64,000 nucleotides of DNA, taken from contig SCRJ01000130.1 of the NCBI GenBank assembly GCA_004298115.1, positions 1 through 64,000 of the forward strand, read 5' to 3'. The notes under the pieces were generated by a model. The model saw only the letters and a list, made by a program, of their open reading frames with translations. It had not been told where the DNA came from and searched no databases. How positions within the stretch are numbered: position 1 is the stretch's first letter; each line of letters begins with the position of its first letter. Positions 1 to 64,000 of this stretch are shown here, piece by piece. Source of the stretch: Acidobacteriota bacterium. GTDB lineage: Bacteria; Acidobacteriota; Thermoanaerobaculia; Thermoanaerobaculales; Thermoanaerobaculaceae. Both the position numbers and the translations under genes were made by a program.

Positions 1-908
1 AGGCCGGCGACCACGCGATCTCGACCACGATCGAGCACAACTCGGTGATCCGGCCGCTCAACCACATGGCGCGCGACCGCGGCGTCGAGGTGGATTTCGT
101 GCCGGTCGAGGACAACGGCCGCGTCGATCCGCGAGCGGTGGCCCGGAGGTTCCGGCCCAACACGCGGCTCGTGGTCGTCAACCACGGTTCCAACGTGATC
201 GGAACGATCCAACCGGTGGCCGAGATCGGTGCGGAGTGCCGGAAGCGCGGGGTCACCTTCGCGATCGACGCCTCGCAGACGGCCGGCGTGGTGCCGATCG
301 ACATGCGCGCGATGGACGTCGACGTCGTGGCGTTCACCGGGCACAAGTCGCTGCTGGCCCCGACCGGGATCGGCGGCCTGTGCGTCGGGGACGGGGTCGA
401 GATCCGCCCCACGCGTTTCGGCGGAACCGGCGTCAACTCGGTGAACCCATACCATCTGGAGGAGTACCCGTACCGCCTCGAGGCGGGCACCGGCAACGTC
501 CTCGGCATCGCCGGGTTGCACTTCGGGCTCGCCTACATCACGGCGCGCGGCATCGACACGATCTACCGCCACGAGATGGGGCTGTTCGCCTCTCTGCAGG
601 ACGGGCTCGCCGCGGCCGCCGGCGTGACGCTGCACGGCACGACGAGCCTCGAGCACCGCCTGCCGGTGCTGTCGTTCACGATCGCCGGGCGCGACCCCTC
701 CGACGTGGGCACGCTGCTCGACGTGGAGTACGGCGTGGCCGCCCGCACCGGGTTGCAGTGCGCACCCCTCATCCACCGCCAGATGGGCACCGGGGCGCGC
801 GGGACCGTGCGTCTCTCCGTCGGCCCGATGAACACACGCGCCGACGTCGAAACCGCGGTCGCGGCGGTGGCGACGATCGCCGGCGAGCCGCGCGCGGTCA
901 CGGTGTAA
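1..908 (+). CDS. Cysteine desulfurase-like class V aminotransferase (5' truncated)
   Basis: The reading frame is open from base 3 at the window edge, so the true start lies upstream. It codes for a PLP-dependent fold-type I enzyme of the SufS/IscS-related desulfurase family, which moves sulfur from cysteine to an enzyme persulfide. The N-terminal remnant reads TTIEHNSV, where this family has a conserved EHNS-type motif. The PLP-binding lysine sits in FTGHKSLL (codon 345-347). The likely persulfide cysteine sits in RTGLQCAP (codon 759-761). The GHK-x-LLAPTGIGG pattern resembles the subfamily of stand-alone aminotransferase-V proteins described as a cysteine desulfurase family rather than classical IscS. 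No Suf or Isc partner is visible downstream, so its physiological acceptor is unknown. About 300 residues are visible of the roughly 380 expected. Confidence 0.85.
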   Translation, partial: AGDHAISTTIEHNSVIRPLNHMARDRGVEVDFVPVEDNGRVDPRAVARRFRPNTRLVVVNHGSNVIGTIQPVAEIGAECRKRGVTFAIDASQTAGVVPIDMRAMDVDVVAFTGHKSLLAPTGIGGLCVGDGVEIRPTRFGGTGVNSVNPYHLEEYPYRLEAGTGNVLGIAGLHFGLAYITARGIDTIYRHEMGLFASLQDGLAAAAGVTLHGTTSLEHRLPVLSFTIAGRDPSDVGTLLDVEYGVAARTGLQCAPLIHRQMGTGARGTVRLSVGPMNTRADVETAVAAVATIAGEPRAVTV

Positions 909-1049
909 GGGCGCGCCGATCGAGGCTGATGCATACTGGTGCGCGGCTCTCCGCCGGGCACGTGGGGAGGAATGAAGACGCCGCCGGGCGCCCGACGATC
1001 GCGTGCCTGCGCCGTGAAGCCGGGTGAGAAGAACCGGACTTGGCAACGT

Positions 1050-1058
1050 TGTTACAAT
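1050..1058 (+). promoter_or_regulatory. Extended -10 promoter candidate
   Basis: TG-T-TACAAT matches an extended -10 element. It lies 25 nt before the GTG start of the DUF4388 gene, so the transcript would begin near 1065 and still include the GGAGGGG ribosome-binding site at 1070-1076. No good -35 box is visible, as expected for an extended -10 promoter. Confidence 0.45.
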
Positions 1059-1083
1059 GTGCGCAGCACGGAGGGGTCGGCGA

Positions 1084-3534
1084 GTGGACGGCGTGGTGGA
1101 GGATCCCAAGGTCGGGGAGGCGCTTGCTGAGCTGCAACTCTACCTGTCCGACGCCGTCGCCCCACTGGTTGTCACCGACTCGATCACAATCCTGCTCGCC
1201 GTGCCGCCGTCCCGGGTCGCGCAGGAGATCCTGGCGTGGACCACGAGCCAACACCGGCGCCTTGGCGGCAGCGTCCCGGTCTCCGACTACCTCTACCACG
1301 CGATGCGCAAGCTGTACGTGATGGGCGAGCTGACCCTGGTCTCGAAGCCGGGGCTCGTCGCGTTCCTCGAGTCGCTGCAGGCGTACATGCTCGAGTTCTG
1401 TCCCGACGAGGACAGGGACCTGTTGCGCGAGAACCTGGCGCACCTCGGCGACGTGCGATCCGATCTCGCCGCTCCCGTCCTCAGTCTCCACCGCGCCCAG
1501 CAGGGAGAGTCGGCGCTGCGGATCGACGACCCGTCCGGCGTCGCGAAGACCACGGTCCACATGGAGCGCCGTTTCGCCCAGCTCGTGGAACGCCTGTCGC
1601 GCCTGCAGATCCCGACCGGTGGCGGGCAACAGCCGGGCGGCGCACGCGGTGACGTCCTCTCCCAGCTCGTGAGCGTCGCGGCGCGAAACTCGGCGGACGC
1701 GGAAGAGTTCGCGCAGTACAAGGAAAACCTGCGCGACGCCGGGATGGGGTCGACGATGGAGGACGTCTTCCGGTCGCTCGGTCGCCGCCTCCCCGGATGG
1801 GTGCTGCCGGCGGCGGCGGGAGCCGAGACGAGCGGAGCCACGGTCACGGCAACCGCCCAGGCGATGCAGCGCATCGTCGCCCTGGAGCAGGACCCCCGGG
1901 AAGCCGCGCGCCGCTTCCAGGAGCTCGTGCAGGCGGCGATCGAACAGCACAACGAGGGCTCGCTGCCGCGCGCGGTCACCATGCTCGACCTCGCCGGCCT
2001 CCTGCTCGCGGAGAAAAAGGTCGACCCGGCGTACGTCCAGGCGTTTCGCGAACAGGCGCACGAGAAGCTCGACGCCGGGCGCCTGCGCGGACTCGCCGAG
2101 GACCCCGGCTCGCACGCCCTCCTCAGGCGTGTGCTCGGGGCGTTCCCGGCCCTCGAGCCCGACGGTCTGCTGCGCGCGCTCCAGACGGAAGAGAAGCGCG
2201 AACACCGCCGCCTGCTGTTGGCGTTGCTCGAGGTCCACGGCGCCCCGGCGCGGGCCCTCGCCGCCGAGCGGCTCACGTCGTCGATCGAGAGCTTCGGCGA
2301 CCGCGATGCGCACTTCCAGAGGAACCTGCTGCACATCCTGCGCCGCATCCCGCGTCCTGCCGACGTCGTCATCGACGGCGAGCTCCAGACGGCGAGCCGG
2401 CTGTCCGCGCTCGGCCACCCCGCGATCCTGGCCAAGGAGGCCATCACCTACCTCGGCCAGAGCAGGGACGAACGCGCCGAACGCGCCCTGATCGCCCGCG
2501 TCGGCGAGTACGAGGCGGCGCTCGCCAAGCCCGGCGCGACGGGACAGGAGCCTGCGGAGCTGATGGCCGTCCTCGACCGCGCGGTGTTCGCGTTGGCTCG
2601 CCTCGGCACGCCGGGGGCGGTGCGGGCCGTGGTCAATCACGGCCTCAAGCGGCTTCCCCAGCTTGGCAACACGACGGCCAGGCTCGCCGCACTCGCCGGG
2701 ATCGACCTCTCGGGCGACCCCGAAACGGTCGAACGTCTCGTCGAGGCGATCCGGGGCGAGTTGCCGCACCGGATCTTCGGCTTCCTGCTCAAGAAGGACG
2801 ACACGCTCCTGCTGCCGCTCATCGAGGCGGTCTCATCCACGTCTTCGCCGGCGGTGAAGAACGTGCTCGCCGACATCGTGCAGCGTTTCCCCGGGGAGAG
2901 CTTCGCCCAGGCCGCGGCCAAGGTCCTGGCGGGCACCGACGTGTCCGCGCCGCAGGCGTCGGCGACGCCCGCGGCCCCATCGGCCAGCCTGTCCGGGGAT
3001 CTCGAGCTCTTCGGCCTGCCCACCCTGCTGCAGAACCTCTCGCAGTCCGGGACCTCCGGGACCCTCACGATCAGCGATCCCGTGGGGGAGGAGATCGCCA
3101 CCGTCGACCTCGAGGGAGGCAAGTTCCGCTCCTGCCGCGCGGGCCACCTGCGCGACGAGGTTGCGCTCTTTCAGCTGATCGAGCGGCCGACGCCGGCGTC
3201 GTTCACCTTTCTGAGCCGCGCCGAGTCCGCGCCCCCGTCCGACCCCAAGCTCCTGCGCGACCTCGTGCCCCTCTTTTTCGAGGGGACGCGCCGCTACGAC
3301 GAGTTCCAGCAAGCGTGCGCCCTGGTCCCGGACTACGCGTGCCTGCGCGCGACCGGGACCAAGCCGACGCCCCCGCCGGAGGAAGACGACCAGGCCCTGA
3401 TGCGCACGCTCTGGCAACGGGCGGTTTCGGGTTCGGCCGCGCTCGAGTGCGAGGCCGGACTGTCGATCGACGGATACCGGGCGCGCCGCATGCTGGCCCA
3501 CTGGGTCGAGGAGGGCTCTCTCGAGCCCAAGTAG
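1084..3534 (+). CDS. Helical-repeat protein with C-terminal DUF4388 domain
   Basis: The protein has 816 residues. I chose the GTG at 1084 because GGAGGGG ends 7 nt upstream; an earlier in-frame GTG at 1024 has no such site and would lie upstream of the predicted promoter. The first 600 residues are helix-rich and Leu/Ala-rich and look like an alpha-solenoid of HEAT-like repeats. There is no signal peptide or membrane segment, so it is probably cytoplasmic. Residues about 635-750 carry a DUF4388 (PATAN-like) domain, with a GDLELFGLPTLLQ opening and a glycine-rich strand pattern. An Ala/Pro/Ser linker precedes it. In Acidobacteriota and Myxococcota such domains often accompany signalling modules, so a scaffold or regulatory role is plausible, but no enzyme motif is seen. 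The function is not known. Confidence 0.75.
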   Translation: MDGVVEDPKVGEALAELQLYLSDAVAPLVVTDSITILLAVPPSRVAQEILAWTTSQHRRLGGSVPVSDYLYHAMRKLYVMGELTLVSKPGLVAFLESLQAYMLEFCPDEDRDLLRENLAHLGDVRSDLAAPVLSLHRAQQGESALRIDDPSGVAKTTVHMERRFAQLVERLSRLQIPTGGGQQPGGARGDVLSQLVSVAARNSADAEEFAQYKENLRDAGMGSTMEDVFRSLGRRLPGWVLPAAAGAETSGATVTATAQAMQRIVALEQDPREAARRFQELVQAAIEQHNEGSLPRAVTMLDLAGLLLAEKKVDPAYVQAFREQAHEKLDAGRLRGLAEDPGSHALLRRVLGAFPALEPDGLLRALQTEEKREHRRLLLALLEVHGAPARALAAERLTSSIESFGDRDAHFQRNLLHILRRIPRPADVVIDGELQTASRLSALGHPAILAKEAITYLGQSRDERAERALIARVGEYEAALAKPGATGQEPAELMAVLDRAVFALARLGTPGAVRAVVNHGLKRLPQLGNTTARLAALAGIDLSGDPETVERLVEAIRGELPHRIFGFLLKKDDTLLLPLIEAVSSTSSPAVKNVLADIVQRFPGESFAQAAAKVLAGTDVSAPQASATPAAPSASLSGDLELFGLPTLLQNLSQSGTSGTLTISDPVGEEIATVDLEGGKFRSCRAGHLRDEVALFQLIERPTPASFTFLSRAESAPPSDPKLLRDLVPLFFEGTRRYDEFQQACALVPDYACLRATGTKPTPPPEEDDQALMRTLWQRAVSGSAALECEAGLSIDGYRARRMLAHWVEEGSLEPK

Positions 3535-3549
3535 GGTCCGGCCGGGGAC

Positions 3550-3905
3550 CAGACCCGCGTCGCCGGCGCCGCCGTCCAGCGCCGGACGACCTCGGGCCAG
3601 TTCACCGGGTGTTGCGTCACGGCATCGACCCACTCGGCCCGCCGGCTCTGGTACCTGAGATGATCGGCGTGCTCCCAGACGTCGAGCACGAAGACCGGCA
3701 GCCACCCCGGCAGCAGCAGGTTCCGATGCGTTTCGACCTGGAGGATCGCAGGCGCCGGCTGCCGACCTCTGCGGCGAGCTTGTCGAGAGCGGCGTTGAGC
3801 GAGTTGACGAACGCGAGGTGATGCTTGCCGTGGTGGAGTCCGGGGGTTCGCGCGTCGTCGTGAGGTTCGAGCGCGTCGAGGGGGCAGGGGAGCCGCGGCA
3901 GGCGG
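3550..3905 (-). pseudogene. Decayed Fe/Mn superoxide dismutase
   Basis: Two separated parts of one SOD can be read on the minus strand in different frames. The N-terminal part (about 3899-3767) reads [16 protein letters not shown], then [18 protein letters not shown], matching the family's LPYALDALEPHID...HHGKHH opening with its first histidine ligand. The C-terminal part (3749 to about 3560) reads [15 protein letters not shown], then [20 protein letters not shown], matching the conserved DVWEHAYYLQYQNRR end with its metal ligands. The middle of the protein (roughly 70-100 residues, including the second histidine ligand) is missing. The two parts are one frame apart at about 3750-3767, and no start codon with a good context is seen. 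It is therefore a pseudogene. The remaining 130 bases up to the transhydrogenase stop hold nothing recognisable. Confidence 0.8.
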
Positions 3906-4040
3906 GCTCTCTCCCTGGTGGCTCCCTTCGGATCCGGGGCGATCGCGGACGACGTTGCGCCGCCCGTTGGACGTTCTCGTGTCGTGCTTGAGACGATAGG
4001 ACGGCCGCCGTCGGGCGTCGAACCCGGGGCGGCGCCCGGC

Positions 4041-5471
4041 TCAGCGCGGCGCGGTGGCCGTGCTTGAGGCGGCGCGCTGGACGGCGAGCAACGCCTTGAG
4101 CGCCGCGTGCCGGTAGAGGTCGGAGAGCGTCGGATAGTTGTACGGCGTCTCGGCGATCTGATACGCGGTGGCGCCGGCGCGCAGGAACGCCTGCCCGATG
4201 TGGATCAGCTCGCTGGCGCCGTGGCCGATCATGTGTGCGCCCAGCAGACGCATCGAGGGGTCCTCGAACAGCAGTTTCAGCATCCCCTCGGTGTCGCCGA
4301 TGATCTGGCCGCGCGGGTTCATGTCGTAGTTCCCGCGTCCGACGACGTACGCAGCGCCCCTCCCGGCGAGCGACTCCTCGGTCTCACCGACGTAACTGAC
4401 CTCCGGAATCGCGTAGATCGCGAACGGCAGCGTTTCGGTCCTCTGGGTCAGTCCGGGGATGTTGAACGCGTGGCGCATCGCCTGGCGCCCCTGCTCCATC
4501 GAGGTGCTGGCAAGGGCGGGATAACCGATCACGTCGCCCACCGCGTAGACGTGCGGCAGCGCCGTCTGGTAGTGCTCGTTCACGGTCAAAAGCCCGTAGT
4601 CGTTCGGAACCAGGCCGAGCACTTCGAGGCCGATCCCCTTGGTGTTGCCGTCGCGCCCGACGCAGTACAGGAGCACGTCGCCCTCGAGCGTCCCGGCGCG
4701 CCGGAGCGTGCAGCGCACGCGGTGCCGACTCCCGGGGATCCGCTCGATCGCCGTGTGCCTGTCGTCGTGGAGGATCGTGATGCCGAGCCTGGCGATCTCG
4801 CGCTCCAGGATCGCGGCGATCTCGCGGTCGAGGTAGGGCAGGAGCCGATCGCGCGTGTCGACGAGGGTGACGCCGATGCCGAGGGCGGCGAAGATGCTGG
4901 CGAACTCCACCCCGATCACGCCCGCGCCGAGGACGATCATCGTCTTCGGCAGGTGGGGAAGGGAGAGGATCGTGTTGCTGTCCAGGACGGACTCGCCGTC
5001 GAACGGAACGTCGATCGGGCGGTTGGGACTCGAGCCGGTCGCGATGACGATGAAGTCGGCGCCCATCGAGAGCAGCACGCTGCCGTCAGGTCCGCAGACC
5101 GCCACGGTGTGGGCGTCGACGAAGCGGGCATGGCCGACGAACACCTCGACGCGATAGCGGCCGAGCGACTCGTTGATCAATTCGAGTTCGCGCTGGACGA
5201 CCACCCTCTCGCGGTGCATGAAGTCGTGGACGGTGATCTCGTTCGGGATCTCGCAGTGGATCCCTTCGAGCTTGTCGCGTTCGATGGCGTGCACGAAGAC
5301 GGCGCTTTCGCGCAGCGTCTTCGAAGGAATGGTGCCCCAGTTGACGCGGGTGCCGCCGAGGACGTGCTGCCGCTCGACCACCGCCACCTGCTTGCCCGCC
5401 CGCGCGGCCTGAATCGCGGCGCGCTCGCCGCCGGGCCCGCACCCGATCACGATCACGTCGAAGTGCCGCAT
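4041..5471 (-). CDS. sthA: Soluble (Si-specific) NAD(P)+ transhydrogenase, SthA type
   Basis: This is a 476-residue flavoprotein of the dihydrolipoamide dehydrogenase fold that exchanges hydride between NADPH and NAD+ in the cytoplasm. The FAD site [10 protein letters not shown] is at the N-terminus and the nucleotide-binding [11 protein letters not shown] is in the middle. The C-terminal dimerisation domain includes the [14 protein letters not shown] end. The family hallmark [11 protein letters not shown] is present. Where lipoamide dehydrogenases have a redox CxxxxC pair, this protein reads RVNWGT: the second cysteine is replaced, as is normal for SthA, and the first is also absent. The ATG at 5471 is preferred because GGGAGGGG lies just upstream; an in-frame ATG 15 nt earlier would place that site inside the gene. 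The next gene is divergent. The adjacent SOD remnant on the same strand may reflect an old oxidative-stress neighbourhood. Confidence 0.88.
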
Positions 5472-5613
5472 GGACCCCTCCCGCATCGCCCGAAACGATC
5501 GCCCTCCGCCGCGCGGGCCCCGGCCCCACGTCGTCCCGCCACCGGGGATCGTACCAGAGAGGGCGTCTCGGTCGGCGCGGCCTGCGGGCGATCGCCCCGA
5601 GGCCTTGCGCCGC

Positions 5614-5619
5614 TACAAT
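5614..5619 (+). promoter_or_regulatory. Leaderless-type -10 box for the MFS permease
   Basis: TACAAT is followed by 6 nt and then the ATG at 5626, so transcription would begin at or next to the start codon. No Shine-Dalgarno sequence is present between them. Confidence 0.5.
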
Positions 5620-5625
5620 GCCCCG

Positions 5626-6819
5626 ATGCGGTTGCGCCGAACGCTCGCCTGGGTCGCGCTCCTCTACTTTGCCGAGGGGCTCCCGTTCGGCATCGCGTAC
5701 GACGTCTGGCCGGTGTATTTCCGTGTTCACGGCGTTTCGCTCAAGGACATCGGTCTCATGAGCCTGCTGTCCCTGCCTTGGACGTGGAAAATGCTGTGGG
5801 CGCCGCTCGTGGACCGCTGGGGCTCGCGGCAACAGTGGATCAGCGCGTGCCTGACGGCGCTCGCCGCCGCGACGCTGCTCATCGTCCCGCATGACGCCGC
5901 GCACCCCTCCTGGCTCCTGTGGGCCGTGCTCGCGGCGTTCACTGCGGCCTCGGCGACGCAGGACATCGCGATCGACGCCTGGGCGGTCGACGTGTCCACG
6001 CCGGAGAGCAGCGGCGCGATCAACGGCGTGCGGGTGTCGGCGGCGAGGATCGCGCTGCTGGTAGGGGGCGGCGGCGTCCTCTTCCTCGCCGGGACGACCG
6101 GCTGGACCCCGCTGTGGCTCGCGCTGGCGGCGCTCTTCCTCCTCCTCGCCGTCGTCGCCTGGGTGAGCCCGCGCGCACACCTCGACCCGGCCAAGCGGCG
6201 CAACCCCGTCGCGCCGGTGCTGCGCTGGCTGTGGCGGCGGGAGATGGTGCCGGTGATGCTCTTCGTGTTGTTGTTCAAGCTCGGCGACTCGCTGCTGGGA
6301 CGGATGGTGAAGCCGTTCTGGGTGGACCGGGGGTACTCGCTCAAGGAGATCGGCCTGATCTCCGTGACGCTGGGCGTGGCGCTCACCATCGCCGGCGCTC
6401 TCGCCGGCGGGTGGTTCGTCAAGCGGTACGGGATCTTCCGCGCCCTGCTCTGGCTCGGGTTGGCGCAGGCGGTGACCAACCTCGGCTACTTCGCCGTCGC
6501 CGAGCTCGCCCTCCCGCGCGAAAGCATCTACGCCGCCTCGCTGCTCGAGTCGTTCACGCAAGGCCTCGGCACCTCGGCGTTCCTGTCGTTCTTGATGAAC
6601 CTGTGCGAGAAGGAGCACGCGGCGACGCAGTACGCGCTGCTCTCGGCGCTGTTCGCCCTCTCCCGCGACGTCGGGGGCGCGTTCTCCGGGATCGCCGTCG
6701 AGCGGTTCGGCTACGGCCCGTTCTTCGCGTTCACGGCGGCGGTCTCGATCCCGGCGCTGCTGCTGCTGCCGCTGGTTCGTCCGCGGATCCGGGACCACGC
6801 CGCCGCCGGGTCGCCGTGA
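5626..6819 (+). CDS. MFS permease, AmpG-like / PAT family
   Basis: This is an integral inner-membrane protein of 397 residues with about 12 hydrophobic segments. The N-terminus LYFAEGLPFGIAYDVWPVYF and the following loop KMLWAPLVDRWG match the AmpG/SLC33-like (PAT) branch of the major facilitator superfamily, whose characterised bacterial member imports anhydromuropeptides during peptidoglycan recycling. The loop DLSTPE-like VDVSTPESSGAINGVR between helices 4 and 5 also fits. The start is the ATG at 5626, placed 6 nt after a TACAAT box; the frame is open further upstream, but that extension would cross the promoter and is Pro/Arg-rich. A role in cell-wall recycling fits the nearby cell-wall genes, but the real substrate cannot be told from sequence. 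Confidence 0.8.
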   Translation: MRLRRTLAWVALLYFAEGLPFGIAYDVWPVYFRVHGVSLKDIGLMSLLSLPWTWKMLWAPLVDRWGSRQQWISACLTALAAATLLIVPHDAAHPSWLLWAVLAAFTAASATQDIAIDAWAVDVSTPESSGAINGVRVSAARIALLVGGGGVLFLAGTTGWTPLWLALAALFLLLAVVAWVSPRAHLDPAKRRNPVAPVLRWLWRREMVPVMLFVLLFKLGDSLLGRMVKPFWVDRGYSLKEIGLISVTLGVALTIAGALAGGWFVKRYGIFRALLWLGLAQAVTNLGYFAVAELALPRESIYAASLLESFTQGLGTSAFLSFLMNLCEKEHAATQYALLSALFALSRDVGGAFSGIAVERFGYGPFFAFTAAVSIPALLLLPLVRPRIRDHAAAGSP

Positions 6820-6908
6820 ACCGTGCGCCGGCGTAGAATGGCCCGCCGCACCGCGGTCGCGCCCGCGGATTGGTCGCCAGAGCCCTGGGACGCGAAGGAG
6901 GAGCTCGC

Positions 6909-8225
6909 ATGAGCCGTCAAACGGCAACCGTTCTCGCAACCGTCCTCGTGATGGGGTCCGCCTGGGCCGCCGCACCTGCGGTCGCGCCCACTCCGACGCC
7001 GGCGCGCGACACCGCGGTCTACCAGCCGAAGTACGAGGACCCCGTCCTCAAGCAGATGGAGGAGCACGACAAGCAGGTGGCGACGGAACGGGACGAGCTG
7101 ACCGCCAAGATCCGCGCCGCGCAGACGGCGAGGAAGGAAGCGGACGAGAAGGCGGCGAAGGTACTGCGCTTCGACATGTCCGGGATCGCCAAACCCGCGA
7201 GCCCCGCGGCGTTCAAACAGGCCTGGCACTTCCCGCCGGTGGCCCAGTACCTGACGGGCACGTGCTGGAGCTTCTCGACGACCTCGTTCTACGAGTCCGA
7301 GGTCTACCGACTGACGGGCCGCAAGGTCAAGCTCTCCGAGATCTGGACCGTGTACTGGGAGTACGTCGAGAAGATGCGCCGCTTCGTGCGCGAGCGGGGC
7401 GACTCGCTGATCGACGAGGGGTCGGAGTCCAACGCCCTCCCGCGCATCTGGAAGCGGTACGGGATCGTGCCCGAGGAGGCGTACCCCGGCGTCCTCTCCA
7501 AGGACGGACGCCACGACCACTCGCGGCTGATCGCGCAGCTCAGGGAGCTCTCGCAGTGGGTCAAGGCCAACGAGATCTGGGACGAGGACCGGGTGCTGGC
7601 GCTGACGCGCGTCATCCTCGACCGCGAGCTGGGCGTCCCGCCGGAGCGCTTCGCCTACCAGGGGCGGGAGTACACGCCGCAGCAGTTCCTCGCCCAGGTG
7701 GTGGCGATCGACCTGGACGACTACGTCGAGTTCATGTCGACGCTGTCGTTGCCGTTCTACACCCGCGGCGAGTACAAGGTCCCGGACAACTGGTGGCACG
7801 ACGCCTCGTACTACAACGTGCCCTTGGCCGAGTGGTACGCCGCGCTCAAGCACGCCGTCCAGCAGGGGTACACGGTGGCGATCGGCGGCGACGTCTCGGA
7901 GCCCGGCTACAACGGCTTCGAGAACGCCGCGGTGGTGCCGACCTTCGACATCCCGCAGGCGTACATCGACCAGAGCGCGCGGGAGCTGCGCTTCGCCAAC
8001 CACACCACCGAGGACGACCACGGCCTGCACCTGGTCGGGTGGACCAGCGTGGACGGTCGCGACTGGTTCCTGATCAAGGACTCGGCGCGCTCATCGCGGT
8101 GGGGGAAGTTCGAGGGGTACTACTTCTACCGCGACGACTACGTGCGCCTGAAGATGCTCACGTTCGTCGTGCACAAGGATGCGGTCAGGGAGCTGCTGGC
8201 GAAGTTCGCGCCGGCGCAACCCTAG
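6909..8225 (+). CDS. Secreted papain-like (C1 family) cysteine peptidase
   Basis: A protein of 438 residues with an N-terminal signal peptide (about residues 1-20, ending near AWAAAP). A charged helical stretch of about 50 residues follows, then the peptidase domain. The nucleophile is Cys119 in TGTCWSFSTTSFYESE, a pattern closest to the bleomycin-hydrolase/aminopeptidase C branch. The histidine is His371 or His374 in DDHGLHLVGW. The third catalytic position, normally Asn followed by SW, reads IKDSA (Asp391), which may be a feature of this subfamily. The end, GYYFYRDDYVRLKMLTFVVHK, resembles the C1B-type C-terminus. GAAGGAGGAG lies 8 nt before the ATG, and a TAGAAT box at 6833 could be its -10. 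The signal peptide suggests a periplasmic or secreted enzyme, unlike cytoplasmic bleomycin hydrolase. Confidence 0.8.
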   Translation: MSRQTATVLATVLVMGSAWAAAPAVAPTPTPARDTAVYQPKYEDPVLKQMEEHDKQVATERDELTAKIRAAQTARKEADEKAAKVLRFDMSGIAKPASPAAFKQAWHFPPVAQYLTGTCWSFSTTSFYESEVYRLTGRKVKLSEIWTVYWEYVEKMRRFVRERGDSLIDEGSESNALPRIWKRYGIVPEEAYPGVLSKDGRHDHSRLIAQLRELSQWVKANEIWDEDRVLALTRVILDRELGVPPERFAYQGREYTPQQFLAQVVAIDLDDYVEFMSTLSLPFYTRGEYKVPDNWWHDASYYNVPLAEWYAALKHAVQQGYTVAIGGDVSEPGYNGFENAAVVPTFDIPQAYIDQSARELRFANHTTEDDHGLHLVGWTSVDGRDWFLIKDSARSSRWGKFEGYYFYRDDYVRLKMLTFVVHKDAVRELLAKFAPAQP

Positions 8226-8350
8226 CCGCGGGGCCCCGGAAGGGGACGCGGCCGCCGGACGTTCCGGCATGAGAAGACCGCGCCGCTCCGACGCCCGCTC
8301 CAGCCGGCGGGCGAGGGAGAAATCGGCGGCGCGGCCGGGGGGATGACAAC

Positions 8351-9736
8351 GTGGCTCTATCGATCTCAGGACAGGGTCCGCGCGGCCGCGGCCGCCTGGT
8401 TCTCGTCGCCGTCGTGCTCGTCGTCGCCGGGCTCGCTCTCGCCGGCGCGTTGCGCCGGGGGCCGGCGCCCGCGGTCGTGATCACGAGCGATCACGAGGCG
8501 ATCGGACCCGCCACGACGATCACGGCCCACTTCTCGGAGCCGACGGGCGGTCTCGGCGCGGTGAAGCTCGAGCTGGTCCAGGGCGAGCGCTCGGTCGTTC
8601 TCGCCGAGCGGCGCTTCGCGCGCAGTGGCCCTTTCTCCCTGCTGCGCGGCCGCGTCACGGCCGAGACCGACCTCACCGGAACGGCCGGGCGGAAGGCGCA
8701 GGAGTGGTTGAAAGAGGGCGAGGCGGTGGTGCGGGCCACGGCGGACAGGATGGCCGGACCCCTGCGTTCGGGCGCCCCGGTGGTCGTCGAGAAGCGCATG
8801 GCCGTGCTGCTGCGGCCGCCAAGTCTCGAGCTGCTGTCGCGGCAGCACTACGTCCGCCAGGGCGGTTCCGGCGTCGTGGTGTTCCGCGTCGGCGAGGGCG
8901 TGGCGCGCTCGGGCGTTCGCGCCGGCGCCACGGAGTCGCTTTCCTTCCCGCTGCCGGGTGGCGGGCCCGGCGAGCGGTTCGCGCTGTTCGCCGTGCCCTG
9001 GGAGCTCGACGACGTCGGGCAGGTGCGGCTGTTCGCCGAGGACGCGGCCGGCAACCGCAGCGAGCTGCCGTTCGTGGACCTGTTCAAGAAGGCGCCGCCG
9101 CGCACCGATACGATCGACCTGAGCGACGACTTCCTCGCCCGGGTCGTCCCCGCGATCGCGAGCCAGACGCCGGGGTTCGACGCCAGCGGCTCGCTCCTCG
9201 ACCAGTACCTGCGGATCAACGGGGAGGAGCGGCGGGCGGTTCTCGCGAAGATCGCGGCGCTCGCGAAGGACACGCAGGCGGCGTTTTTGTGGCGCGGCGC
9301 GTTCCTCCAGATGCCGGACACGCAGCGCCGGGCGGGCTTCGCGGAGACCCGGACCTACCTGTACCACGGCAAGGCGGTGGACCACCAGACGCACCTCGGC
9401 CTCGACCTCGCCTCCACCGAGCACGCGCCGGTGCCCGCCGCCAACTCCGGTCGGGTGGTGTTCGCCGGCTGGCTCGTCATCTACGGCAACGCCGTGATCG
9501 TCGACCACGGCTACGGGTTGATGAGCCTGTACGGCCACATGTCCGCGATCTCGGTGAAGCCCGGCGACGTGGTCGCCAAGGGGCAGCAGCTCGGCAACAG
9601 CGGCTCGACCGGCCTCGCGGGCGGCGACCATCTCCACCTCGAGATCTTCGTCCAGGGCAAGTCGGTGAACCCGCTCGAGTGGCTCGACGAGCACTGGATC
9701 CGCGACAACATCGCGAACAAGATCAAGCTGCCATAG
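8351..9736 (+). CDS. Membrane-anchored M23 (LytM/LysM-type) metallopeptidase
   Basis: 461 residues. One N-terminal membrane segment (about residues 15-35) anchors a periplasmic protein. The middle part, about residues 40-250, is beta-rich without a recognised domain. The C-terminal M23 domain has the zinc ligands His348 and Asp352 in HLGLD, and His427/His429 in GGDHLHLE. The sequence GYGLMSLYGHMS, typical of the family, lies between them. Such enzymes cut peptide cross-links in peptidoglycan or act as inactive activators of amidases; here all ligands are present, so activity is likely. The GTG at 8351 follows a GGGGGG stretch by 8 nt. An ATG at 8343 is out of frame. Confidence 0.85.
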   Translation: MALSISGQGPRGRGRLVLVAVVLVVAGLALAGALRRGPAPAVVITSDHEAIGPATTITAHFSEPTGGLGAVKLELVQGERSVVLAERRFARSGPFSLLRGRVTAETDLTGTAGRKAQEWLKEGEAVVRATADRMAGPLRSGAPVVVEKRMAVLLRPPSLELLSRQHYVRQGGSGVVVFRVGEGVARSGVRAGATESLSFPLPGGGPGERFALFAVPWELDDVGQVRLFAEDAAGNRSELPFVDLFKKAPPRTDTIDLSDDFLARVVPAIASQTPGFDASGSLLDQYLRINGEERRAVLAKIAALAKDTQAAFLWRGAFLQMPDTQRRAGFAETRTYLYHGKAVDHQTHLGLDLASTEHAPVPAANSGRVVFAGWLVIYGNAVIVDHGYGLMSLYGHMSAISVKPGDVVAKGQQLGNSGSTGLAGGDHLHLEIFVQGKSVNPLEWLDEHWIRDNIANKIKLP

Positions 9737-9797
9737 GGGCGTGGTCTGTGGTCCGTGGCCAGTGGTGCGAGACGGCCGCCCGCGGCGCCATGTGGCG

Positions 9798-9803
9798 TAG
9801 ACT
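9798..9803 (+). promoter_or_regulatory. Leaderless-type -10 box for the thioesterase
   Basis: TAGACT is followed by exactly 6 nt and the ATG at 9810. No ribosome-binding site can be recognised in the gap. The same TAGACT hexamer occurs as a probable -10 before the lipoprotein parvulin and before isocitrate dehydrogenase. Confidence 0.5.
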
Positions 9804-9809
9804 CGGGGC

Positions 9810-10274
9810 ATGAGCGAGCAGAGCCTGCAGGAGCGTTACGCGCCGGCGACCCGCTGCTTCGGCTGCGGGCCGGCGAACCCGGAGGGGCTGCGGATCAGAA
9901 GCTTCGTGCGCGGCGACGAGGTCGTCTGCGAGTGGACGCCGGCGCAGCGCCACGAGGCGTTCGACGGCGCGCTCAACGGCGGCATCATCGGGACGCTGTT
10001 CGACTGCCACTGCAACTGGACGGCGGCGCACCACCTGATGGGCGCGAGCGGGGCGGAGGCGCCGCCGTGCACGGTGACCGCCGAGTACCGGGTCGTTCTC
10101 AAACGCCCGACGTCGTCGCGCGGTCCGGTCACGGTGCGGGCGAAGGTCGTGGAGGCGAGCGCCGACCGGGCCGTGGTCGAGGGCGTGATGGAGAGCGGTG
10201 GCGTGACGACCGCGACCTGCCGCGGCGTCTTCGTGGCGGTGCGCGAGGGGCACCCCGCGTTCCACCGTTGGTGA
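9810..10274 (+). CDS. PaaI-type hotdog-fold thioesterase
   Basis: The 154-residue protein has an N-terminal CFGCGPANPEGLR motif common in PaaI/YbgC-like hotdog proteins. The hotdog core begins at HEAFDGALNGGIIGTLFDCH, where other members usually have HGG at the active-site turn; here it is NGG. The later strands TAEYRVVLKRPT and VRAKVVEAS fit the double-hotdog substrate strand pattern. It is probably a cytoplasmic acyl-CoA thioesterase. The substrate is unknown and the genomic neighbours do not indicate a pathway. Confidence 0.75.
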   Translation: MSEQSLQERYAPATRCFGCGPANPEGLRIRSFVRGDEVVCEWTPAQRHEAFDGALNGGIIGTLFDCHCNWTAAHHLMGASGAEAPPCTVTAEYRVVLKRPTSSRGPVTVRAKVVEASADRAVVEGVMESGGVTTATCRGVFVAVREGHPAFHRW

Positions 10275-10332
10275 ACGTCCGGCGGCCGGGGCCGGGGGGG
10301 AGACGAGAGGGTGCGGCCGGCTTCGGCGGATG

Positions 10333-10341
10333 TGCTATAAG
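10333..10341 (+). promoter_or_regulatory. Extended -10 / leaderless promoter for the Cys-rich protein
   Basis: TG-C-TATAAG (TATAAG at 10336-10341) is an extended -10 element followed by 6 nt and the ATG at 10348. This is the strongest example of the TANNNT-N6-ATG arrangement in the window. Confidence 0.55.
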
Positions 10342-10347
10342 GTAGCT

Positions 10348-10812
10348 ATGCCCGACCGCAAGTACAGGCACAGCGGCTATCAGGACGAGGAGCGCCGCGA
10401 GCCGCGCCGCGACGATCGTGGACCTGCGGGCGGGGGGCCGCGCGAGCGCCCGGAAGGGCCGCGGGGACGTGGCCTCGGGGCGCCGACCGTGACCGTGTTC
10501 CGTTGCCGGATGTGCGGCACGCGACAGCAGCTTGCCGGATCGGTGGCGCTGGACGCCGTCTGCTCGAGCTGCGGCAACGACCTGCACACCTGCTCGAACT
10601 GCATCCACTTCGACACCTCCCGCCCCAAGGAGTGCCGCAAGCCGGTCCTCGAGCGCGTCACCAACAAGACGAGGCGCAACGCCTGCGAGCTGATGACCCC
10701 CAACACGGTGCAGGAGTTCGCCTCCGACCGACCGGTGGCGGTCACACCGGAGGGCAGCGCCGTGTCGAGTCCGCGCGCCGCGTTCGACGCGCTCTTCAAC
10801 AAGAAGAAGTAG
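10348..10812 (+). CDS. Small Cys-rich, zinc-ribbon-like protein of unknown function
   Basis: 154 residues. The first 45 are strongly charged and Arg/Gly-rich, probably disordered or nucleic-acid binding. The middle carries eight cysteines: C53xxC56, C72xxC75, C82xxC85, C96 and C113, with histidines 80 and 87. This suggests two zinc sites or a zinc ribbon plus a further cluster. After that comes a lysine-ending tail (FNKKK). There is no signal peptide or membrane segment. I do not recognise the family. The pattern, with the basic N-terminus, fits a nucleic-acid or ribosome-associated protein, but this is only inference. The start is fixed by the TATAAG box 6 nt upstream. Confidence 0.65.
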   Translation: MPDRKYRHSGYQDEERREPRRDDRGPAGGGPRERPEGPRGRGLGAPTVTVFRCRMCGTRQQLAGSVALDAVCSSCGNDLHTCSNCIHFDTSRPKECRKPVLERVTNKTRRNACELMTPNTVQEFASDRPVAVTPEGSAVSSPRAAFDALFNKKK

Positions 10813-10967
10813 GCCCGGCTCGCGCCCTTCGCCGGGGTCGCCGAGAGCGTTCTCGGCGGCGGGTCGGGTGGAGGGGCGTCCCTGTCGTCCTCGCCCGCGG
10901 GCGGGGAGGGCCCCGGGGCGCTGGGAGGTGGGGGGCGCCCCGAGGCCGGTGACGCGCGCGGGATCGG

Positions 10968-12149
10968 TCAGTCCATCTGGCGGCGCAGGTACGTCGGCGT
11001 GTCGAGCTCGGAGAAATTGCCCACGTTGACGCCGTAGTCGTTCGGCAGGTTCGCCGGCAAGTACGGGCTCGCGGCCTCGGGCTGCTTCTCCGGCCTCGTC
11101 GTCTCCCGGGTGGTCGCCCGCTCGGGTGGGCGCGCCGGCCGGTCCTCGGCGCTCGCGCCGAACCCGGTCGCGACGACGGTGACCTGGATCCTCGACTCGA
11201 GCTCCTCGCGCTGCCCGTACCCGAACAGGAACAGGCAGTCGGGCGAGCAACGCTTGGCGATGTACTCGGCGGCATCGTTGATCTCGGCGATCGTCGTGTC
11301 GCGCCCGCCGATGAAGTTCACCAGCACCCGCTGGGCGCCCTCGAGCGAGGCCTCCTCGAGCAACGGCGAGGAGAACGCCTGCTGCGCCGCTTCGATGGCG
11401 CGGTGTTCGCCCTGGCCCTGGCCGATGCCCATCAACGCCATCCCGCCGCCGCGCATCACGGTCTCGACGTCGGCGAAGTCGCGGTTGATGATCCCGGTCT
11501 CGTTGATGATGTCCGAGATCCCCTCGACGCCGTGCCGCAGCGCCTCGTCGGCGAGCTGGAACGCCTCCTCCACCGACACCTGCGGCCCGACCATCTGGAG
11601 CAGGCGCGAGTTCGGCACCGTGATCAAGGTGTCCACGCACGTGCGCAGCTCCTCGATCCCCTTGTCGGCGATGCGCGCTTTGCGAGAGCCCTCGAAGGCG
11701 AACGGCTTGGTGACCACCGCGACCGTAAGGGCGCCCGCGTCGCGGGCGAGGTTGCCAATCACCGGCGCCGCGCCCGTCCCGGTGCCGCCGCCCATGCCGG
11801 CGGCGATGAAGACCATGTCGGCCCCCTCGATGCACTCGATGAGCTCCTCGGTGCGGTCGAGCGCGGCGCGGTTGGCGGCCTCGGGATCGCAGCCGGCGCC
11901 GAGCGCCTTGCCGCGCGAGTTCGGGGTCACGAGCTGCAGACGCACCCCCGCCCGGCTCGCGCGCAGCGCTTGACCGTCGGTGTTCACCGCGATGAACTCG
12001 ACGCCCTTGATGCCGGCGGCGATCATGCGGTTCACCGCGTTGCAGCCGCCGCCGCCGACGCCCACGACCTTGATCAGGGCCGGCGAGGACTCGTCGGCGA
12101 TGGTGATCGTGGGGTTCGAACTGCCCTTCGAATCGTCAAACGTGATCAC
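10968..12149 (-). CDS. ftsZ: Cell division GTPase FtsZ
   Basis: 393-residue tubulin homologue that polymerises into the Z ring at midcell. The tubulin GTP-binding signature GGGTGTGAAPVIG is intact, as are the N-terminal GVGGGGCNAVNRM and the T7-loop region. The core is followed by a short charged, Pro-rich linker (about residues 325-370). The C-terminal peptide LDTPTYLRRQMD binds FtsA/ZipA-type partners. The start is the GTG at 12149 with GGGGAGGTGG 5-6 nt upstream; its first base follows the last coding bases of ftsA, and the ftsA stop overlaps it as GTGA. It is the last gene of the dcw operon. A perfect hairpin at 10839-10858, between it and the convergent Cys-rich gene, could be a weak terminator. 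Confidence 0.97.
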   Translation of the reverse strand: MITFDDSKGSSNPTITIADESSPALIKVVGVGGGGCNAVNRMIAAGIKGVEFIAVNTDGQALRASRAGVRLQLVTPNSRGKALGAGCDPEAANRAALDRTEELIECIEGADMVFIAAGMGGGTGTGAAPVIGNLARDAGALTVAVVTKPFAFEGSRKARIADKGIEELRTCVDTLITVPNSRLLQMVGPQVSVEEAFQLADEALRHGVEGISDIINETGIINRDFADVETVMRGGGMALMGIGQGQGEHRAIEAAQQAFSSPLLEEASLEGAQRVLVNFIGGRDTTIAEINDAAEYIAKRCSPDCLFLFGYGQREELESRIQVTVVATGFGASAEDRPARPPERATTRETTRPEKQPEAASPYLPANLPNDYGVNVGNFSELDTPTYLRRQMD

Positions 12150-13411
12150 AATCCACCTCCCCTTTTCGCAAGAACCTTGCGTGAAATTCGTGTCCACAAC
12201 CCTTCGCGGTGTCGCCTCTCGCGCACCTGCGGCACCGCGGCCGGGAGCAAGAGGCTGCGTCCATGCACGAGCAGCCCGACGGCCACGGCCGGCGAGCGCG
12301 CAGGCAGCTCCGAGCTCGCGAGCAGGTGCGTGGCGTCCGGGACGCCTTCCAGGTCGCCGAGCCGCGCCCGCTTGACGAAGACCTCTTCCGCGAGGGCGGC
12401 GAGCCCTTCGAGATGGGCGCCGCCGCCCGAGAGCACGACGCCGGTGCACGGCGCATCCTGCGGAATCTGGCGCCACACCTCGGCGGCGATCAGCTCGAAC
12501 GTCTCCTGCATGCGCAAGCGGATGGTCTTGCACAGCTCGCGGCGCGAGATCACGTGCGTGCCTCGCCCTTCGATCGTCGGGACCGAGATCGTTTCCTCCT
12601 CCCCGACATCGCCGAGGAGCATCGTGCCGGCCTCGCGCTTGGCTTTCTCCGCCCCGGCCGCCGTCGTCTGAAAGCGGTGCACGAGGTCGTCGTTGATCTT
12701 GTTGCCGCCGATCGGGAAGCTGCCGGATGCGAGGAGCTTGTCACCGGAGTACGCCGCATAGCTTGTCGTGCCGTAGCCGATGTCGATCACGATCGCGCCC
12801 AGCCGGCGCTCGTCCGCGGTCAGTGTGGCGTCGGCGGCGGCGACGGGGGCGAAGAGGAACTCCTCGACCGCGAGACCGGCCTCGTTGATCGCCTTCTCGA
12901 TGGTGCGGACCGGGCTCTCCTGGCAGGTGAGCACGTAGGCGTCCACCGCCAACTGTCGCCCGACCATCGCCTGGGGGTCGAGGAGGCCGTCCTGGTCGTC
13001 GAGAGCGTAGGTCGGCGACACGACGTTGAGGACGGTGTGACCCGCGGGGAGGGGCTGCCGGCGTACGGCGTCGTGCAGCGTCTCGAGGTCGGCCATCGTC
13101 ACCTCGCGCTGGCGTGCGCCCATGGAGATCGCGGCGCGCGTGAGTCGCCCGCTGATGAAGATCCCGGCCACCGACGCGACCACCTTCTCGGCCGGCAGCT
13201 TGGCCATGAGTTCCGCCTCTTCGGCCGCCGCCTTGATCGCCGCCGCCACCGGCTTCATCTGCACGACCTGTCCGGAGCGCATCCCGGACGAGGGGGCGAG
13301 GCCGACGCCGCGGATCACCATCTCGTCGCTTTCCGAGAGCTCGGCGATGAGGGCGAGCACCCGGTAGTTCCCGACGTCGAGGGCGGCGAGGACGCGAGGG
13401 CCCTGCGCCAT
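12146..13411 (-). CDS. ftsA: Cell division protein FtsA
   Basis: 421-residue actin-like ATPase that tethers FtsZ to the membrane and recruits later divisome proteins. The N-terminal AALDVGNYRVLALIAE is the phosphate-1 region, though the usual IG(T/S)SK is modified to VGNYR. IDIGYGTTSYA is the second phosphate loop, and VVLSGGGAHLEG the adenosine-binding motif. The 1C domain (SHS2) lies about residues 80-160. The C-terminal WTRISRKVLAKR helix is amphipathic and fits the membrane-targeting tail. It overlaps ftsQ by TGATG and ftsZ by GTGA, so translation is probably coupled. Confidence 0.95.
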   Translation of the reverse strand: MAQGPRVLAALDVGNYRVLALIAELSESDEMVIRGVGLAPSSGMRSGQVVQMKPVAAAIKAAAEEAELMAKLPAEKVVASVAGIFISGRLTRAAISMGARQREVTMADLETLHDAVRRQPLPAGHTVLNVVSPTYALDDQDGLLDPQAMVGRQLAVDAYVLTCQESPVRTIEKAINEAGLAVEEFLFAPVAAADATLTADERRLGAIVIDIGYGTTSYAAYSGDKLLASGSFPIGGNKINDDLVHRFQTTAAGAEKAKREAGTMLLGDVGEEETISVPTIEGRGTHVISRRELCKTIRLRMQETFELIAAEVWRQIPQDAPCTGVVLSGGGAHLEGLAALAEEVFVKRARLGDLEGVPDATHLLASSELPARSPAVAVGLLVHGRSLLLPAAVPQVRERRHREGLWTRISRKVLAKRGGGL

Positions 13412-14127
13412 CAGTTCTCCCCTTCCGGCGGCGCCGCGGCCGGGAGCACCGCGACCAGCCCGGAGACGCGCGCGTCGAGCCTGACCGGCGCCGGCCGCGT
13501 CGCGGTCCAGGCGGCGAGCACCCGGCGCGCGGACACGAGACCGGAGGGCTTGGACGGGTCGGCGAGCACGGGCAACGCGGTGCCGGCAAAGTGAAGTGTG
13601 ACATCGCTGGGGCCGATCCGTTCGATCCGTTCGAGGTGCGCCCCCCACGCGCGTTCGAGCGCGGGGACGGCGGCGAGCACGACCGCTCTCTCCTCGGGGA
13701 ACGGGGCGAAGCCGTCGAGCTCCAACGACGGGGCGCCGCCGGCGGCCGGTGCGAGGATCCGCCCGTCGGCGCCCAGGAGGCGGCGAACGCCGGCGTCGAC
13801 CGCCACCGCGACCGGCTCGCGCTCGGTCACGGCGCAGGTGACGACGCCGTCGAGCGACACCTGCACGGAGGCGTCGGCGACCCACGGCACGGCGAGCACG
13901 CTCGCCCGCAGCGCCCCGGCGCGAGCGGCGACGGTCGGACTGCCGAGCGCCGCCCGCAGCACCGTCTCGACCTCGCTCGCGGGGAAGCGTTTCGCGCCCG
14001 AGACGCGGATCTCGCGCACCTGGAGCGCGGCGGCGAGGCCTCCTGCGACCGCCAGCGCCGCCGCGGCCTGCAGCAGGCGGGTGGCGAGGCGACGCCAGGG
14101 GCGGCGGTGACGCACGGGCCCGCTCAC
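13411..14127 (-). CDS. ftsQ: Cell division protein FtsQ/DivIB
   Basis: 238 residues with a short Arg-rich cytoplasmic N-terminus, one membrane helix (about residues 18-38), then a periplasmic POTRA domain that begins at LQVREIRVSGAKRFPASEV. The beta domain follows, with TEREPVAVA and DGRILAP, both usual in FtsQ. It links the early and late divisome and binds FtsL/FtsB. The GTG start overlaps the murC stop (GTGA). murB and ddl, which often sit between murC and ftsQ, are absent here. Confidence 0.9.
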   Translation of the reverse strand: MSGPVRHRRPWRRLATRLLQAAAALAVAGGLAAALQVREIRVSGAKRFPASEVETVLRAALGSPTVAARAGALRASVLAVPWVADASVQVSLDGVVTCAVTEREPVAVAVDAGVRRLLGADGRILAPAAGGAPSLELDGFAPFPEERAVVLAAVPALERAWGAHLERIERIGPSDVTLHFAGTALPVLADPSKPSGLVSARRVLAAWTATRPAPVRLDARVSGLVAVLPAAAPPEGEN

Positions 14128-15500
14128 CGCTCGCCCTCCGCAAGCCACTGCTCGCCGAGGCGCACGACGTTGCCGGCGCCCATCGTGACGAGCACGTCGC
14201 CCGGGCGCAACAGAGCGCGCAGCTCCGTCAGCGCCGCGTCGAACGAGTCTACGGGCCGCGCGTCGCGGTGTCCGGCGCGGCGCGCGGCGTCGACGACGAG
14301 CGCCGCGGTCACGCCGGGGACCGGCTGTTCGCGGGCCGGGTAGATGGGGAGGATCACGACCACGTCGGCGCCGAGCAGGGCGTCTCCGAACTCGCGGGCG
14401 AACGCCCGTGTGCGCGAGAACAGGTGGGGCTGGAACGCGACGACGACGCGCGCGTCCGGGAAGCTCTGGCGGGCCGCCTGCAACGTCGCGGCGACCTCGC
14501 TCGGGTGGTGGGCGTAGTCGTCGACGAGGACGACGCCCTCCCTCTCGCCCTTGCGCTCGAAACGGCGGGCGACGCCGGCGAAGCCGGCGACGGCGGCCGC
14601 GATCTCGTCGAAGGGGATGTCGATCTCGAGCGCGGCCGCGACGGCTCCGAGCGCGTTGGCGAGCATGTGGCGGCCGGCCAGAGGAAGCGTGAGCTCCCCG
14701 AGCTCGTCGCCGCGGGCCAGAACGCGGCACGCGGCGCCGCGTTCCGAGAGGCGCACCGAGCGCCCCTGGACGTCGGCCTGCGGCGAGAAGCCGTACGTCA
14801 CGGTGCGGCGTTCGAACCTGGGCAGGAGGCGCCGCACGCCGGGATCGTCGAGGCAGGCGACGACCGCGCCGTAGAACGGCACGCGGTTGGCGAAGGTGAC
14901 GAACGCGTCCTCCATGGCCTCGACCGAGCCGTAGGTGTCGAGATGTTCGGCCTCGACCGTCGTAATGACGGCGAGGGCGGGGAACAGCGCCAGGAACGAG
15001 CGGTCGAACTCGTCGGCCTCGCACACCAGGTACTCGGAGCGTCCGAGACGCGCGTGGGCGCCGAGAAAGTGCATCCGACCCCCGACGACGACCGTCGGGT
15101 CGAGGCCGGCCTGCGTCAGCACGAAGCCGGTCAGCGAGGTCGTGGTTGTCTTGCCGTGGGTTCCCGCCACCGCGATGCTCCACTTCAGACGGGAGATCTC
15201 GCCGAGCATCTCGGCGCGGCGGATCACGCCGATGCCGAGCCCGTGAGCGGCTTTCACCTCCGCGTTGTCGGGCGACACCGCCGAGGAGTGAACCAGGACC
15301 TGGACGCCGTGGAGGTGAGCGGGGTCGTGCCCGATCGCCACCGGGATGCCGAGGCTCTCGAGGCGCGCCGTGGCTTCGCTGGCGGCGAGGTCGCACCCGG
15401 AGACGACGAACCCCTCGCTGTGGAGCAGCTCGGCGAGGCCGCACATGCCGGCGCCGCCGATGCCGGCGAAGTGGAGATGGCGGACGTGCCCGAAGTTCAT
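14124..15500 (-). CDS. murC: UDP-N-acetylmuramate--L-alanine ligase
   Basis: 458 residues. It adds L-alanine to UDP-MurNAc in the cytoplasm, the first step of the peptide stem. The N-terminal Rossmann motif is HFAGIGGAGMCGLAELL. The ATP loop AGTHGKTTTTSL and the Mg/carbamate region EADEFDRSFL follow. The C-terminal domain carries VDDYAHHPSEV and FQPHLFSRT, all diagnostic for MurC. It overlaps murG by ATGA and ftsQ by GTGA. Confidence 0.97.
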   Translation of the reverse strand: MNFGHVRHLHFAGIGGAGMCGLAELLHSEGFVVSGCDLAASEATARLESLGIPVAIGHDPAHLHGVQVLVHSSAVSPDNAEVKAAHGLGIGVIRRAEMLGEISRLKWSIAVAGTHGKTTTTSLTGFVLTQAGLDPTVVVGGRMHFLGAHARLGRSEYLVCEADEFDRSFLALFPALAVITTVEAEHLDTYGSVEAMEDAFVTFANRVPFYGAVVACLDDPGVRRLLPRFERRTVTYGFSPQADVQGRSVRLSERGAACRVLARGDELGELTLPLAGRHMLANALGAVAAALEIDIPFDEIAAAVAGFAGVARRFERKGEREGVVLVDDYAHHPSEVAATLQAARQSFPDARVVVAFQPHLFSRTRAFAREFGDALLGADVVVILPIYPAREQPVPGVTAALVVDAARRAGHRDARPVDSFDAALTELRALLRPGDVLVTMGAGNVVRLGEQWLAEGER

Positions 15501-16579
15501 GAGTGCGCGCCTCCACTGCCGGTCCTCTCCAGTACGAGGCGCGCGACCGCAGCGGCCGCGTCCGGGCGTGCCAGGCGGCCGGCGGCGACCCCGCGCTCGA
15601 CCAGAGCCTCCGGGGCCGCGAGCATGGCGGCCAGCGCGGCGGCGATCCGCGAGGTCGTCGCCTCGTGCTCCTGCAGCACGTCGGCGCCGCCGGTCGCGGC
15701 GAAGGCGCGGGCGTTGGCGAGCTGGTGCCCGTGGGCCGCGGCCGCGAACGGGACCAGCAGCGCCGCCCGCCGCGCCGCGGCCAGCTCGGCGATCGTGAGC
15801 GCGCCGGCGCGGGCGATCACGAGCACGGCCTCGGCCATCGCCTCGGCGGGGCGCTCCAGGAACGCCACCACCTCGGCCGGTGTGCCGCGGACGGCGTAGC
15901 GCTCCCGCACCTCGGCGGCCCAGCGTGGGCCGGCTTGATGCACGACGCGCGGCAGGGACCCGCGGCGGGCGAGCTCGGCGAACGCGTCCGGGAGCGCGGC
16001 GTTGAGGAACGCCGAGCCCTGGCTGCCGCCGGTCACCAGCACGGAGACCGGGGCGGTCCGCGGTGCGGGGACCGAGAAGAACTCCGGGCGGACCGGGTTT
16101 CCGGTCCAGCTCGCCGGCAGCGAGGGAAACGCCGCGACCGCCTCGGCGAAGCCGCACGCCACCGCGACCGACCACGGTGCGAGGAATCGGTTGGCGACGC
16201 CGGGGCGGGCGTTCTGCTCCTGGAGGACGACCGGCAGGCCGAGCGCCCCGGCGGCCAGAGCCCCGGGCAGCGAGGCGTAGCCGCCGACCGCGAGGACGGC
16301 GGCGGCGCGGCGGCGCGCCAGGAACGCGAGCGCCCGGACGATCGCCGGCAGCAGTTGCAGCGCCGCCGCCGCCTGCTCTCCGCGGGAGCGCGCGACGGCC
16401 CCGCTGACCGCGAGGAGGCGGATCGGAATGCCGGCCTGGGGCACCCGCACCGCTTCCATGCCCCGTTGCGCGCCCAGCCATGACACCCCGGCGCCGGCGC
16501 GCTCGAGCTCCGCGGCCACGGCGAGGCCCGGGAAGAGGTGGCCCCCGGTGCCGCCGCCGGCGATGACGATCTCGGTCAC
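15497..16579 (-). CDS. murG: Lipid II-forming GlcNAc transferase MurG
   Basis: 360-residue GT-B glycosyltransferase that transfers GlcNAc from UDP-GlcNAc to lipid I on the inner face of the membrane. The N-terminal IAGGGTGGHLFPGLAVAAEL and GGYASLPGALAA are the lipid-side motifs. VTGGSQGS, then the C-terminal IARAGALTIAELAA and HQLANARAF motifs, belong to the UDP-GlcNAc half. The GTG start is chosen because it overlaps the ftsW stop (GTGA) and aligns with the family N-terminus. Confidence 0.96.
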   Translation of the reverse strand: MTEIVIAGGGTGGHLFPGLAVAAELERAGAGVSWLGAQRGMEAVRVPQAGIPIRLLAVSGAVARSRGEQAAAALQLLPAIVRALAFLARRRAAAVLAVGGYASLPGALAAGALGLPVVLQEQNARPGVANRFLAPWSVAVACGFAEAVAAFPSLPASWTGNPVRPEFFSVPAPRTAPVSVLVTGGSQGSAFLNAALPDAFAELARRGSLPRVVHQAGPRWAAEVRERYAVRGTPAEVVAFLERPAEAMAEAVLVIARAGALTIAELAAARRAALLVPFAAAAHGHQLANARAFAATGGADVLQEHEATTSRIAAALAAMLAAPEALVERGVAAGRLARPDAAAAVARLVLERTGSGGAHS

Positions 16580-17652
16580 GCCCCCTCCTTGCCGATGTTG
16601 AGCAGGAGGCCGACGGCGACGAGGGTCAGCATCACGTCGGAGCCGCCGGCGGAAAGCAGCGGCAGCGGCAGCCCCTTCGCCGGCAGGAGCTTGAGGCAAA
16701 CCGAGACGTTGAGGAGAGCCTGGACGCCGAGGGTCACGGCGAGCCCGCCGGCCAACAGCGCGGCGGCCGGCGTCCCGGCGTGGCGGACCGCGACGAGGGC
16801 GCGGCTCACGATGATGCCGAGGACCGCAAGGGTGGCCAGCGTGCCGAGAAGGCCAAGCTCCTCGCCGATGACGGCGAAGATGAAATCGGTGTGCGGCTGG
16901 GGGAGGTAGAAGAGCTTCTGCAGGCTCTGGCCGAGGCCGCGGCCGAGGATGCCGCCGCCGCCGATCGCGATCAGCGACTGCTGCACCTGGTAGCTGGTCT
17001 CGCCGAAGAAGGTGCGAAGGCGTTCGACGCGGTAGGGTTTGATCGCCACCGCGATCAGGAACACGAGGGAGGCCGCAGCCGCAAGTCCGGCCAGCGGGCG
17101 CACCGGGACGTCCGCGAGGAGCAGGATGGCGACCGCCGCCACCAGGAGAAGGACCGCGGACCCGAGATCGGGCTCGACCAGGACGAGACCGACCGTGAGG
17201 GCGATCATGCCGAGGGCGAGGCGGTGCGCCTTGCGCCGCGCCTTGCGGTCGGCGTACGGGCGGCCGAGGAGGGCGGCCAGCGCGAGCGGCAACGTCACCT
17301 TGGCGATCGCCGACGGCTGGATCGAGCTGACCGGCAGCTGCAGCCAACGGTGGGTGGCGGCCACCGGCGCCTGGAGGAACGCCGCCGCGAGCGCGGCCCA
17401 TGTCGCCGCGAGCAGCGGGAACGCCACCTTCCAGCTCGTGAGCTTGTCGAGAGGAACGAAGGTCGCCGCCAGCATCGCGGCGAGGCCGAGCAGCACTGCG
17501 AGCAGCTGCCGGAAGGCGAACTCGTACTCCCAGAGGTGGTAGGACTCGCGGGCGAGCGGGCCGGACGCCGAGGCCACCATCACGACGCCGACCGCCGCGG
17601 TGAGGACCGTGGCGCCGAGGAGCGTGCGGTCGATCCGCCGGGTCTGCGGCAT
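16576..17652 (-). CDS. ftsW: SEDS glycosyltransferase FtsW
   Basis: 358-residue polytopic membrane protein of the SEDS family, about 10 membrane helices, the septal peptidoglycan polymerase that works with FtsI. Conserved regions are HRWLQLPVSSIQPSAIAK, LVEPDLGSAVLL, and PQPHTDFIFAVIGEELGLLG. GGSDVMLTLVAVGLLLNI forms the C-terminus. It starts at the ATG overlapping the murD stop (TGATG). RodA is the alternative, but the dcw position makes FtsW the clear choice. Confidence 0.95.
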   Translation of the reverse strand: MPQTRRIDRTLLGATVLTAAVGVVMVASASGPLARESYHLWEYEFAFRQLLAVLLGLAAMLAATFVPLDKLTSWKVAFPLLAATWAALAAAFLQAPVAATHRWLQLPVSSIQPSAIAKVTLPLALAALLGRPYADRKARRKAHRLALGMIALTVGLVLVEPDLGSAVLLLVAAVAILLLADVPVRPLAGLAAAASLVFLIAVAIKPYRVERLRTFFGETSYQVQQSLIAIGGGGILGRGLGQSLQKLFYLPQPHTDFIFAVIGEELGLLGTLATLAVLGIIVSRALVAVRHAGTPAAALLAGGLAVTLGVQALLNVSVCLKLLPAKGLPLPLLSAGGSDVMLTLVAVGLLLNIGKEGA

Positions 17653-18992
17653 CAGCTCCTCCCCGCCGCGGCACGCGCCAGGCGGGCGAACTCGTCGCCG
17701 CGGTGGCCGTAGTCCCGAAACTGGTCGAACGAGGCGCACGCCGGGGAGAGGAGCACGGTGTCGCCGGGGCGCGCGATCGCCGCGGCGCGGCGCACCGCTT
17801 CGTCGAGGGTGCCGCAGCGCTCGACCGGCGCCGCGCCGGCGAGGGCCGCGGCGATGGCGTCGGCGGCCTCGCCGATGACGTAGATCCGCGCGAGCCGGTG
17901 CTCGGCCGCCGGCCGCAGCTCGTGGAAGTCCTGCCCCTTGCCGAGGCCGCCGAGGATCAGGTGGACGGTGCCGGGGGGGTAGCCGGAGAGGCCGGCGGCG
18001 GTCGCGCCGATGTTGGTGCCCTTGGAGTCGTCGACCCAGCGCACGCCGGACGCCAGCGCGACGACCTGATGGCGGTGCGGCAGCGCCTGGAACGAGCGCA
18101 GCGCCTGGGCGATCGCAGCGCGCCCGATGCCGAGACGGCTGGCGGCGAGCGCTGCGGCGAGGGCGTTGGCGGCGTTGTGGTCCCCGAGGAGCGGCAGCTC
18201 CGAGCGCGGCAGCAGGGGCTCGCCGTCGAGCACCAGTGTTCCCGCCGCCAGGTGCGCCTGGGCGCCGGAGTCGCTCAACGAGAAGCGGACCTCGCGCGCC
18301 GCCACGCTCAGACCCGAGCACGCGGGATCGTCGGCGTTGAGCACGGCGAAGTCGTTGCGCTTCTGCCGGGCGAAGATTCGGGCCTTGGCGGCGAGGTACG
18401 ACGCCAGGTCCGGGTGGCGGTCGAGATGGTCGGGCGAGAGGTTGAGCAGCACCGCGACCTTCGGGCGCAGCGTCGCGCACCCCTCGAGCTGGAACGAGGA
18501 GAGCTCGAGGATCACTGCGTCCCACCCGCCGGCCAGGGCGAGGTCCGACGCGGCGGTGCCGATGTTGCCGCCCACACCGGCGTGCCACCCTGCGGCGCGG
18601 GCGATGTCGCCGAGAAGCGAGGTCACGGTCGTCTTGCCGTTGGAGCCGGTCACCCCGACGATGGGCACGCCCGGCATCGAGCGTGCCGCCAGCTCCACCT
18701 CGGCGATCACCTCGATCCGGCGGCGGCGCGCCTCGACCAGCATGGGGAGGTCCCACGGCACCCCCGGCGAGACCACGACGAGCGCCGTGCCGTCGGGAAG
18801 GTCGCTCGGATGGTGTCCGAGGACCGTGGCGACGCTGTCCGGGAGGCGGCCGAGGCTCGCATCGAGTTCCCACTCGGTGGCGCGGTCGTTGACCGTGACG
18901 CGCCACCCGTCGCGGGCGAGCAGCGTCGCGGCGGCCACCCCGGAGGCTCCGAGGCCGACGACCATTGCGGCGGAAGGTCGTGTCGTCTTCAT
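17652..18992 (-). CDS. murD: UDP-MurNAc-L-Ala--D-glutamate ligase
   Basis: 446 residues. It adds D-glutamate to UDP-MurNAc-L-Ala. The N-terminal domain has VVGLGASGVAAATLLARDG. The ATP loop is GVTGSNGKTTVTSLLG, followed by ELSSFQLEG and LNLSPDHLDRH. The C-terminal domain has WVDDSKGTNIGAT and LLSPACASFDQF, both diagnostic. Neighbouring overlaps are ATGA with mraY and TGATG with ftsW. Confidence 0.96.
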   Translation of the reverse strand: MKTTRPSAAMVVGLGASGVAAATLLARDGWRVTVNDRATEWELDASLGRLPDSVATVLGHHPSDLPDGTALVVVSPGVPWDLPMLVEARRRRIEVIAEVELAARSMPGVPIVGVTGSNGKTTVTSLLGDIARAAGWHAGVGGNIGTAASDLALAGGWDAVILELSSFQLEGCATLRPKVAVLLNLSPDHLDRHPDLASYLAAKARIFARQKRNDFAVLNADDPACSGLSVAAREVRFSLSDSGAQAHLAAGTLVLDGEPLLPRSELPLLGDHNAANALAAALAASRLGIGRAAIAQALRSFQALPHRHQVVALASGVRWVDDSKGTNIGATAAGLSGYPPGTVHLILGGLGKGQDFHELRPAAEHRLARIYVIGEAADAIAAALAGAAPVERCGTLDEAVRRAAAIARPGDTVLLSPACASFDQFRDYGHRGDEFARLARAAAGRS

Positions 18993-20074
18993 CGTAGTTT
19001 CAACGTCGCCAGGCCGATGAGCGCGAACACCAGCGCGACGATCCAGAAACGCACGACCACCTGGGTCTCCGCCCAGCCGGAGAGCTCGAAGTGGTGGTGC
19101 AGCGGGGACATGCGGAAGACCCGCTTGCCCCTGGTCTTGAAGCTCGCCACCTGGAGAATGACCGAGAGCGCCTCGGCGACGAACAGCCCGCCGACCACGA
19201 CCAGGAGCAACTCCTGCTTGGCGATCACGGCCGTGCACGCGATGGCCGCGCCGAGCGCGAGCGAGCCGACGTCCCCCATGAACAGCTGCGCCGGGTGGCA
19301 GTTGAACCAGAGGAACGCGAGCGACGCGCCGACCATCGCGGCGCAGAACACCGCGACCTCGCCGGCGCCGGCCACCGACGGGATCAGCAGGTACTTGGCC
19401 ACCCTGGCGTTACCGGCGATGTAGGTGAAGACGGTGTAGGTGCCGAAGGCGATCAGGACCGATCCGATCGCCAGGCCGTCGAGCCCGTCGGTGAGGTTGA
19501 CGGCGTTCGAGAAGCCGGCCAACACCACCGCGACGAACGGGATGTACATGACCCCCAGCGGGATGTGGGCGTTCTTGAAGAACGGCGCCACGAGGTCCTC
19601 GGCGTACGGCGAGTGGCCGGCCACCAGGCGGATCGCGGTGGCGGCGAGGAGGCCGGCGAGCAGCTGCAGCCCGAACTTCTGCCAGGCGCCGAGGCCCAGG
19701 TTCTTTCCCCGCCGGACTTTGAGAACGTCGTCGAGGAACCCGATGCCGCCGAACGCGAGCGTGGTTCCGGTCACGATCCAGATCCACGGCTCGGTGAGGT
19801 CGCCCCACAGGAGGATCGGGACCATCACCGCGGCGAGGATCAGCAACCCTCCCATCGTCGGCGTGCCCGCTTTCGCCTTGTGGGACTGGGGGCCCTCCTC
19901 CCGGATCGACTGGCCGATCTGTCGCTCGCGCAGCGCGCGGATGAGCCACGGGCCGAACGCGATCCCGATCACCAGCGCCGTCAGGATCGCGAGCGCCGCC
20001 CGGAACGTGATGTACCGGAAGACGTTCAGAGGGCCCCAGGAGGTGTGCAGCTCGTAGAGGAGCCAGTAGAGCAT
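18989..20074 (-). CDS. mraY: Phospho-MurNAc-pentapeptide transferase MraY
   Basis: 361-residue polytopic inner-membrane enzyme that makes lipid I from UDP-MurNAc-pentapeptide and undecaprenyl phosphate. Motifs are KAGTPTMGGLLIL near the first loops, the aspartate-rich GFLDDVLK, FSNAVNLTDGLDGLA, and the last-loop SPLHHHFELSGW. Ten hydrophobic helices fit the family length. The ATG overlaps the murF stop (TGATG). Confidence 0.97.
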   Translation of the reverse strand: MLYWLLYELHTSWGPLNVFRYITFRAALAILTALVIGIAFGPWLIRALRERQIGQSIREEGPQSHKAKAGTPTMGGLLILAAVMVPILLWGDLTEPWIWIVTGTTLAFGGIGFLDDVLKVRRGKNLGLGAWQKFGLQLLAGLLAATAIRLVAGHSPYAEDLVAPFFKNAHIPLGVMYIPFVAVVLAGFSNAVNLTDGLDGLAIGSVLIAFGTYTVFTYIAGNARVAKYLLIPSVAGAGEVAVFCAAMVGASLAFLWFNCHPAQLFMGDVGSLALGAAIACTAVIAKQELLLVVVGGLFVAEALSVILQVASFKTRGKRVFRMSPLHHHFELSGWAETQVVVRFWIVALVFALIGLATLKLR

Positions 20075-21429
20075 CAGCACGCCTCCGCGAGCAGGCCGTC
20101 GGCCACGGCGTCGAGGCCGACCCCGCGCGACCCCTTGACGAGAACCACGTCGCCGGGGCGCACCAGGCTGCGCACGAGCTCGAGCGCCTCGGCCGCGGTG
20201 GCGGTGCGGTGGGTTTCGGCGCCGGCGGCGGCCTGGGCGAGTTCGGCGGCTCCGACGCCGCCCACGGCAACGACCACGTCGGCGGCCGCCGCCGCCTGGC
20301 GGCCGACCTCGCGGTGGAGGGCTGCCGAGGTCGGACCGAGCTCGAGCATCTCGCCGAGCACCGCCACCCGCCGCCCCGGCGTGGCGGCGAGCAGTGCGAG
20401 CAGCGCACCCGCCGCCTCGGGCGACGAGTTGTAGCTGTCGTCGACGAGGGCGACCCCGTTGCCGAGGGCGTGGACCTCGCCGCGGCGCGGGGCCGGGCGC
20501 AGCCGAGTGGCCGTGGCGGCGACGTCTTCCGGCACGACGCCGAGCGCGAGCGCGAGGGTGGCGGCCGCGAGCAGGTTGTCGGCCTGATGGCGGCCCGGCA
20601 ACGACCACTCGACGGGCACGCGCCCGAGCGGGCCGGCGAGCGCGAAGGTCGCGCCCAACAGGCCGCGCCCCTGATAGTCCTCGATCCAGAGGTCGGAGCC
20701 GCCGGGCGCGCCGAAGCGCAGGACGGTGCCGGAAAACCGCGGCGCGAACGCCGCGACTCTCGGGTCGCCGGCGTTGAGGACGAGGAGGCCGTCAAGGCCG
20801 AGGTGGCGGATGAGCTCCGCCTTGGCCTCGGCGATCGCGTCGAGGTCGGGGAAGAACTCGAGGTGGACCGGCGCCACCACCGTGATCAGGACGGCGTCGG
20901 GTTGGGCGATGGCGCCGAGGCGGTCGAGCTCGCCCGCGTGGCTCATGCCGAGCTCGGCGACCATCCAGGCGATCCCCTCGGACTGGTTGCACAGCTCCAC
21001 CGGGAAGCCGGTCTCGGAGTTGCGGTTGCCGCTCGTGCACCCGACCGGGAAGGAGGTGCCGAGCAGCGCGGTCAGGAACTCCTTGGTGGTCGTCTTGCCG
21101 ATCGAGCCGGTGACCGCCGCCAGGCGGTAGGCCGCCGCGGAACGCTCCGCCGCGGCCAGACGCTGCAGCGCGGCGAGAGCGTCCGGGGCCACGATCTGCG
21201 GCAGGTCGAGGTCGAGAGGGCGGGTGAGCAGGACCGCCGCCGCACCGGCCGCCGCCGCCGCGGGCGTGAAGTCGCGACCGTCGACGCGAGCCCCCGGCAG
21301 CGCCACGAACAGGTTGCCGGGCTGCACCGCGCGCGAGTCGATGGCGACGCCGGCCACCGGCGTTTCGGGGTCGCCCCGGAGGTCGGCGGCAAGGAGGCGC
21401 GCGATCTCGCCGGCGCTGCGGCGGATCAC
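20074..21429 (-). CDS. murF: UDP-MurNAc-tripeptide--D-Ala-D-Ala ligase
   Basis: 451 residues. It adds the D-Ala-D-Ala dipeptide to the UDP-MurNAc-tripeptide. The ATP loop is VTGSIGKTTTKEFL, followed by NRNSETGFPVELCN and ELGMSHAGELDRL, typical of MurF. The C-terminal domain holds VDDSYNSSPEAAGALL and LVKGSRGVGLD. The GTG start at 21429 overlaps the murE stop. Confidence 0.96.
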   Translation of the reverse strand: MIRRSAGEIARLLAADLRGDPETPVAGVAIDSRAVQPGNLFVALPGARVDGRDFTPAAAAAGAAAVLLTRPLDLDLPQIVAPDALAALQRLAAAERSAAAYRLAAVTGSIGKTTTKEFLTALLGTSFPVGCTSGNRNSETGFPVELCNQSEGIAWMVAELGMSHAGELDRLGAIAQPDAVLITVVAPVHLEFFPDLDAIAEAKAELIRHLGLDGLLVLNAGDPRVAAFAPRFSGTVLRFGAPGGSDLWIEDYQGRGLLGATFALAGPLGRVPVEWSLPGRHQADNLLAAATLALALGVVPEDVAATATRLRPAPRRGEVHALGNGVALVDDSYNSSPEAAGALLALLAATPGRRVAVLGEMLELGPTSAALHREVGRQAAAAADVVVAVGGVGAAELAQAAAGAETHRTATAAEALELVRSLVRPGDVVLVKGSRGVGLDAVADGLLAEAC

Positions 21430-22883
21430 GGCCGTCTCCTCTGCGCGAGCTCGCGGATCACGACGCGGTCGTCGAACGGCACGGTGTGGTCGGCGAAGAC
21501 CTGCTCCGTCTCGTGGCCCTTGCCGGCCACGAGTACGATGCAGCGCTCGTCGGCCAGCGACAGCGCCGCGGCGATCGCCTCCCGCCGGTCGGGGATCGCC
21601 AAGGCCCGCGGGTTCCCCGACGCGCGGACTCCGGCGACGACCTGGTCGACGATCGCCTGCGGGTCCTCGCTGCGCGGGTTGTCCGAGGTCACGACGGGGA
21701 CGTCCGCCAGCCGGCCGACCGTCTCGCCCATCGGGGCGCGCTTGCCGGGATCGCGGTCGCCGCCGCACCCGAACACCACCACGAGGCGCCTCTCGCCGAC
21801 CTCGCGCAGCGCCAACAGGACCTGCTCCAGGGCGTCGGGCGTGTGGGCGTAATCGACGAATACGGGGAATGCGGTCCCGGCTGCGACCGGCTCGAGGCGG
21901 CCCGCGAGCGGCACGGCGCCGGCGAGGGCGCCTGCCGTCGCGTCGAGCGGCCAGTCGAGGGCGACCGCCACGGCCGCGGCCGCAAGCGCGTTGCGCACGT
22001 TGTGGCGTCCCACCAGCGGCAGCCGCACCGGCGCCGAGCCGGCGGGGGTGTGGAGGACGAACGTCGTGCCGCCGGCGTCGCAGGCGACGTCGGACGCCGT
22101 GATGTCGCGCCCGGCGCCGAGGCCGAAGGTGAGGTCGCCCGGCCGAGGCGACGCCGTCAGGCGCGCGACGAACTGATCGTCGGCGCCGATGACGCGACGG
22201 CCGGGCGGGCTCTCCCGCAGCCGCTCGGAAAGGGCGGCCTTGGTGGCGAAGTACTCCTCGAGGCCCGGGTGGAAATCGAGGTGGTCGCGGGTGAGGTTCG
22301 TCCAGACCACAACGTCGAACTCGAGCCCGGCGACGCGGTCGAGCGTGATCGCGTGCGACGAGACCTCGAGCGCCGCGACGGTGCCGCCGGTCGCGGCGAG
22401 TTCGGCGAGCAGAGGCGCGAGGTCGGTGGCTTCGGGCGTCGTGCGGGTCGCGTGCTCGCTGCGCTGGGGCAGCGTATACCCGAGGGTGCCGAACGTCCCC
22501 GGCCGCTCCCCGGCCGCCTCTGCGATGCGCCCCACCAGGCTCACGACCGTGCTCTTGCCGTTCGTCCCGGTCACGCCGACCATGCGCAGCCGTCGCTCCG
22601 GATGGCCGGCCAACGCCCACGCGGCCAGCGCCATCGCCAGGCGCGGGCGGGGCGCGGACAACCAGGCAACCCCTGCTCCGGGGTCGCGGTCGGAGAGGAT
22701 CGCCACGGCGCCGCCCGCGACGGCCTCGGCCGCGAACTCGATCCCGTGGCGCTTGCGGCCCGCGACGGCGGCGAACACCCATCCGGGGCGCACGGCCTGC
22801 GCGACGTGGGTGATGCCGAGCACCTCGGCGTCACCCCCGCGCAGCGACGCGCCGCACGCGACGGCGAGCTCGACCAGGGTCAT
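21426..22883 (-). CDS. murE: UDP-MurNAc-L-Ala-D-Glu--meso-DAP ligase
   Basis: 485 residues. It adds the third amino acid of the stem peptide. The ATP loop is GVTGTNGKSTVVSL, then TRTTPEATDL, EVSSHAITLDRV, NLTRDHLDFH. The C-terminal domain has FVDYAHTPDALE and TSDNPRSEDP. The DNPR motif marks enzymes that use meso-diaminopimelate rather than L-lysine, which tells the peptidoglycan chemotype of this organism. It overlaps ftsI by ATGA and murF by GTGA. Confidence 0.96.
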   Translation of the reverse strand: MTLVELAVACGASLRGGDAEVLGITHVAQAVRPGWVFAAVAGRKRHGIEFAAEAVAGGAVAILSDRDPGAGVAWLSAPRPRLAMALAAWALAGHPERRLRMVGVTGTNGKSTVVSLVGRIAEAAGERPGTFGTLGYTLPQRSEHATRTTPEATDLAPLLAELAATGGTVAALEVSSHAITLDRVAGLEFDVVVWTNLTRDHLDFHPGLEEYFATKAALSERLRESPPGRRVIGADDQFVARLTASPRPGDLTFGLGAGRDITASDVACDAGGTTFVLHTPAGSAPVRLPLVGRHNVRNALAAAAVAVALDWPLDATAGALAGAVPLAGRLEPVAAGTAFPVFVDYAHTPDALEQVLLALREVGERRLVVVFGCGGDRDPGKRAPMGETVGRLADVPVVTSDNPRSEDPQAIVDQVVAGVRASGNPRALAIPDRREAIAAALSLADERCIVLVAGKGHETEQVFADHTVPFDDRVVIRELAQRRRP

Positions 22884-24568
22884 GCTCGCCCTCCCCCTTC
22901 CGGCACGAGACCGAGCAGGGTCACGATGCGCGCGGCGATCTTGCCGAACGCCGGCGCGGCGACGTCGGCCGCCCAGTAATCGCTGACCGGTTCGTCGACG
23001 CACACGACCATGACGACCTTGGGGTCCGGCATCGGGAAGAACCCTGCGAACCAGGCGACGTGGCGCCCGGCCGTGTAGCTCCCCCGCGACGCCCGCTGCG
23101 CCGTGCCGGTCTTGCCCGCGACGATGTAGCCGGGCACGGCGGCGGTCTTGCCGGTGCCTTCCTCGACGACCGCCTCGAGCATCGTGGCGATCTGGTTGGC
23201 GAGCGCGGCGGGCACCACTCTGGTCCCGGGGAGCGGCTGCGCGGGCGCCACCGAGCGGCCGTCGCGGTCGCGCGTGTCGAGCACGAGCCGCGGGTGGACG
23301 AGCACCCCGCCGTTGGCGATCGCCGCGTACCCCTGGGCGAGCTGGAGCGAGGTCACGCTGATCTCCTGGCCGAGGGCGAGACCGGCGCGCGACAGCGCCG
23401 ACCAGAAGCGCGGCCCGTGGTAGATCCCGCGGGTCTCGGCGGGCAGTCCGACGCCGGTGGGCCGGCCGAAGCCGAAGGAACGGATCATCTCGTCGAGGCG
23501 GTCGGGCTCGACGCGGTACGCGATCCTGATCGCGCCGGCGTTGGAGGACTTCGCCAGCACTTCCCGCACCGGCAGGAGGCCGTAGCGGGCGTGGTCGCGG
23601 ATGAACGCGTTGGCGATCTGGACGCCGCCGCCTGAGCAGTCGACCATCTCGAACGGGTTGAGCACGCCGGAGGTGACGGCAGCCGCGACGATGAACGGCT
23701 TGAACGTGGAGCCCGGCTCGAGGGCGTCCTCGACGGCGCGGTTGTGTCGGGCGCTGGGCGCGGACTGCCCGATCTCTCCGGGGTCGTAGGAGGGGACGGA
23801 ACCGAGCGCGAGCAGTTCGCCGGTGGCCGGGTCCATGACGACGGCGGAGGCTCCGCGCGCGCCGGTCTTGGCGACGGTGGCGGCAAGCTCCTGCTCCACG
23901 ACCTGCTGAATGCGGCAATCGATGCTGATCACCAGCGACTGGCCCGGGCGGCCGGGCGTCTCGAGGCGAAGGTCGAGCGGCGTGGGTGAGCGCTTGCCGT
24001 CGCGCAGCACGTGATACACGCTCGGAACGCCGCGGAGCGTGCGGTCGTAGAACGCCTCGAGGCCGGCCTGACCGCGACCCTCCGAGTCGAGGAAGCCAAC
24101 GGTCGGCCCCGCGAGAGCGCCGTTCGGGTACACCCGGCGCTCGGTGGGCAGCGTCCCGACGCCGCGCTGGTGCAGGCGGGCGACGGCGTCGGCCACCCGC
24201 GGGTCGAGGTCCTTCGCGACGTAGAAGAAGCCGTCGTGCGCGGCGAGCTCGGCCTGCACCGCCGCCGCCGGCTCTCCGACCAGGCCGGCGAGCCCGGATG
24301 CGACCTCCGGCCACACCTTGCGCGGGATCTGGTGGGGGTTCGCGTACACGGCGACCCGCTCGAGGCTGCCCGCGAGCAGGCGGCCGTCGCGGGTGACGAT
24401 GTCGCCCCGCGGCTCCTCGATCTCGATCGTTCCCTCGCGCTGGCGCGCCGAGGCACTCTCCCACTGGCGATGGTCGAGCACCTGCACCTGCACGAGGCGA
24501 ACCACGACGACCGCGGTCCACGCCGCCAACGCCCACCCGATCCAGCGCAGTCGCGCGTCGTTGATCAT
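22880..24568 (-). CDS. ftsI: Septal transpeptidase FtsI (PBP3)
   Basis: 562 residues. One N-terminal membrane anchor (about residues 8-30), then the pedestal domain (EPRGDIVTRDGRLLA, typical of class B PBPs) and the transpeptidase domain. The active-site motifs are Ser287-x-x-Lys290 in EPGSTFKPF, Ser341-x-Asn343 in KSSNAGA, and Lys486-Thr-Gly in AGKTGTAQ. It forms cross-links at the septum with FtsW. There is no C-terminal PASTA domain, unlike SpoVD-type proteins. It overlaps ftsL by ATGA and murE by ATGA. Confidence 0.95.
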   Translation of the reverse strand: MINDARLRWIGWALAAWTAVVVVRLVQVQVLDHRQWESASARQREGTIEIEEPRGDIVTRDGRLLAGSLERVAVYANPHQIPRKVWPEVASGLAGLVGEPAAAVQAELAAHDGFFYVAKDLDPRVADAVARLHQRGVGTLPTERRVYPNGALAGPTVGFLDSEGRGQAGLEAFYDRTLRGVPSVYHVLRDGKRSPTPLDLRLETPGRPGQSLVISIDCRIQQVVEQELAATVAKTGARGASAVVMDPATGELLALGSVPSYDPGEIGQSAPSARHNRAVEDALEPGSTFKPFIVAAAVTSGVLNPFEMVDCSGGGVQIANAFIRDHARYGLLPVREVLAKSSNAGAIRIAYRVEPDRLDEMIRSFGFGRPTGVGLPAETRGIYHGPRFWSALSRAGLALGQEISVTSLQLAQGYAAIANGGVLVHPRLVLDTRDRDGRSVAPAQPLPGTRVVPAALANQIATMLEAVVEEGTGKTAAVPGYIVAGKTGTAQRASRGSYTAGRHVAWFAGFFPMPDPKVVMVVCVDEPVSDYWAADVAAPAFGKIAARIVTLLGLVPEGGGRA

Positions 24569-24963
24569 CGGGGTTTGCTCCGCGCCGGGTTCGGGCGCGC
24601 CGGGGTCGGCGACGGCTGGGGGAAGACGAGCTCCCCCGCCGGGGTGAGGTGGCCGACCTGGTCGGGTCCGACCGGCGCGAGGTCGAGCGTGTCGAGCTGC
24701 GCGGCAAGCGCCGCGGGCGACGTCAACGCCTCGCGCTCCAGAAGCAGGCGGCGCCGTTCCCCTTCGAGATGGTCGACCGAGCGCGTGAGCTGCGCGATCT
24801 CGTACTGCATCCGCACCGTCGCCTGGCGCGGCGCGATGAACGCCGCCATGACGACGCTCACGGCGGCCGCGCCGGCGAAGCAGATCGCGACCCACCGGTG
24901 CCAGCTGGTGTCGAGCTGCCGCCGCAGCCAGGTGTTGCTGGGCCGGTAGCCGCCGACGTTCAC
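24565..24963 (-). CDS. ftsL: Cell division protein FtsL-like
   Basis: 132 residues with a short basic N-terminus, one membrane helix (about residues 25-45, VAICFAGAAAVSVVMAAFI), and a heptad-like periplasmic helix rich in Leu/Glu/Arg (about 50-85). A Pro-rich tail follows. The sequence is poorly conserved, as is normal for FtsL, so the name rests on size, topology and its place between rsmH and ftsI. The GTG start overlaps the rsmH stop (GTGA). Confidence 0.85.
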   Translation of the reverse strand: MNVGGYRPSNTWLRRQLDTSWHRWVAICFAGAAAVSVVMAAFIAPRQATVRMQYEIAQLTRSVDHLEGERRRLLLEREALTSPAALAAQLDTLDLAPVGPDQVGHLTPAGELVFPQPSPTPARPNPARSKPR

Positions 24964-25889
24964 TCCGCCCTCCGGGCGACGCGGAGCTTGGCGGAGCGGG
25001 ACCTCGGGTTGATCGCGACCTCGGACTCGTCCGGCGTCACCGGGCGCGGCGTCAGGATCTCGAGCATCCGCTCGGGCCGGCAGCTGCAGGCGAAGCTCCC
25101 GGGCGGGCAGACGCAACGCCCCGAGAGGTGGCGCAGGGCGCGCTTGACGAGACGGTCTTCCAGCGAGTGGAACGCGATCACCGCAAGGCGACCGCCGGGG
25201 CGAAGCAGGCGCGCCGCCTGCTCGAGGGCCGGGGGGATCCCCTCGAGTTCGCGGTTGGTCGCGATTCGGAGCGCCTGGAACGTCCGCGTTGCGGGATCGA
25301 TGCGACCGCCCGTCGCGCCGAGGGCGGCGTGCACGACGCGGCGCAACTCGCCGGTCGTGGAGAGCGGCCGCTGCATCCGGGCCCGCACGATCGCCCGCGC
25401 CACCCGCCGCGCGCGCGGTTCCTCACCGAGGTCGCGCAGCACGCGCACCAACTCCTCCTCCGAAAGCGCCGACAGGAGGTCGGCCGCAGTCGCACCGTCC
25501 GGCCCGAACCGCATGTCCAGGGGTGCGTCGTGGCGGAACGAGAACCCGCGATCGGGCGTGTCGAGCTGCAACGACGAGACGCCGAGGTCGAACAGGACGC
25601 CGTCGGACGAGGTCACGCCGTTTTCGCTGGCGATCTCGGCGAGTCGCCAGTACGATCCCTGGACGAGCGTCGCACGCGAGCCGAACTCGGAGAGGCGAAC
25701 GCCGGCGAGGGCGAGCGCGCCGGGATCCAGGTCGAGGCCGAGAAGGCGCAGATCCGGGCACGCCGCGAGCAGGGCGTGGGCGTGGCCCCCGAGGCCGACC
25801 GTCGCATCGACGACCCACCCCGTCCCGGGGGGCGCCAGCGCCTCCACGATCTGCGCGAGCAGAACCGGTTGGTGTTCGGCCGCACGCAT
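24960..25889 (-). CDS. rsmH: 16S rRNA (cytosine(1402)-N4)-methyltransferase
   Basis: 309 residues (also called MraW). It methylates N4 of C1402 in the decoding centre with S-adenosylmethionine. EHQPVLLAQIVEAL is the family N-terminus; VVDATVGLGGHAHALL is the SAM loop; DGVLFDLGVSSLQLDTPDRGFSF is the catalytic region; RLAVIAFHSLEDRLVK the C-terminal signature. A CxCPPGSFACSC cluster is near the end, as usual. It starts 6 nt after the mraZ stop. Confidence 0.96.
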   Translation of the reverse strand: MRAAEHQPVLLAQIVEALAPPGTGWVVDATVGLGGHAHALLAACPDLRLLGLDLDPGALALAGVRLSEFGSRATLVQGSYWRLAEIASENGVTSSDGVLFDLGVSSLQLDTPDRGFSFRHDAPLDMRFGPDGATAADLLSALSEEELVRVLRDLGEEPRARRVARAIVRARMQRPLSTTGELRRVVHAALGATGGRIDPATRTFQALRIATNRELEGIPPALEQAARLLRPGGRLAVIAFHSLEDRLVKRALRHLSGRCVCPPGSFACSCRPERMLEILTPRPVTPDESEVAINPRSRSAKLRVARRAE

Positions 25890-25895
25890 CGGGCA

Positions 25896-26336
25896 TCACT
25901 GCTCCAGCGCAGCGAGAGCGGCAAGCTCCTCGTTGGTGAACGCCGTGGCCAGTTCGGCCTGGACGCGGTCGCGGGCGACGACCGCGAGGAAGCGCCCCCG
26001 TCCCGAGACCACGACCTCGCCGTTGCCCTGCAGGACATCGCGCAGCAGGGCGGGGACCAGCACGCGGCCCTGCGCGTCGACCTCGTCCTCCTGGCCGTAG
26101 TTGGCGTGCTCCAGGAGGCGTTGCACCAGCGGGTCCATCGAGGGACGGGCAAGGAACCGGCGCTCGAGTTCCTCCCACACGACGAGGGGGTATACGCGGA
26201 GCTCGAACGGGGACAGGGAGGTGACGAACACGCGGGGGCCGTGCCACTCTTCGAGCTGGCCCTTGAGGCGTGCGGGGAGCTTCAGGCGGCCCTTGTCATC
26301 GACGGTGGCCTGGTAGCTCCCGCGAAAAGTCTCCAT
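25896..26336 (-). CDS. mraZ: Transcriptional regulator MraZ
   Basis: 146 residues with two SpoVT/AbrB-like halves. MraZ forms a ring-shaped oligomer that represses its own dcw promoter in species studied. FRGSYQATVDDKGRLKLPARL opens the first half, and VDAQGRVLVPALLRD the second, each with the DxxGR motif. The ATG at 26336 has GGAGGGG 5 nt upstream; a longer in-frame reading to 26396 would run through the operator boxes described at 26372-26406. It is the first gene of the dcw operon. Confidence 0.95.
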   Translation of the reverse strand: METFRGSYQATVDDKGRLKLPARLKGQLEEWHGPRVFVTSLSPFELRVYPLVVWEELERRFLARPSMDPLVQRLLEHANYGQEDEVDAQGRVLVPALLRDVLQGNGEVVVSGRGRFLAVVARDRVQAELATAFTNEELAALAALEQ

Positions 26337-26371
26337 CTTCCCCTCCGAAAACCCGCCGGCGCGGGTGGTGG

Positions 26372-26406
26372 GCCACAGCGGTCCACTTCGCTCCACTTTT
26401 GTCCAC
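26372..26406 (-). promoter_or_regulatory. Predicted MraZ operator: four GTGG boxes at 10-bp period
   Basis: On the minus strand GTGGA, GTGGA, GTGGA and GTGGC begin at 26406, 26396, 26386 and 26376, exactly 10 bp apart with 5-bp spacers. In other bacteria MraZ binds direct repeats (TGGGN in E. coli) separated by 5 nt just upstream of mraZ, so this layout fits although the box differs. The boxes cover roughly +1 to +35 of the predicted transcript, a repressing position. Confidence 0.65.
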
Positions 26407-26410
26407 CGCC

Positions 26411-26439
26411 ATGATGGGATGACCCACGCCCCCTGTCAA
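26411..26439 (-). promoter_or_regulatory. Promoter of the dcw operon
   Basis: TTGACA (26439-26434) is a perfect -35 box. It is followed by 17 bp and CATCAT (26416-26411), a 4/6 match to TATAAT. Transcription would begin near 26404, inside the first GTGG box. Confidence 0.6.
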
Positions 26440-26513
26440 GATGCCGCAGGGTTGCGGAGTCCGCCGGGTTCGGCCTTCACGGGGGAGGAAACGGGCGGAA
26501 ACGGCGGGTTCGG

Positions 26514-27479
26514 CTATCTGGTCTCGTTCATCAGCTCGGGGTGGATCTCGACGGAGTAGCGCTTCTTGAGCTCGGCGACCACGCTCGAGAGGTGCGCCCG
26601 GTACCGGTCGGCCAGCTCGTGGTCGCGCAATTCGTCCTCCACCTCCTTGAACGGCCTGACCGTCGGAGGGATGCGCTCGATGACCTGGACGATGTGGACG
26701 CCGGCGGGGCTCTCGAACGGGTCGGAGATCTCGCCCGGCTTCAGCTTCGCGATCGCGTCGCGGACCTCGGCGCGCATGTCGGTCACGAGCACGGTGCCGA
26801 GGTCGCCGCCGGTGCCGCGTCCGGCCTGGACCTCCTGTTGCACCAGGGCCTTGAAATCGCCGCCGGCGCGGGCGGCGGCCACCAGACGGCGGGCGGCGGC
26901 GAGCGTGGCCGCCTCGTCGCTCTTGTCGGCGGCGACCGGCATCACGATGTGCTCGAGGTGAACGCGCTCCCCGATGGTGAACTTGTCCTTCTCGCGCTCG
27001 AACCTCTGCCGCAGCTCCGCTTCCGTGATCGGTAGATCGCCGAGCTCGTGCTTGAGGAGGCGGCTGACGAGGATGTTGTCGCGAACCCTGGCCCTGAGGC
27101 CCTCGAGCGTCAGCCCGAGGTCGTGCAACGTCTTCTCGAAAGCGGCGTCGTCGGGCACGTGGTTCTGCTCGCGGAGCTGCTGAATCGCCGCGTTGAGCTC
27201 TTCGCTCGACACCTCGAGCTTGAGCTCGTTGGCCCGCTCCAGCATGCACATCTCGTCCGCGGCCTCCGAGATCAGCTCGGGGTACTGGTCGCGGCTCACG
27301 GGCTTGCCCGTCTCCGCCGCCCGCTCGTTGGCGCGGTCGCGGATATCCGTGGTGGTCAGGATGCGGTCGTTGACGCGAACCACGATGCCCTCTACGAGGT
27401 GACGCTCGGCCGCCGCGGCGGCCGTGGCGAGAACGATCGTCGTCAAGGCGAGAAGAGCTTTCTGTGTCGTGCGTATCAT
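26514..27479 (-). CDS. Periplasmic parvulin-type peptidyl-prolyl isomerase (SurA-like)
   Basis: 321 residues with a signal peptide (about 1-23, ATAAAAAERH). The N-terminal SurA-like region begins with VEGIVVRVNDRILTTTDI. The parvulin domain covers about residues 165-275, with ERVHLEHIVMPV, GGDLGTV and SPAGVHIVQVIERIPP. It should help outer-membrane proteins fold in the periplasm, and LptD is encoded nearby. The ATG overlaps the stop of the preceding parvulin lipoprotein gene (ATGA), so the two are an operon. Confidence 0.85.
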   Translation of the reverse strand: MIRTTQKALLALTTIVLATAAAAAERHLVEGIVVRVNDRILTTTDIRDRANERAAETGKPVSRDQYPELISEAADEMCMLERANELKLEVSSEELNAAIQQLREQNHVPDDAAFEKTLHDLGLTLEGLRARVRDNILVSRLLKHELGDLPITEAELRQRFEREKDKFTIGERVHLEHIVMPVAADKSDEAATLAAARRLVAAARAGGDFKALVQQEVQAGRGTGGDLGTVLVTDMRAEVRDAIAKLKPGEISDPFESPAGVHIVQVIERIPPTVRPFKEVEDELRDHELADRYRAHLSSVVAELKKRYSVEIHPELMNETR

Positions 27480-28306
27480 GGCGTTCCTCCGAACGGGTTG
27501 CGGCAAGGGAACGCCGCTCCCGCACAATCCACCCGCACGCCGACCCTGGCGGCGAGTCCGACGAGGCAGGTCCTCTGCGCGGTTTCGGCCGCGCTGGCCG
27601 CGAGCTTGGCCCGCACCCTCTCCCGCATGGCGGCATCCGGACGGTCGCCGGCGCCGTGGCGTTCCATCACCTGGAACACGTGCCAGCCGGCGTTGGAGGG
27701 CACCGGTTCGCTCACGTCTCCCGGCGCCAGACCGGCAACGGCGGCCTCGAACTCCGGCGGTAGTTGCCCGCGATCGACCCAGCCCAGCAGTCCGCCGTCC
27801 GTCGCGTTCGGGGCGCGCGAGAGCTCCCTCGAGACGGCGTCGAAGTCCTCTCCCGCTCGCACCCGGTCGCGCGCGACCCGTGCCGTCGCCTGGTCGGGAA
27901 GGACCAGCTGCCGGAGCTTGATCCGATCGCCCCCGCCGTTCGCCTCGGTGTGGGCCGCGAGGTAGGCGTCGACCTGCGCCTGGGTCGGCAGCGGGGGGGG
28001 CGGGCAGAGCGACGCCATCAGATCGCGGGCGCGAGCGCTGCGGGCGGCCGGGGCAAGGTCGTGGTCGCCGGGCGATGGCGATGCCGCGAGCAACACCTCT
28101 TCCTCGAGGAGCCGCTCGAACAGGGCGCCGGTCAGCTCCGGGGAAACCTCGGCGGCGGGTCGGCCGGCCTGCGTGCCGACGAACGCGTTGAGCTGCTCGA
28201 TCGTGACGGGGTGACCGCCGACCGTGGCCAGCTGCCCTGACGAGACGCTGCAACCGACCGCCGCAGCGAAGGCCAACCCCGCGAGCCAGCAGGGTTTGCT
28301 GCGCAC
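27476..28306 (-). CDS. Parvulin-type peptidyl-prolyl isomerase lipoprotein
   Basis: 276 residues. The N-terminus has a lipoprotein signal ending in FAAAVGC, so it is probably anchored in a membrane. GGHPVTIEQLNAFV begins the chaperone region. The parvulin domain (about 135-235) has IKLRQLVLPDQATA, GGLLGWVDRGQLP and SNAGWHVFQVMER. The GTG at 28306 is preferred over a longer frame reaching 28390. It places the signal peptide at the very N-terminus and lies 7 nt after a TAGACT box. Its partner downstream is a second parvulin protein; together they form a folding-factor pair beside the cell-wall operon. Confidence 0.78.
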   Translation of the reverse strand: MRSKPCWLAGLAFAAAVGCSVSSGQLATVGGHPVTIEQLNAFVGTQAGRPAAEVSPELTGALFERLLEEEVLLAASPSPGDHDLAPAARSARARDLMASLCPPPPLPTQAQVDAYLAAHTEANGGGDRIKLRQLVLPDQATARVARDRVRAGEDFDAVSRELSRAPNATDGGLLGWVDRGQLPPEFEAAVAGLAPGDVSEPVPSNAGWHVFQVMERHGAGDRPDAAMRERVRAKLAASAAETAQRTCLVGLAARVGVRVDCAGAAFPCRNPFGGTP

Positions 28307-28313
28307 GATGCGG

Positions 28314-28319
28314 AGTCTA
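28314..28319 (-). promoter_or_regulatory. Leaderless-type -10 box for the lipoprotein gene
   Basis: On the minus strand TAGACT (28319-28314) is followed by 7 nt and the GTG at 28306. No ribosome-binding site fits in the gap, so the mRNA would be leaderless. Confidence 0.42.
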
Positions 28320-28393
28320 GCACGGGTTCCGCCCGGTTTGGGCTCCACGTTCGTCACGTCGTTTTCACGTTGCAGCACCCGCCCGGCCACGGA

Positions 28394-29452
28394 CTACGGG
28401 AGCCGTCGCGGGGGGGTGAGGTAGTGGGCGAGGAACTCGTAGACCTCGCGGCGGGCCTGGCGGGCGAGCGGCGTGTCCATGCGGTCGAAGCTGTGCCCAC
28501 CCGGCGCGTCCTGGTAGATCTTGTACTCGAACGTCTTCCCCGCCGCCTTGAGCGCCTGGATGAGGTGTTCGACCTCGATGACGTTCACGTCCTCGTCGTT
28601 GGTGTTGGTGTGGATGAGGAGCGGCACCGCGAGCTTGTCGGCGCTCCAGACCGGGGAGCGGCGCTTGTACTCGGCGATGTCCTGGTGCACCGTCTTGCCG
28701 ATGTGGTACGGCGCCGAGTACAGGTCCTCGTAGCTCTTCCCCAGGTAGCCCATGCGCGCGACGAGGTCGGACACCGGGACGCCGGCGAACACGCAGGCGT
28801 ACTCCTTGGGGTGGGCGAACGCCTCCATCAGCACGATCAGGCCGCCGTGGCTCCAGCCGATGAGGCCGACGCGCGCCGGGTCGACGAAGTCGAAGTTCTC
28901 GAGCGCCCACTCGCGGGTCGCGTGGATGTCGTCGACCTCGCGGCCGCCGTAGTCGATGAGCTCGTAGAAATCGCGGCCGTAACCGGTCGAGCCGCGGTAG
29001 TCCGGCGCCACCACCACGTACCCCTGCGCCATCAGCTCGCGGATGATGTGGGCGTGGTAGGTGGTGAAGTCGGCGTGGACCCCGCCGTGGGGGAGGATCA
29101 GCATTGGGAGCTTTTCGCCGGGCTTGCGGTCGCGCGGGACGAACGTGTAGACGTAGAACCTGACCGGGTTGGTGGCGCCGGGGGCTGTCGGGTTGGCCGG
29201 GTTGGCGTCGGGCGCCCCGGCGATCCGCCACTTGTCGACGACGGCGACGTCGCCGACGCGCTGGAACCACGCCACGTCGTCGATCGCCTTGGCCAACTCG
29301 TCCAACCGGTGGTCGAGATCCTGTTGTGCCTGACCGATCTGTTTCAGCTGGGCGGCGAGCTGCTCCGGCGACGGTTGCGCCCCCGCCCCCGTCGCGAACA
29401 CCGCCGCGGCCGCCAGGACGATCGCTGCGGCGAAGAACGACCGTGCTCTCAC
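28394..29452 (-). CDS. Secreted S9-type alpha/beta-hydrolase (prolyl oligopeptidase-like)
   Basis: 352 residues with a signal peptide (about 1-25, ATGAGAQPS). A short helical stretch leads to the hydrolase fold. The oxyanion-hole segment MLILPHGGVHADF is followed by PDYRGSTGYGRDFYE, the nucleophile serine in GLIGWSHGGL, and the acid-histidine end TNTNDEDVNV and GGHSFDR. This order is that of the S9 catalytic domain, without the beta-propeller of full-length prolyl oligopeptidases. It is likely a periplasmic peptidase or esterase; the substrate is unknown. It is convergent with none of its neighbours and stands alone. Confidence 0.8.
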   Translation of the reverse strand: MRARSFFAAAIVLAAAAVFATGAGAQPSPEQLAAQLKQIGQAQQDLDHRLDELAKAIDDVAWFQRVGDVAVVDKWRIAGAPDANPANPTAPGATNPVRFYVYTFVPRDRKPGEKLPMLILPHGGVHADFTTYHAHIIRELMAQGYVVVAPDYRGSTGYGRDFYELIDYGGREVDDIHATREWALENFDFVDPARVGLIGWSHGGLIVLMEAFAHPKEYACVFAGVPVSDLVARMGYLGKSYEDLYSAPYHIGKTVHQDIAEYKRRSPVWSADKLAVPLLIHTNTNDEDVNVIEVEHLIQALKAAGKTFEYKIYQDAPGGHSFDRMDTPLARQARREVYEFLAHYLTPPRRLP

Positions 29453-29542
29453 GCGTCCCTCCTCAGGCGGCGTCGCCGCCGCCGCCAGTGTACGCCCACG
29501 CCCGCACGGGCGAGGCTGCGCCCGGCGGCCGGCACCTTTGGC

Positions 29543-30421
29543 TCAACCCTTCGGCGGGCCTTGTGGCGGGAACGGCGGAGGCTGCATCGCCGGAGGCTTG
29601 GGCCGCTGGTCGGGGGGAATCGGGTTGGCGAAGAGCTTTTCGGCTTCGGACGCAGGCACCGAGCGGAACTGGAAGCGATCGATGCGGCTGTGGCTCTTCT
29701 CGCGGCCGACCTCGTCGAGCCCGGTGACCCGCTGCTCCTGGTGGAGCGTCACGCCCTTGACCTTGGTTGGCTCGTTCCACCGGAAAAGCATCCCGTCGGC
29801 GGTGACGCCCTTGCCGAGGTCGGTGAACGGGCTCTCCGCCTGCACCAGTGCGAAGCTCCCGCGATCGAGGAAGACCGACCACGAGCTGGCGATCTGGGGC
29901 GAGTCGAAGAAACTCCTGGGGACCTGGACCGAGAGCCGCCACACCGGCTTGCCGGCCACGGTCGCGGCCTTGACCTCGGTGACGGCGACCCCTTCCCAGG
30001 TGAGCGAGAACGGCAGTAAGAGCGGGAACAGCGAAGTTGCCAGCGTCCTCTTCACCATGTACGCGGTGGCTTGACGAGTGTCGGCCTTCCCGGCGACGAC
30101 GGCCCAGCCGCCGCTGCCGTCGTCGGCCGCGACGACCTGGTGCTCCGGCAGCTCGAGCCGGCCGGGCACCGGCCCTGGGGCGAGGAAGTAGAAGTTCTTG
30201 AGGGCCTTTGTGACCTGCCCGTCCTGGGTGACTTCCTCGCTCTTGCTGCCGATCCCGAGGATGCCCAGGTTCTTGAACGCCGCCAGGCCGCCGGCGGCGG
30301 CGCACGCGCGGCTCACCGCGACCTCGGGGGTCGGCGGCGTGGGCCCGCCCTGGGCGAGCAGCGGCCGCGCCGCCAGGAGTCCGAGACCGGCCGTCACGAA
30401 GGTCTTCAACGCTGTCCGCAT
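29543..30421 (-). CDS. Secreted protein of unknown function
   Basis: 292 residues. A signal peptide is visible (about 1-23, GLLAARPLLAQGG). A small helical region (VAVSRACAAAGGLAAFKNL) is followed by beta-rich sequence and ends with a Pro-rich tail (QRPKPPAMQPPPFPPQGPP). The layout, 'G...kiks...g', followed by regular strands, recalls outer-membrane lipoprotein-sorting-like folds (LolA/DUF4292) but no residue motif confirms it. The ATG is chosen because it sits at the signal peptide; the frame is open further upstream without a signal. Confidence 0.6.
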   Translation of the reverse strand: MRTALKTFVTAGLGLLAARPLLAQGGPTPPTPEVAVSRACAAAGGLAAFKNLGILGIGSKSEEVTQDGQVTKALKNFYFLAPGPVPGRLELPEHQVVAADDGSGGWAVVAGKADTRQATAYMVKRTLATSLFPLLLPFSLTWEGVAVTEVKAATVAGKPVWRLSVQVPRSFFDSPQIASSWSVFLDRGSFALVQAESPFTDLGKGVTADGMLFRWNEPTKVKGVTLHQEQRVTGLDEVGREKSHSRIDRFQFRSVPASEAEKLFANPIPPDQRPKPPAMQPPPFPPQGPPKG

Positions 30422-30779
30422 CGCTCTTCTCCCATCCGCGGCGACCGTCTCGGTCGCCCTCGTCGTCGCCCGCGGGCGACGGCCCCGTCCTGGCCGGTGC
30501 CGCCGTGGCCTGCCAAGACGGCATCCCCTCGGGTGCAGCCGCGGGTTGCCGCCCGGCCACAACGAGCGCAGGCAACGGTTTTCCCCCCCGCCTCCGCCCG
30601 GCCTGGGCGTGACACTCTACCCGACAAGCGAGAACCGTGCCAAGCTCCCCCGGGATGGCGAAGGGGGCGCCGCCCAGGCGGCCCGACCGCGGCCCGCGGT
30701 GCCGGCACGCGGATCCGACACGCGCGGGCAGCCGCGCCGGCGGGCTGGAGCGCTCGGGACTTCCGGGAGGGGGTGGAAC
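30422..30779 (-). other. Intergenic stretch with no recognised feature
   Basis: These roughly 360 bases between the secreted protein gene and tRNA-Pro are very G+C-rich. Open frames cross them, but their translations are Arg/Gly/Pro-rich and look like nothing known. I see no clear promoter or hairpin. Confidence 0.5.
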
Positions 30780-30856
<77 letters not shown>

Positions 30857-30871
30857 ACCTGACGAGCGCGA

Positions 30872-30900
30872 AGATTACACCACGCCCGGGCCGCCCGCAA
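30872..30900 (-). promoter_or_regulatory. Promoter of tRNA-Pro
   Basis: TTGCGG (30900-30895), a 17-bp spacer and TAATCT (30877-30872) precede the tRNA by 15 nt. Confidence 0.6.
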
Positions 30901-30909
30901 CCGGTCGGC

Positions 30910-33144
30910 TCACCGGGCGAACGACGCGAGGGCGCCCTTGATGTCGAGGAAGGTGCCGAGGCCGGTAAGATCGATCGAGATGCGGTAGTCGCGGGTCTTG
31001 TACGGCTGGATCCGGTAGTCGTGCAGCTCGACCGTTGCGTTCCAGCAGCTTCCCCGCCAACGGAAGACGTAGCGCTGTTCGAGGAGCTGGTGCTGGTGGA
31101 TGTCGTAGGCGAACTGGCTCTCCAGGCGCCACGGCGCGTGGCCCGGCGACACGCCGAGGAACAGACGCGTCTGCGACGAGGCGACCTGACCGGTCGGATC
31201 GTAGCTCGAGTACCAGGTGAGGTTGAGGGCGTTCGTTCCCTTGCTGTACCCGCCCGAGAGCGAGGTGCTCTGGAGGTTGTGGGTGACGGGGTCGAAGTCG
31301 GCGCGCGTGTCGAGCGTCGCGGTGGGGATCGGCAGCACGCGCAGCCAGAGGTCGAGGGGTCCCTTGAGGCTCGCGGGCAGCGGTTGGCCGGGCTGGCCGG
31401 TTCCGGTGTCGAGCGTCGCCCGGGCGGGCGTGATGGGGTCGGACAGCGAGTACGGCTGGCTGATCTCGAAGCTCGCCACCTGGCGGCTCCCGGCCTGCCC
31501 GCTCTTGAGCAACAGGTAGTTGCCGAGCGTCCACTTCACCTGGTTGGCCACGAGAACCGAGTCGCGTTCGTCGAACAGGGGGATCGACGAGGCGGAAGAG
31601 TTCGCGATCGAGCCGCCGGGGTTGGAGACGTAGGTGTACTCGATGCGCGGCTCGATCAGGTGCTTGAGCTTGTCGCCGTTCGCCTTCGTCCAGATCCGGG
31701 AGAACGACGGGCCGACGATGTCGAGGCCCGCAGTCCCGTACTCGCGCGAGATCGGCTCCTTGAGCAGGTACCGGCCATCGGCGGAGGTGCGCGAGGTGTA
31801 GTACGTCTCCCGCGCCCCGATGGTCGGCGTGATGTTGAGCCAGGTGAAGCCGGGGGTGAGCAGCGACACCGTGGGGAAGATGTCGAGGCGGCCGTAGCGT
31901 CCGCGCAGCGTCGCGGACCGGTTGACCTGGAGCTCGTCGATCAACCCGTCGGCGGACACGTACAGTGCGGTCTTCCCGATGCGGGTCGAGCGCAGGCGAT
32001 ACTCGACCTCCCCGAGCCGGTCGAGCACGACCTTGGAGGTGGTGCCTCCCGTGGAATCGGTGAAGAACGTCTGGCGGTGGTCGCCCCGGAAGGTGACGGC
32101 CTGCGGTCCCCATGTCCGCGAGAGGTTCACGTACGAGTAGAGGGTGCGCAGCCCGGTCTGGTTGATCGTGCCGTCGAAGCGCTGGAAGAAGTCGATGTCG
32201 GAGACTTCCTGCAGCTCGGCGTGCAGGCCGTAGCCTCCCGGGAAGAGCTGGTTATGCTTGCCGGTAGCTCGCCACTTCCAACTCTTGCTCTCGGGGTCCC
32301 AGACGAACGCGTCGGCGATCTCCCCGAACGCATTTTCGGCCGGCGCCCAGCGTGCCTCCTGGCCGAGGCCGAGGTAGTGCTTGGTGTAGAAGTCCGCGAA
32401 CAGCGTGGTGTCGAAGGAGCGCGAGACCGGCCAGAAGAACGAGTTGCCGAGGTACGCCCCGCGCTGGTTCGAATACCCGAACGTCGGGACGAGGAACCCG
32501 GCGGCGCGATCGCGCTTGACCGGCCAGAGCAGGCGCGGCGTGTAGAAGATCGGAACGCCGCGAACTTTGAGGGCGGCGCCGCGGAAATGCCCGTACCCCT
32601 CGAGCTGCACCACCGCGTCACGCACCTCGAGGCTCCACGGCGGCGCCTTGTCGGTGAGGTCGCAGCTCGTGAACACGCCGCGGGTGAAGCGGTACTTGTC
32701 GGCGGAGAGCTTCTGCAACTCCTCGCCGCGAAAGTGGTACGTGGGGGGGAAGAACGCGTCCACCTTGTACAGCGTCCCCAGCTTCGTGCGCAGGTCGAAG
32801 TCCATCCGGTCGCAGGCCATACGCGTCTGGCCCTGGTCGAGGATGACGTTCCCTTCGGCGTGGAGGTGCATCGTCTTGAGGTCGACCTCGACCTCGTCGC
32901 AGCGCAACGAGATGTCTTGATAGTGGAGCTGCACGTCGCCCTGGGCGCACCAGAGCTGGTCCTGAACCCACTGCTGCTGGGCGGCGTCGACCGTGACCTG
33001 GTCCCCGAGGGTGGGCGGCGCGGCAGCCGCTGCAGCCGGCGGCTGGCCGGCCGCCAGGGCGGTCAGACCGACCAGCGCGAAGAGGCAGCCGCGGCACCAG
33101 CCCGCCGCCGCCCCTCCCCAGCGTTCCCAGAGCCGTCGCGCCAA
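30910..33144 (-). CDS. lptD: LPS-assembly outer membrane protein LptD
   Basis: 744 residues. A signal peptide precedes an OstA/LptA-like periplasmic jellyroll (about 45-190: CAQGDVQLHYQDISLRCDEVEVD, HAEGNVILDQGQTRMACDRMDFDL). The outer-membrane beta-barrel begins near KVRGVPIFYTPRLLWPVK, and AAGFLVPTFGYSNQRGAYLGN is the usual early barrel motif. It inserts LPS into the outer leaflet with LptE. Several cysteines lie in the N-terminal part. The start codon appears to be TTG at 33144, next to a GGGGAGGG site with a short spacer; no ATG or GTG fits the signal peptide better. The downstream neighbour is tRNA-Pro. Confidence 0.92.
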   Translation of the reverse strand: MARRLWERWGGAAAGWCRGCLFALVGLTALAAGQPPAAAAAAPPTLGDQVTVDAAQQQWVQDQLWCAQGDVQLHYQDISLRCDEVEVDLKTMHLHAEGNVILDQGQTRMACDRMDFDLRTKLGTLYKVDAFFPPTYHFRGEELQKLSADKYRFTRGVFTSCDLTDKAPPWSLEVRDAVVQLEGYGHFRGAALKVRGVPIFYTPRLLWPVKRDRAAGFLVPTFGYSNQRGAYLGNSFFWPVSRSFDTTLFADFYTKHYLGLGQEARWAPAENAFGEIADAFVWDPESKSWKWRATGKHNQLFPGGYGLHAELQEVSDIDFFQRFDGTINQTGLRTLYSYVNLSRTWGPQAVTFRGDHRQTFFTDSTGGTTSKVVLDRLGEVEYRLRSTRIGKTALYVSADGLIDELQVNRSATLRGRYGRLDIFPTVSLLTPGFTWLNITPTIGARETYYTSRTSADGRYLLKEPISREYGTAGLDIVGPSFSRIWTKANGDKLKHLIEPRIEYTYVSNPGGSIANSSASSIPLFDERDSVLVANQVKWTLGNYLLLKSGQAGSRQVASFEISQPYSLSDPITPARATLDTGTGQPGQPLPASLKGPLDLWLRVLPIPTATLDTRADFDPVTHNLQSTSLSGGYSKGTNALNLTWYSSYDPTGQVASSQTRLFLGVSPGHAPWRLESQFAYDIHQHQLLEQRYVFRWRGSCWNATVELHDYRIQPYKTRDYRISIDLTGLGTFLDIKGALASFAR

Positions 33145-33167
33145 CCGCCCTCCCCGTCAGCGGCCGC

Positions 33168-33173
33168 ATTCTA
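33168..33173 (-). promoter_or_regulatory. -10 box candidate for lptD
   Basis: TAGAAT (33173-33168, minus strand) lies 23 nt before the TTG start. It shares the divergent intergenic space with the ruvX promoter. No convincing -35 box is present. Confidence 0.35.
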
Positions 33174-33198
33174 GCTCGGAGTCCACGCCAGCAGGGGG

Positions 33199-33204
33199 TA
33201 TGCT
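33199..33204 (+). promoter_or_regulatory. Leaderless-type -10 box for ruvX
   Basis: TATGCT is followed by 7 nt and the ATG at 33212, with no Shine-Dalgarno sequence. The ATG inside the box at 33200 is in frame but would add only four residues and lie in the promoter. Confidence 0.4.
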
Positions 33205-33211
33205 CGTCGCG

Positions 33212-33637
33212 ATGCGTTGGCTGGCGCTCGACGTTGGAACCCGGCGGGTCGGGGTGGCGGTGTGCGATGCCGACGAACGGGTCGCGTCGAGCCTGCACGC
33301 GTTCGCCTACGCGGGACCCGAGGGGGTCGCCGAAGCCGTGGCCGGCCTGGTCCGAACCTGGGAGGTCGAGGGCGTCGTGGTGGGTGTGCCGTTGACGCGC
33401 TCGGGCCAGGGGCGGGGCGAGCGCCGGGTGGCCGGCGTGGTGGCTGCGCTGCGGCGAAGGCTCGAGGTTCCGATCCAGACCGCCGATGAGCGCGGGACGA
33501 CGGCCGCAGCCGAGGAACTCCTGGCGGCGGGCGGCGTGCCGCGGCGGCGGTGGCCCGAGCTGGTGGACGGCGTGGCCGCCCGTCTCATCCTGGAACGCCA
33601 CCTCGCGAACCGATCGGTTTCCCCGGCGAGGCGTTGA
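33212..33637 (+). CDS. ruvX: Putative pre-16S rRNA nuclease YqgF/RuvX
   Basis: 141 residues, RNase H-like fold. MRWLALDVGTRRVGVAVCD carries the first catalytic aspartate; VEGVVVGVPLTRSGQGRGE and IQTADERGTTAAAEELL the other conserved motifs; and VDGVAARLILERHL the last aspartate. The family finishes the 5' end of 16S rRNA and has also been proposed as a Holliday-junction resolvase. Its stop is 49 nt before the pseudokinase gene on the same strand. Confidence 0.9.
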   Translation: MRWLALDVGTRRVGVAVCDADERVASSLHAFAYAGPEGVAEAVAGLVRTWEVEGVVVGVPLTRSGQGRGERRVAGVVAALRRRLEVPIQTADERGTTAAAEELLAAGGVPRRRWPELVDGVAARLILERHLANRSVSPARR

Positions 33638-33686
33638 CCTCGCAGGGGCCGGGTGTTAGCGTGACCGAAGTTCGGGAGGGCCTGAG

Positions 33687-35612
33687 ATGGCCGACACCTA
33701 TTCGAGCTTCGGGAAGTTCCTCCTCCTCAAACAGCGAAGCCAGGACGGGCTTGGCACGCTGTGGCGCGCGGGGGAAATGGAGCACGACAGCTTTCGCAGA
33801 ATCGTCTGGCTGCGACGCTTCGATCAGACGGGGTTGAACCGCGCCGCCTTGAGCGCGGAGATCGCTGCGGCCAACCAGGTATCTCAAGTCCTGAAGGCGA
33901 CCAACGTGGTTCGGAACGCCGTCTGCGGCAGCGAAGACGGGGTGCCGTTCGCGGCGTGGGACTACGTGCCCGCGCAACCCCTCGACCAACTCATGGCGCG
34001 GGCGGCCTCCGAGCAGTTCCCGATCGCGATCGACAACGCTCTCCTGATCGTCGAGAAGATGGCGGCCGCGCTGGCGGCGGCGGCGGCGGTCGAGGTTCAG
34101 GGCGAGGCGCTGGTGCACGGCTTCCTCGTGCCGCACCTGGTCATGATCGGCAACGACGGCGAAGCGATGGTGGCGGGTTTCGGCCTCGCGCGCGGACTGC
34201 GCGCGAACCTCGACCGTGTGGCCCTGAAGCGGACGGCCGCGCCGTACCTCGCGCCCGAGGTCTTGGCGAACGGCCCGGCCACGCGCCGGTCCGACGTCTA
34301 CTCGCTCGGGGCCATCCTGTTCCAACTGCTCTGCGGACAGCCGCTGCCGGCGGACCCGGCCGGGCGCGCCGCGGCTCTCGAGCACCCGTCCCTCGCGTTC
34401 GAGGAAGGTCCGGTTCCCGCCGACGTGCTCGCGATCCTGGCGAAGACGCTCTCGCCCAAGGCGGACGATCGCTTCGCGACCGCCGCCGACTTCAAGCGTG
34501 AGCTCGAGAAGCTCCTGTACGGCGGCGCGTACTCGCCCACCACCTTCAACCTCGCCCTGTTCATGGACCGCCTGTACCGCAACGAGATCGAGCAAGAGGA
34601 CCGCGAGGTCCAACGCGAGCGGGGCCTCGACGTCGCGGCGCACTACCAGCCTCCCAAGGTCGAGGAACCCGAGCCTGCGCGCGCGGCTCCCAGCCGCACC
34701 GGGATGCTTGCCGCCATCATCGGCGGCGCCGTGATCCTGCTCGGTGTGATCGGGTACCTCGTCTTCAGCCGGCCGGCCTCGCCGCCCGCCCTCGATTCTG
34801 ACGCGCAGAAGAAGATGTTGCAGGAGCTGGTGAACACGCAGGTGGCGCAGGCGCTCCAGGAGAAGGAAAACCAGCTGCGCCAGGAACTCGAGGCCGAGAA
34901 GGCCAAGACCGAGGAGTTGCGCAAGCAACTCGCCACGCAAAAGCAGGGTCCGGCCGCCAGACAGATCTCGCCCGACGAGCAGCAGAGGCTGCAACGGGAG
35001 TTGGCGTCGCGCGAGGCGGAGCAGAAGCGGAAAGAGGACGAGTTGGCGAAGGTGAAGCAACAGCAGGAAGCCGAGGCGGCGAAGGCCCGCCAGCAGCAGG
35101 CGCAGGCGAGCGCCAGGGCGGCGCTGCCGCCGACTGCGATTCCGACCGCCGTGGCCGCGCCGACCGCGGTGCCTGCGGCCGTCGCCACTCGCGTTCCGGT
35201 GGCCGCGGTGCCGCCCCCGACGGCCGCGCCGCCGCCGCCGCCCCCGACCGCGGAGGTGCCGGTCACGACCGGTCTCGGCTCCGGCGTGCGCGAGGGCGAT
35301 CTCGTGGACTTCACCCAGGTCGACGTGCAACCGCAGAGTCTCGTCGAGGCCAAGGTGACGGTGCCGCGCATCGCGATGCTCACGAGGTCCGCGGTCAGCG
35401 GCTATGTGATCCTGAGGGTGCTCGTCAACGAGAAGGGAGGCGTGGACGACGTGCAGGTGCTGCGGCCGTTCCAGCCCGCGCGCCCCGAGATCGACAAGGC
35501 GTGCATCGAGGCCGTCAAGCAGAACCGGTACCGGCCGGCGATGAAGGACGGCCACCAGGTCAAGACCTGGATCACGGTGACCAAACAGATCGTGATCCAG
35601 CCGGCCCGGTAG
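33687..35612 (+). CDS. Pseudokinase - coiled coil - TonB C-terminal fusion protein
   Basis: 641 residues. Residues about 5-280 have the order of a Ser/Thr kinase fold, with YLAPEVL (APE motif, 187-193) and RSDVYSLGAILFQLLCG (201-217). All key catalytic residues are missing, however: the strand-3 lysine is arginine in VWLRRF (40-45), HRDxKxxN reads HGFLVPHLVMI, and DFG reads GFG (164-166). One membrane helix follows at about 338-361. Next come a Gln/Glu/Lys-rich coiled coil (about 375-480), a Pro/Ala/Thr-rich linker (about 482-535) and a TonB-like C-terminal domain (about 545-641: VSGYVILRVLVNEKGGVDDVQVL, EAVKQNRYRPAMKDG). It is probably anchored in the inner membrane with the TonB part in the periplasm. 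GGGAGG lies 7 nt before the ATG, and a strong terminator follows. Confidence 0.82.
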   Translation: MADTYSSFGKFLLLKQRSQDGLGTLWRAGEMEHDSFRRIVWLRRFDQTGLNRAALSAEIAAANQVSQVLKATNVVRNAVCGSEDGVPFAAWDYVPAQPLDQLMARAASEQFPIAIDNALLIVEKMAAALAAAAAVEVQGEALVHGFLVPHLVMIGNDGEAMVAGFGLARGLRANLDRVALKRTAAPYLAPEVLANGPATRRSDVYSLGAILFQLLCGQPLPADPAGRAAALEHPSLAFEEGPVPADVLAILAKTLSPKADDRFATAADFKRELEKLLYGGAYSPTTFNLALFMDRLYRNEIEQEDREVQRERGLDVAAHYQPPKVEEPEPARAAPSRTGMLAAIIGGAVILLGVIGYLVFSRPASPPALDSDAQKKMLQELVNTQVAQALQEKENQLRQELEAEKAKTEELRKQLATQKQGPAARQISPDEQQRLQRELASREAEQKRKEDELAKVKQQQEAEAAKARQQQAQASARAALPPTAIPTAVAAPTAVPAAVATRVPVAAVPPPTAAPPPPPPTAEVPVTTGLGSGVREGDLVDFTQVDVQPQSLVEAKVTVPRIAMLTRSAVSGYVILRVLVNEKGGVDDVQVLRPFQPARPEIDKACIEAVKQNRYRPAMKDGHQVKTWITVTKQIVIQPAR

Positions 35613-35635
35613 GGAGTCCGTTCACTCGGGTCTTC

Positions 35636-35658
35636 GGCCCGCCCCGTGGCGGGCCTTT
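35636..35658 (+). terminator. Rho-independent terminator after the pseudokinase-TonB gene
   Basis: GGCCCGCC-CCGT-GGCGGGCC forms an 8-bp GC stem with a 4-nt loop followed by TTT. It lies 24 nt after the stop codon, in the convergent gap with rho. Confidence 0.75.
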
Positions 35659-35729
35659 CCGTCTGCTCTCTCGCCCTGCGCGCCGTGCCTCGCGGCGGCG
35701 GCGACCCGACCCGGACGGCAGCGCGGCCG

Positions 35730-36977
35730 CTACCGCGCGTTGGTCTGGATGTTCGCGAGGAACTGCTCGTTGGTGGGGTACTGCTTGAGCTTGGTGAGGA
35801 GCACCTGCATCGCCTCGTGCGGGGGCAGCGCGGCGAGCGCACGCCGCAGCAGGTAGATCCTCTCCACCTGATCCTTCGAGTAGAGCTTCTCCTCCTTGCG
35901 CGTCCCGGACTGCGGGATGTTCATGCACGGGAAGATCCGCCGCTCGAACAGGTCGCGCGTGAGGACGATCTCCATGTTGCCGGTGCCCTTGAACTCCTGG
36001 AAGATCACCTCGTCCATCCGCGAGCCGGTGTCCACCAGGCAGGTGGCGATGATCGTCAGCGAACCGCCGTGCTCGATGTTGCGCGCCGAACCGAAGAACC
36101 GCCGCGGCTTTTCCATGGTGCGGGCGTCGATCCCGCCGGAGAGGATGCGCCCCGAGCTCTTCTGGTTGTTGTTGTACGCGCGCGACATGCGGGTGAGGGA
36201 GTCCATCAGGACCACGACGTCGCCGCCGAGCTCGACCAAGCGGCGCGAGCGCTCGAGGACCATCTCGGAGATCTCGATGTGGCTCTGGATCGATTCGTCC
36301 GAGGAGGACGCGAAGACCTCACCCTTGATGATGCTGCGCTTCCAGTCGGTGACCTCTTCCGGGCGCTCGTCGACCAGCAGCACGAAGATCTGGACCTCGG
36401 GGTGGTTGACCCCGATCGCGTGGGCGAGTTGCTGCAGCAGCGTGGTCTTGCCCGCCTTCGGCGGGGCGACGATCAGGCAGCGTTGGCCCTTGCCGATCGG
36501 CGCCATGAGTTCGATCACGCGGGGCTCGAGGAGGCCGGGGTCGGTCTCGAGGGTGAAGCGGGGCGTCGGGTCGATCGACGTCAGCTCGGGGAACGGCATC
36601 GCCCGCTGACGGTAGTCGTCGGGCGGCAGCCCCTCGATCGCGGTGATCTCGACGACGACCGGGCGCTGGTGCCCGTTGGGCGGCTGCACCGAGGCCGTCA
36701 GGCGCAACCCGCTCTCGAGGTGCCAGCGGGAAAGCAGGGCGGTGTCGAGGGCCGGATCCTCGCCGGTCGGGTGGAACTTCGTCGTCGCCGGGAGCAGGAA
36801 CGCCTTGCCGTCGTCGCGGCGCCAGAGATAGCCCTCGTACGGGGCGGCCGGCGCCGCGGCGGAGGGAGCGTGACGGCGGCCGCGCCGCCGGCGCGGCCGG
36901 CGGCGCCGGCCCGATCCGGCGGCCTCGTTGGGCTCCTGGACAGGGGACGCGGGTGCGTCGTTGAACTCTTCCACCAT
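35730..36977 (-). CDS. rho: Transcription termination factor Rho
   Basis: 415-residue hexameric RNA helicase. The ATPase core is intact: Walker A APPKAGKTTLLQQL, Walker B-type VVVLMDSLTRMSRAYN, the Q-loop/R-loop region GGIDARTMEKPRRFFG, and RKEEKLYSKDQVERIY at the end. The usual N-terminal helix-bundle domain is not present. Instead, residues 1-45 are acidic, then strongly basic (GRRRRPRRRRGRRH), and lead directly into the cold-shock-like RNA-binding domain (GYLWRRDDGKAFLLP), which itself is divergent. The protein is roughly the normal length. It is convergent with the pseudokinase gene. Confidence 0.93.
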   Translation of the reverse strand: MVEEFNDAPASPVQEPNEAAGSGRRRRPRRRRGRRHAPSAAAPAAPYEGYLWRRDDGKAFLLPATTKFHPTGEDPALDTALLSRWHLESGLRLTASVQPPNGHQRPVVVEITAIEGLPPDDYRQRAMPFPELTSIDPTPRFTLETDPGLLEPRVIELMAPIGKGQRCLIVAPPKAGKTTLLQQLAHAIGVNHPEVQIFVLLVDERPEEVTDWKRSIIKGEVFASSSDESIQSHIEISEMVLERSRRLVELGGDVVVLMDSLTRMSRAYNNNQKSSGRILSGGIDARTMEKPRRFFGSARNIEHGGSLTIIATCLVDTGSRMDEVIFQEFKGTGNMEIVLTRDLFERRIFPCMNIPQSGTRKEEKLYSKDQVERIYLLRRALAALPPHEAMQVLLTKLKQYPTNEQFLANIQTNAR

Positions 36978-37154
36978 ACTTGTCAGGCTCCTTGGCTCAC
37001 CCGGCCGCCGCCTGCAAAGCGACGGCGCATCGGCGACGGGGGCAAACCAGCACGCAACGCGCGGGAACCAGCGGGAATGGGCACCGCATCCGCACCATCA
37101 CGTCCCCGGCAGTCTAGCGCATTTGCCGGGGTTTGCCAACCCGTCACTCCTTTG

Positions 37155-38114
37155 TCAACTCCCCGGCAGTCCGACCATGGCCGCGAACGCCTCGAGGATC
37201 TCGCGGTCCCACCAGCCGCGCGCCTCCTCCTCCCGCTGCACGGCCAGGGCGCCTTCGGGGGAAAGCGCTTGACGGTACGGGCGGTCGTTGGTGAGCGCGT
37301 CGAACACGTCGACCACCTGGAAGACGCGCGCGAGCAACGGGATGTCGTCGCCGGACAGGCCGTCCGGGTAGCCGCTGCCGTCGCGCTTCTCGTGGTGGTG
37401 GCGGATGATCGGCAGCACCGGCCGCAGCGTCCGCAGCGGCGCGCAGATCTGCACGCCGATCTCGACGTGGGAACGCATGACCACCCATTCGGCCTCGTCG
37501 AGCTTGCCGGGTTTGAGGAGGATCGCATCGGGGATGCCGACCTTCCCGATGTCGTGGAGGTAGCCGGCCCGGCGCAGCGCCTTGATCGCCTCGGGGTCGA
37601 GGCCGAGGTGCTCGCCGAGCTTGGCCCCGAGCAGCGACAGCCGGTCGCAGTGGTCGCCGGTACCCTCGTCGCGCGCCTCGACGGCGCGCGCGACCGCGAA
37701 CAACATCTTCTCGGCGTCGTCGAGGTCCTGCGTGAGGCGCCTGAAGCTCACCAGGTTGCGGACGCGGGCCTCGAGCTCGACGAGGTCGAACGGCTTGGTG
37801 AGGAAGTCGGTGGCGCCGGCTTGGAGGCCGCGCAGGCGCGCGTCCCTGGAGTCGAGGCCGGTGAGGAAGACGACCGGCAGCAGCCGCGTCTCCTCGTCCG
37901 CCTTGAGCCTGCGGCAGACCTCGAAGCCGTCCATTCCCGGCATCATCACGTCGAGGAGGATGACGTCGGGCTGGCGCTCGCGCGCGAGCAGCAAACCGCC
38001 CTCGCCCTCCAGCGCCTGCCAGACCTCGAAGCCGAGCGGCAGGAGCGCATCCCGCATCGCCTCGAGGCTCTGGGGTTGGTCGTCGACGATCAGCACCGTG
38101 CCCGCTGCGGTCAT
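37155..38114 (-). CDS. HD-GYP response regulator (probable c-di-GMP phosphodiesterase)
   Basis: 319 residues. The receiver domain (5-120) has the acid pocket DD at 11-12, phosphoacceptor Asp55 in LLDVMMPG, Thr85 and Lys107. After a helix, the HD-GYP domain (about 135-310) has YLHDIGKVGIP (HD at 187-188), the HHHE block (239-242) and DGSGYPDGL (245-253), so it should cleave cyclic di-GMP. No cognate histidine kinase is adjacent. It follows degP on the same strand after a perfect 12-bp hairpin, so it probably has its own promoter. About 180 bp without a gene separate it from rho. Confidence 0.9.
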   Translation of the reverse strand: MTAAGTVLIVDDQPQSLEAMRDALLPLGFEVWQALEGEGGLLLARERQPDVILLDVMMPGMDGFEVCRRLKADEETRLLPVVFLTGLDSRDARLRGLQAGATDFLTKPFDLVELEARVRNLVSFRRLTQDLDDAEKMLFAVARAVEARDEGTGDHCDRLSLLGAKLGEHLGLDPEAIKALRRAGYLHDIGKVGIPDAILLKPGKLDEAEWVVMRSHVEIGVQICAPLRTLRPVLPIIRHHHEKRDGSGYPDGLSGDDIPLLARVFQVVDVFDALTNDRPYRQALSPEGALAVQREEEARGWWDREILEAFAAMVGLPGS

Positions 38115-38164
38115 GACTGAAGACGATTGTACACGACGCCGGCCGGGGCGGCCCGAGACAACGG

Positions 38165-38190
38165 CAGGGCCGCCCGAGCGGGCGGCCCTG
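38165..38190 (-). terminator. Perfect 12-bp hairpin between degP and the HD-GYP gene
   Basis: CAGGGCCGCCCG is followed after AG by its exact reverse complement. It lies 23 nt past the degP stop and is probably a terminator, although no T-run follows on the minus strand, so it could also be a Rho-dependent end or a mRNA-stabilising stem. Confidence 0.5.
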
Positions 38191-38212
38191 CGAAGACAAC
38201 GTCGGGGAGTTC

Positions 38213-39718
38213 CTACGGCAGGCGCAGGAACACGAAGCTCTTCTGCTCGGTCTGCGGCCGGTAGACGTACAAGCGAACCATCGTGCCGGAGCGCAACGCC
38301 GAGAGCGCGTCCGTGAACTCCTGCTGCGAGGTCACGTCGTGCGAGTCGATGCGCATGATGATGTCGCCGGCGCGCAGCCCGGCTTCGTCGGCGGGCGAGG
38401 AGTCGGAGACGTCGGTCACCACCACGCCCTCGACCTCCCTTGGCACCTCGAACTGCCGCCGGGCGCGGGCCGAGAGGTCATCCACCTTGAGGCCGAGCTT
38501 GGAGGTGGGAGTGTTGTCGCTCGGGGTCGATGCCGTCTGGTCACCTTCCGCATCCGGCCGCTCGCCGAGCACCACCGAGAACGTCTGGCGCTTGCCGTCA
38601 CGGATCACCTCGAGTTCGGTCTTGCGCCCCGGGGCGATCGCCGACACGTGGTCGATGAGCTGGCGGGTTTCCTTGACCGGCGTGCCGTCCACCGCGACGA
38701 TCACGTCGCCGGCCTTGATGCCGGCCTTGTCCGCCGGGCCCGGCCGGCTGACGCTCTCGACCAGCGCGCCGTCGCGGGATGGCAGCTTGAACGCTTCCTG
38801 GGCCTTCTGGTCGAGGTTCGTGATCGTCACGCCGAGGTAGCCGCGGATGACCTTGCCCTTTTCCTTGAGCTGCGGCAACACCGACTTGATGGTGTTGACG
38901 GGAATCGCGAACCCGAGGTTCTGCCCGGCCGCGTTGATCGCCGTGTTCATCCCGACCACCTGGCCGCACAGGTTCACGAGCGGGCCGCCCGAGTTGCCCA
39001 GGTTGATCGCGGCGTCGGTCTGGATGAAGTTCTCGAAGGAGCGCGTGGCCTCCGACAGCCCGAGGGCGCGGTTCTTCGCCGACACCACGCCCACGGTCAC
39101 GGTGTGCTCCATGGCGAGCGGGTTCCCGACCGCCATGACCCAGTCGCCGACTCGCAGCGTGCTGGAGTCGCCCAGCGGCAGCGGCGTGTACGGCTTGGGG
39201 GCGTCGATCTTGATCAGAGCCACGTCGGTCGCCGGATCGCGGCCGACGACCTTGGCGGCGACGCGGTCGCTGCCCTCCGCGATCCGCACCCACACCTTGT
39301 CGGCGCCCTCGACCACGTGGTTGTTGGTGACGATCAGGCCGTCGCTCGAGATGAAGAAACCGCTGCCGGCCCCGGCCCGCTTTTGCGGCCGTCCCATGTC
39401 AGGGCGAGGGAAGCCCGGGCCGAAGAAGAACTCGAAGGGGTCCATGTCACCGTGGAAGCGCCGCGTCTCCTGCGGCTTGACCACTTCCTCGGTGTAGACG
39501 GAGACGACCGACGGGTTGACCCGTTCGGCGAGGGTGGCGAAGTCCGGGTAGCCGGTCTGAGCCGTGCACGGGGCGGCGGCGGCGACGGCCGGCCCCGCCT
39601 CACGCGCCGCGCTGTGCGGCGTCAGGCCCAACCCTCCCGCCAGCACCAGACCCAAGACGGTCGCGCCGACCGCGACCGCGCTCATCGAGAGAACTCGTTG
39701 ACGTTTGGACGTGTTCAT
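38213..39718 (-). CDS. degP: Periplasmic serine protease/chaperone DegP (HtrA, Do family)
   Basis: 501 residues with a signal-anchor-like N-terminus (about 10-32). The trypsin-like domain has His134 in TNNHVVEGAD, Asp165 in ATDVALIKID and Ser243 in GNSGGPLVN. Two PDZ domains follow (about 275-365 and 400-495), each with the GL/IKAGDVI-type carboxylate-binding loop. It degrades or refolds damaged envelope proteins. The ATG at 39718 has GAGGAG 8 nt upstream. A perfect sigma-54 promoter lies 48 nt before it, which would put envelope quality control under an activator protein. Two cyclic-di-GMP genes flank it: a GGDEF gene upstream, an HD-GYP gene downstream. Confidence 0.95.
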   Translation of the reverse strand: MNTSKRQRVLSMSAVAVGATVLGLVLAGGLGLTPHSAAREAGPAVAAAAPCTAQTGYPDFATLAERVNPSVVSVYTEEVVKPQETRRFHGDMDPFEFFFGPGFPRPDMGRPQKRAGAGSGFFISSDGLIVTNNHVVEGADKVWVRIAEGSDRVAAKVVGRDPATDVALIKIDAPKPYTPLPLGDSSTLRVGDWVMAVGNPLAMEHTVTVGVVSAKNRALGLSEATRSFENFIQTDAAINLGNSGGPLVNLCGQVVGMNTAINAAGQNLGFAIPVNTIKSVLPQLKEKGKVIRGYLGVTITNLDQKAQEAFKLPSRDGALVESVSRPGPADKAGIKAGDVIVAVDGTPVKETRQLIDHVSAIAPGRKTELEVIRDGKRQTFSVVLGERPDAEGDQTASTPSDNTPTSKLGLKVDDLSARARRQFEVPREVEGVVVTDVSDSSPADEAGLRAGDIIMRIDSHDVTSQQEFTDALSALRSGTMVRLYVYRPQTEQKSFVFLRLP

Positions 39719-39765
39719 TTCAGGCTCCTCTCGGGGTCGGGCGTGCCCGCCCCGCCGGTTGTGTG

Positions 39766-39781
39766 AGCAAATTCCGTGCCA
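39766..39781 (-). promoter_or_regulatory. Sigma-54 promoter of degP
   Basis: On the minus strand TGGCACG-GAAT-TTGCT matches the -24/-12 consensus TGGCACG-N4-TTGCW without a mismatch. Transcription would start about 12 nt downstream and leave a roughly 37-nt leader with the ribosome-binding site. A palindrome GCGCGAC-N7-GTCGCGC lies just upstream at 39788-39808. Confidence 0.75.
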
Positions 39782-39822
39782 CTCCATGCGCGACCGGGAC
39801 CGTCGCGCGGAGCCCGCCGGCG

Positions 39823-40962
39823 TCATTTTGACGTGGTCAACTCCGGCGTGCTCAGGACCACCCGGTCCTTGCCAGCCGCTTTGGCGGCGTACATCGCCTG
39901 GTCGGACGCGCGCAGGAGCTGGTTGCGGCGGTGATCGGAGCTGCCGAGGCGGGGCACGTGGTCGGGGTAGACGGCCACGCCCACCGAGCACGTGAGCGGC
40001 CCGTTGAACTCCACCGGGCCGCTCGACCAGGAGAACCTCCCGCGCAGGAACGCCTGGGAGCGGATCGCCTGCCGGAGGTCCTCGGCCACCAGCATCGCCG
40101 ACGGCGTGTCGAAACCGGGAAGGATGATCACGAACTCGTCGCCGCCGTAGCGGGCGAGCGTGACGCGCGGCGACCGGACCACCCGCCGAAGGACGTAGCC
40201 GACTTCCTTGAGCACCTGCGAGCCGGCGAGGTGCCCGTGGCGGTCGTTGACGCTCTTGAAGTTGTCGAGGTCCAAGAACAGCAGCGCCACCCGTCCGCTG
40301 GCCGCATCGGCGTGGTCGAGATCCTCCGCGAGGCGGCGGTGGAAGAAACGGTCGTTGGCCAGGCCGGTGAGATCGTCGCTGCGCGCGGCGGCGCCGGCGC
40401 GCCGAGCGTCGAGGAGGTTCTGGATCGACACCGACGTGTACGACGCGAAGATCTCGAGGAGCGCGCGGTCGCGTTCGTCGAACGGTTTGCCGTCGAGCCG
40501 GTTCACCATCTCGAGCACGCCGCAGACGCTGTTCTCGATCCGGATCGGAACCGCGAGCAGGCTCGTGGTCCGGAAGGCGTGCGTCTCGTCGAAGCGGGGG
40601 TAGAAGAACCTGTCGCTTTGCGACTCGGCGACGAGGTGGGACTCGCCCTTGCAGTAGACGTGGCCGACGACGCCTTCGGTGGTCGGGATGCTGGCGCCGA
40701 GCAACGCGTCGGCCGAGGGACCGAACGTGGCGATGAAGTAGAGTTCCGTCCCCGGCGCGTCCCCGGTGCGCTCGAACGGGTGGTCGAACAGCACCGAGCC
40801 CGCCTCCGACGGGACGAACGCGTTGGCGCGGTGCAACACCTCCTCGATGAAGCTCCCCGGGTCCATCGTCTCGGGGAAGCCGGTATCGTGCCGATAGCGC
40901 TCCAAAAACGTCTCGAGTTCCGCCGCCGGCAGCACGCAAATCTTTGGCGGGGTTGTTGTCAC
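39823..40962 (-). CDS. GAF-GGDEF diguanylate cyclase
   Basis: 379 residues, no signal peptide or membrane segment. A GAF domain occupies about 40-185 (LLAVPIRIENSVCGVLEMVNRLDG). The GGDEF domain follows (about 193-370), with DDLTGLAND, FLDLDNFKSVND and RYGGDEFVII (GGDEF at 273-277), so it should make cyclic di-GMP. The inhibitory RxxD site expected five residues before GGDEF is absent, so product feedback through it is unlikely. The GTG start overlaps the batD stop as GTGA, making it the last gene of the moxR-bat operon. Confidence 0.9.
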   Translation of the reverse strand: MTTTPPKICVLPAAELETFLERYRHDTGFPETMDPGSFIEEVLHRANAFVPSEAGSVLFDHPFERTGDAPGTELYFIATFGPSADALLGASIPTTEGVVGHVYCKGESHLVAESQSDRFFYPRFDETHAFRTTSLLAVPIRIENSVCGVLEMVNRLDGKPFDERDRALLEIFASYTSVSIQNLLDARRAGAAARSDDLTGLANDRFFHRRLAEDLDHADAASGRVALLFLDLDNFKSVNDRHGHLAGSQVLKEVGYVLRRVVRSPRVTLARYGGDEFVIILPGFDTPSAMLVAEDLRQAIRSQAFLRGRFSWSSGPVEFNGPLTCSVGVAVYPDHVPRLGSSDHRRNQLLRASDQAMYAAKAAGKDRVVLSTPELTTSK

Positions 40963-42515
40963 CCCTCGAGTTTAGCAGCGGCCCGGGACGCTGTCGCGGT
41001 CAGACGGCCGACGCGCAGGCGAAGGTCGGGGAGGGTCTCGGCCGGATCGGCAAGACCGGGCGCGCCGCGGAGCCGCTCGCAGGCGCGAACGAGTGCGGCC
41101 GCCTCCGTCGCGTCGGCCGGGGGACAGCCGGCCGCGACCAGGGCATCGGGGGCGTCCACGGCCGCGACGCCGTACCGCGCGTCCGCCCACGCCTGCACCG
41201 CGCGCTGCAACTGGTGCAGCTCGGCGGCGGCATCGCAGGCCGCAGGCGCGCGCCGGGCGCCGCGTCCCCGCCAGGCGCGTGCCGCGAGGACGGTCCCGGC
41301 TCCGGCGAGGAACGCGGCCGCCGCGATCGCCGCCGCCGGCAGAGGGTGTGGCGCGGGCTCCGGCCCGGTCGGCGACGCGGCGCTCGGAGCGGCCGCGGCG
41401 GGCGGACCGACCGCGAGCGTGAGCGCCGGCAGCGTCTGCTTGGCGTAGCTCCCGCCGGGGCGGAAGGTGCAGAACGTCACTTCCGGCAGCTCGTACGAGC
41501 CCGGCCGCTCCGCCTCGATCGGAATCTTCCAGCGCCGCCAGCCGGTGAGCCCGTGCCGGGAAGCCTTCCACGCGTGCGACTCCTCGGGCGCGAAGCTGCG
41601 CACACCGTCCGGGAGGGACAGCGGCGGCGGCTCGAGGAGAGGGAGGTTTCCGACGCCGCGGACGCTGACCTCGATCGCGGCGAGGTCGTTGCCCGCGGCG
41701 TCGGCCGCGACGAGCCGGCGCGAGAACTCCAGCTCGCCCACGGCGCCGAAGAACGGCGCCGGCGCGGGCGGGAGGTCCGCGACCTCGACGGCAAGCGGCC
41801 GCGAGGTGGCGGTGAGGGACGGGGCGGCGAAGTTGTCGGGCTCGCCGCCCCAATCGGCCGCACGGGCGACGGCGGGTGGGATCTCGAGGCGGCCGGCGTG
41901 GACGGGGATCACCAGCCAGCCCGCCAGCGGCAACAGCCCCGGCGACGGCCCCGGCCGTCCCTCCGGCCGCGCGCCGCCGGCGGGCAGGCGCTCGCTCCAG
42001 CTGTCCGGAAACGACGCCTGGATCTCCCACCCCTCGCCGCCGGCCCGGGCGGGCGCGGCGACGAAGAACTGCACGACGAACGGCTCGCCCACCGCGACCT
42101 TGGATCTCGAGACCTGCGTGAACAACTCGGGACGCTCCCCACCCCGGGGGCCGCCGGCGAGCGCGTTGCCGTTCACCGGGTTGGTGAACACCTCGTGGTC
42201 GCCGAAGCGGATTCGGGTCGGGCCCACCGCGATCGGGCCGAGCGTCCGGGCGCGCAGCACCCAGGTCAGGACGGTGGCCGCCACCGGTTCGGCCCCGCGC
42301 CACGTGATCTCCTGGGCGAGCACCGGGCCGGCGAGCACCTCGAGGTTGGTGAGGTTGCCGAGCGTGCCGCTGATGTCGCCGCCGCTGGCGCCCTCGCTCA
42401 CCACCTGGTAGCGAATCGTCCCCGGGATCGTGCCCTGGGCGAACTGGGCCACCGGTGCGGCTGCGGCGCCGACGGCCGCGAACGCCACGACGAACGCCAG
42501 CAGGGAGGCGCGCAT
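40959..42515 (-). CDS. batD: BatD-like membrane protein
   Basis: 518 residues with a signal peptide (about 1-20), a large periplasmic beta-rich part typical of BatD (EVFTNPVNGN; QVSRSKVAVGEPFVVQFFV), and one membrane helix near residues 395-420. A cytoplasmic helical tail follows. Bat proteins are linked to oxygen tolerance and cell-envelope stress in some bacteria, but their biochemistry is unsettled. It overlaps the VWA-TPR gene upstream (TGATG) and the diguanylate cyclase downstream (GTGA). Confidence 0.82.
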   Translation of the reverse strand: MRASLLAFVVAFAAVGAAAAPVAQFAQGTIPGTIRYQVVSEGASGGDISGTLGNLTNLEVLAGPVLAQEITWRGAEPVAATVLTWVLRARTLGPIAVGPTRIRFGDHEVFTNPVNGNALAGGPRGGERPELFTQVSRSKVAVGEPFVVQFFVAAPARAGGEGWEIQASFPDSWSERLPAGGARPEGRPGPSPGLLPLAGWLVIPVHAGRLEIPPAVARAADWGGEPDNFAAPSLTATSRPLAVEVADLPPAPAPFFGAVGELEFSRRLVAADAAGNDLAAIEVSVRGVGNLPLLEPPPLSLPDGVRSFAPEESHAWKASRHGLTGWRRWKIPIEAERPGSYELPEVTFCTFRPGGSYAKQTLPALTLAVGPPAAAAPSAASPTGPEPAPHPLPAAAIAAAAFLAGAGTVLAARAWRGRGARRAPAACDAAAELHQLQRAVQAWADARYGVAAVDAPDALVAAGCPPADATEAAALVRACERLRGAPGLADPAETLPDLRLRVGRLTATASRAAAKLEG

Positions 42516-44068
42516 CACCAGTCCCTTCCGGCCGCCGGGGGGGGCGCCGCCGCGGCGCGCGGCGCCGCGGTGAGCGCGGCCCGCGCCGCCGCCTCGACGA
42601 GCCTCGCCCGGCTGCGGGCGTCGCTGCGGCCGGTGGCGGTTGCGGCGGCGGTCTGCGCACTCCTTCGCGTCAGCGCGAGTTCGAGGTTCCGCCACGCCTC
42701 GGCCCGCGTCGGATCCGCGTGCACGGCGCGGCGCAACGGCGGCACGGCGGCGGCCGCATCGCCGCGCAGCAGCCGCACGGTCCCCAGGTTGTACCAGGCG
42801 ATGGCCGCAAAGGCAGGCGATCCGGCGAGTTGCTCGAGCGCGGCCTCGCCGCCGGGGGCGCCGGCGAGAGACGCCGCCGTGGCCCAAGCGAGGCGCACGT
42901 CGCGGTCGCCGGGACGAAGCGCCAACGCTTCGCCGTAGGCGCGGCTCGCCTCGCCCCACGCGCCGCGCTCGAGCGCGGCCTCGCCGCGCCGCGCCATCAC
43001 CGTGGCGCTCCCGGGGAGGAGCCGCTGCCACAGCGGCGGCGCCGCCGGCGGTGGCGCCGCGCCGAGCGTGGCCGGGACGACGAGCAGCAGCACGCCGGCG
43101 GACCGGCGCCACGGCCAGAGCAGGAACGCAGCGGTCGCCAGCAACGCCGCGACGAGCGCGGGAGGCGCGGAGCGAACCGGCGTTGTCTCCCGTGCGGTCG
43201 CCCTGACCGCGCCGGCGAGCGCGCCGGAAAGGGCCCGTGCGGCGTCGGCCGTGCCGGCGTCGATGGCATCGGCGGGGGAGGCGCCGAGGGAGCGCATGAG
43301 GTCCGGATGGGCGCGCGAACGCACCAGCGCCCCCGCGGAGTCCCGCACATAGGCGATGCCGCCGTCCGGGGTCCGCCGCGGCACCGGGGCGCCGCCTTCG
43401 GTGCCGGCCGTCAGGGTCACGATCGCGACCCCGGTCCGCCGCAACCCCTGCGCCATCGCGGTCGCGTCGCCCTCGAGTTGCTCGCCGTCGGAGACGAGGA
43501 GGATCGCCCGGGCCGGGCCGCCGGCGTCGAGCATCGACGCAGCCGTCGCGAGCAGGAGCGCGAGGTTCGAGCCCGGCGTCAAACCCTGCCCGAGGTCGCG
43601 ATTCGCGAGGGCCGCGGCGACGGAGTCGGCGTCGCTCGTGAGCGGGACCGCCCGGCGCGCGGTCCCGGCCCCCACGGCGAGCCCCCACGTCGCATTCGGC
43701 GTCCGTTCGAGCGCCTGCCGCAGCACGTGCACGGCCCGGTCCAGCCGATCGGGCGTGACGTCGGCGCAACCCATCGAGGCCGACACGTCGAGGGCGATCA
43801 CGGCGTCGAGGCCGCGGCCCGGGAGCGGCGCCGGGCGCCCCCACCTCGGGCCGGCCGCGGCCACCCCAGCGGCGGCGGCGGCGAGCAGCCAGAGGGCGAC
43901 ACGCGCGGCGCCGGTCGCGGGGACGCCGCCGAGCCATCGCCGCCAGAGGGGCCGGCTCGCCAGGCGCGCCTGTTGCAGCGCCCGCCAGCGTGCGAGCAGC
44001 GGAACGGCGGCCGCGGCCGCGAGCGCCGCGGCCGCGAGCACGAGCCAACGCGGGTCGCTCCAGCTCAT
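42515..44068 (-). CDS. BatB/BatC-like protein: VWA domain plus TPR repeats
   Basis: 517 residues. Two membrane helices near the N-terminus (about 7-25 and 52-72) precede a von Willebrand A domain with a MIDAS motif in ALDVSASMG and a later LLVSDGEQLEG. Two more hydrophobic segments (about 288-330) are followed by TPR-like repeats (GEAALERGAWGEASRAYGEALALRPGD; NLGTVRLLRGDAAAAVPPLRRAVHADP). In many genomes the VWA part (BatB) and the TPR part (BatC) are separate genes; here they are one. The ATG overlaps the batA stop (ATGA). Confidence 0.8.
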   Translation of the reverse strand: MSWSDPRWLVLAAAALAAAAAVPLLARWRALQQARLASRPLWRRWLGGVPATGAARVALWLLAAAAAGVAAAGPRWGRPAPLPGRGLDAVIALDVSASMGCADVTPDRLDRAVHVLRQALERTPNATWGLAVGAGTARRAVPLTSDADSVAAALANRDLGQGLTPGSNLALLLATAASMLDAGGPARAILLVSDGEQLEGDATAMAQGLRRTGVAIVTLTAGTEGGAPVPRRTPDGGIAYVRDSAGALVRSRAHPDLMRSLGASPADAIDAGTADAARALSGALAGAVRATARETTPVRSAPPALVAALLATAAFLLWPWRRSAGVLLLVVPATLGAAPPPAAPPLWQRLLPGSATVMARRGEAALERGAWGEASRAYGEALALRPGDRDVRLAWATAASLAGAPGGEAALEQLAGSPAFAAIAWYNLGTVRLLRGDAAAAVPPLRRAVHADPTRAEAWRNLELALTRRSAQTAAATATGRSDARSRARLVEAAARAALTAAPRAAAAPPPAAGRDW

Positions 44069-44985
44069 GCCCACGCCCTTCGGCCGGCGGTGTCGAGCAG
44101 CGCCGCGGCGAACAGGAGGCAGGCGGCCCAACCGGCCGGGACGGCGCTGCGGTCCTCCGCCACGGCCCGGGGCGCGGCGGCCTTCGAGACCGGTTGCAGC
44201 CGGGCCAGATCCGCGAAGGCGCCCGCGAGTGCCGCGCCGTCGCGGGCGCGGACGAACCGGCCGCCGGTCCGGGATGCGATCGCCCGCAGCAGCGTTTCGT
44301 TCACCCGACCCGAACCTCCCTCCGCCTCGCCCCCCGACACCGCCACGGCATCCACCGGGATGCCGCGATCGGCGGCAACCTCGGCCGCGGTGAGCGGGTC
44401 GACCGCGCCCGCGTTGCTCTCGCCGTCGGTGACGAGCACGACGCCCGCGCTGCCGCGCGCGCTGTCGTGCAACAGCTGGAGCGCCACCGCGAGCCCGTCG
44501 CCGAGAGCGGTGCGGGATCCGAGGGCGGCCGGCGCAAGGCTCGACATCAGCGCGACCAGCGTGGCGTGATCGCGAGTCAGGGGCGAGACCACCGCGGCTT
44601 GGGCGCCGAACGCGACCAGCGCCAGACGGTCGTCGCGCCGGGCGGCGGCGAGAGTCTGCACGGCGCGCCGCGCGGCCGCGAGCGCGTCGCCGCCCGGCCC
44701 GCCGGCGCCCATCGAGGCGGAGACGTCGAGCAACACGACCACGTCCCGTCCGGTGGAGGGCGACTGGCTCATGAAGAGGTGAACCGGTCCGGCGGCGGCG
44801 ACCCACGCCGCCGCCAGGCCGAGCAGGGCGAGTGGCGCAGCTGCCTGACCGACGCGGACGCGCCGCCCCGCCGTCGCCAGCGCGGGCACGCGCTGGTGAC
44901 GGCTGCGGCACACGGTCAACCAGGCGAGCAGCAGCGGCGCCGCAGCGGCCAACGGCAGCAGCCACGGGTGCGCAAAACCGTTCAC
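44065..44985 (-). CDS. batA: BatA-like VWA-domain membrane protein
   Basis: 306 residues. Two N-terminal membrane segments (about 8-25 and 48-66), then a VWA domain with MIDAS DVSASMGAGG, ALGDGLAVAL and VLVTDGESNAGAVDP, then one C-terminal helix (about 283-300). This is the BatA topology. The GTG start overlaps the preceding gene's stop (GTGA). Confidence 0.82.
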   Translation of the reverse strand: MNGFAHPWLLPLAAAAPLLLAWLTVCRSRHQRVPALATAGRRVRVGQAAAPLALLGLAAAWVAAAGPVHLFMSQSPSTGRDVVVLLDVSASMGAGGPGGDALAAARRAVQTLAAARRDDRLALVAFGAQAAVVSPLTRDHATLVALMSSLAPAALGSRTALGDGLAVALQLLHDSARGSAGVVLVTDGESNAGAVDPLTAAEVAADRGIPVDAVAVSGGEAEGGSGRVNETLLRAIASRTGGRFVRARDGAALAGAFADLARLQPVSKAAAPRAVAEDRSAVPAGWAACLLFAAALLDTAGRRAWA

Positions 44986-45713
44986 CGCGCCGCCCCTCGT
45001 GCCGCCGCCAGCGCCGGCACGGCGGCGAGCACGTCGTGGACCAGGAGGACGGCGTCCTCGGGCGGCGGCGCGCAGCCGGCGTAGCGCGCATCGTCGGCGA
45101 GGACGAGCGCGAGGCCGAACGGACGCGCCGTGGCCGCATCCAGCCTGGCGGCCAGCAAGCGGGAGAGCTCCCGCGTCGTCATCGCCACGCAAGGCGCGCC
45201 GGTGGCGTGCTGGAGGAACTCGCGGCAGGCGCTGGCGAGGCGGTCGGCGGCGCCGGCGGCGCTCCACCCTGCCAGCGACGCCAGTGGGCGCAGCGCCGTC
45301 GCGAACGCGGCCGCCGGGTCGGGCCGCCGCCGGCGGCGAACGATCGCGGCCGCGAGCGCGGCCGTGGCGACGGCGAGGGCGGCGGCCACGGCCGTGCGCC
45401 AGGGGAGCGGCGGCGGCGGCGGGACCGCGATCGGAGCGACGGCGGCGTGCCCCCCGAGCGTGGGCCGGACGAGGATGACATCCGGGTCCGGCGCTCCGGG
45501 CAGCGGCACCGCCAGCGTTCCGAGGGCGAGCGGCCTGAGCACCACGGTGGCGCCGCCTGCGGCGGCGGGCCGAGGTGCGGCGGCGACGAGGAAATCGCCG
45601 ACCACCGCGCCCGCCTGCAACGGCGCAACAGGACCGGCGACGTGGATCGGGACCGTTGCGCCGAACGGCACCGTGAGGGCCGCTGCCAGCACGGAGGCGG
45701 CGAGGCTAGGCAC
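44982..45713 (-). CDS. Bat-operon membrane protein (DUF4381-like)
   Basis: 243 residues with a signal peptide or signal anchor at 1-18, a beta-rich periplasmic half, one membrane helix (about 133-152) followed by RRRRRP, and a helical cytoplasmic tail ([36 protein letters not shown]). Small proteins with this layout, sometimes called DUF4381, sit at this place in many moxR-bat operons. The GTG overlaps the last 8 nt of the DUF58 gene. Confidence 0.6.
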
Positions 45714-46593
45714 CGCGCCTCCGGCCGCGGGCGACGAAGGCGCGCGCCAAGACCGGCCCCAGGTTCGTGTCCGGCGTCGCGGTGACCACGTCCGCCCGTA
45801 CACCGGCGAGCTCGGCGGCGCGCGGCGCCGGGGACGGTGCGCTCCATCCGGCGGCGCCCGAAGGGGCGCGGGCGGGGATAAGCGCTCGCGCCGTGCCGAT
45901 TCCGGCGCGGTCATCCCAGAGGCGGACGACGAGCAGTTCGTGCCGGCGCGCAAGCGCGGCCAGGCGCCGGCCGTACCCGTGCCCGAGCAGCGGTGAGATC
46001 ACGACCAGGATGCCGGGCCGGGGCAGCAGCCTGGGCGCCTCGGCGAGCGCGCCGGGGAGGTCCCCGATCGTCGCGGCGGGGCGCAGGGCGAGGACGGCAT
46101 GGACCATGCGCAGCAGCGCGGCCGGGTCGCGCCGCGGCGCCAGCAGCAGCTCCATGTGGTCGCTCCACGCCGCGAGCGTCACCCGGTCGCCCCCCGCGAT
46201 CGCGGCGCTGCCGACGAGGGCGACCGCGTCGGCAGCCACGTCGAGCAGGCAGCGATCGCCGCTTCCCGCGGCGAGCGCGGCCCCGACGTCGAGGAGGATG
46301 AGCACCGTGCGGTTGCGTTCCTCGACATAGCGCCGGACCGCGAGCCGTCCGGTGCGTGCGGCGACGCGCCAGTCGATGGCGCGCACGTCGTCGCCGGCCT
46401 GGTACTCGCGGACGTCGCTGAACTCGATCCCTTCGCCCTTGAACGCCGAGCGGTACGCCCCCGCCCACGCCGGCGCCAGACGGCGGCCGGCCTGCAGCTG
46501 GACGCGCGCCAGCCGCCGGGCGAGGTCGGCCGGCGCGGCGGCGCGTGGCTCGCCCTGGCCGAGGTAGCGGCGCCAGAGCGCGGTCAGCGTCAC
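45706..46593 (-). CDS. DUF58 (VWA-like) protein
   Basis: 295 residues, no membrane segment. The DUF58 signature [30 protein letters not shown] is followed by [19 protein letters not shown], the family's degenerate MIDAS. DUF58 proteins always accompany MoxR ATPases, which are thought to remodel them or use them as adaptors. The GTG start overlaps the moxR stop (GTGA). Confidence 0.88.
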
Positions 46594-47576
46594 GGCACCT
46601 CCACGGCGAGCAGGAGTTCGCGGATCAGCTGCTCGACGTCGATCCCTTCGGCCTGCGCGTCGAGCGTCAGCACGAGCCGGTGGCGCAGGATCGCCGGGGC
46701 GACCTCCTTGACGTCCTCCGGGATGGCGTAGCTGCGGCCGCGCAGAAGCGCGAGCGCCTGTGCGGCGCGGGCGAGCGCAATCGAAGCCCGCGGCGACGCG
46801 CCGTACCGCACCCAGTTGGCGAGGGCCGCGGTGTGGTCGGGACCGCCGTGGCGCGTCGCGCGCGCGATCCGCACCGCGTACTCGCGGATGCGGGCGTCCA
46901 CGTGGACCTCGCGAGCCGTCGCGGTGATCGCGGTGAGCTGGTCGGTGGTGAGGACCGGCCGTGGCGGGGCGGCTTCGGGGGCCAGATGCGCGTCCACGAC
47001 CGCGCGCTCGTCGCTGTCGGCGGGGTAGTCGACGAGCACCTTGAACAGGAAGCGGTCCACCTGCGCCTCGGGCAGCGGGTAGGTGCCTTCCAGCTCGATC
47101 GGGTTCTCGGTGGCGAGCACCAGGAAGGGCCGCGGCAGCGGGAAGGTGCGGCCGCCGATCGTGACCTGTCGTTCCTCCATCGCCTCGAGCAGCGCCGACT
47201 GCACCTTCGCCGGCGCGCGGTTGATCTCGTCGGCGAGCAGGACGTTGGTCACGACCGGCCCGAGCCTGGGGACGAACTGCCGCCCGTCGGGGTCGAAGAC
47301 CTCGGTGCCGGTGAGGTCGCCGGGGAGCAGGTCCGGGGTGAACTGGATGCGCGTGAACGTGCCCTGCACCGCCGCGGCGAAGCGGCGGGCGGCGAGGGTC
47401 TTGCCGAGCCCGGGCACGCCCTCGAGAAGGACGTGCCCCTCGCACACGGCGCCCAGGAGCATGGCCTCGACGAGGGCGCGCTGACCGATCACCGTGCGGC
47501 TAACCTCCGCGACCAGGGCGTGGCAGCGGCCGCTGTCCCTCTCGACCCTCTCGCGCAGCTCGGCGGCATCGACCAT
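46590..47576 (-). CDS. MoxR-family AAA+ ATPase
   Basis: 328 residues. Walker [14 protein letters not shown], Walker [22 protein letters not shown], sensor region [22 protein letters not shown]. MoxR ATPases act as chaperones for metal-insertion or complex assembly together with VWA proteins. The ATG at 47576 has GGAGGAG 7 nt upstream, so a slightly longer start at 47594 is not used. It is the first gene of the operon; its promoter is not obvious in the gap next to the tRNA-fMet promoter, which points the other way. Confidence 0.92.
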
Positions 47577-47678
47577 CGGCACTCCTCCGGGCACCCTCCA
47601 AGCAAGGGCCGTGCCCAGCTGTCGCGCGCGGGGACGGGCCGATGACGCCCGCCGCTGCCGTTTTGACGTGTGCGCCCC

Positions 47679-47706
47679 TTGACTTTGGGCGCCCGGCGGT
47701 TACAAT
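47679..47706 (+). promoter_or_regulatory. Promoter of tRNA-fMet
   Basis: TTGACT (47679-47684), a 16-bp spacer and TACAAT (47701-47706) stand 16 nt before the tRNA 5' end. Confidence 0.7.
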
Positions 47707-47722
47707 CCACGGGCTGGGGTGA

Positions 47723-47894
<172 letters not shown>

Positions 47895-48016
47895 GGGGTC
47901 AAATCCTGCCCCCGCAACCAAACCAATTGAGAGAGCCACGCGGAGTCGCGTGGCTCTTTGTTGTCCGGGAGGCATCGCGCAGGATTTGGTCCCTTCCCCC
48001 GCCCACCCGCCCCCTC
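47895..48016 (+). repeat. Repeat unit B: nested palindrome derived from the tRNA-fMet 3' end
   Basis: GGGGTCAAATCCTGC (47895-47909) pairs over all 15 positions, counting two G:U pairs, with GCAGGATTTGGTCCC (47979-47993). Inside lie the tRNA acceptor end CCCCCGCAACCA and an 11-bp hairpin AGAGCCACGCG-GAGT-CGCGTGGCTCT followed by TTG (47932-47960). The spacer TTCCCCCGCCCACCC closes the unit. The anticodon and D arms are absent, so this is not a tRNA. Confidence 0.85.
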
Positions 48017-48155
48017 GGGGTCAAATCCTGCCCCCGCAACCAAACCAATTGAAAGAGCCACGCGGGATCGCGTGGCTCTTTGTCGTTTGGGTGGCATCGC
48101 GCAGGATTTGGTCCCTTCCCCCGCCCACCAGCCCCCACACCCTCCACCGCCCCTC
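48017..48155 (+). repeat. Repeat unit C: nested palindrome derived from the tRNA-fMet 3' end
   Basis: Same design as unit B. The outer arms are 48017-48031 and 48101-48115. The inner hairpin AAAGAGCCACGCG-GGAT-CGCGTGGCTCTTT (48052-48081) has a 13-bp perfect stem. It differs from unit B mainly by paired changes in the stem and by a longer C-rich spacer. Confidence 0.85.
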
Positions 48156-48256
48156 GGGGTCAAATCCTGCCCCCGCAACCAAGCCAATTCGGAGGGCCAC
48201 GCGATCGGCGTGGCCCTTTGCTCTTCGGGTCGCGGTGCCGGGCAGGACGCGGTCCC
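48156..48256 (+). repeat. Repeat unit D: last copy with a degraded outer arm
   Basis: GGGGTCAAATCCTGC starts at 48156 and the inner hairpin AGGGCCACGC-GATCG-GCGTGGCCCT (48193-48217) is identical to that of the tRNA gene. The right outer arm reads GCAGGACGCGGTCCC, so the central part no longer pairs. The next 90 bases up to the patatin gene hold nothing recognised. Confidence 0.8.
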
Positions 48257-48349
48257 GGCCGGTATCCGAGGGTCGTACGGTGCAGCGCTCATCGTTGCGG
48301 TTTCCCGCTGCCGCCGGCGGTCGTGGCCGCAGCGCCTGTCAGTCGAGGG

Positions 48350-49204
48350 TTACCGCGCTCCGGAGAGCAGAGGGCCCGCGTCGGAGAGAGCGGAGGCGAC
48401 TCTCTCTACGGCACGCCTGCCTTCTTCAATTCCTTCCTCTGCCCGGTGATAGTCGAGCAGGCCGAAGTGAGCGAGCCTAGGTGTCACTAGGAGGTCGGGC
48501 GGCTCGCCTGCAAGACGGCTGCGCGTGATCCGTACCTGCATGATGTTGATGGCGGAGGCGAGCACCAGCGGCGGCGGCATTGTAACGTCCCCACGTTGAG
48601 GTCGTGCCCGCAGATGTCGGCCAGCAAGGTCCGAATTGAGATCGACGGCAATTACAAACTCGGCGCCCATTGCGCGTGCCAGCGAGACCGGAACGGGGTT
48701 GACCAGGCCACCGTCCACCAGCACCGATCCCTCGTGCTGCACGGGCGCAAGCAGCCCAGGTATTGCGATAGAGGCGCGAACCGCACCGAGCGTCGAGCCG
48801 CGGCGGAGCCACACCTCAGCGCCGTTCTCCAGCGAGGTGGCCACCGCGGCGAACGGCATGCCGAGTTCCTCGAGAGGACGGTCCCGGAAGTTGCGCTGAA
48901 AGAAACTCATGATGCGCTCGCCCTTGACCAGGCCACGCCTTGGGCTCACGTCCAGGAACTTGATCACCTCGCCCGGCCGCAAGCTCAGCGCCCACTGCTC
49001 GAGGCGATCGAGCTCGCCCGCTGCGTAGGCGGCGCCAACGAGTGAGCCGATGGACGTGCCGCAAACCAGGTCGGGCCGCACGCCGGCCTGCTCCAGGGCG
49101 CGGATCACCCCGATATGCGCCCAGCCGCGGGCGGAGCCGCTTCCCAGCGCCAGCCCCACGCGGAGAGCAGGCTGCGAGGTCAAAGGCAGGTTCCTTGGCC
49201 GCAT
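48350..49204 (-). CDS. Patatin-like phospholipase (RssA type)
   Basis: 284 residues without signal peptide. LRVGLALGSGSARGWAHIGV is the oxyanion region; Ser51 lies in the nucleophile elbow CGTSIGSLVGAAYA; the dyad aspartate is Asp164 in VLVDGGLVNPVP. This is the short bacterial patatin type, a lipid acyl hydrolase. The ATG at 49204 follows GGGGAAGAG; an in-frame extension to 49276 adds a charged stretch not typical of the family. It lies directly after the tRNA-derived repeats and is transcribed towards them. Confidence 0.85.
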   Translation of the reverse strand: MRPRNLPLTSQPALRVGLALGSGSARGWAHIGVIRALEQAGVRPDLVCGTSIGSLVGAAYAAGELDRLEQWALSLRPGEVIKFLDVSPRRGLVKGERIMSFFQRNFRDRPLEELGMPFAAVATSLENGAEVWLRRGSTLGAVRASIAIPGLLAPVQHEGSVLVDGGLVNPVPVSLARAMGAEFVIAVDLNSDLAGRHLRARPQRGDVTMPPPLVLASAINIMQVRITRSRLAGEPPDLLVTPRLAHFGLLDYHRAEEGIEEGRRAVERVASALSDAGPLLSGAR

Positions 49205-49501
49205 CTCGCTCTTCCCCGACCGGAGCCCGCCGCCGCGACGCCCGCCTGCCTTCTCATGCTCCTCGCATCGTACCAATAAAGCCGATGCAGAGGAGCCCGG
49301 CGAGGCTGGGGGTCCGGGAAGGGTAGCCGGTTATGAAGGCGGCAAGATACCGCTGGCTGACCGGTGTCGTGCGTACGGAAGGTCGATTGCGAGGATGCTG
49401 GCAAGGCGTCGCGAACACCGGGGTGCGGAGGGCCAAGTGGGCCGCCCAGCCCCTCTGCGGCCAGGGCTGGATGGCTGGAGGATGGACGGGTCCTGACGCG
49501 C

Positions 49502-50503
49502 CTACTCGAAGAGGTTTCTCCGATACTGGGCAGGCGCTTCGCTGGTCCAGCGCTTGAACGCGCGATAGAAGGCGGTCGAGTCGGCAAAGTGCAGGAGGTA
49601 CGCAATCTCGCTGATGCTCAGCCCGGCATCGCCAATGTGTTTGAGAGCAAGATCGCGGCGGACCCCGTCGATCAACTTCGAATAGGAAACGCCGTTTCCG
49701 GCCAGCCGCCTTTGCAGGGTCCGCTCAGACAAGTGGACGACGTCGGCCGTCGACCGGAGCGAGGGTAATTCCTTTGCCATCTGGCGTGCGATCGTGGAGG
49801 ATACCGACGCAACCACATCACCACGACTCGGCAACGACGTGAGCAGCGAGTCGGCATACCGGGTCATGACCGTGAGCAGTCGGGAGTCCGGATGCACATG
49901 CGGCAAGTCCAGAACGGACGGCGCGAACCGCATCTCGTTCTCGGCTGCACCGAACGCGATTGGACAACCGAAAACGCGCGCGAGCTCGTGATCGCCCTCG
50001 TGGCGCTCGTGCTGAAATGTCATCCGGTCGGGCCTCCAGTGGGTACCGCTCGCCTGTCGGCTGCGTACGAGGAGGAGGGTCAGAGAGAACTCGTCGTACT
50101 GCGGCGCAGGCACAGGCACCCTGCTTGTGAGACGGGCGATGCGCGGCCCGACAACCAGATGCAGGTTGGAACGGTCATAGATCAGGCGGACGTACCTGGT
50201 GAGGAGCGTGAGGCCCTCGCCCACCGTCGCTGCCGTCGCGAGGACGTAGTCGAAGACGTCGTAGGCTCCTGTCGGGAGCGCCTCGGCGACATGGACGCCG
50301 AAGGAAGGGTCGCGAGCGGCAACCGCCGCCGCCTCCCATAGCCGCCGAACGCTCTCGTGCGGCAGTCGGTTGTCAATCGATTCCAGGGCCTCGCGCGAAA
50401 GCTGCGCCGCCCTCAGTACGGGCTCGACGTTGATGTCGCGCTTGCCGAGCGCGTCGACCACCGCTCTTGCGGGCAAGACCGATGCCGTCACGCTGGGTTT
50501 CAC
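49502..50503 (-). CDS. AraC-family transcriptional regulator
   Basis: 333 residues. The N-terminal part (about 20-200) matches the arabinose-binding-domain-like sensor of the OruR/ArgR-type AraC branch (LPHESVRRLWEAAAVAARDPSFGVHVAE). The C-terminal double HTH (about 235-333) has VVHLSERTLQRRLAGNGVSYSKLIDGVRRDLA and ISEIAYLLHFADSTAFYRAFKRWT. It is divergent from the DUF1269/HdeD gene pair and may control it. The 297-bp gap to the patatin gene shows no convincing gene. By eye its G+C content is lower than that of the core genes. Confidence 0.88.
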   Translation of the reverse strand: MKPSVTASVLPARAVVDALGKRDINVEPVLRAAQLSREALESIDNRLPHESVRRLWEAAAVAARDPSFGVHVAEALPTGAYDVFDYVLATAATVGEGLTLLTRYVRLIYDRSNLHLVVGPRIARLTSRVPVPAPQYDEFSLTLLLVRSRQASGTHWRPDRMTFQHERHEGDHELARVFGCPIAFGAAENEMRFAPSVLDLPHVHPDSRLLTVMTRYADSLLTSLPSRGDVVASVSSTIARQMAKELPSLRSTADVVHLSERTLQRRLAGNGVSYSKLIDGVRRDLALKHIGDAGLSISEIAYLLHFADSTAFYRAFKRWTSEAPAQYRRNLFE

Positions 50504-50542
50504 GTTGGCGCCTCCGGTCGATTCTTCTGTCGCCTACCGCAA

Positions 50543-50571
50543 TTGACGGCCTTCCTGGCTCCCCCTTAGCT
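50543..50571 (+). promoter_or_regulatory. Promoter candidate of the DUF1269/HdeD pair
   Basis: TTGACG (50543-50548), a 17-bp spacer and TTAGCT (50566-50571) precede the AAAGGAGGGG ribosome-binding site. It faces away from the AraC gene, whose start lies 40 bp upstream. Confidence 0.5.
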
Positions 50572-50599
50572 TAGCGTGGTTCCCGAAAGGAGGGGAGCA

Positions 50600-51400
50600 A
50601 TGGACAAGATGCTCGTAACCGTATTCGACAACGAGAGCAAGGCCTATGAGGGTTCCAGGATCCTCAAGGAGCTCGACGCAGAGGGCAGCATCGGTCTCTA
50701 CGCGACCGCCGTGGTCGCGAAGGACGCCGGCGGCAAGGTGAACGTCAAACAGGCGACTAACGAGGGTCCGCTCGGGACCGCGGCGGGCCTGTTTGCTGGC
50801 AGCCTTCTGGGACTGCTCGGCGGACCGGTCGGGCTCGCGGTCGGGGCCGGCGTGGGGACCCTCGGAGGTGTTCTGTACGACCTGGCGCGAGTCGGCGTCA
50901 GCGACGATTTCCTCGCCGAGGTTGAGCGACAGCTGCAGCCGGGCAAGGCCGCCGTGGTCGCCGAGGCCTGGGAGGAGTGGGTGACGCCGGTTGATACGCG
51001 CATCGAGGCCGCGGGCGGCACCGTCCTGCGGCGGGCGCGCGAAGAGGTTGTGGACGCCAAGCTCGAAAGAGAGACGGCGTCGCTCAAAGCCGAGATCGCC
51101 GCTCTGAAGGCCGAGCATGCCCAAGCGACAAAGGAGCACAAGGCCAAGCTGGAGGCGAAGCTCGAGGTCGCCAAGGGCAAGCTCCGCGCGACGCAGAACC
51201 GCGTCAAGGCGACGCTCGCAGCGGTGACGGCAGAATACGAAGCGAAGATCAAGGCGCTCCAAGCGAAGGCGACAAAGGCGCGTGGGGACGCGAAGGCCAA
51301 GCTGGAGGCGCGAATCTCGGAAGATCAGGCGAGGTCCAGGCGGTGCAGCGAGAAGCTGCACCAGGCGTGGGAGCTTGCCAAGCAGGCACTGGAGGAATGA
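50600..51400 (+). CDS. DUF1269-like protein with long coiled coil
   Basis: 266 residues. Residues 1-60 (MLVTVFDNESKAYEGSRIL; LYATAVVAKDAGGKVNVKQ) followed by a glycine-rich hydrophobic hairpin (about 60-98, GTAAGLFAGSLLGLLGGPVG) match DUF1269-type proteins. DDFLAEVERQLQPGKAAVVAEAWE continues the domain. After about residue 145 comes a long Ala/Lys/Glu-rich helix, probably coiled coil. The ATG at 50600 lies 5 nt after AAAGGAGGGGA. It is followed by an HdeD-like gene with the stop within 6 nt of its start, so the two are co-transcribed. The role is unknown; stress or membrane homeostasis is a guess from the partner. Confidence 0.7.
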   Translation: MDKMLVTVFDNESKAYEGSRILKELDAEGSIGLYATAVVAKDAGGKVNVKQATNEGPLGTAAGLFAGSLLGLLGGPVGLAVGAGVGTLGGVLYDLARVGVSDDFLAEVERQLQPGKAAVVAEAWEEWVTPVDTRIEAAGGTVLRRAREEVVDAKLERETASLKAEIAALKAEHAQATKEHKAKLEAKLEVAKGKLRATQNRVKATLAAVTAEYEAKIKALQAKATKARGDAKAKLEARISEDQARSRRCSEKLHQAWELAKQALEE

Positions 51401-51405
51401 ACGTT

Positions 51406-51975
51406 ATGAACACTCAAACATTGGTTGACGAGTCGGGGGAGCTCCGGCCGAAGTGGGGTTGGTTTCTCGCCTTGGGGATCGCGTTGCTCCTCCTCGGAGC
51501 GGTTGCGATGATCGTTCCCTGGCTGACGACGCTCACCTCGGTGTTGGTCTTCGGTTGGCTGCTTGTCTTCGGTGGTGTGCTCGAGGTCATCGCCGTGTTC
51601 TGGGCCAGGGGGTGGCCAAGCATCGTGCTCCATCTGCTTGGGGGCATCCTGAGCACCGTGGTGGGTGCTCTGGTCGTCGCCCACCCTGACGCCGGAGCGC
51701 TGGGGCTGACGCTGCTCCTGGCAACGCTGTTCCTGGCCGGTGGGCTCTTCCGTGTCGGTGCCGCCGTCGTGCTTCGACTGCCGAACTGGGGGTGGGCCGT
51801 GGCGGGTGGCATCGTGACCGCGCTCCTGGGTGTAGCTATCTGGATCATGTGGCCGTTCTCTGCGCTCTGGGTGATCGGGATGTTCGTCGCGATCGAGCTG
51901 ATGTTCCGCGGGTGGGCGTGGGTCATGTTCGCCGGTGCCGCGAGGGAGATCTCGAAGGCGGCGAGGCCACTCTAG
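51406..51975 (+). CDS. HdeD-family (DUF308) membrane protein
   Basis: 189 residues, six hydrophobic helices arranged as three pairs (WGWFLALGIALLLLGAVAMI; LLVFGGVLEVIAVFWA; LLGGILSTVVGALVVAHPDAGAL), the HdeD pattern. HdeD in E. coli is an acid-resistance membrane protein of unclear biochemistry. The ATG at 51406 is preferred because GGAGG lies 10 nt upstream; an ATG at 51397 overlaps the preceding stop and has no spacing to that site. Confidence 0.8.
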   Translation: MNTQTLVDESGELRPKWGWFLALGIALLLLGAVAMIVPWLTTLTSVLVFGWLLVFGGVLEVIAVFWARGWPSIVLHLLGGILSTVVGALVVAHPDAGALGLTLLLATLFLAGGLFRVGAAVVLRLPNWGWAVAGGIVTALLGVAIWIMWPFSALWVIGMFVAIELMFRGWAWVMFAGAAREISKAARPL

Positions 51976-52309
51976 GAGGTGCGGCTGCGGGTGGCCCGGA
52001 ACGCGGCACTTGGTCGAGGTGAAGTCTGAGCCCGAGGCGGCGAGGTGGCCTCAGGGTGTGGTCCAAAGAGGGGGAGCATCGATATCGCCGGGATCGGTGG
52101 CGACTCGGTTCTCGTTACTACCGGACACGGAGCGAGATGGCGAGGGCGTCGAGGTCGGATACATCGGCGTTGCGAGCCCACGCAGCCCAACCAATCCAAT
52201 GAGCCGCGCGGACACGCCTGGCTCATTGTCTTTGCGGAGGCAAGAGCGTTCCGGGGCGCCGGTCTCCCGCGGTTGCCGGAAGGCGTAAACTCACAGGCCG
52301 GAGTTACCG
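51976..52309 (+). other. Intergenic stretch holding a tRNA-repeat-like hairpin
   Basis: No gene is recognised in these 334 bases. The left part has no clear signal. The right part contains CAACCAATCCAATGAGCC and a hairpin described separately, then a TAAACT box (52286-52291) that could be the -10 of the gamma-glutamyltransferase gene. Confidence 0.5.
52197..52228 (+). repeat. Hairpin related to the tRNA-fMet repeat terminators
   Basis: CAATGAGCC and GGCTCATTG form a perfect 9-bp stem around 14 nt. The sequence before it, CCCAACCAATCCAAT, resembles the CGCAACCAAACCAATT that precedes the hairpins at 47.8-48.2 kb, and GTCTTTGCGGAGGCA after it resembles the unit B/C continuation. It is probably a diverged copy of the same family or a remnant of a second attachment site. 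Confidence 0.45.
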
Positions 52310-54277
52310 ATGATACGACGACTCGTTTCCGTCCTGCTTTTTTTCTTCCTCTCGACAACGGCGGTCGCGACGGCGCAGATGCGGACCGAGAAGCCGCCGC
52401 TGCACGGCATGCACTGGATGGCGATCACCGGCAAGCCGCTCTCCGCGACGGTCGGCGCCATGATCTTCGACCGCGGCGGCAACGCCGTCGACGCGGCGGT
52501 GGCGATGATCGCGGCCGGCTGCACGATGTGGGACACGCTGAGCTGGGGCGGCGAGACCCAGGCGCTGATCTACGACCCGCACACGCGCAAGGTCATCGGC
52601 ATCGACGCCCTGGGCGTGGCGCCCACCGGGGCGACGCCCGAGTTCTTCAAGGCCAAGGGGATGAAGGTCCCGCCCGAGTACGGGCCGCTGGCGGCCGTGA
52701 CGCCGGGCACGCCCGGCGGCATCATGGTCATGCTCGCCGAGTACGGGACGATGTCGCTCAAGCAGGTGCTGGCCCCGGCGATCGAGATGGCCGACGGCTA
52801 CCCGATGGAGGCGCAGGCCGCCAACACGATCGAGCACTACAAGAAGATGATCGAGCAGTGGCCGTACTCGAGGGCGCTGTTCCTCGTCCACCGCAAGGGG
52901 GCCGAGGGTAAGGCCGAGGCGCCGGCTGCAAGCGAGGCCGGCGGGCCGCTCCCGGCGCAGGACCGCGCGGTCCCCGCGGCCGACGGCGCGCACCGCGAGG
53001 GGCCGGAGCCGGGCGAGGTGTTCCGCCAGCCCGACCTCGCCCGCACGCTGCGCGAGCTCGTGGCCGCCGAGCAGGAGGCGCTCAAGCAGGGCAAGTCGCG
53101 CAAGCAGGCGATCTACGCCGCCTACGACCGCTTCTACAAGGGGGACATCGCCGCCGAGATCGCGCGCAGCACGCAGGAGCAGGGCGGGCTGATCACCACC
53201 GGGGACCTCGCCGACTGGAAGGTGAAGATCGAGGAGCCGGTGCGCACCAACTACAAGGGGATCGACGTCTACAAGCTCACCGTGTGGACGCAGGGCCCGG
53301 CGATGCTGCAGGCGCTCAACATCCTCGAGAACTTCGACCTGCAGGCGATGGGGTACGACTCCGCCCGCTACATCAACACCGTCTACCAGGCGATGAGCCT
53401 GGCGTTCGCCGACCGCGACTTCTACTACGGCGACCCGTACTTCCCGCCCGCCTCGCCGATCGCGGGGCTGCTCTCCAAGGCGTACGCGAAGGAGCGCGCC
53501 AAGCTCATCGACCCGGACCGGGCCAACCCCGGCATCATGCCCGGCGACCCCTACCCGTTCCAGGGCGGCGTCAACCCGTACACGCAACTCCTCGCCAAGT
53601 GGAAGATCGCGCAGGGGGCCGGCCCAGGTCCCAACGGCACCCTCGCCGCGGCGGTGGACGGCCCCGAGTTCGCGCAGTTCCGCCGGGACTTCACGGCGGG
53701 GACGACCTCGGTCGAGGCCGCCGACGCCGAAGGCTGGGTCGTGTCGGTGACCCCCTCGGGCGGCTGGCTCCCGGCGGTGGTCGCGGGCCGCACCGGGATC
53801 GGGCTGTCGCAGCGCATGCAGTCGTTCGACCTCGACCCGTCCGAGTCGCCGTTCAACGTCGTGGCGCCGGGCCGCCGCCCGCGCGTCACCCTGACCCCGA
53901 CGCTGGCGCTCAAGGACGGCAAGCCGTTCCTCTGCTTCTCGGTGCAGGGCGGCGACACCCAGGACCAGAACCTGCTGCAGTTCTTCCTCGACGTGACCGA
54001 GTTCGGGATGACGGTGCAGCAGGCCACCGAGGCCGCGAACTTCAACAGCTTCCAGATGCACAGCTCGTTCGGCCAGCACGAGGCGATCCCCGGCAAGGTC
54101 CTGCTCAACGACGAGGTGCCGCCGTGGGTGCGCTCCGAGTTGCGCCGGATGGGGTACACGGAGGTGTTCGAGCGGCGCACCTCCGGCCCGATCAACGCGA
54201 TCCTGTTCGACCTGGCGCACGGCACGATGTGGGGCGGCTCGAGCAACCACGGCGAGGACTACGGGATCGGTTGGTAG
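52310..54277 (+). CDS. Secreted gamma-glutamyltransferase-like protein
   Basis: 655 residues with a signal peptide (about 1-22). The large-subunit part (IFDRGGNAVDAAVAMIAA, then GTPGGIMVMLAEYG) and the small-subunit part with the candidate autoprocessing/catalytic threonine (Thr465/466 in FTAGTTSVEAADAEG) follow the Ntn-hydrolase order. The C-terminal GPINAILFD...GGSSNHGEDYGIG matches the family end. Residues about 188-228 are an Ala/Glu/Pro-rich insertion not usual in the fold. It may act on glutathione or other gamma-glutamyl compounds in the periplasm. CGGAG precedes the ATG. Confidence 0.82.
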   Translation: MIRRLVSVLLFFFLSTTAVATAQMRTEKPPLHGMHWMAITGKPLSATVGAMIFDRGGNAVDAAVAMIAAGCTMWDTLSWGGETQALIYDPHTRKVIGIDALGVAPTGATPEFFKAKGMKVPPEYGPLAAVTPGTPGGIMVMLAEYGTMSLKQVLAPAIEMADGYPMEAQAANTIEHYKKMIEQWPYSRALFLVHRKGAEGKAEAPAASEAGGPLPAQDRAVPAADGAHREGPEPGEVFRQPDLARTLRELVAAEQEALKQGKSRKQAIYAAYDRFYKGDIAAEIARSTQEQGGLITTGDLADWKVKIEEPVRTNYKGIDVYKLTVWTQGPAMLQALNILENFDLQAMGYDSARYINTVYQAMSLAFADRDFYYGDPYFPPASPIAGLLSKAYAKERAKLIDPDRANPGIMPGDPYPFQGGVNPYTQLLAKWKIAQGAGPGPNGTLAAAVDGPEFAQFRRDFTAGTTSVEAADAEGWVVSVTPSGGWLPAVVAGRTGIGLSQRMQSFDLDPSESPFNVVAPGRRPRVTLTPTLALKDGKPFLCFSVQGGDTQDQNLLQFFLDVTEFGMTVQQATEAANFNSFQMHSSFGQHEAIPGKVLLNDEVPPWVRSELRRMGYTEVFERRTSGPINAILFDLAHGTMWGGSSNHGEDYGIGW

Positions 54278-54323
54278 CCGCGGGTCGAGTGCGAGCCCGG
54301 GCGTCGGTTCGGTCGGCAGACAC

Positions 54324-54353
54324 CTGACAGCGGGCGCGCAAAAGGGTTAGACT
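54324..54353 (+). promoter_or_regulatory. Promoter of isocitrate dehydrogenase
   Basis: CTGACA (54324-54329), 18 bp, TAGACT (54348-54353). The start codon is 45 nt further on, so this transcript has a normal leader with a GAGGACGG site. Confidence 0.55.
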
Positions 54354-54398
54354 GCGGCGTCGAGTTGTGACCAACAAACCCTGCCACGAGGACGGACC

Positions 54399-56630
<2,232 letters not shown>

Positions 56631-56704
56631 CGAACGCGGGGTCCGCAGCGCGGGCCCCGCGGCTTCGTCTCGGGCCGGGGACATCCCCGCTTCCCGTTCA
56701 AGAG

Positions 56705-56739
56705 CAAGGGCCACGCACGCAGGCGTGGCCCTTGGTTTT
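56705..56739 (+). terminator. Terminator of isocitrate dehydrogenase
   Basis: CAAGGGCCACGC-ACGCAG-GCGTGGCCCTTG forms a perfect 12-bp stem followed by GTTTT. It lies between convergent genes and may serve both. The core GCCACGC/GCGTGGC is the same as in the tRNA-fMet terminators. Confidence 0.8.
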
Positions 56740-56764
56740 GGTTGCGGCGCCGGGCCGGGCCCGG

Positions 56765-58336
56765 CTAGACCTTGGACCAGAAATCCACGAAGACGACCGT
56801 GGAGAGGAAGAACCCGAGCGGGACGTTGACCAGGACGCCCGCGGTGAACGCCCAGAACGGCTTCATCCCGAAGGTCAGCAGCTCGGCGAACCGGGTCGAG
56901 AGCCCGATGCACAGGAAGCAGAGCACGAACGCCCACGAGCGGAGCTTCTTGATCGGCGCGATGACGCGCGGTTGCAGGACGCTGTCGAACCAGCTGGAGG
57001 CGGTGACGAGCTGGCCGAGCGCGAACTTCTGGTCCTGCGTCGTGGCCGCCGCCTGCAGGGTGCGCAGGTCGTCGCGGCTGAGTGCGCCGTTCGCCGTCAG
57101 CGTGCCCTTCTGGACATCGATGCTGACCCGGTCACGCAGCGCCTCGGGCACCGCGTAGCTCGCGAAGTCGGCGTCGTACTTCACGCCCTGCAGGCTGCCC
57201 TTCGCCTTGGTCACGCCGACGTGGCCGGCCGGCGCGCGCGCGGCGACGAAACTCATGATCACCGAGGCGGCAAAGAAGCCGATCACGAACTTCGGGAAAC
57301 GGTCCCAGATGATGCCGGCGCCGACGGCTCGCTTCGATGCGTCCTTCTTCTCCCAGAACACCACCGACACGACGGCGAGGATAAGGCACCAGATGCCGAT
57401 CCAGATGTCGCGGCCGATCACCTTCATCAGGGTGAAGGCGTTGATCGGGGCGTCGCCGAAGCGGGTGGCGAGCTCGGCCACGACCGCGAAGCCGGCGGCG
57501 TCGGCGAACTCGGAGGTGCCGACCCAGGCGCCGGCGACCCCGGGGGCGATGGTGTTCGGCACGAGTTGCTTGAGCGCCACGGTGAGGGTGAGGATCATGA
57601 CGATCGCCCAGACGGTGACGACCGCGATGGCGATCGAGATGTGGTCCTTCTTGGCGCGGACCGCGCCGCCGACCGCGATCGACGCCGAGACGCCGCACAC
57701 CGCACCGGCGGCGCCCAGGGTCGCGCCGAACTGCGGCTCGAGCTTGAACACCTTGGTCGCCACCAGGAAGATCGTCAGCCAGGTGCAGACCGAGACGATC
57801 GTCGCCTGCAGGAAGGCGATCGGCCCGGCGGAGAAGATGAGGGTGAGGGGAAGCGTGGCGCCGAGCAGCACGATTCCCGTCTTGATGTAGTACTCGGTGC
57901 GCAGGGCGCTCTTGACCCACTCCGGGATCCTGAACAGGTTCGAGATCACGAGGCCGACGAGCAGGGCCAGCAGCGGCGCCTCGACGTTGAGGTCCTCCAT
58001 GACCTTCCAGCCGGAGATGACGGAGATCAGGAGCGAGCCGGCGAAGAGCGCGACGAAGCCGGGGATGAACTGCTTGAGCTTCGCGCCCATGATCCCCATC
58101 GAGATCACGAAGACGACCCCGAACATCAGGAAGATCGCCAGGTACCCGCCCGCGTTCTTCGCGAGGTCGGCCAGCGCGCCGCCGGCCGTGGTCCACTTCG
58201 AGGGCGTCACCGCCCAGCCCTTGATGGTCGCGCCGGACCAGAACGTCACGAGCGCCATGACGACGATCCCGAGACCGAACCACACCGACCACCAGTCCTC
58301 GGTTTTCCAGAGTTTCGCCAGCCCGTCCTTGCTCAT
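56765..58336 (-). CDS. YeiH-family membrane protein (putative sulfate exporter)
   Basis: 523 residues with about 11-12 membrane helices. The pattern TGIVLLGATLPLTLIFSAGPIAF, then GAAGAVCGVSASIAVGGAVRAKKDHISIAI, and the GTSEFADAAGFAVVAEL region match the conserved hypothetical 698 / YeiH family, often annotated as putative sulfate exporters. A hydrophilic insertion (about 380-460) separates the last helices. The rest of the family is usually about 340-ish residues, so this protein is long, with an extra pair of N-terminal helices. It has its own perfect sigma-54 promoter 48 nt upstream and follows sulfur-related genes. Confidence 0.8.
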   Translation of the reverse strand: MSKDGLAKLWKTEDWWSVWFGLGIVVMALVTFWSGATIKGWAVTPSKWTTAGGALADLAKNAGGYLAIFLMFGVVFVISMGIMGAKLKQFIPGFVALFAGSLLISVISGWKVMEDLNVEAPLLALLVGLVISNLFRIPEWVKSALRTEYYIKTGIVLLGATLPLTLIFSAGPIAFLQATIVSVCTWLTIFLVATKVFKLEPQFGATLGAAGAVCGVSASIAVGGAVRAKKDHISIAIAVVTVWAIVMILTLTVALKQLVPNTIAPGVAGAWVGTSEFADAAGFAVVAELATRFGDAPINAFTLMKVIGRDIWIGIWCLILAVVSVVFWEKKDASKRAVGAGIIWDRFPKFVIGFFAASVIMSFVAARAPAGHVGVTKAKGSLQGVKYDADFASYAVPEALRDRVSIDVQKGTLTANGALSRDDLRTLQAAATTQDQKFALGQLVTASSWFDSVLQPRVIAPIKKLRSWAFVLCFLCIGLSTRFAELLTFGMKPFWAFTAGVLVNVPLGFFLSTVVFVDFWSKV

Positions 58337-58383
58337 CGTTCCCCCTCCACGCCGCGGCGAAGCCCCGGCGTCACCGGCCGAAG

Positions 58384-58399
58384 TGCAACCCCCGTGCCA
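58384..58399 (-). promoter_or_regulatory. Sigma-54 promoter of the YeiH-family gene
   Basis: On the minus strand TGGCACG-GGGG-TTGCA is a perfect -24/-12 match. An inverted repeat GAACC-N8-GGTTC lies 44 bp upstream (58443-58460) and could bind the activator. Confidence 0.8.
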
Positions 58400-58494
58400 G
58401 TCGCAGGGAGGCCGCACATGACGAGAAAACGCCGTATTCACGGAACCTTGAACCTGGTTCGTGGACCGGCCTCGCGGCGCGATCCGCGCCCCCG

Positions 58495-59595
58495 TTACAC
58501 GGCGGTAACGGGGGGAGGGTGGATCCGGCTCGCCGCCCGAACGTGCCGGCCGCAGGCGCCCGCCTCGGCGGCGGCAACCCCGGCGTACGGCCGCGTGTGG
58601 ATCACCGACGGGCCTTCGAGCACCGAGTACTCGGCCTCCTCGAAGAGCCGGCGGCAGGCGGCGATATCCATGCCGCGGCCGCGTTCGGTCCGGCGGTCGG
58701 TGTCGCGCGGGTTGGGGCCGACCTCGGCCCAGAAGAGGTTCGCGCCGGCGCAGGCCCCGGGGACGTTGGGCTCGTGCGTGCAGTTGCCGATCAGGAACCG
58801 GCCCATCGCCAGCCGCGCGACCGCGACGAGGTAGGCGAGGCGCAGCTCGGAGATCTGGCCGTGCCGTGCGAGGCCGGTGCCCGGGACGTTGATGCGCCGC
58901 ATCGCCCCGGAGAAGCACGGCTCGGCGGCGCGGTGGATGAGGATCTTCTCCAGGATCTCGTCGGTCGTGTGCTCCGGGCCGACCGGCTCGACGCAGGTGC
59001 CGAGCTGCAGCCCCGCCTCCCTGGCGATCCGGAACGTGCGCAGCCGCTTCTCGAGCGGGATCGCGGTTTCGCGCCCTTCGCCCATGCGGGCGGCGTGGTA
59101 GACGGCGCAGAAGCCGGCGTCCGCGATCGTGCGGGCGGTCGTCGGAGTGAGGTCGCCGACGTTGGCGACGAGCGGGGTCTCCGAGCGCAGGTGCCGCCGC
59201 ACCTCCTGGCCGACCTCGACGAAGCGCGCCATCGGGTAGTCGCCGGTCGCCATCAGGTAGATCGAGTTGGCCCCCTCGGCCTCGGAGCGCACGGCGCGCT
59301 CGACGACGTCCCCCACCGGCAGCTCGCTGGGATCGGGGAAGACGCCGTTGACCGCCGCGAACGAGCAGAAGCGGCAGTTCATCGGGCACGCCGACACGTT
59401 GAGGCCGATCTGGACGCAGATCTCGGCGCGGTTCCCGCACGCCTCGCGGGCGATCTCCCGGGCGGCCGCCATCACCTCGCCGGCGGCGGCGGAGCGGTGC
59501 GGGAGTTCGAGCAGGAGTCGGAGGTCGCCCTCGTCGGGGAGGCCGCCGTCGCCGACTCTGGCGAGAATTTCCGTGACTCGATTCGGCACGTTCAT
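58495..59595 (-). CDS. Biotin-synthase-like radical SAM protein
   Basis: 366 residues. The SAM-binding 4Fe-4S cluster is held by C70-x3-C74-x2-C77 in SACPMNCRFCSF. The rest follows the BioB/HydE-type barrel, with TGDYPM, GTCVEPVGPEHTTDEILEKIL and RINVPGTGLA. The end, CTHEPNVPGACAGANLFWAEVGPNPRD, lies where BioB has its BATS domain. It is not BioB itself, as the residues binding the 2Fe-2S sulfur donor are not recognised. The next gene upstream encodes a VTT membrane protein. The substrate is unknown. GAAGGGAT lies just before the ATG. Confidence 0.78.
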   Translation of the reverse strand: MNVPNRVTEILARVGDGGLPDEGDLRLLLELPHRSAAAGEVMAAAREIAREACGNRAEICVQIGLNVSACPMNCRFCSFAAVNGVFPDPSELPVGDVVERAVRSEAEGANSIYLMATGDYPMARFVEVGQEVRRHLRSETPLVANVGDLTPTTARTIADAGFCAVYHAARMGEGRETAIPLEKRLRTFRIAREAGLQLGTCVEPVGPEHTTDEILEKILIHRAAEPCFSGAMRRINVPGTGLARHGQISELRLAYLVAVARLAMGRFLIGNCTHEPNVPGACAGANLFWAEVGPNPRDTDRRTERGRGMDIAACRRLFEEAEYSVLEGPSVIHTRPYAGVAAAEAGACGRHVRAASRIHPPPVTAV

Positions 59596-59642
59596 GGCGC
59601 GATCCCTTCCTCGGGGCGACCGTTGGTCCGTACCCGCGAAGC

Positions 59643-60398
59643 CTACTTCGTGATGTCCACGGCGCCGGCGTAGCGCTTCTTCACCCACCCGGGGATGAGC
59701 GAGAGCAGGACGAAGAACACGGCGGCGATCGCCAGGTACATCATCGTCTTCTTGACGGCGTCCGGTTGGCCGCCGGAGAGGATCACCTCGCGCGCGGAGC
59801 CGGCCGCGAAGTTGAACGCGATCGTGCCGGGCACCATGCACACCACGGAGACGAGCGCATAGGTGGCGAACGAGATGTTGGTGAGGCCGTAGACGTAGTT
59901 CTGGATGTTGAACGGAAACACCGGCACCAGACGCGTGATCATCAGCATGCGCCACCCCTGCTGCCGGACCCCCTCGTCGATCTTCTTGAGGGCCTTGTTC
60001 TTCTCGACCCAGCCGCTGACCATGTCGCGGGCGGCGTAGCGGCCGATGAGGAAGGCGAGGCAGGCGCCGAGGTTGGCGCCGACCGTGCTCCAGACCGTGC
60101 CCCACACCGCGCCGAAGACGAGACCGCCGGCGATGGCGATCGGCAGACCCGGGAGCATCACGACGCAGGCCGCGATCCAGATCAGGACGAACACGACCGG
60201 CGCCCAGGCGCCGAGCCCGCGGAACAGGGCGTCCATGCGTTCGACCTTGTCCTTGAGCGTGCCGCCCTTGAACATGTCGAACAGGCCGAGGGCGTTGGCG
60301 AGCACGACCACGCCGATGAGGACGACCACAACGATGGCCAGCTTCACCCAGGGTTTGCCCGCCCGCGCCGCGCGGCCTTCAATGTCGTCCTGACTCAT
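59643..60398 (-). CDS. VTT-domain (TVP38/TMEM64, DedA-like) membrane protein
   Basis: 251 residues, about five or six membrane helices. The VTT motif is GLVFGAVWGTVWSTVGANLGACLAFLIGRYAARD, followed by TRLVPVFPFNIQNYVYGLTNISFATYAL. The family includes lipid scramblases and flippases, and some members sit with selenium or sulfur genes. The ATG at 60398 has GGGAGGAA 5 nt upstream. It lies 93 bp after the rhodanese gene. Confidence 0.85.
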   Translation of the reverse strand: MSQDDIEGRAARAGKPWVKLAIVVVVLIGVVVLANALGLFDMFKGGTLKDKVERMDALFRGLGAWAPVVFVLIWIAACVVMLPGLPIAIAGGLVFGAVWGTVWSTVGANLGACLAFLIGRYAARDMVSGWVEKNKALKKIDEGVRQQGWRMLMITRLVPVFPFNIQNYVYGLTNISFATYALVSVVCMVPGTIAFNFAAGSAREVILSGGQPDAVKKTMMYLAIAAVFFVLLSLIPGWVKKRYAGAVDITK

Positions 60399-60491
60399 GC
60401 CGTTCCTCCCCCACATGCGAGCAATGTCGGTTCACCCGGAGGGCGGGAGGCCGACCCGGTTCGCCCGGGCCGGCCGGCCGCCGAACCATCG

Positions 60492-61478
60492 CTACTTCGC
60501 GCTCGCGAGCGCCTTCTGCCAGGGCGCCGGCGTCATGTCCGGGCAACCCTTCTCGATCGGGAGCTTGTCGTCCTTGGACCAGCCGATCCAGGAGCTGTCG
60601 TAGTTGTGCAGCTTCTCCACCGGCCAGCCCATCAGGTAGAGGGCGAACATGCCGTGCGTGGTGCGCACGCCGGACTGGCAGATGAAGTACTGCTCCTTGC
60701 TCGGGTCGAAGCCGAACTTGTCGAGCACCTTCTGCATCTCGGCCGCGTCCAGCCACTCCATCTCGTTGCTGGCGGTCATGAAGTTGGGCCAGTCGCACTG
60801 CACGTCCCAGGGAATGCGCCCCGCGCGGAACGCGCCCTTCTTGATCGTCTTGCCGCAGAACTCGGCATCCTCACGGTTGTCCCAGAGCTGCGCGTCGGTG
60901 CGGTCCTTCAAGCCGAGGATCTCGGGCGTGTCCACGCGCATCGTCGGGAAGGTGACCTTGGCGACCCAGGTCCCCTTGTGCGTCCCCTTGCCGCGGCTGA
61001 TCATGTCGGTCTCGTAGCCGGCGTCGGTCCACCCCTTGATGCCGCCGTCGAGGACGCGCACGTCGGTCTTGCCGTAATAGTAGAACGCCCACCACACCCG
61101 GGTCGCGTCGTACTTGTAGTCGTACACCACGACGGTGGAGTCGGGGTCCACGCCGAAGCCCTGCATCAGCTTGGTGAAGCCCTCGGGCTGGAGCAGGTTG
61201 TCGGTCACCCCGCCCATCGTGTTGGCCGGCGCTTCGTAGTCGCCGCGCCACATCTGGATCGAGCCCGGGATGTGGCCGCCGAAGTATTCCGGAACGCTCG
61301 CGACCGCGATCACCACGAGCTTGGGATCCTTGGCGTCCATCATCGCCTTGAGTTGCTGCGGCGTGATGAGCGCCTCACCGCGGGCGAACCCCTTGTACTT
61401 GGCGGTCTGGGCCCCTGCTCCCACCGCGAGGGTGAGGGCCAGCAGCAGGGTGACAGAGATGAGCAGGTTCCTCTTCAT
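60492..61478 (-). CDS. Periplasmic two-domain rhodanese (sulfurtransferase)
   Basis: 328 residues with a signal peptide (about 1-23, AVGAGAQ). The N-terminal rhodanese domain (about 35-155) reads DYKYDATR where the active-site cysteine would be, so it is inactive. The C-terminal domain carries Cys267 in YFICQSGVRTTH, the persulfide cysteine. The HIPGSIQMWRGDYEA and FRAGRIPWDVQCDW segments fit thiosulfate/3-mercaptopyruvate sulfurtransferases. It should move sulfane sulfur in the periplasm. It is the first gene of the sigma-54-controlled cluster. Confidence 0.88.
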   Translation of the reverse strand: MKRNLLISVTLLLALTLAVGAGAQTAKYKGFARGEALITPQQLKAMMDAKDPKLVVIAVASVPEYFGGHIPGSIQMWRGDYEAPANTMGGVTDNLLQPEGFTKLMQGFGVDPDSTVVVYDYKYDATRVWWAFYYYGKTDVRVLDGGIKGWTDAGYETDMISRGKGTHKGTWVAKVTFPTMRVDTPEILGLKDRTDAQLWDNREDAEFCGKTIKKGAFRAGRIPWDVQCDWPNFMTASNEMEWLDAAEMQKVLDKFGFDPSKEQYFICQSGVRTTHGMFALYLMGWPVEKLHNYDSSWIGWSKDDKLPIEKGCPDMTPAPWQKALASAK

Positions 61479-61555
61479 GATGTCCTATTCCTCCCTTATC
61501 GTTCGCCGGTTCCGGGACCACGCACACGCCCGTGGCCGGCGTTCGCCCCCCCATG

Positions 61556-61571
61556 TGCAACCGTCATGCCA
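61556..61571 (-). promoter_or_regulatory. Sigma-54 promoter of the rhodanese gene
   Basis: On the minus strand TGGCATG-ACGG-TTGCA differs from the consensus only by T for C at the sixth base, while the essential GG and GC doublets are in place. It lies about 78 nt before the ATG. Confidence 0.7.
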
Positions 61572-61579
61572 GCCGCTCG

Positions 61580-61613
61580 GGTCCGGGTCGGCGGGCGCAG
61601 GTCCGGGTCGGCG
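61580..61613 (-). repeat. Direct repeat upstream of the rhodanese sigma-54 promoter
   Basis: GGTCCGGGTCGGCG occurs at 61580-61593 and 61600-61613, exactly 20 bp apart (two helical turns). It begins 9 bp upstream of the -24 box and could be a regulator site or simple G+C-rich drift. Confidence 0.4.
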
Positions 61614-61747
61614 CGCGGCGGCGTCCGGCCGCAAACCCCCTCTGACGCTGCGACTGGCACGACCCCAGCGGGTGAGCAAGGGTGCGGGCCGGGACGCCCG
61701 GGGAGCCGGCGGACCGGTGAGGCGGCGCTCGCGGCCCGGCCGCGGTC

Positions 61748-63163
61748 CTACGCCGTAACCCGCCGTTCCGATTTGGTGACGCGCGGGTCCAGGGTCTGGC
61801 CTCCCTGGAGGGGGAGCACGAGGCGGAACGTGCTGCCCTCGCCGAGACGGCTCTCGGCTTCCACGCGCCCGCCGTGGGCCTCGGCCACCTCTTTGACGAT
61901 CGCGAGGCCGAGGCCCGTACCCTCGGCGGTGTGGCGCCTGGCGTTGGGCGCGCGCGCGAACTCGACGAAGAGGCTGGCGAGGAACTCGGGCGGGATGCCG
62001 ATGCCGTTGTCGCGGACCTCGAGCACGCCGAACCCCCCGCTGCGCCGCACGTGCAGGTGGACGGCGCCGCCGGGCCGTGAGTACTTGAGGGCGTTGTGGA
62101 CGAGGTTCTCGATCGCGTACTCGAGGTCGGGCGGGACACCGCGGGCGAGCACGACGTCGGCCTCGTAGCTGCTCTCGAGGGTGATCTGGCGCGCCTCGGC
62201 CAGGGGCGTCAGCGCGTCGGCGACGTCCACGGCGAGCTGCGCGAGGTTGACCCCCGAGGCCCACGGCGCGCGCTTCATCGCTTCGCGCAGCTTGGCGAGC
62301 TCGAGCAGGTCGCCGACGATGCGCAGCAGGCCGTCGACGCGCTCGCTGGCGCCGAGGATCAGCCCCGACGCGCGCGGGGAGGCGGGATCGACGTAGCCCT
62401 GGCGGAGCACGTCGAGGCTGGTCTTGACCGTGGCCAGCGGCGAGCGGAGCTGGTGCGCCGAGAGCAGCATGAAGTGCGACTTGCGCGCCTCGATCGCGCG
62501 CATCTCGGCGAGCAGCTTCTCGAGCTCCGCGGTCTTGTCGCGCAGTTCCTCGGCGAGGCGGAAGAGCCGCACGCCCCGTTCCTTCAGCTGCGACGCCACC
62601 GTGTCGGTGAGGTAGACGGTGAGACCGAGGGCGCAGGCGAGCACGCCGAGCACGGCGGCGCGCATCTCGAGCGGAATCGGCAAGTGGCCGAGCGCCTCGG
62701 CGCCGCCGAGGAAGAGCGCGGCGCACGCGAGCCACACGGCCGCCGCCACGGCGAACATCGCCCGCGCCGACAGCATGATGGTGCCGATCACCATGTGAAA
62801 GGTGAAGAACGGCAAGAACGGGCTGGCCGCGCCGCCGGTGAGGTAGACGAGGAAGACGAGCGCGGCGAGGTCGATCAGGATCTGGGTCAGGGTGCAGCGC
62901 GCGAGCCAGCGGTAGTTCGCCTGACCGTTGCGCCGCCACCCGGCGAGCAGCGCGTGCAAGGCCCCGTTGTACGCCAGCACGGCGACGGCCACGAGCCACA
63001 CCCGCGCCCAGGCCAAGGGCATCCCGGCGCTCGGCGCCGCCGCGGCAAACACCAGCAACGCCGCCCCCGCCGCCCAGCGCAGCCGCACGAACCAGGCGAC
63101 GCGGTCGAGCAGTTCGGCCGCGAAGATCTGGTGGAGTTCCGCGCCCTTGACCGTCAACCTCAC
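61748..63163 (-). CDS. Membrane sensor histidine kinase
   Basis: 471 residues. About six membrane helices (20-205) form a sensor without a large periplasmic loop. A coiled coil leads to the HisKA domain with His237 in SAHQLRSPLATVKTSLD and to the ATPase domain: NLVHNALKYSRPGG (N box), RDNGIGIPPEF (G1), GTGLGLAIVKEVAEAHGG (G2). Its GTG start overlaps the response-regulator stop (GTGA). The signal is unknown; it could be redox or quinone state, given the upstream gene. Confidence 0.9.
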   Translation of the reverse strand: MRLTVKGAELHQIFAAELLDRVAWFVRLRWAAGAALLVFAAAAPSAGMPLAWARVWLVAVAVLAYNGALHALLAGWRRNGQANYRWLARCTLTQILIDLAALVFLVYLTGGAASPFLPFFTFHMVIGTIMLSARAMFAVAAAVWLACAALFLGGAEALGHLPIPLEMRAAVLGVLACALGLTVYLTDTVASQLKERGVRLFRLAEELRDKTAELEKLLAEMRAIEARKSHFMLLSAHQLRSPLATVKTSLDVLRQGYVDPASPRASGLILGASERVDGLLRIVGDLLELAKLREAMKRAPWASGVNLAQLAVDVADALTPLAEARQITLESSYEADVVLARGVPPDLEYAIENLVHNALKYSRPGGAVHLHVRRSGGFGVLEVRDNGIGIPPEFLASLFVEFARAPNARRHTAEGTGLGLAIVKEVAEAHGGRVEAESRLGEGSTFRLVLPLQGGQTLDPRVTKSERRVTA

Positions 63164-63537
63164 CCCAGCAGTTCGCCCAGCGTGGCGAGGAGCGTTTCGG
63201 GGGCGACGGGTTTCTGCAGGTAGCGGTCGTACGGGAACCAGCTCTCGCCGATCTCCATGCGGACGTTGAAGACCTCGTCGACGCCGGTGAGCATGACGAT
63301 CGGGATCGCCCGCGTCGTCTCGTTGCTGCGCAGCGCGCGCGCCACGTCGAACCCCTCCGAGAGGTGGTCCATCATGACGTCGAGCACGACGATGTCGGGG
63401 GCGGCCGCGGCGATCGCCGCCAGGGCCTCGTGGCCGTTCGCGGCGGTGCGGACCTGGTAGCGGGTCTCGAGTACGGCCGACACGGCATCGACGAAGACCG
63501 CATCGTCGTCGACGAGCAGGACGGATTTCCTCACCAT
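63160..63537 (-). CDS. Single-domain response regulator
   Basis: 125 residues. Receiver domain with D10-D12, phosphoacceptor Asp53 in VVLDVMMD, Thr84 and Lys109. No output domain, so it would act through protein contact or a phosphorelay. GGAGGGAAG lies 7 nt before the ATG. It sits 19 nt after the NuoF-like gene and overlaps the kinase gene. Confidence 0.9.
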   Translation of the reverse strand: MVRKSVLLVDDDAVFVDAVSAVLETRYQVRTAANGHEALAAIAAAAPDIVVLDVMMDHLSEGFDVARALRSNETTRAIPIVMLTGVDEVFNVRMEIGESWFPYDRYLQKPVAPETLLATLGELLG

Positions 63538-63556
63538 GGCTCTTCCCTCCGAGCGC

Positions 63557-64000
63557 TCAGACGGCCTCGACCGCGTCGGTCGGGCAGACCGACAAACACG
63601 CGCCGCAGTGGATGCAGAGATCCTGGGCGATGGTGTGCACGTGCTTGATCTCGCCCGTGATCGCTCCCGAGGGACACGCCTTGGCGCACAGGGCGCAGCC
63701 GCTGCACGATTCCGCGGCGATGGTGTAGGTCAGCAGCGCCTTGCACTGTCCCGCCGGGCATCGTCCCTCCAAGACGTGGGCATCATACTCGGCCCGGAAG
63801 TGACGGAGGGTGGAGAGCACCGCGTTCGGGGCGGTCTGGCCGAGGCCGCACAGCGAGGTGCGCTGGATGTGCCGCCCCAACGCCTCGAGGGTGTCGAGAT
63901 CCTCGGGGACAGCCTCGCCTTTGGTGATGCGTTCGAGCAGGTTGAGCATCACCCGCGTACCGATCCGGCAGGGCGGGCACTTGCCGCACGACTCCTCGAC
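63557..64000 (-). CDS. NuoF/hydrogenase-type NADH flavoprotein subunit, C-terminal part
   Basis: Only the last 147 codons are in the window; the start lies beyond base 64000. The visible N-terminal end reads EESCGKCPPCRIGTR and later SLCGLGQTAPNAVLS, the 4Fe-4S N3 cluster motif of NuoF. A two-cluster ferredoxin domain follows (CSGCALCAKACP and CIHCGACLSVCP), as in HydB/HoxF-like or NADP-reducing hydrogenase flavoproteins, rather than in plain NuoF, which lacks it. It transfers electrons between NAD(P)H and iron-sulfur partners in the cytoplasm. It is co-directional with the two-component pair downstream. Confidence 0.85.
   Translation of the reverse strand, partial: VEESCGKCPPCRIGTRVMLNLLERITKGEAVPEDLDTLEALGRHIQRTSLCGLGQTAPNAVLSTLRHFRAEYDAHVLEGRCPAGQCKALLTYTIAAESCSGCALCAKACPSGAITGEIKHVHTIAQDLCIHCGACLSVCPTDAVEAV

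Follow-up and report, generated by a model that had tools for sequence, protein, structure and literature searches.

What could a protein do that joins a kinase fold without catalytic residues to a TonB domain, and is it a working part of the cell envelope, a component of the Ton system or a kinase gene in decay? The gene raising this question lies at 33687-35612 (+) of the window, by which we mean the whole 64,000-nucleotide stretch of DNA that was analysed. To our knowledge, a function has been assigned to only a few bacterial pseudokinases, and the fixed architecture, signature motif, candidate active partner and conserved neighbours of the family described here make the role of a dead kinase in bacteria directly testable.

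Parts of the gene and its protein

The gene is a single uninterrupted frame with an ATG start and 641 codons without a stop, preceded by a likely ribosome-binding site (GGGAGGG, 33674-33680, +, 6 nt before the ATG), and its orthologues are full length at 53-86% identity. Its 641-residue product, encoded throughout on the forward strand, begins with a pseudokinase domain (residues 1-277, 33687-34517) that is followed by the motif YGGAYSPTTFNLALFMDRLYRNEIEQED (residues 278-305, 34518-34601), which homologue conservation marks as specific to the family. Behind these the sequence reads as a transmembrane helix (about residues 339-361, 34701-34769), and composition marks out a charged, coiled-coil-like stretch with 55% E/K/Q/R (residues 370-470, 34794-35096) and a linker rich in Pro, Ala, Thr and Val (residues 479-532, 35121-35282), before the protein closes with a TonB C-terminal domain (residues 545-641, 35319-35609).

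Both end domains are recognised by Pfam above the curated cut-offs, Pkinase over residues 65-221 (E=1e-10) and TonB_C (PF03544) over residues 567-631 (E=2.3e-10). The sequence profile places the window protein in the Hanks (eukaryotic-like) kinase superfamily, and a profile of 65 homologues searched against the PDB retrieved StkP, PknA and PknB with E-values near 1e-32 or lower, with PknE also among the matches. The structure model of the pseudokinase domain, built on six sequences, has low confidence (pLDDT 54) and is taken as weak fold support only; its best matches are the same bacterial Ser/Thr kinases (StkP, PknA, PknB and PknE). The TonB_C model reached pLDDT 79, with TonB C-terminal domains as best PDB matches (6i97, 6fip and 1u07, probability 1.00; Foldseek E 1.2e-3 at best). 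The missing signal sequence and the types of domain suggest that the kinase part would be cytoplasmic and the TonB arm periplasmic. Charges flanking the helix lean weakly the same way across the family (mean net 0.97 on the N-terminal side versus 0.65 on the C-terminal side; 55 versus 30 of 110 members) and are uninformative for the window protein itself.

Evaluating the kinase part by alignment with its homologues revealed the replacements that the earlier note had read from the letters of this gene. The lysine of strand beta-3 is Arg43 in VWLRRF (residues 40-45, 33804-33821), the former catalytic loop reads HGFLVPH without the HRD aspartate or the catalytic asparagine (residues 144-150, 34116-34136), and the former DFG has become GFG (residues 164-166, 34176-34184). 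Also missing are the alpha-C glutamate and the glycines at the start of the Gly-loop. Of the four residues by which we judged a Ser/Thr kinase to be active (beta-3 Lys, HRD Asp, catalytic Asn, DFG Asp), none is present. Structural landmarks are kept, likewise as the note had it, with APE at residues 189-191 (34251-34259) and SDVYSLG at residues 202-208 (34290-34310). Judged from its sequence, the fold thus retains none of the residues that ATP/Mg binding and phosphotransfer require, and with VAIK, HRD and DFG each degraded across a conserved clade the domain is a pseudokinase by its motifs.

Gene neighbours and energy coupling

Directly upstream, across a 49-nt gap, lies ruvX (yqgF; 33212-33637, +; Pfam RuvX 2.9e-29), with which the probable transcription unit begins. 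To place this arrangement in context, we counted neighbours from GC3-filtered gene calls and HMMs at the 109 loci whose upstream sequence spans 1.3 kb or more, which revealed ruvX upstream on the same strand at 72 of them and mltG at 57, mostly adjacent and with short gaps. Across most of the class the pseudokinase gene follows ruvX-mltG, the neighbours being assigned by Pfam, and the family of the window's genome (f1) has the order lptD(-), ruvX, pseudokinase, rho(-). Between the pseudokinase gene and the converging rho, a GC-rich hairpin (GGCCCGCC-CCGT-GGCGGGCC, window positions 35636-35655) is followed by TTTCC and is the probable shared terminator of the two genes.

These neighbours raise the reading that the protein is a peptidoglycan regulator dedicated to MltG, encoded in a ruvX-mltG-pseudokinase operon and tuning MltG at the inner membrane. 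It draws on the recurrent same-strand linkage just described and on the finding that, in Enterococcus faecalis, the Ser/Thr kinase IreK phosphorylates MltG directly (PMC12369325), which lends plausibility to a function in the envelope. Yet no YceG/MltG was found by Pfam profile in any of the seven f1 genomes, including that of the window (G000, G020, G024, G028, G032, G048 and G060), although all of them keep the pseudokinase and mltG was found in all 54 other class genomes searched; f1 thus appears to have lost this endolytic transglycosylase lineage-wide, beside ruvX. Conversely, genus g22 (L159-L162) keeps ruvX-mltG with the pseudokinase cleanly missing downstream, and in families outside the class neither ruvX nor mltG adjoins the pseudokinase, other genes flanking it instead. 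Because each gene is dispensable to the other in these lineages, we reject an obligate partnership with MltG, and a dedicated MltG regulator of any kind seems improbable.

We hold it about equally improbable that the protein is a signalling pseudokinase controlling TonB-dependent receptors or Ton energy coupling, as the earlier note had proposed. The TonB fold itself, seen by sequence and in the structure model, speaks for that reading, as does a genome (3.97-Mb assembly, 203 contigs, with the window on contig C185) that holds 12 Plug-domain receptor matches, two ExbB (contigs C3 and C124) and three ExbD (C3 and C199). However, TonB and TolA dock on ExbB or TolQ through an SHLS motif whose histidine, in the transmembrane helix, is essential for association with the stator and use of the proton motive force (PMC8928145), and neither a histidine in the helix nor an SxxxH pattern occurs in any of 110 pseudokinase family members, the window protein included. 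The genome moreover has a canonical TonB-ExbB-ExbD-ExbD cluster of its own on contig C3, with a histidine in the helix of its TonB. That the helix lacks histidine throughout the family and that a canonical Ton cluster lies elsewhere make coupling of the pseudokinase-TonB protein to ExbB/ExbD unlikely.

Contig C185 carries no ExbB, ExbD or Plug-domain match, in keeping with the note's remark that no ExbB/ExbD genes are nearby, and all 12 receptor matches are on other contigs. The note's proposed check, whether homologues sit near particular TonB-dependent receptors, came out negative: no such receptor is a conserved neighbour, only a handful of loci have a receptor-like gene downstream, and what recurs beside the gene in the class is ruvX and mltG instead. 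Binding of receptors by the TonB_C domain is possible. At two loci of family f20 (L113 and L136), a conventional TonB-like protein (TonB_2) with a His-bearing transmembrane helix is encoded directly upstream of the pseudokinase.

Age and constraint of the family

Matches at E <= 1e-20 occur in 120 of 148 class genomes and 72 of 247 genomes of the phylum sample, some of the weaker ones being active paralogues, and the named relatives, which share 85-53% identity, are Acidobacteria, Thermoanaerobaculaceae and Holophagae MAGs. Our set of homologous kinases comprises 132 distinct sequences, of which 18 are active and 114 lack the catalytic set; the latter are spread through Acidobacteriota and show the same pattern of replacement as the window protein, which speaks against chance as its source. 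Because sorting the two sets by catalytic motifs is circular when taken alone, a tree was built with the catalytic columns removed, and it too split pseudokinases from active kinases by a single branch (SH-aLRT 100).

The dead set is also recognisable by what it has kept. An HG..xP pattern in the old catalytic loop is common to the pseudokinases and missing from the active kinases (H144 in 107, G145 in 108 and P149 in 110 of the 114), and the post-kinase motif [ST]TFNLAF..xLFR.E.E, also common to the pseudokinases, was not seen in the active paralogues examined. F287, G158 and G584 are invariant in the pseudokinase family, and T286, N288 and A290 are conserved to at least 90%. The architecture is similarly stable: of 65 diverse members, Pfam recognises TonB_C in 63 and Pkinase in 57, and the transmembrane helix is present in 110 of the 114. 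In one genome (G001, L076), two pseudokinase-TonB genes stand in tandem at 1543-3639 and 3648-5600, both without catalytic residues.

One might ask whether the protein is no pure pseudokinase and instead transfers nucleotides on a kinase fold, as SelO or SidJ do. The HG of the former HRD recalls Hgvmntdn of SelO (PMC12599244, Table 1), and arginine stands in for the lysine at position 43 in 81 of the 114. SelO, however, keeps the lysine, the asparagine and the DFG-type aspartate, whereas here Lys43 is found in 4, Asn151 in 2 and Asp164 in about 13 of the 114, never together with the HRD aspartate (position 146), which all 114 lack. As this set of retained residues is not seen, SelO-like catalysis is unlikely, and we give an enzyme of this kind very little credence.

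Within-genus comparisons gave dN/dS values of 0.07-0.125 for the pseudokinase, about 0.24 for the linker and 0.17-0.56 for TonB_C, and no other large part of the protein is as constrained as the dead domain. A recently decayed kinase gene or pseudogene, for which nothing speaks beyond the loss of catalytic residues itself, can be dismissed, since the orthologues are dead throughout the phylum, the 641 codons hold no stop, purifying selection is strong and the dead state has one origin on the tree. The note had named homologues with intact catalytic residues as a sign of such decay, and only paralogues proved active; its picture of an adapted pseudokinase joined to TonB_C across one membrane helix is thereby borne out, the loss of the catalytic set being constitutive among orthologues. 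This is very probably an old, phylum-wide family of working signalling or scaffold proteins and no broken gene.

An active paralogue and the known pseudokinases

What such a protein might work with is suggested by a second gene of the window's genome, on contig C150 (G000:C150:35266-37215; locus L087, protein P0003), which encodes an active kinase-TM-TonB_C paralogue whose N-terminus is cut by the contig end (Pkinase 6e-42, TonB_C 8.7e-18; AIK, HRDVSPQN and DFG intact). The two types share the order of parts, a GDLV motif before TonB_C and a related TonB_C domain; the active type differs in its intact catalytic residues and HRDVSPQN loop, in lacking the TFNLA motif and in its length, often about 800-1100 residues. 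In a tree of TonB_C domains, those of the active and dead types form a group outside which most others of the genome fall (SH-aLRT 94), and resolution within this group is weak.

Of 41 class genomes, 33 hold an orthologue of the active paralogue. The other eight comprise seven g22 genomes, where the pseudokinase is missing too, and G029, where the pseudokinase is present; a single event in the lineage probably accounts for the joint absence in g22. This co-occurrence may simply reflect that both proteins are near-universal in the class.

Comparing the C-terminal tails of the two types (leaving out L096, and L029, L094 and L099, which lie on truncated contigs) revealed a same-genome TonB_C similarity of 0.41 versus 0.36 when shuffled, a permutation result that is significant, uncorrected for phylogeny and confounded by it, so that we draw only on two clear exchanges. 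In the pseudokinase L031 (G044), TonB_C is 64% identical to active tails and at most 42% to pseudokinase tails, whereas its kinase part is 51-67% identical to the pseudokinases of its own family and 26% to the active kinases; in the pseudokinase L121 (G172), TonB_C matches the active tail from the same genome at 70% identity. Over the C-terminal 90 residues, both resemble the outcome of gene conversion or of a domain swap between paralogues, in two independent cases. Such swaps hint at a common job for the TonB arms of the pseudokinase and the active kinase.

Our preferred reading is that the protein is a trans-envelope pseudokinase that serves as scaffold or allosteric partner of the active kinase-TM-TonB_C paralogue, its candidate partner, and we give it a probability of roughly 45%. 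Both TonB-like arms would reach into the periplasm and bind the same outer-membrane or cell-wall partner, and would report the state of the envelope to the cytoplasm; there, the dead fold might hold the active kinase or be phosphorylated by it, as PknB uses the MviN pseudokinase; ExbB/ExbD would probably not drive the protein. Its role would then probably lie in envelope homeostasis. Against the partner model stands G029, with its pseudokinase and no close active orthologue. The further step, by which Acidobacteriota would have a two-protein trans-envelope unit of an active and a dead Ser/Thr kinase, with TonB-like arms not powered by ExbB/ExbD and the dead kinase as the obligate allosteric or scaffold half, we regard as a doubtful extension.

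A 2025 review of bacterial pseudokinases names ActPs1-3, GLW, CP1, DYD and DLHK together with EssB, SidJ and SelO (PMC12599244). Its text mentions neither TonB nor Acidobacter, and the HG[FA]xxP motif with the TonB fusion matches no family as described in that text or its Table 1. Among the papers searched, none joined TonB, a kinase domain and Acidobacteria. Compared by description with the families of this one review, we rate the proteins as a putative new pseudokinase family with a new fusion.

Among known systems, the TonB energy transducer shares the transmembrane helix, the Pro-rich arm and the C-terminal fold. The window protein differs from it in lacking the SHLS motif with its histidine and linked ExbB/ExbD, and in carrying its helix mid-protein, behind a cytoplasmic domain of 300 residues; pseudokinase-TonB thus joins a TonB-fold domain to a signalling domain, with no ExbB-coupled motor segment. 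In the GLW pseudokinases, too, a transmembrane helix follows the domain, bulky residues occupy the place of the ATP lysine and HRD is lost (PMC12599244), but they are proteobacterial, carry GLW and not HG[FA]xxP, have leucine or tryptophan and not arginine at beta-3, and have no reported TonB domain. EssB/YukC of Firmicutes type VII secretion offers a single transmembrane helix and a cytoplasmic dead kinase fold acting as a scaffold (PMC12599244), yet it has Ytfvlapd and TRG motifs, no TonB domain and a tie to T7SSb. The pseudokinase domain of MviN (MurJ) from Mycobacterium tuberculosis, an ActPs3 member, is actinobacterial, has no TonB domain and is fused to a transmembrane protein on which peptidoglycan synthesis depends, and its motifs are degraded in their own way (HRD to Lsidhpsr, DFG to Y--, with a deletion in the activation loop) (PMC12599244). 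Like the family described here, it is membrane-associated with all three motifs degraded, has an envelope function and has an active Ser/Thr kinase as partner, PknB, which phosphorylates the C-terminal tail of MviN and so recruits FhaA (PMC12599244).
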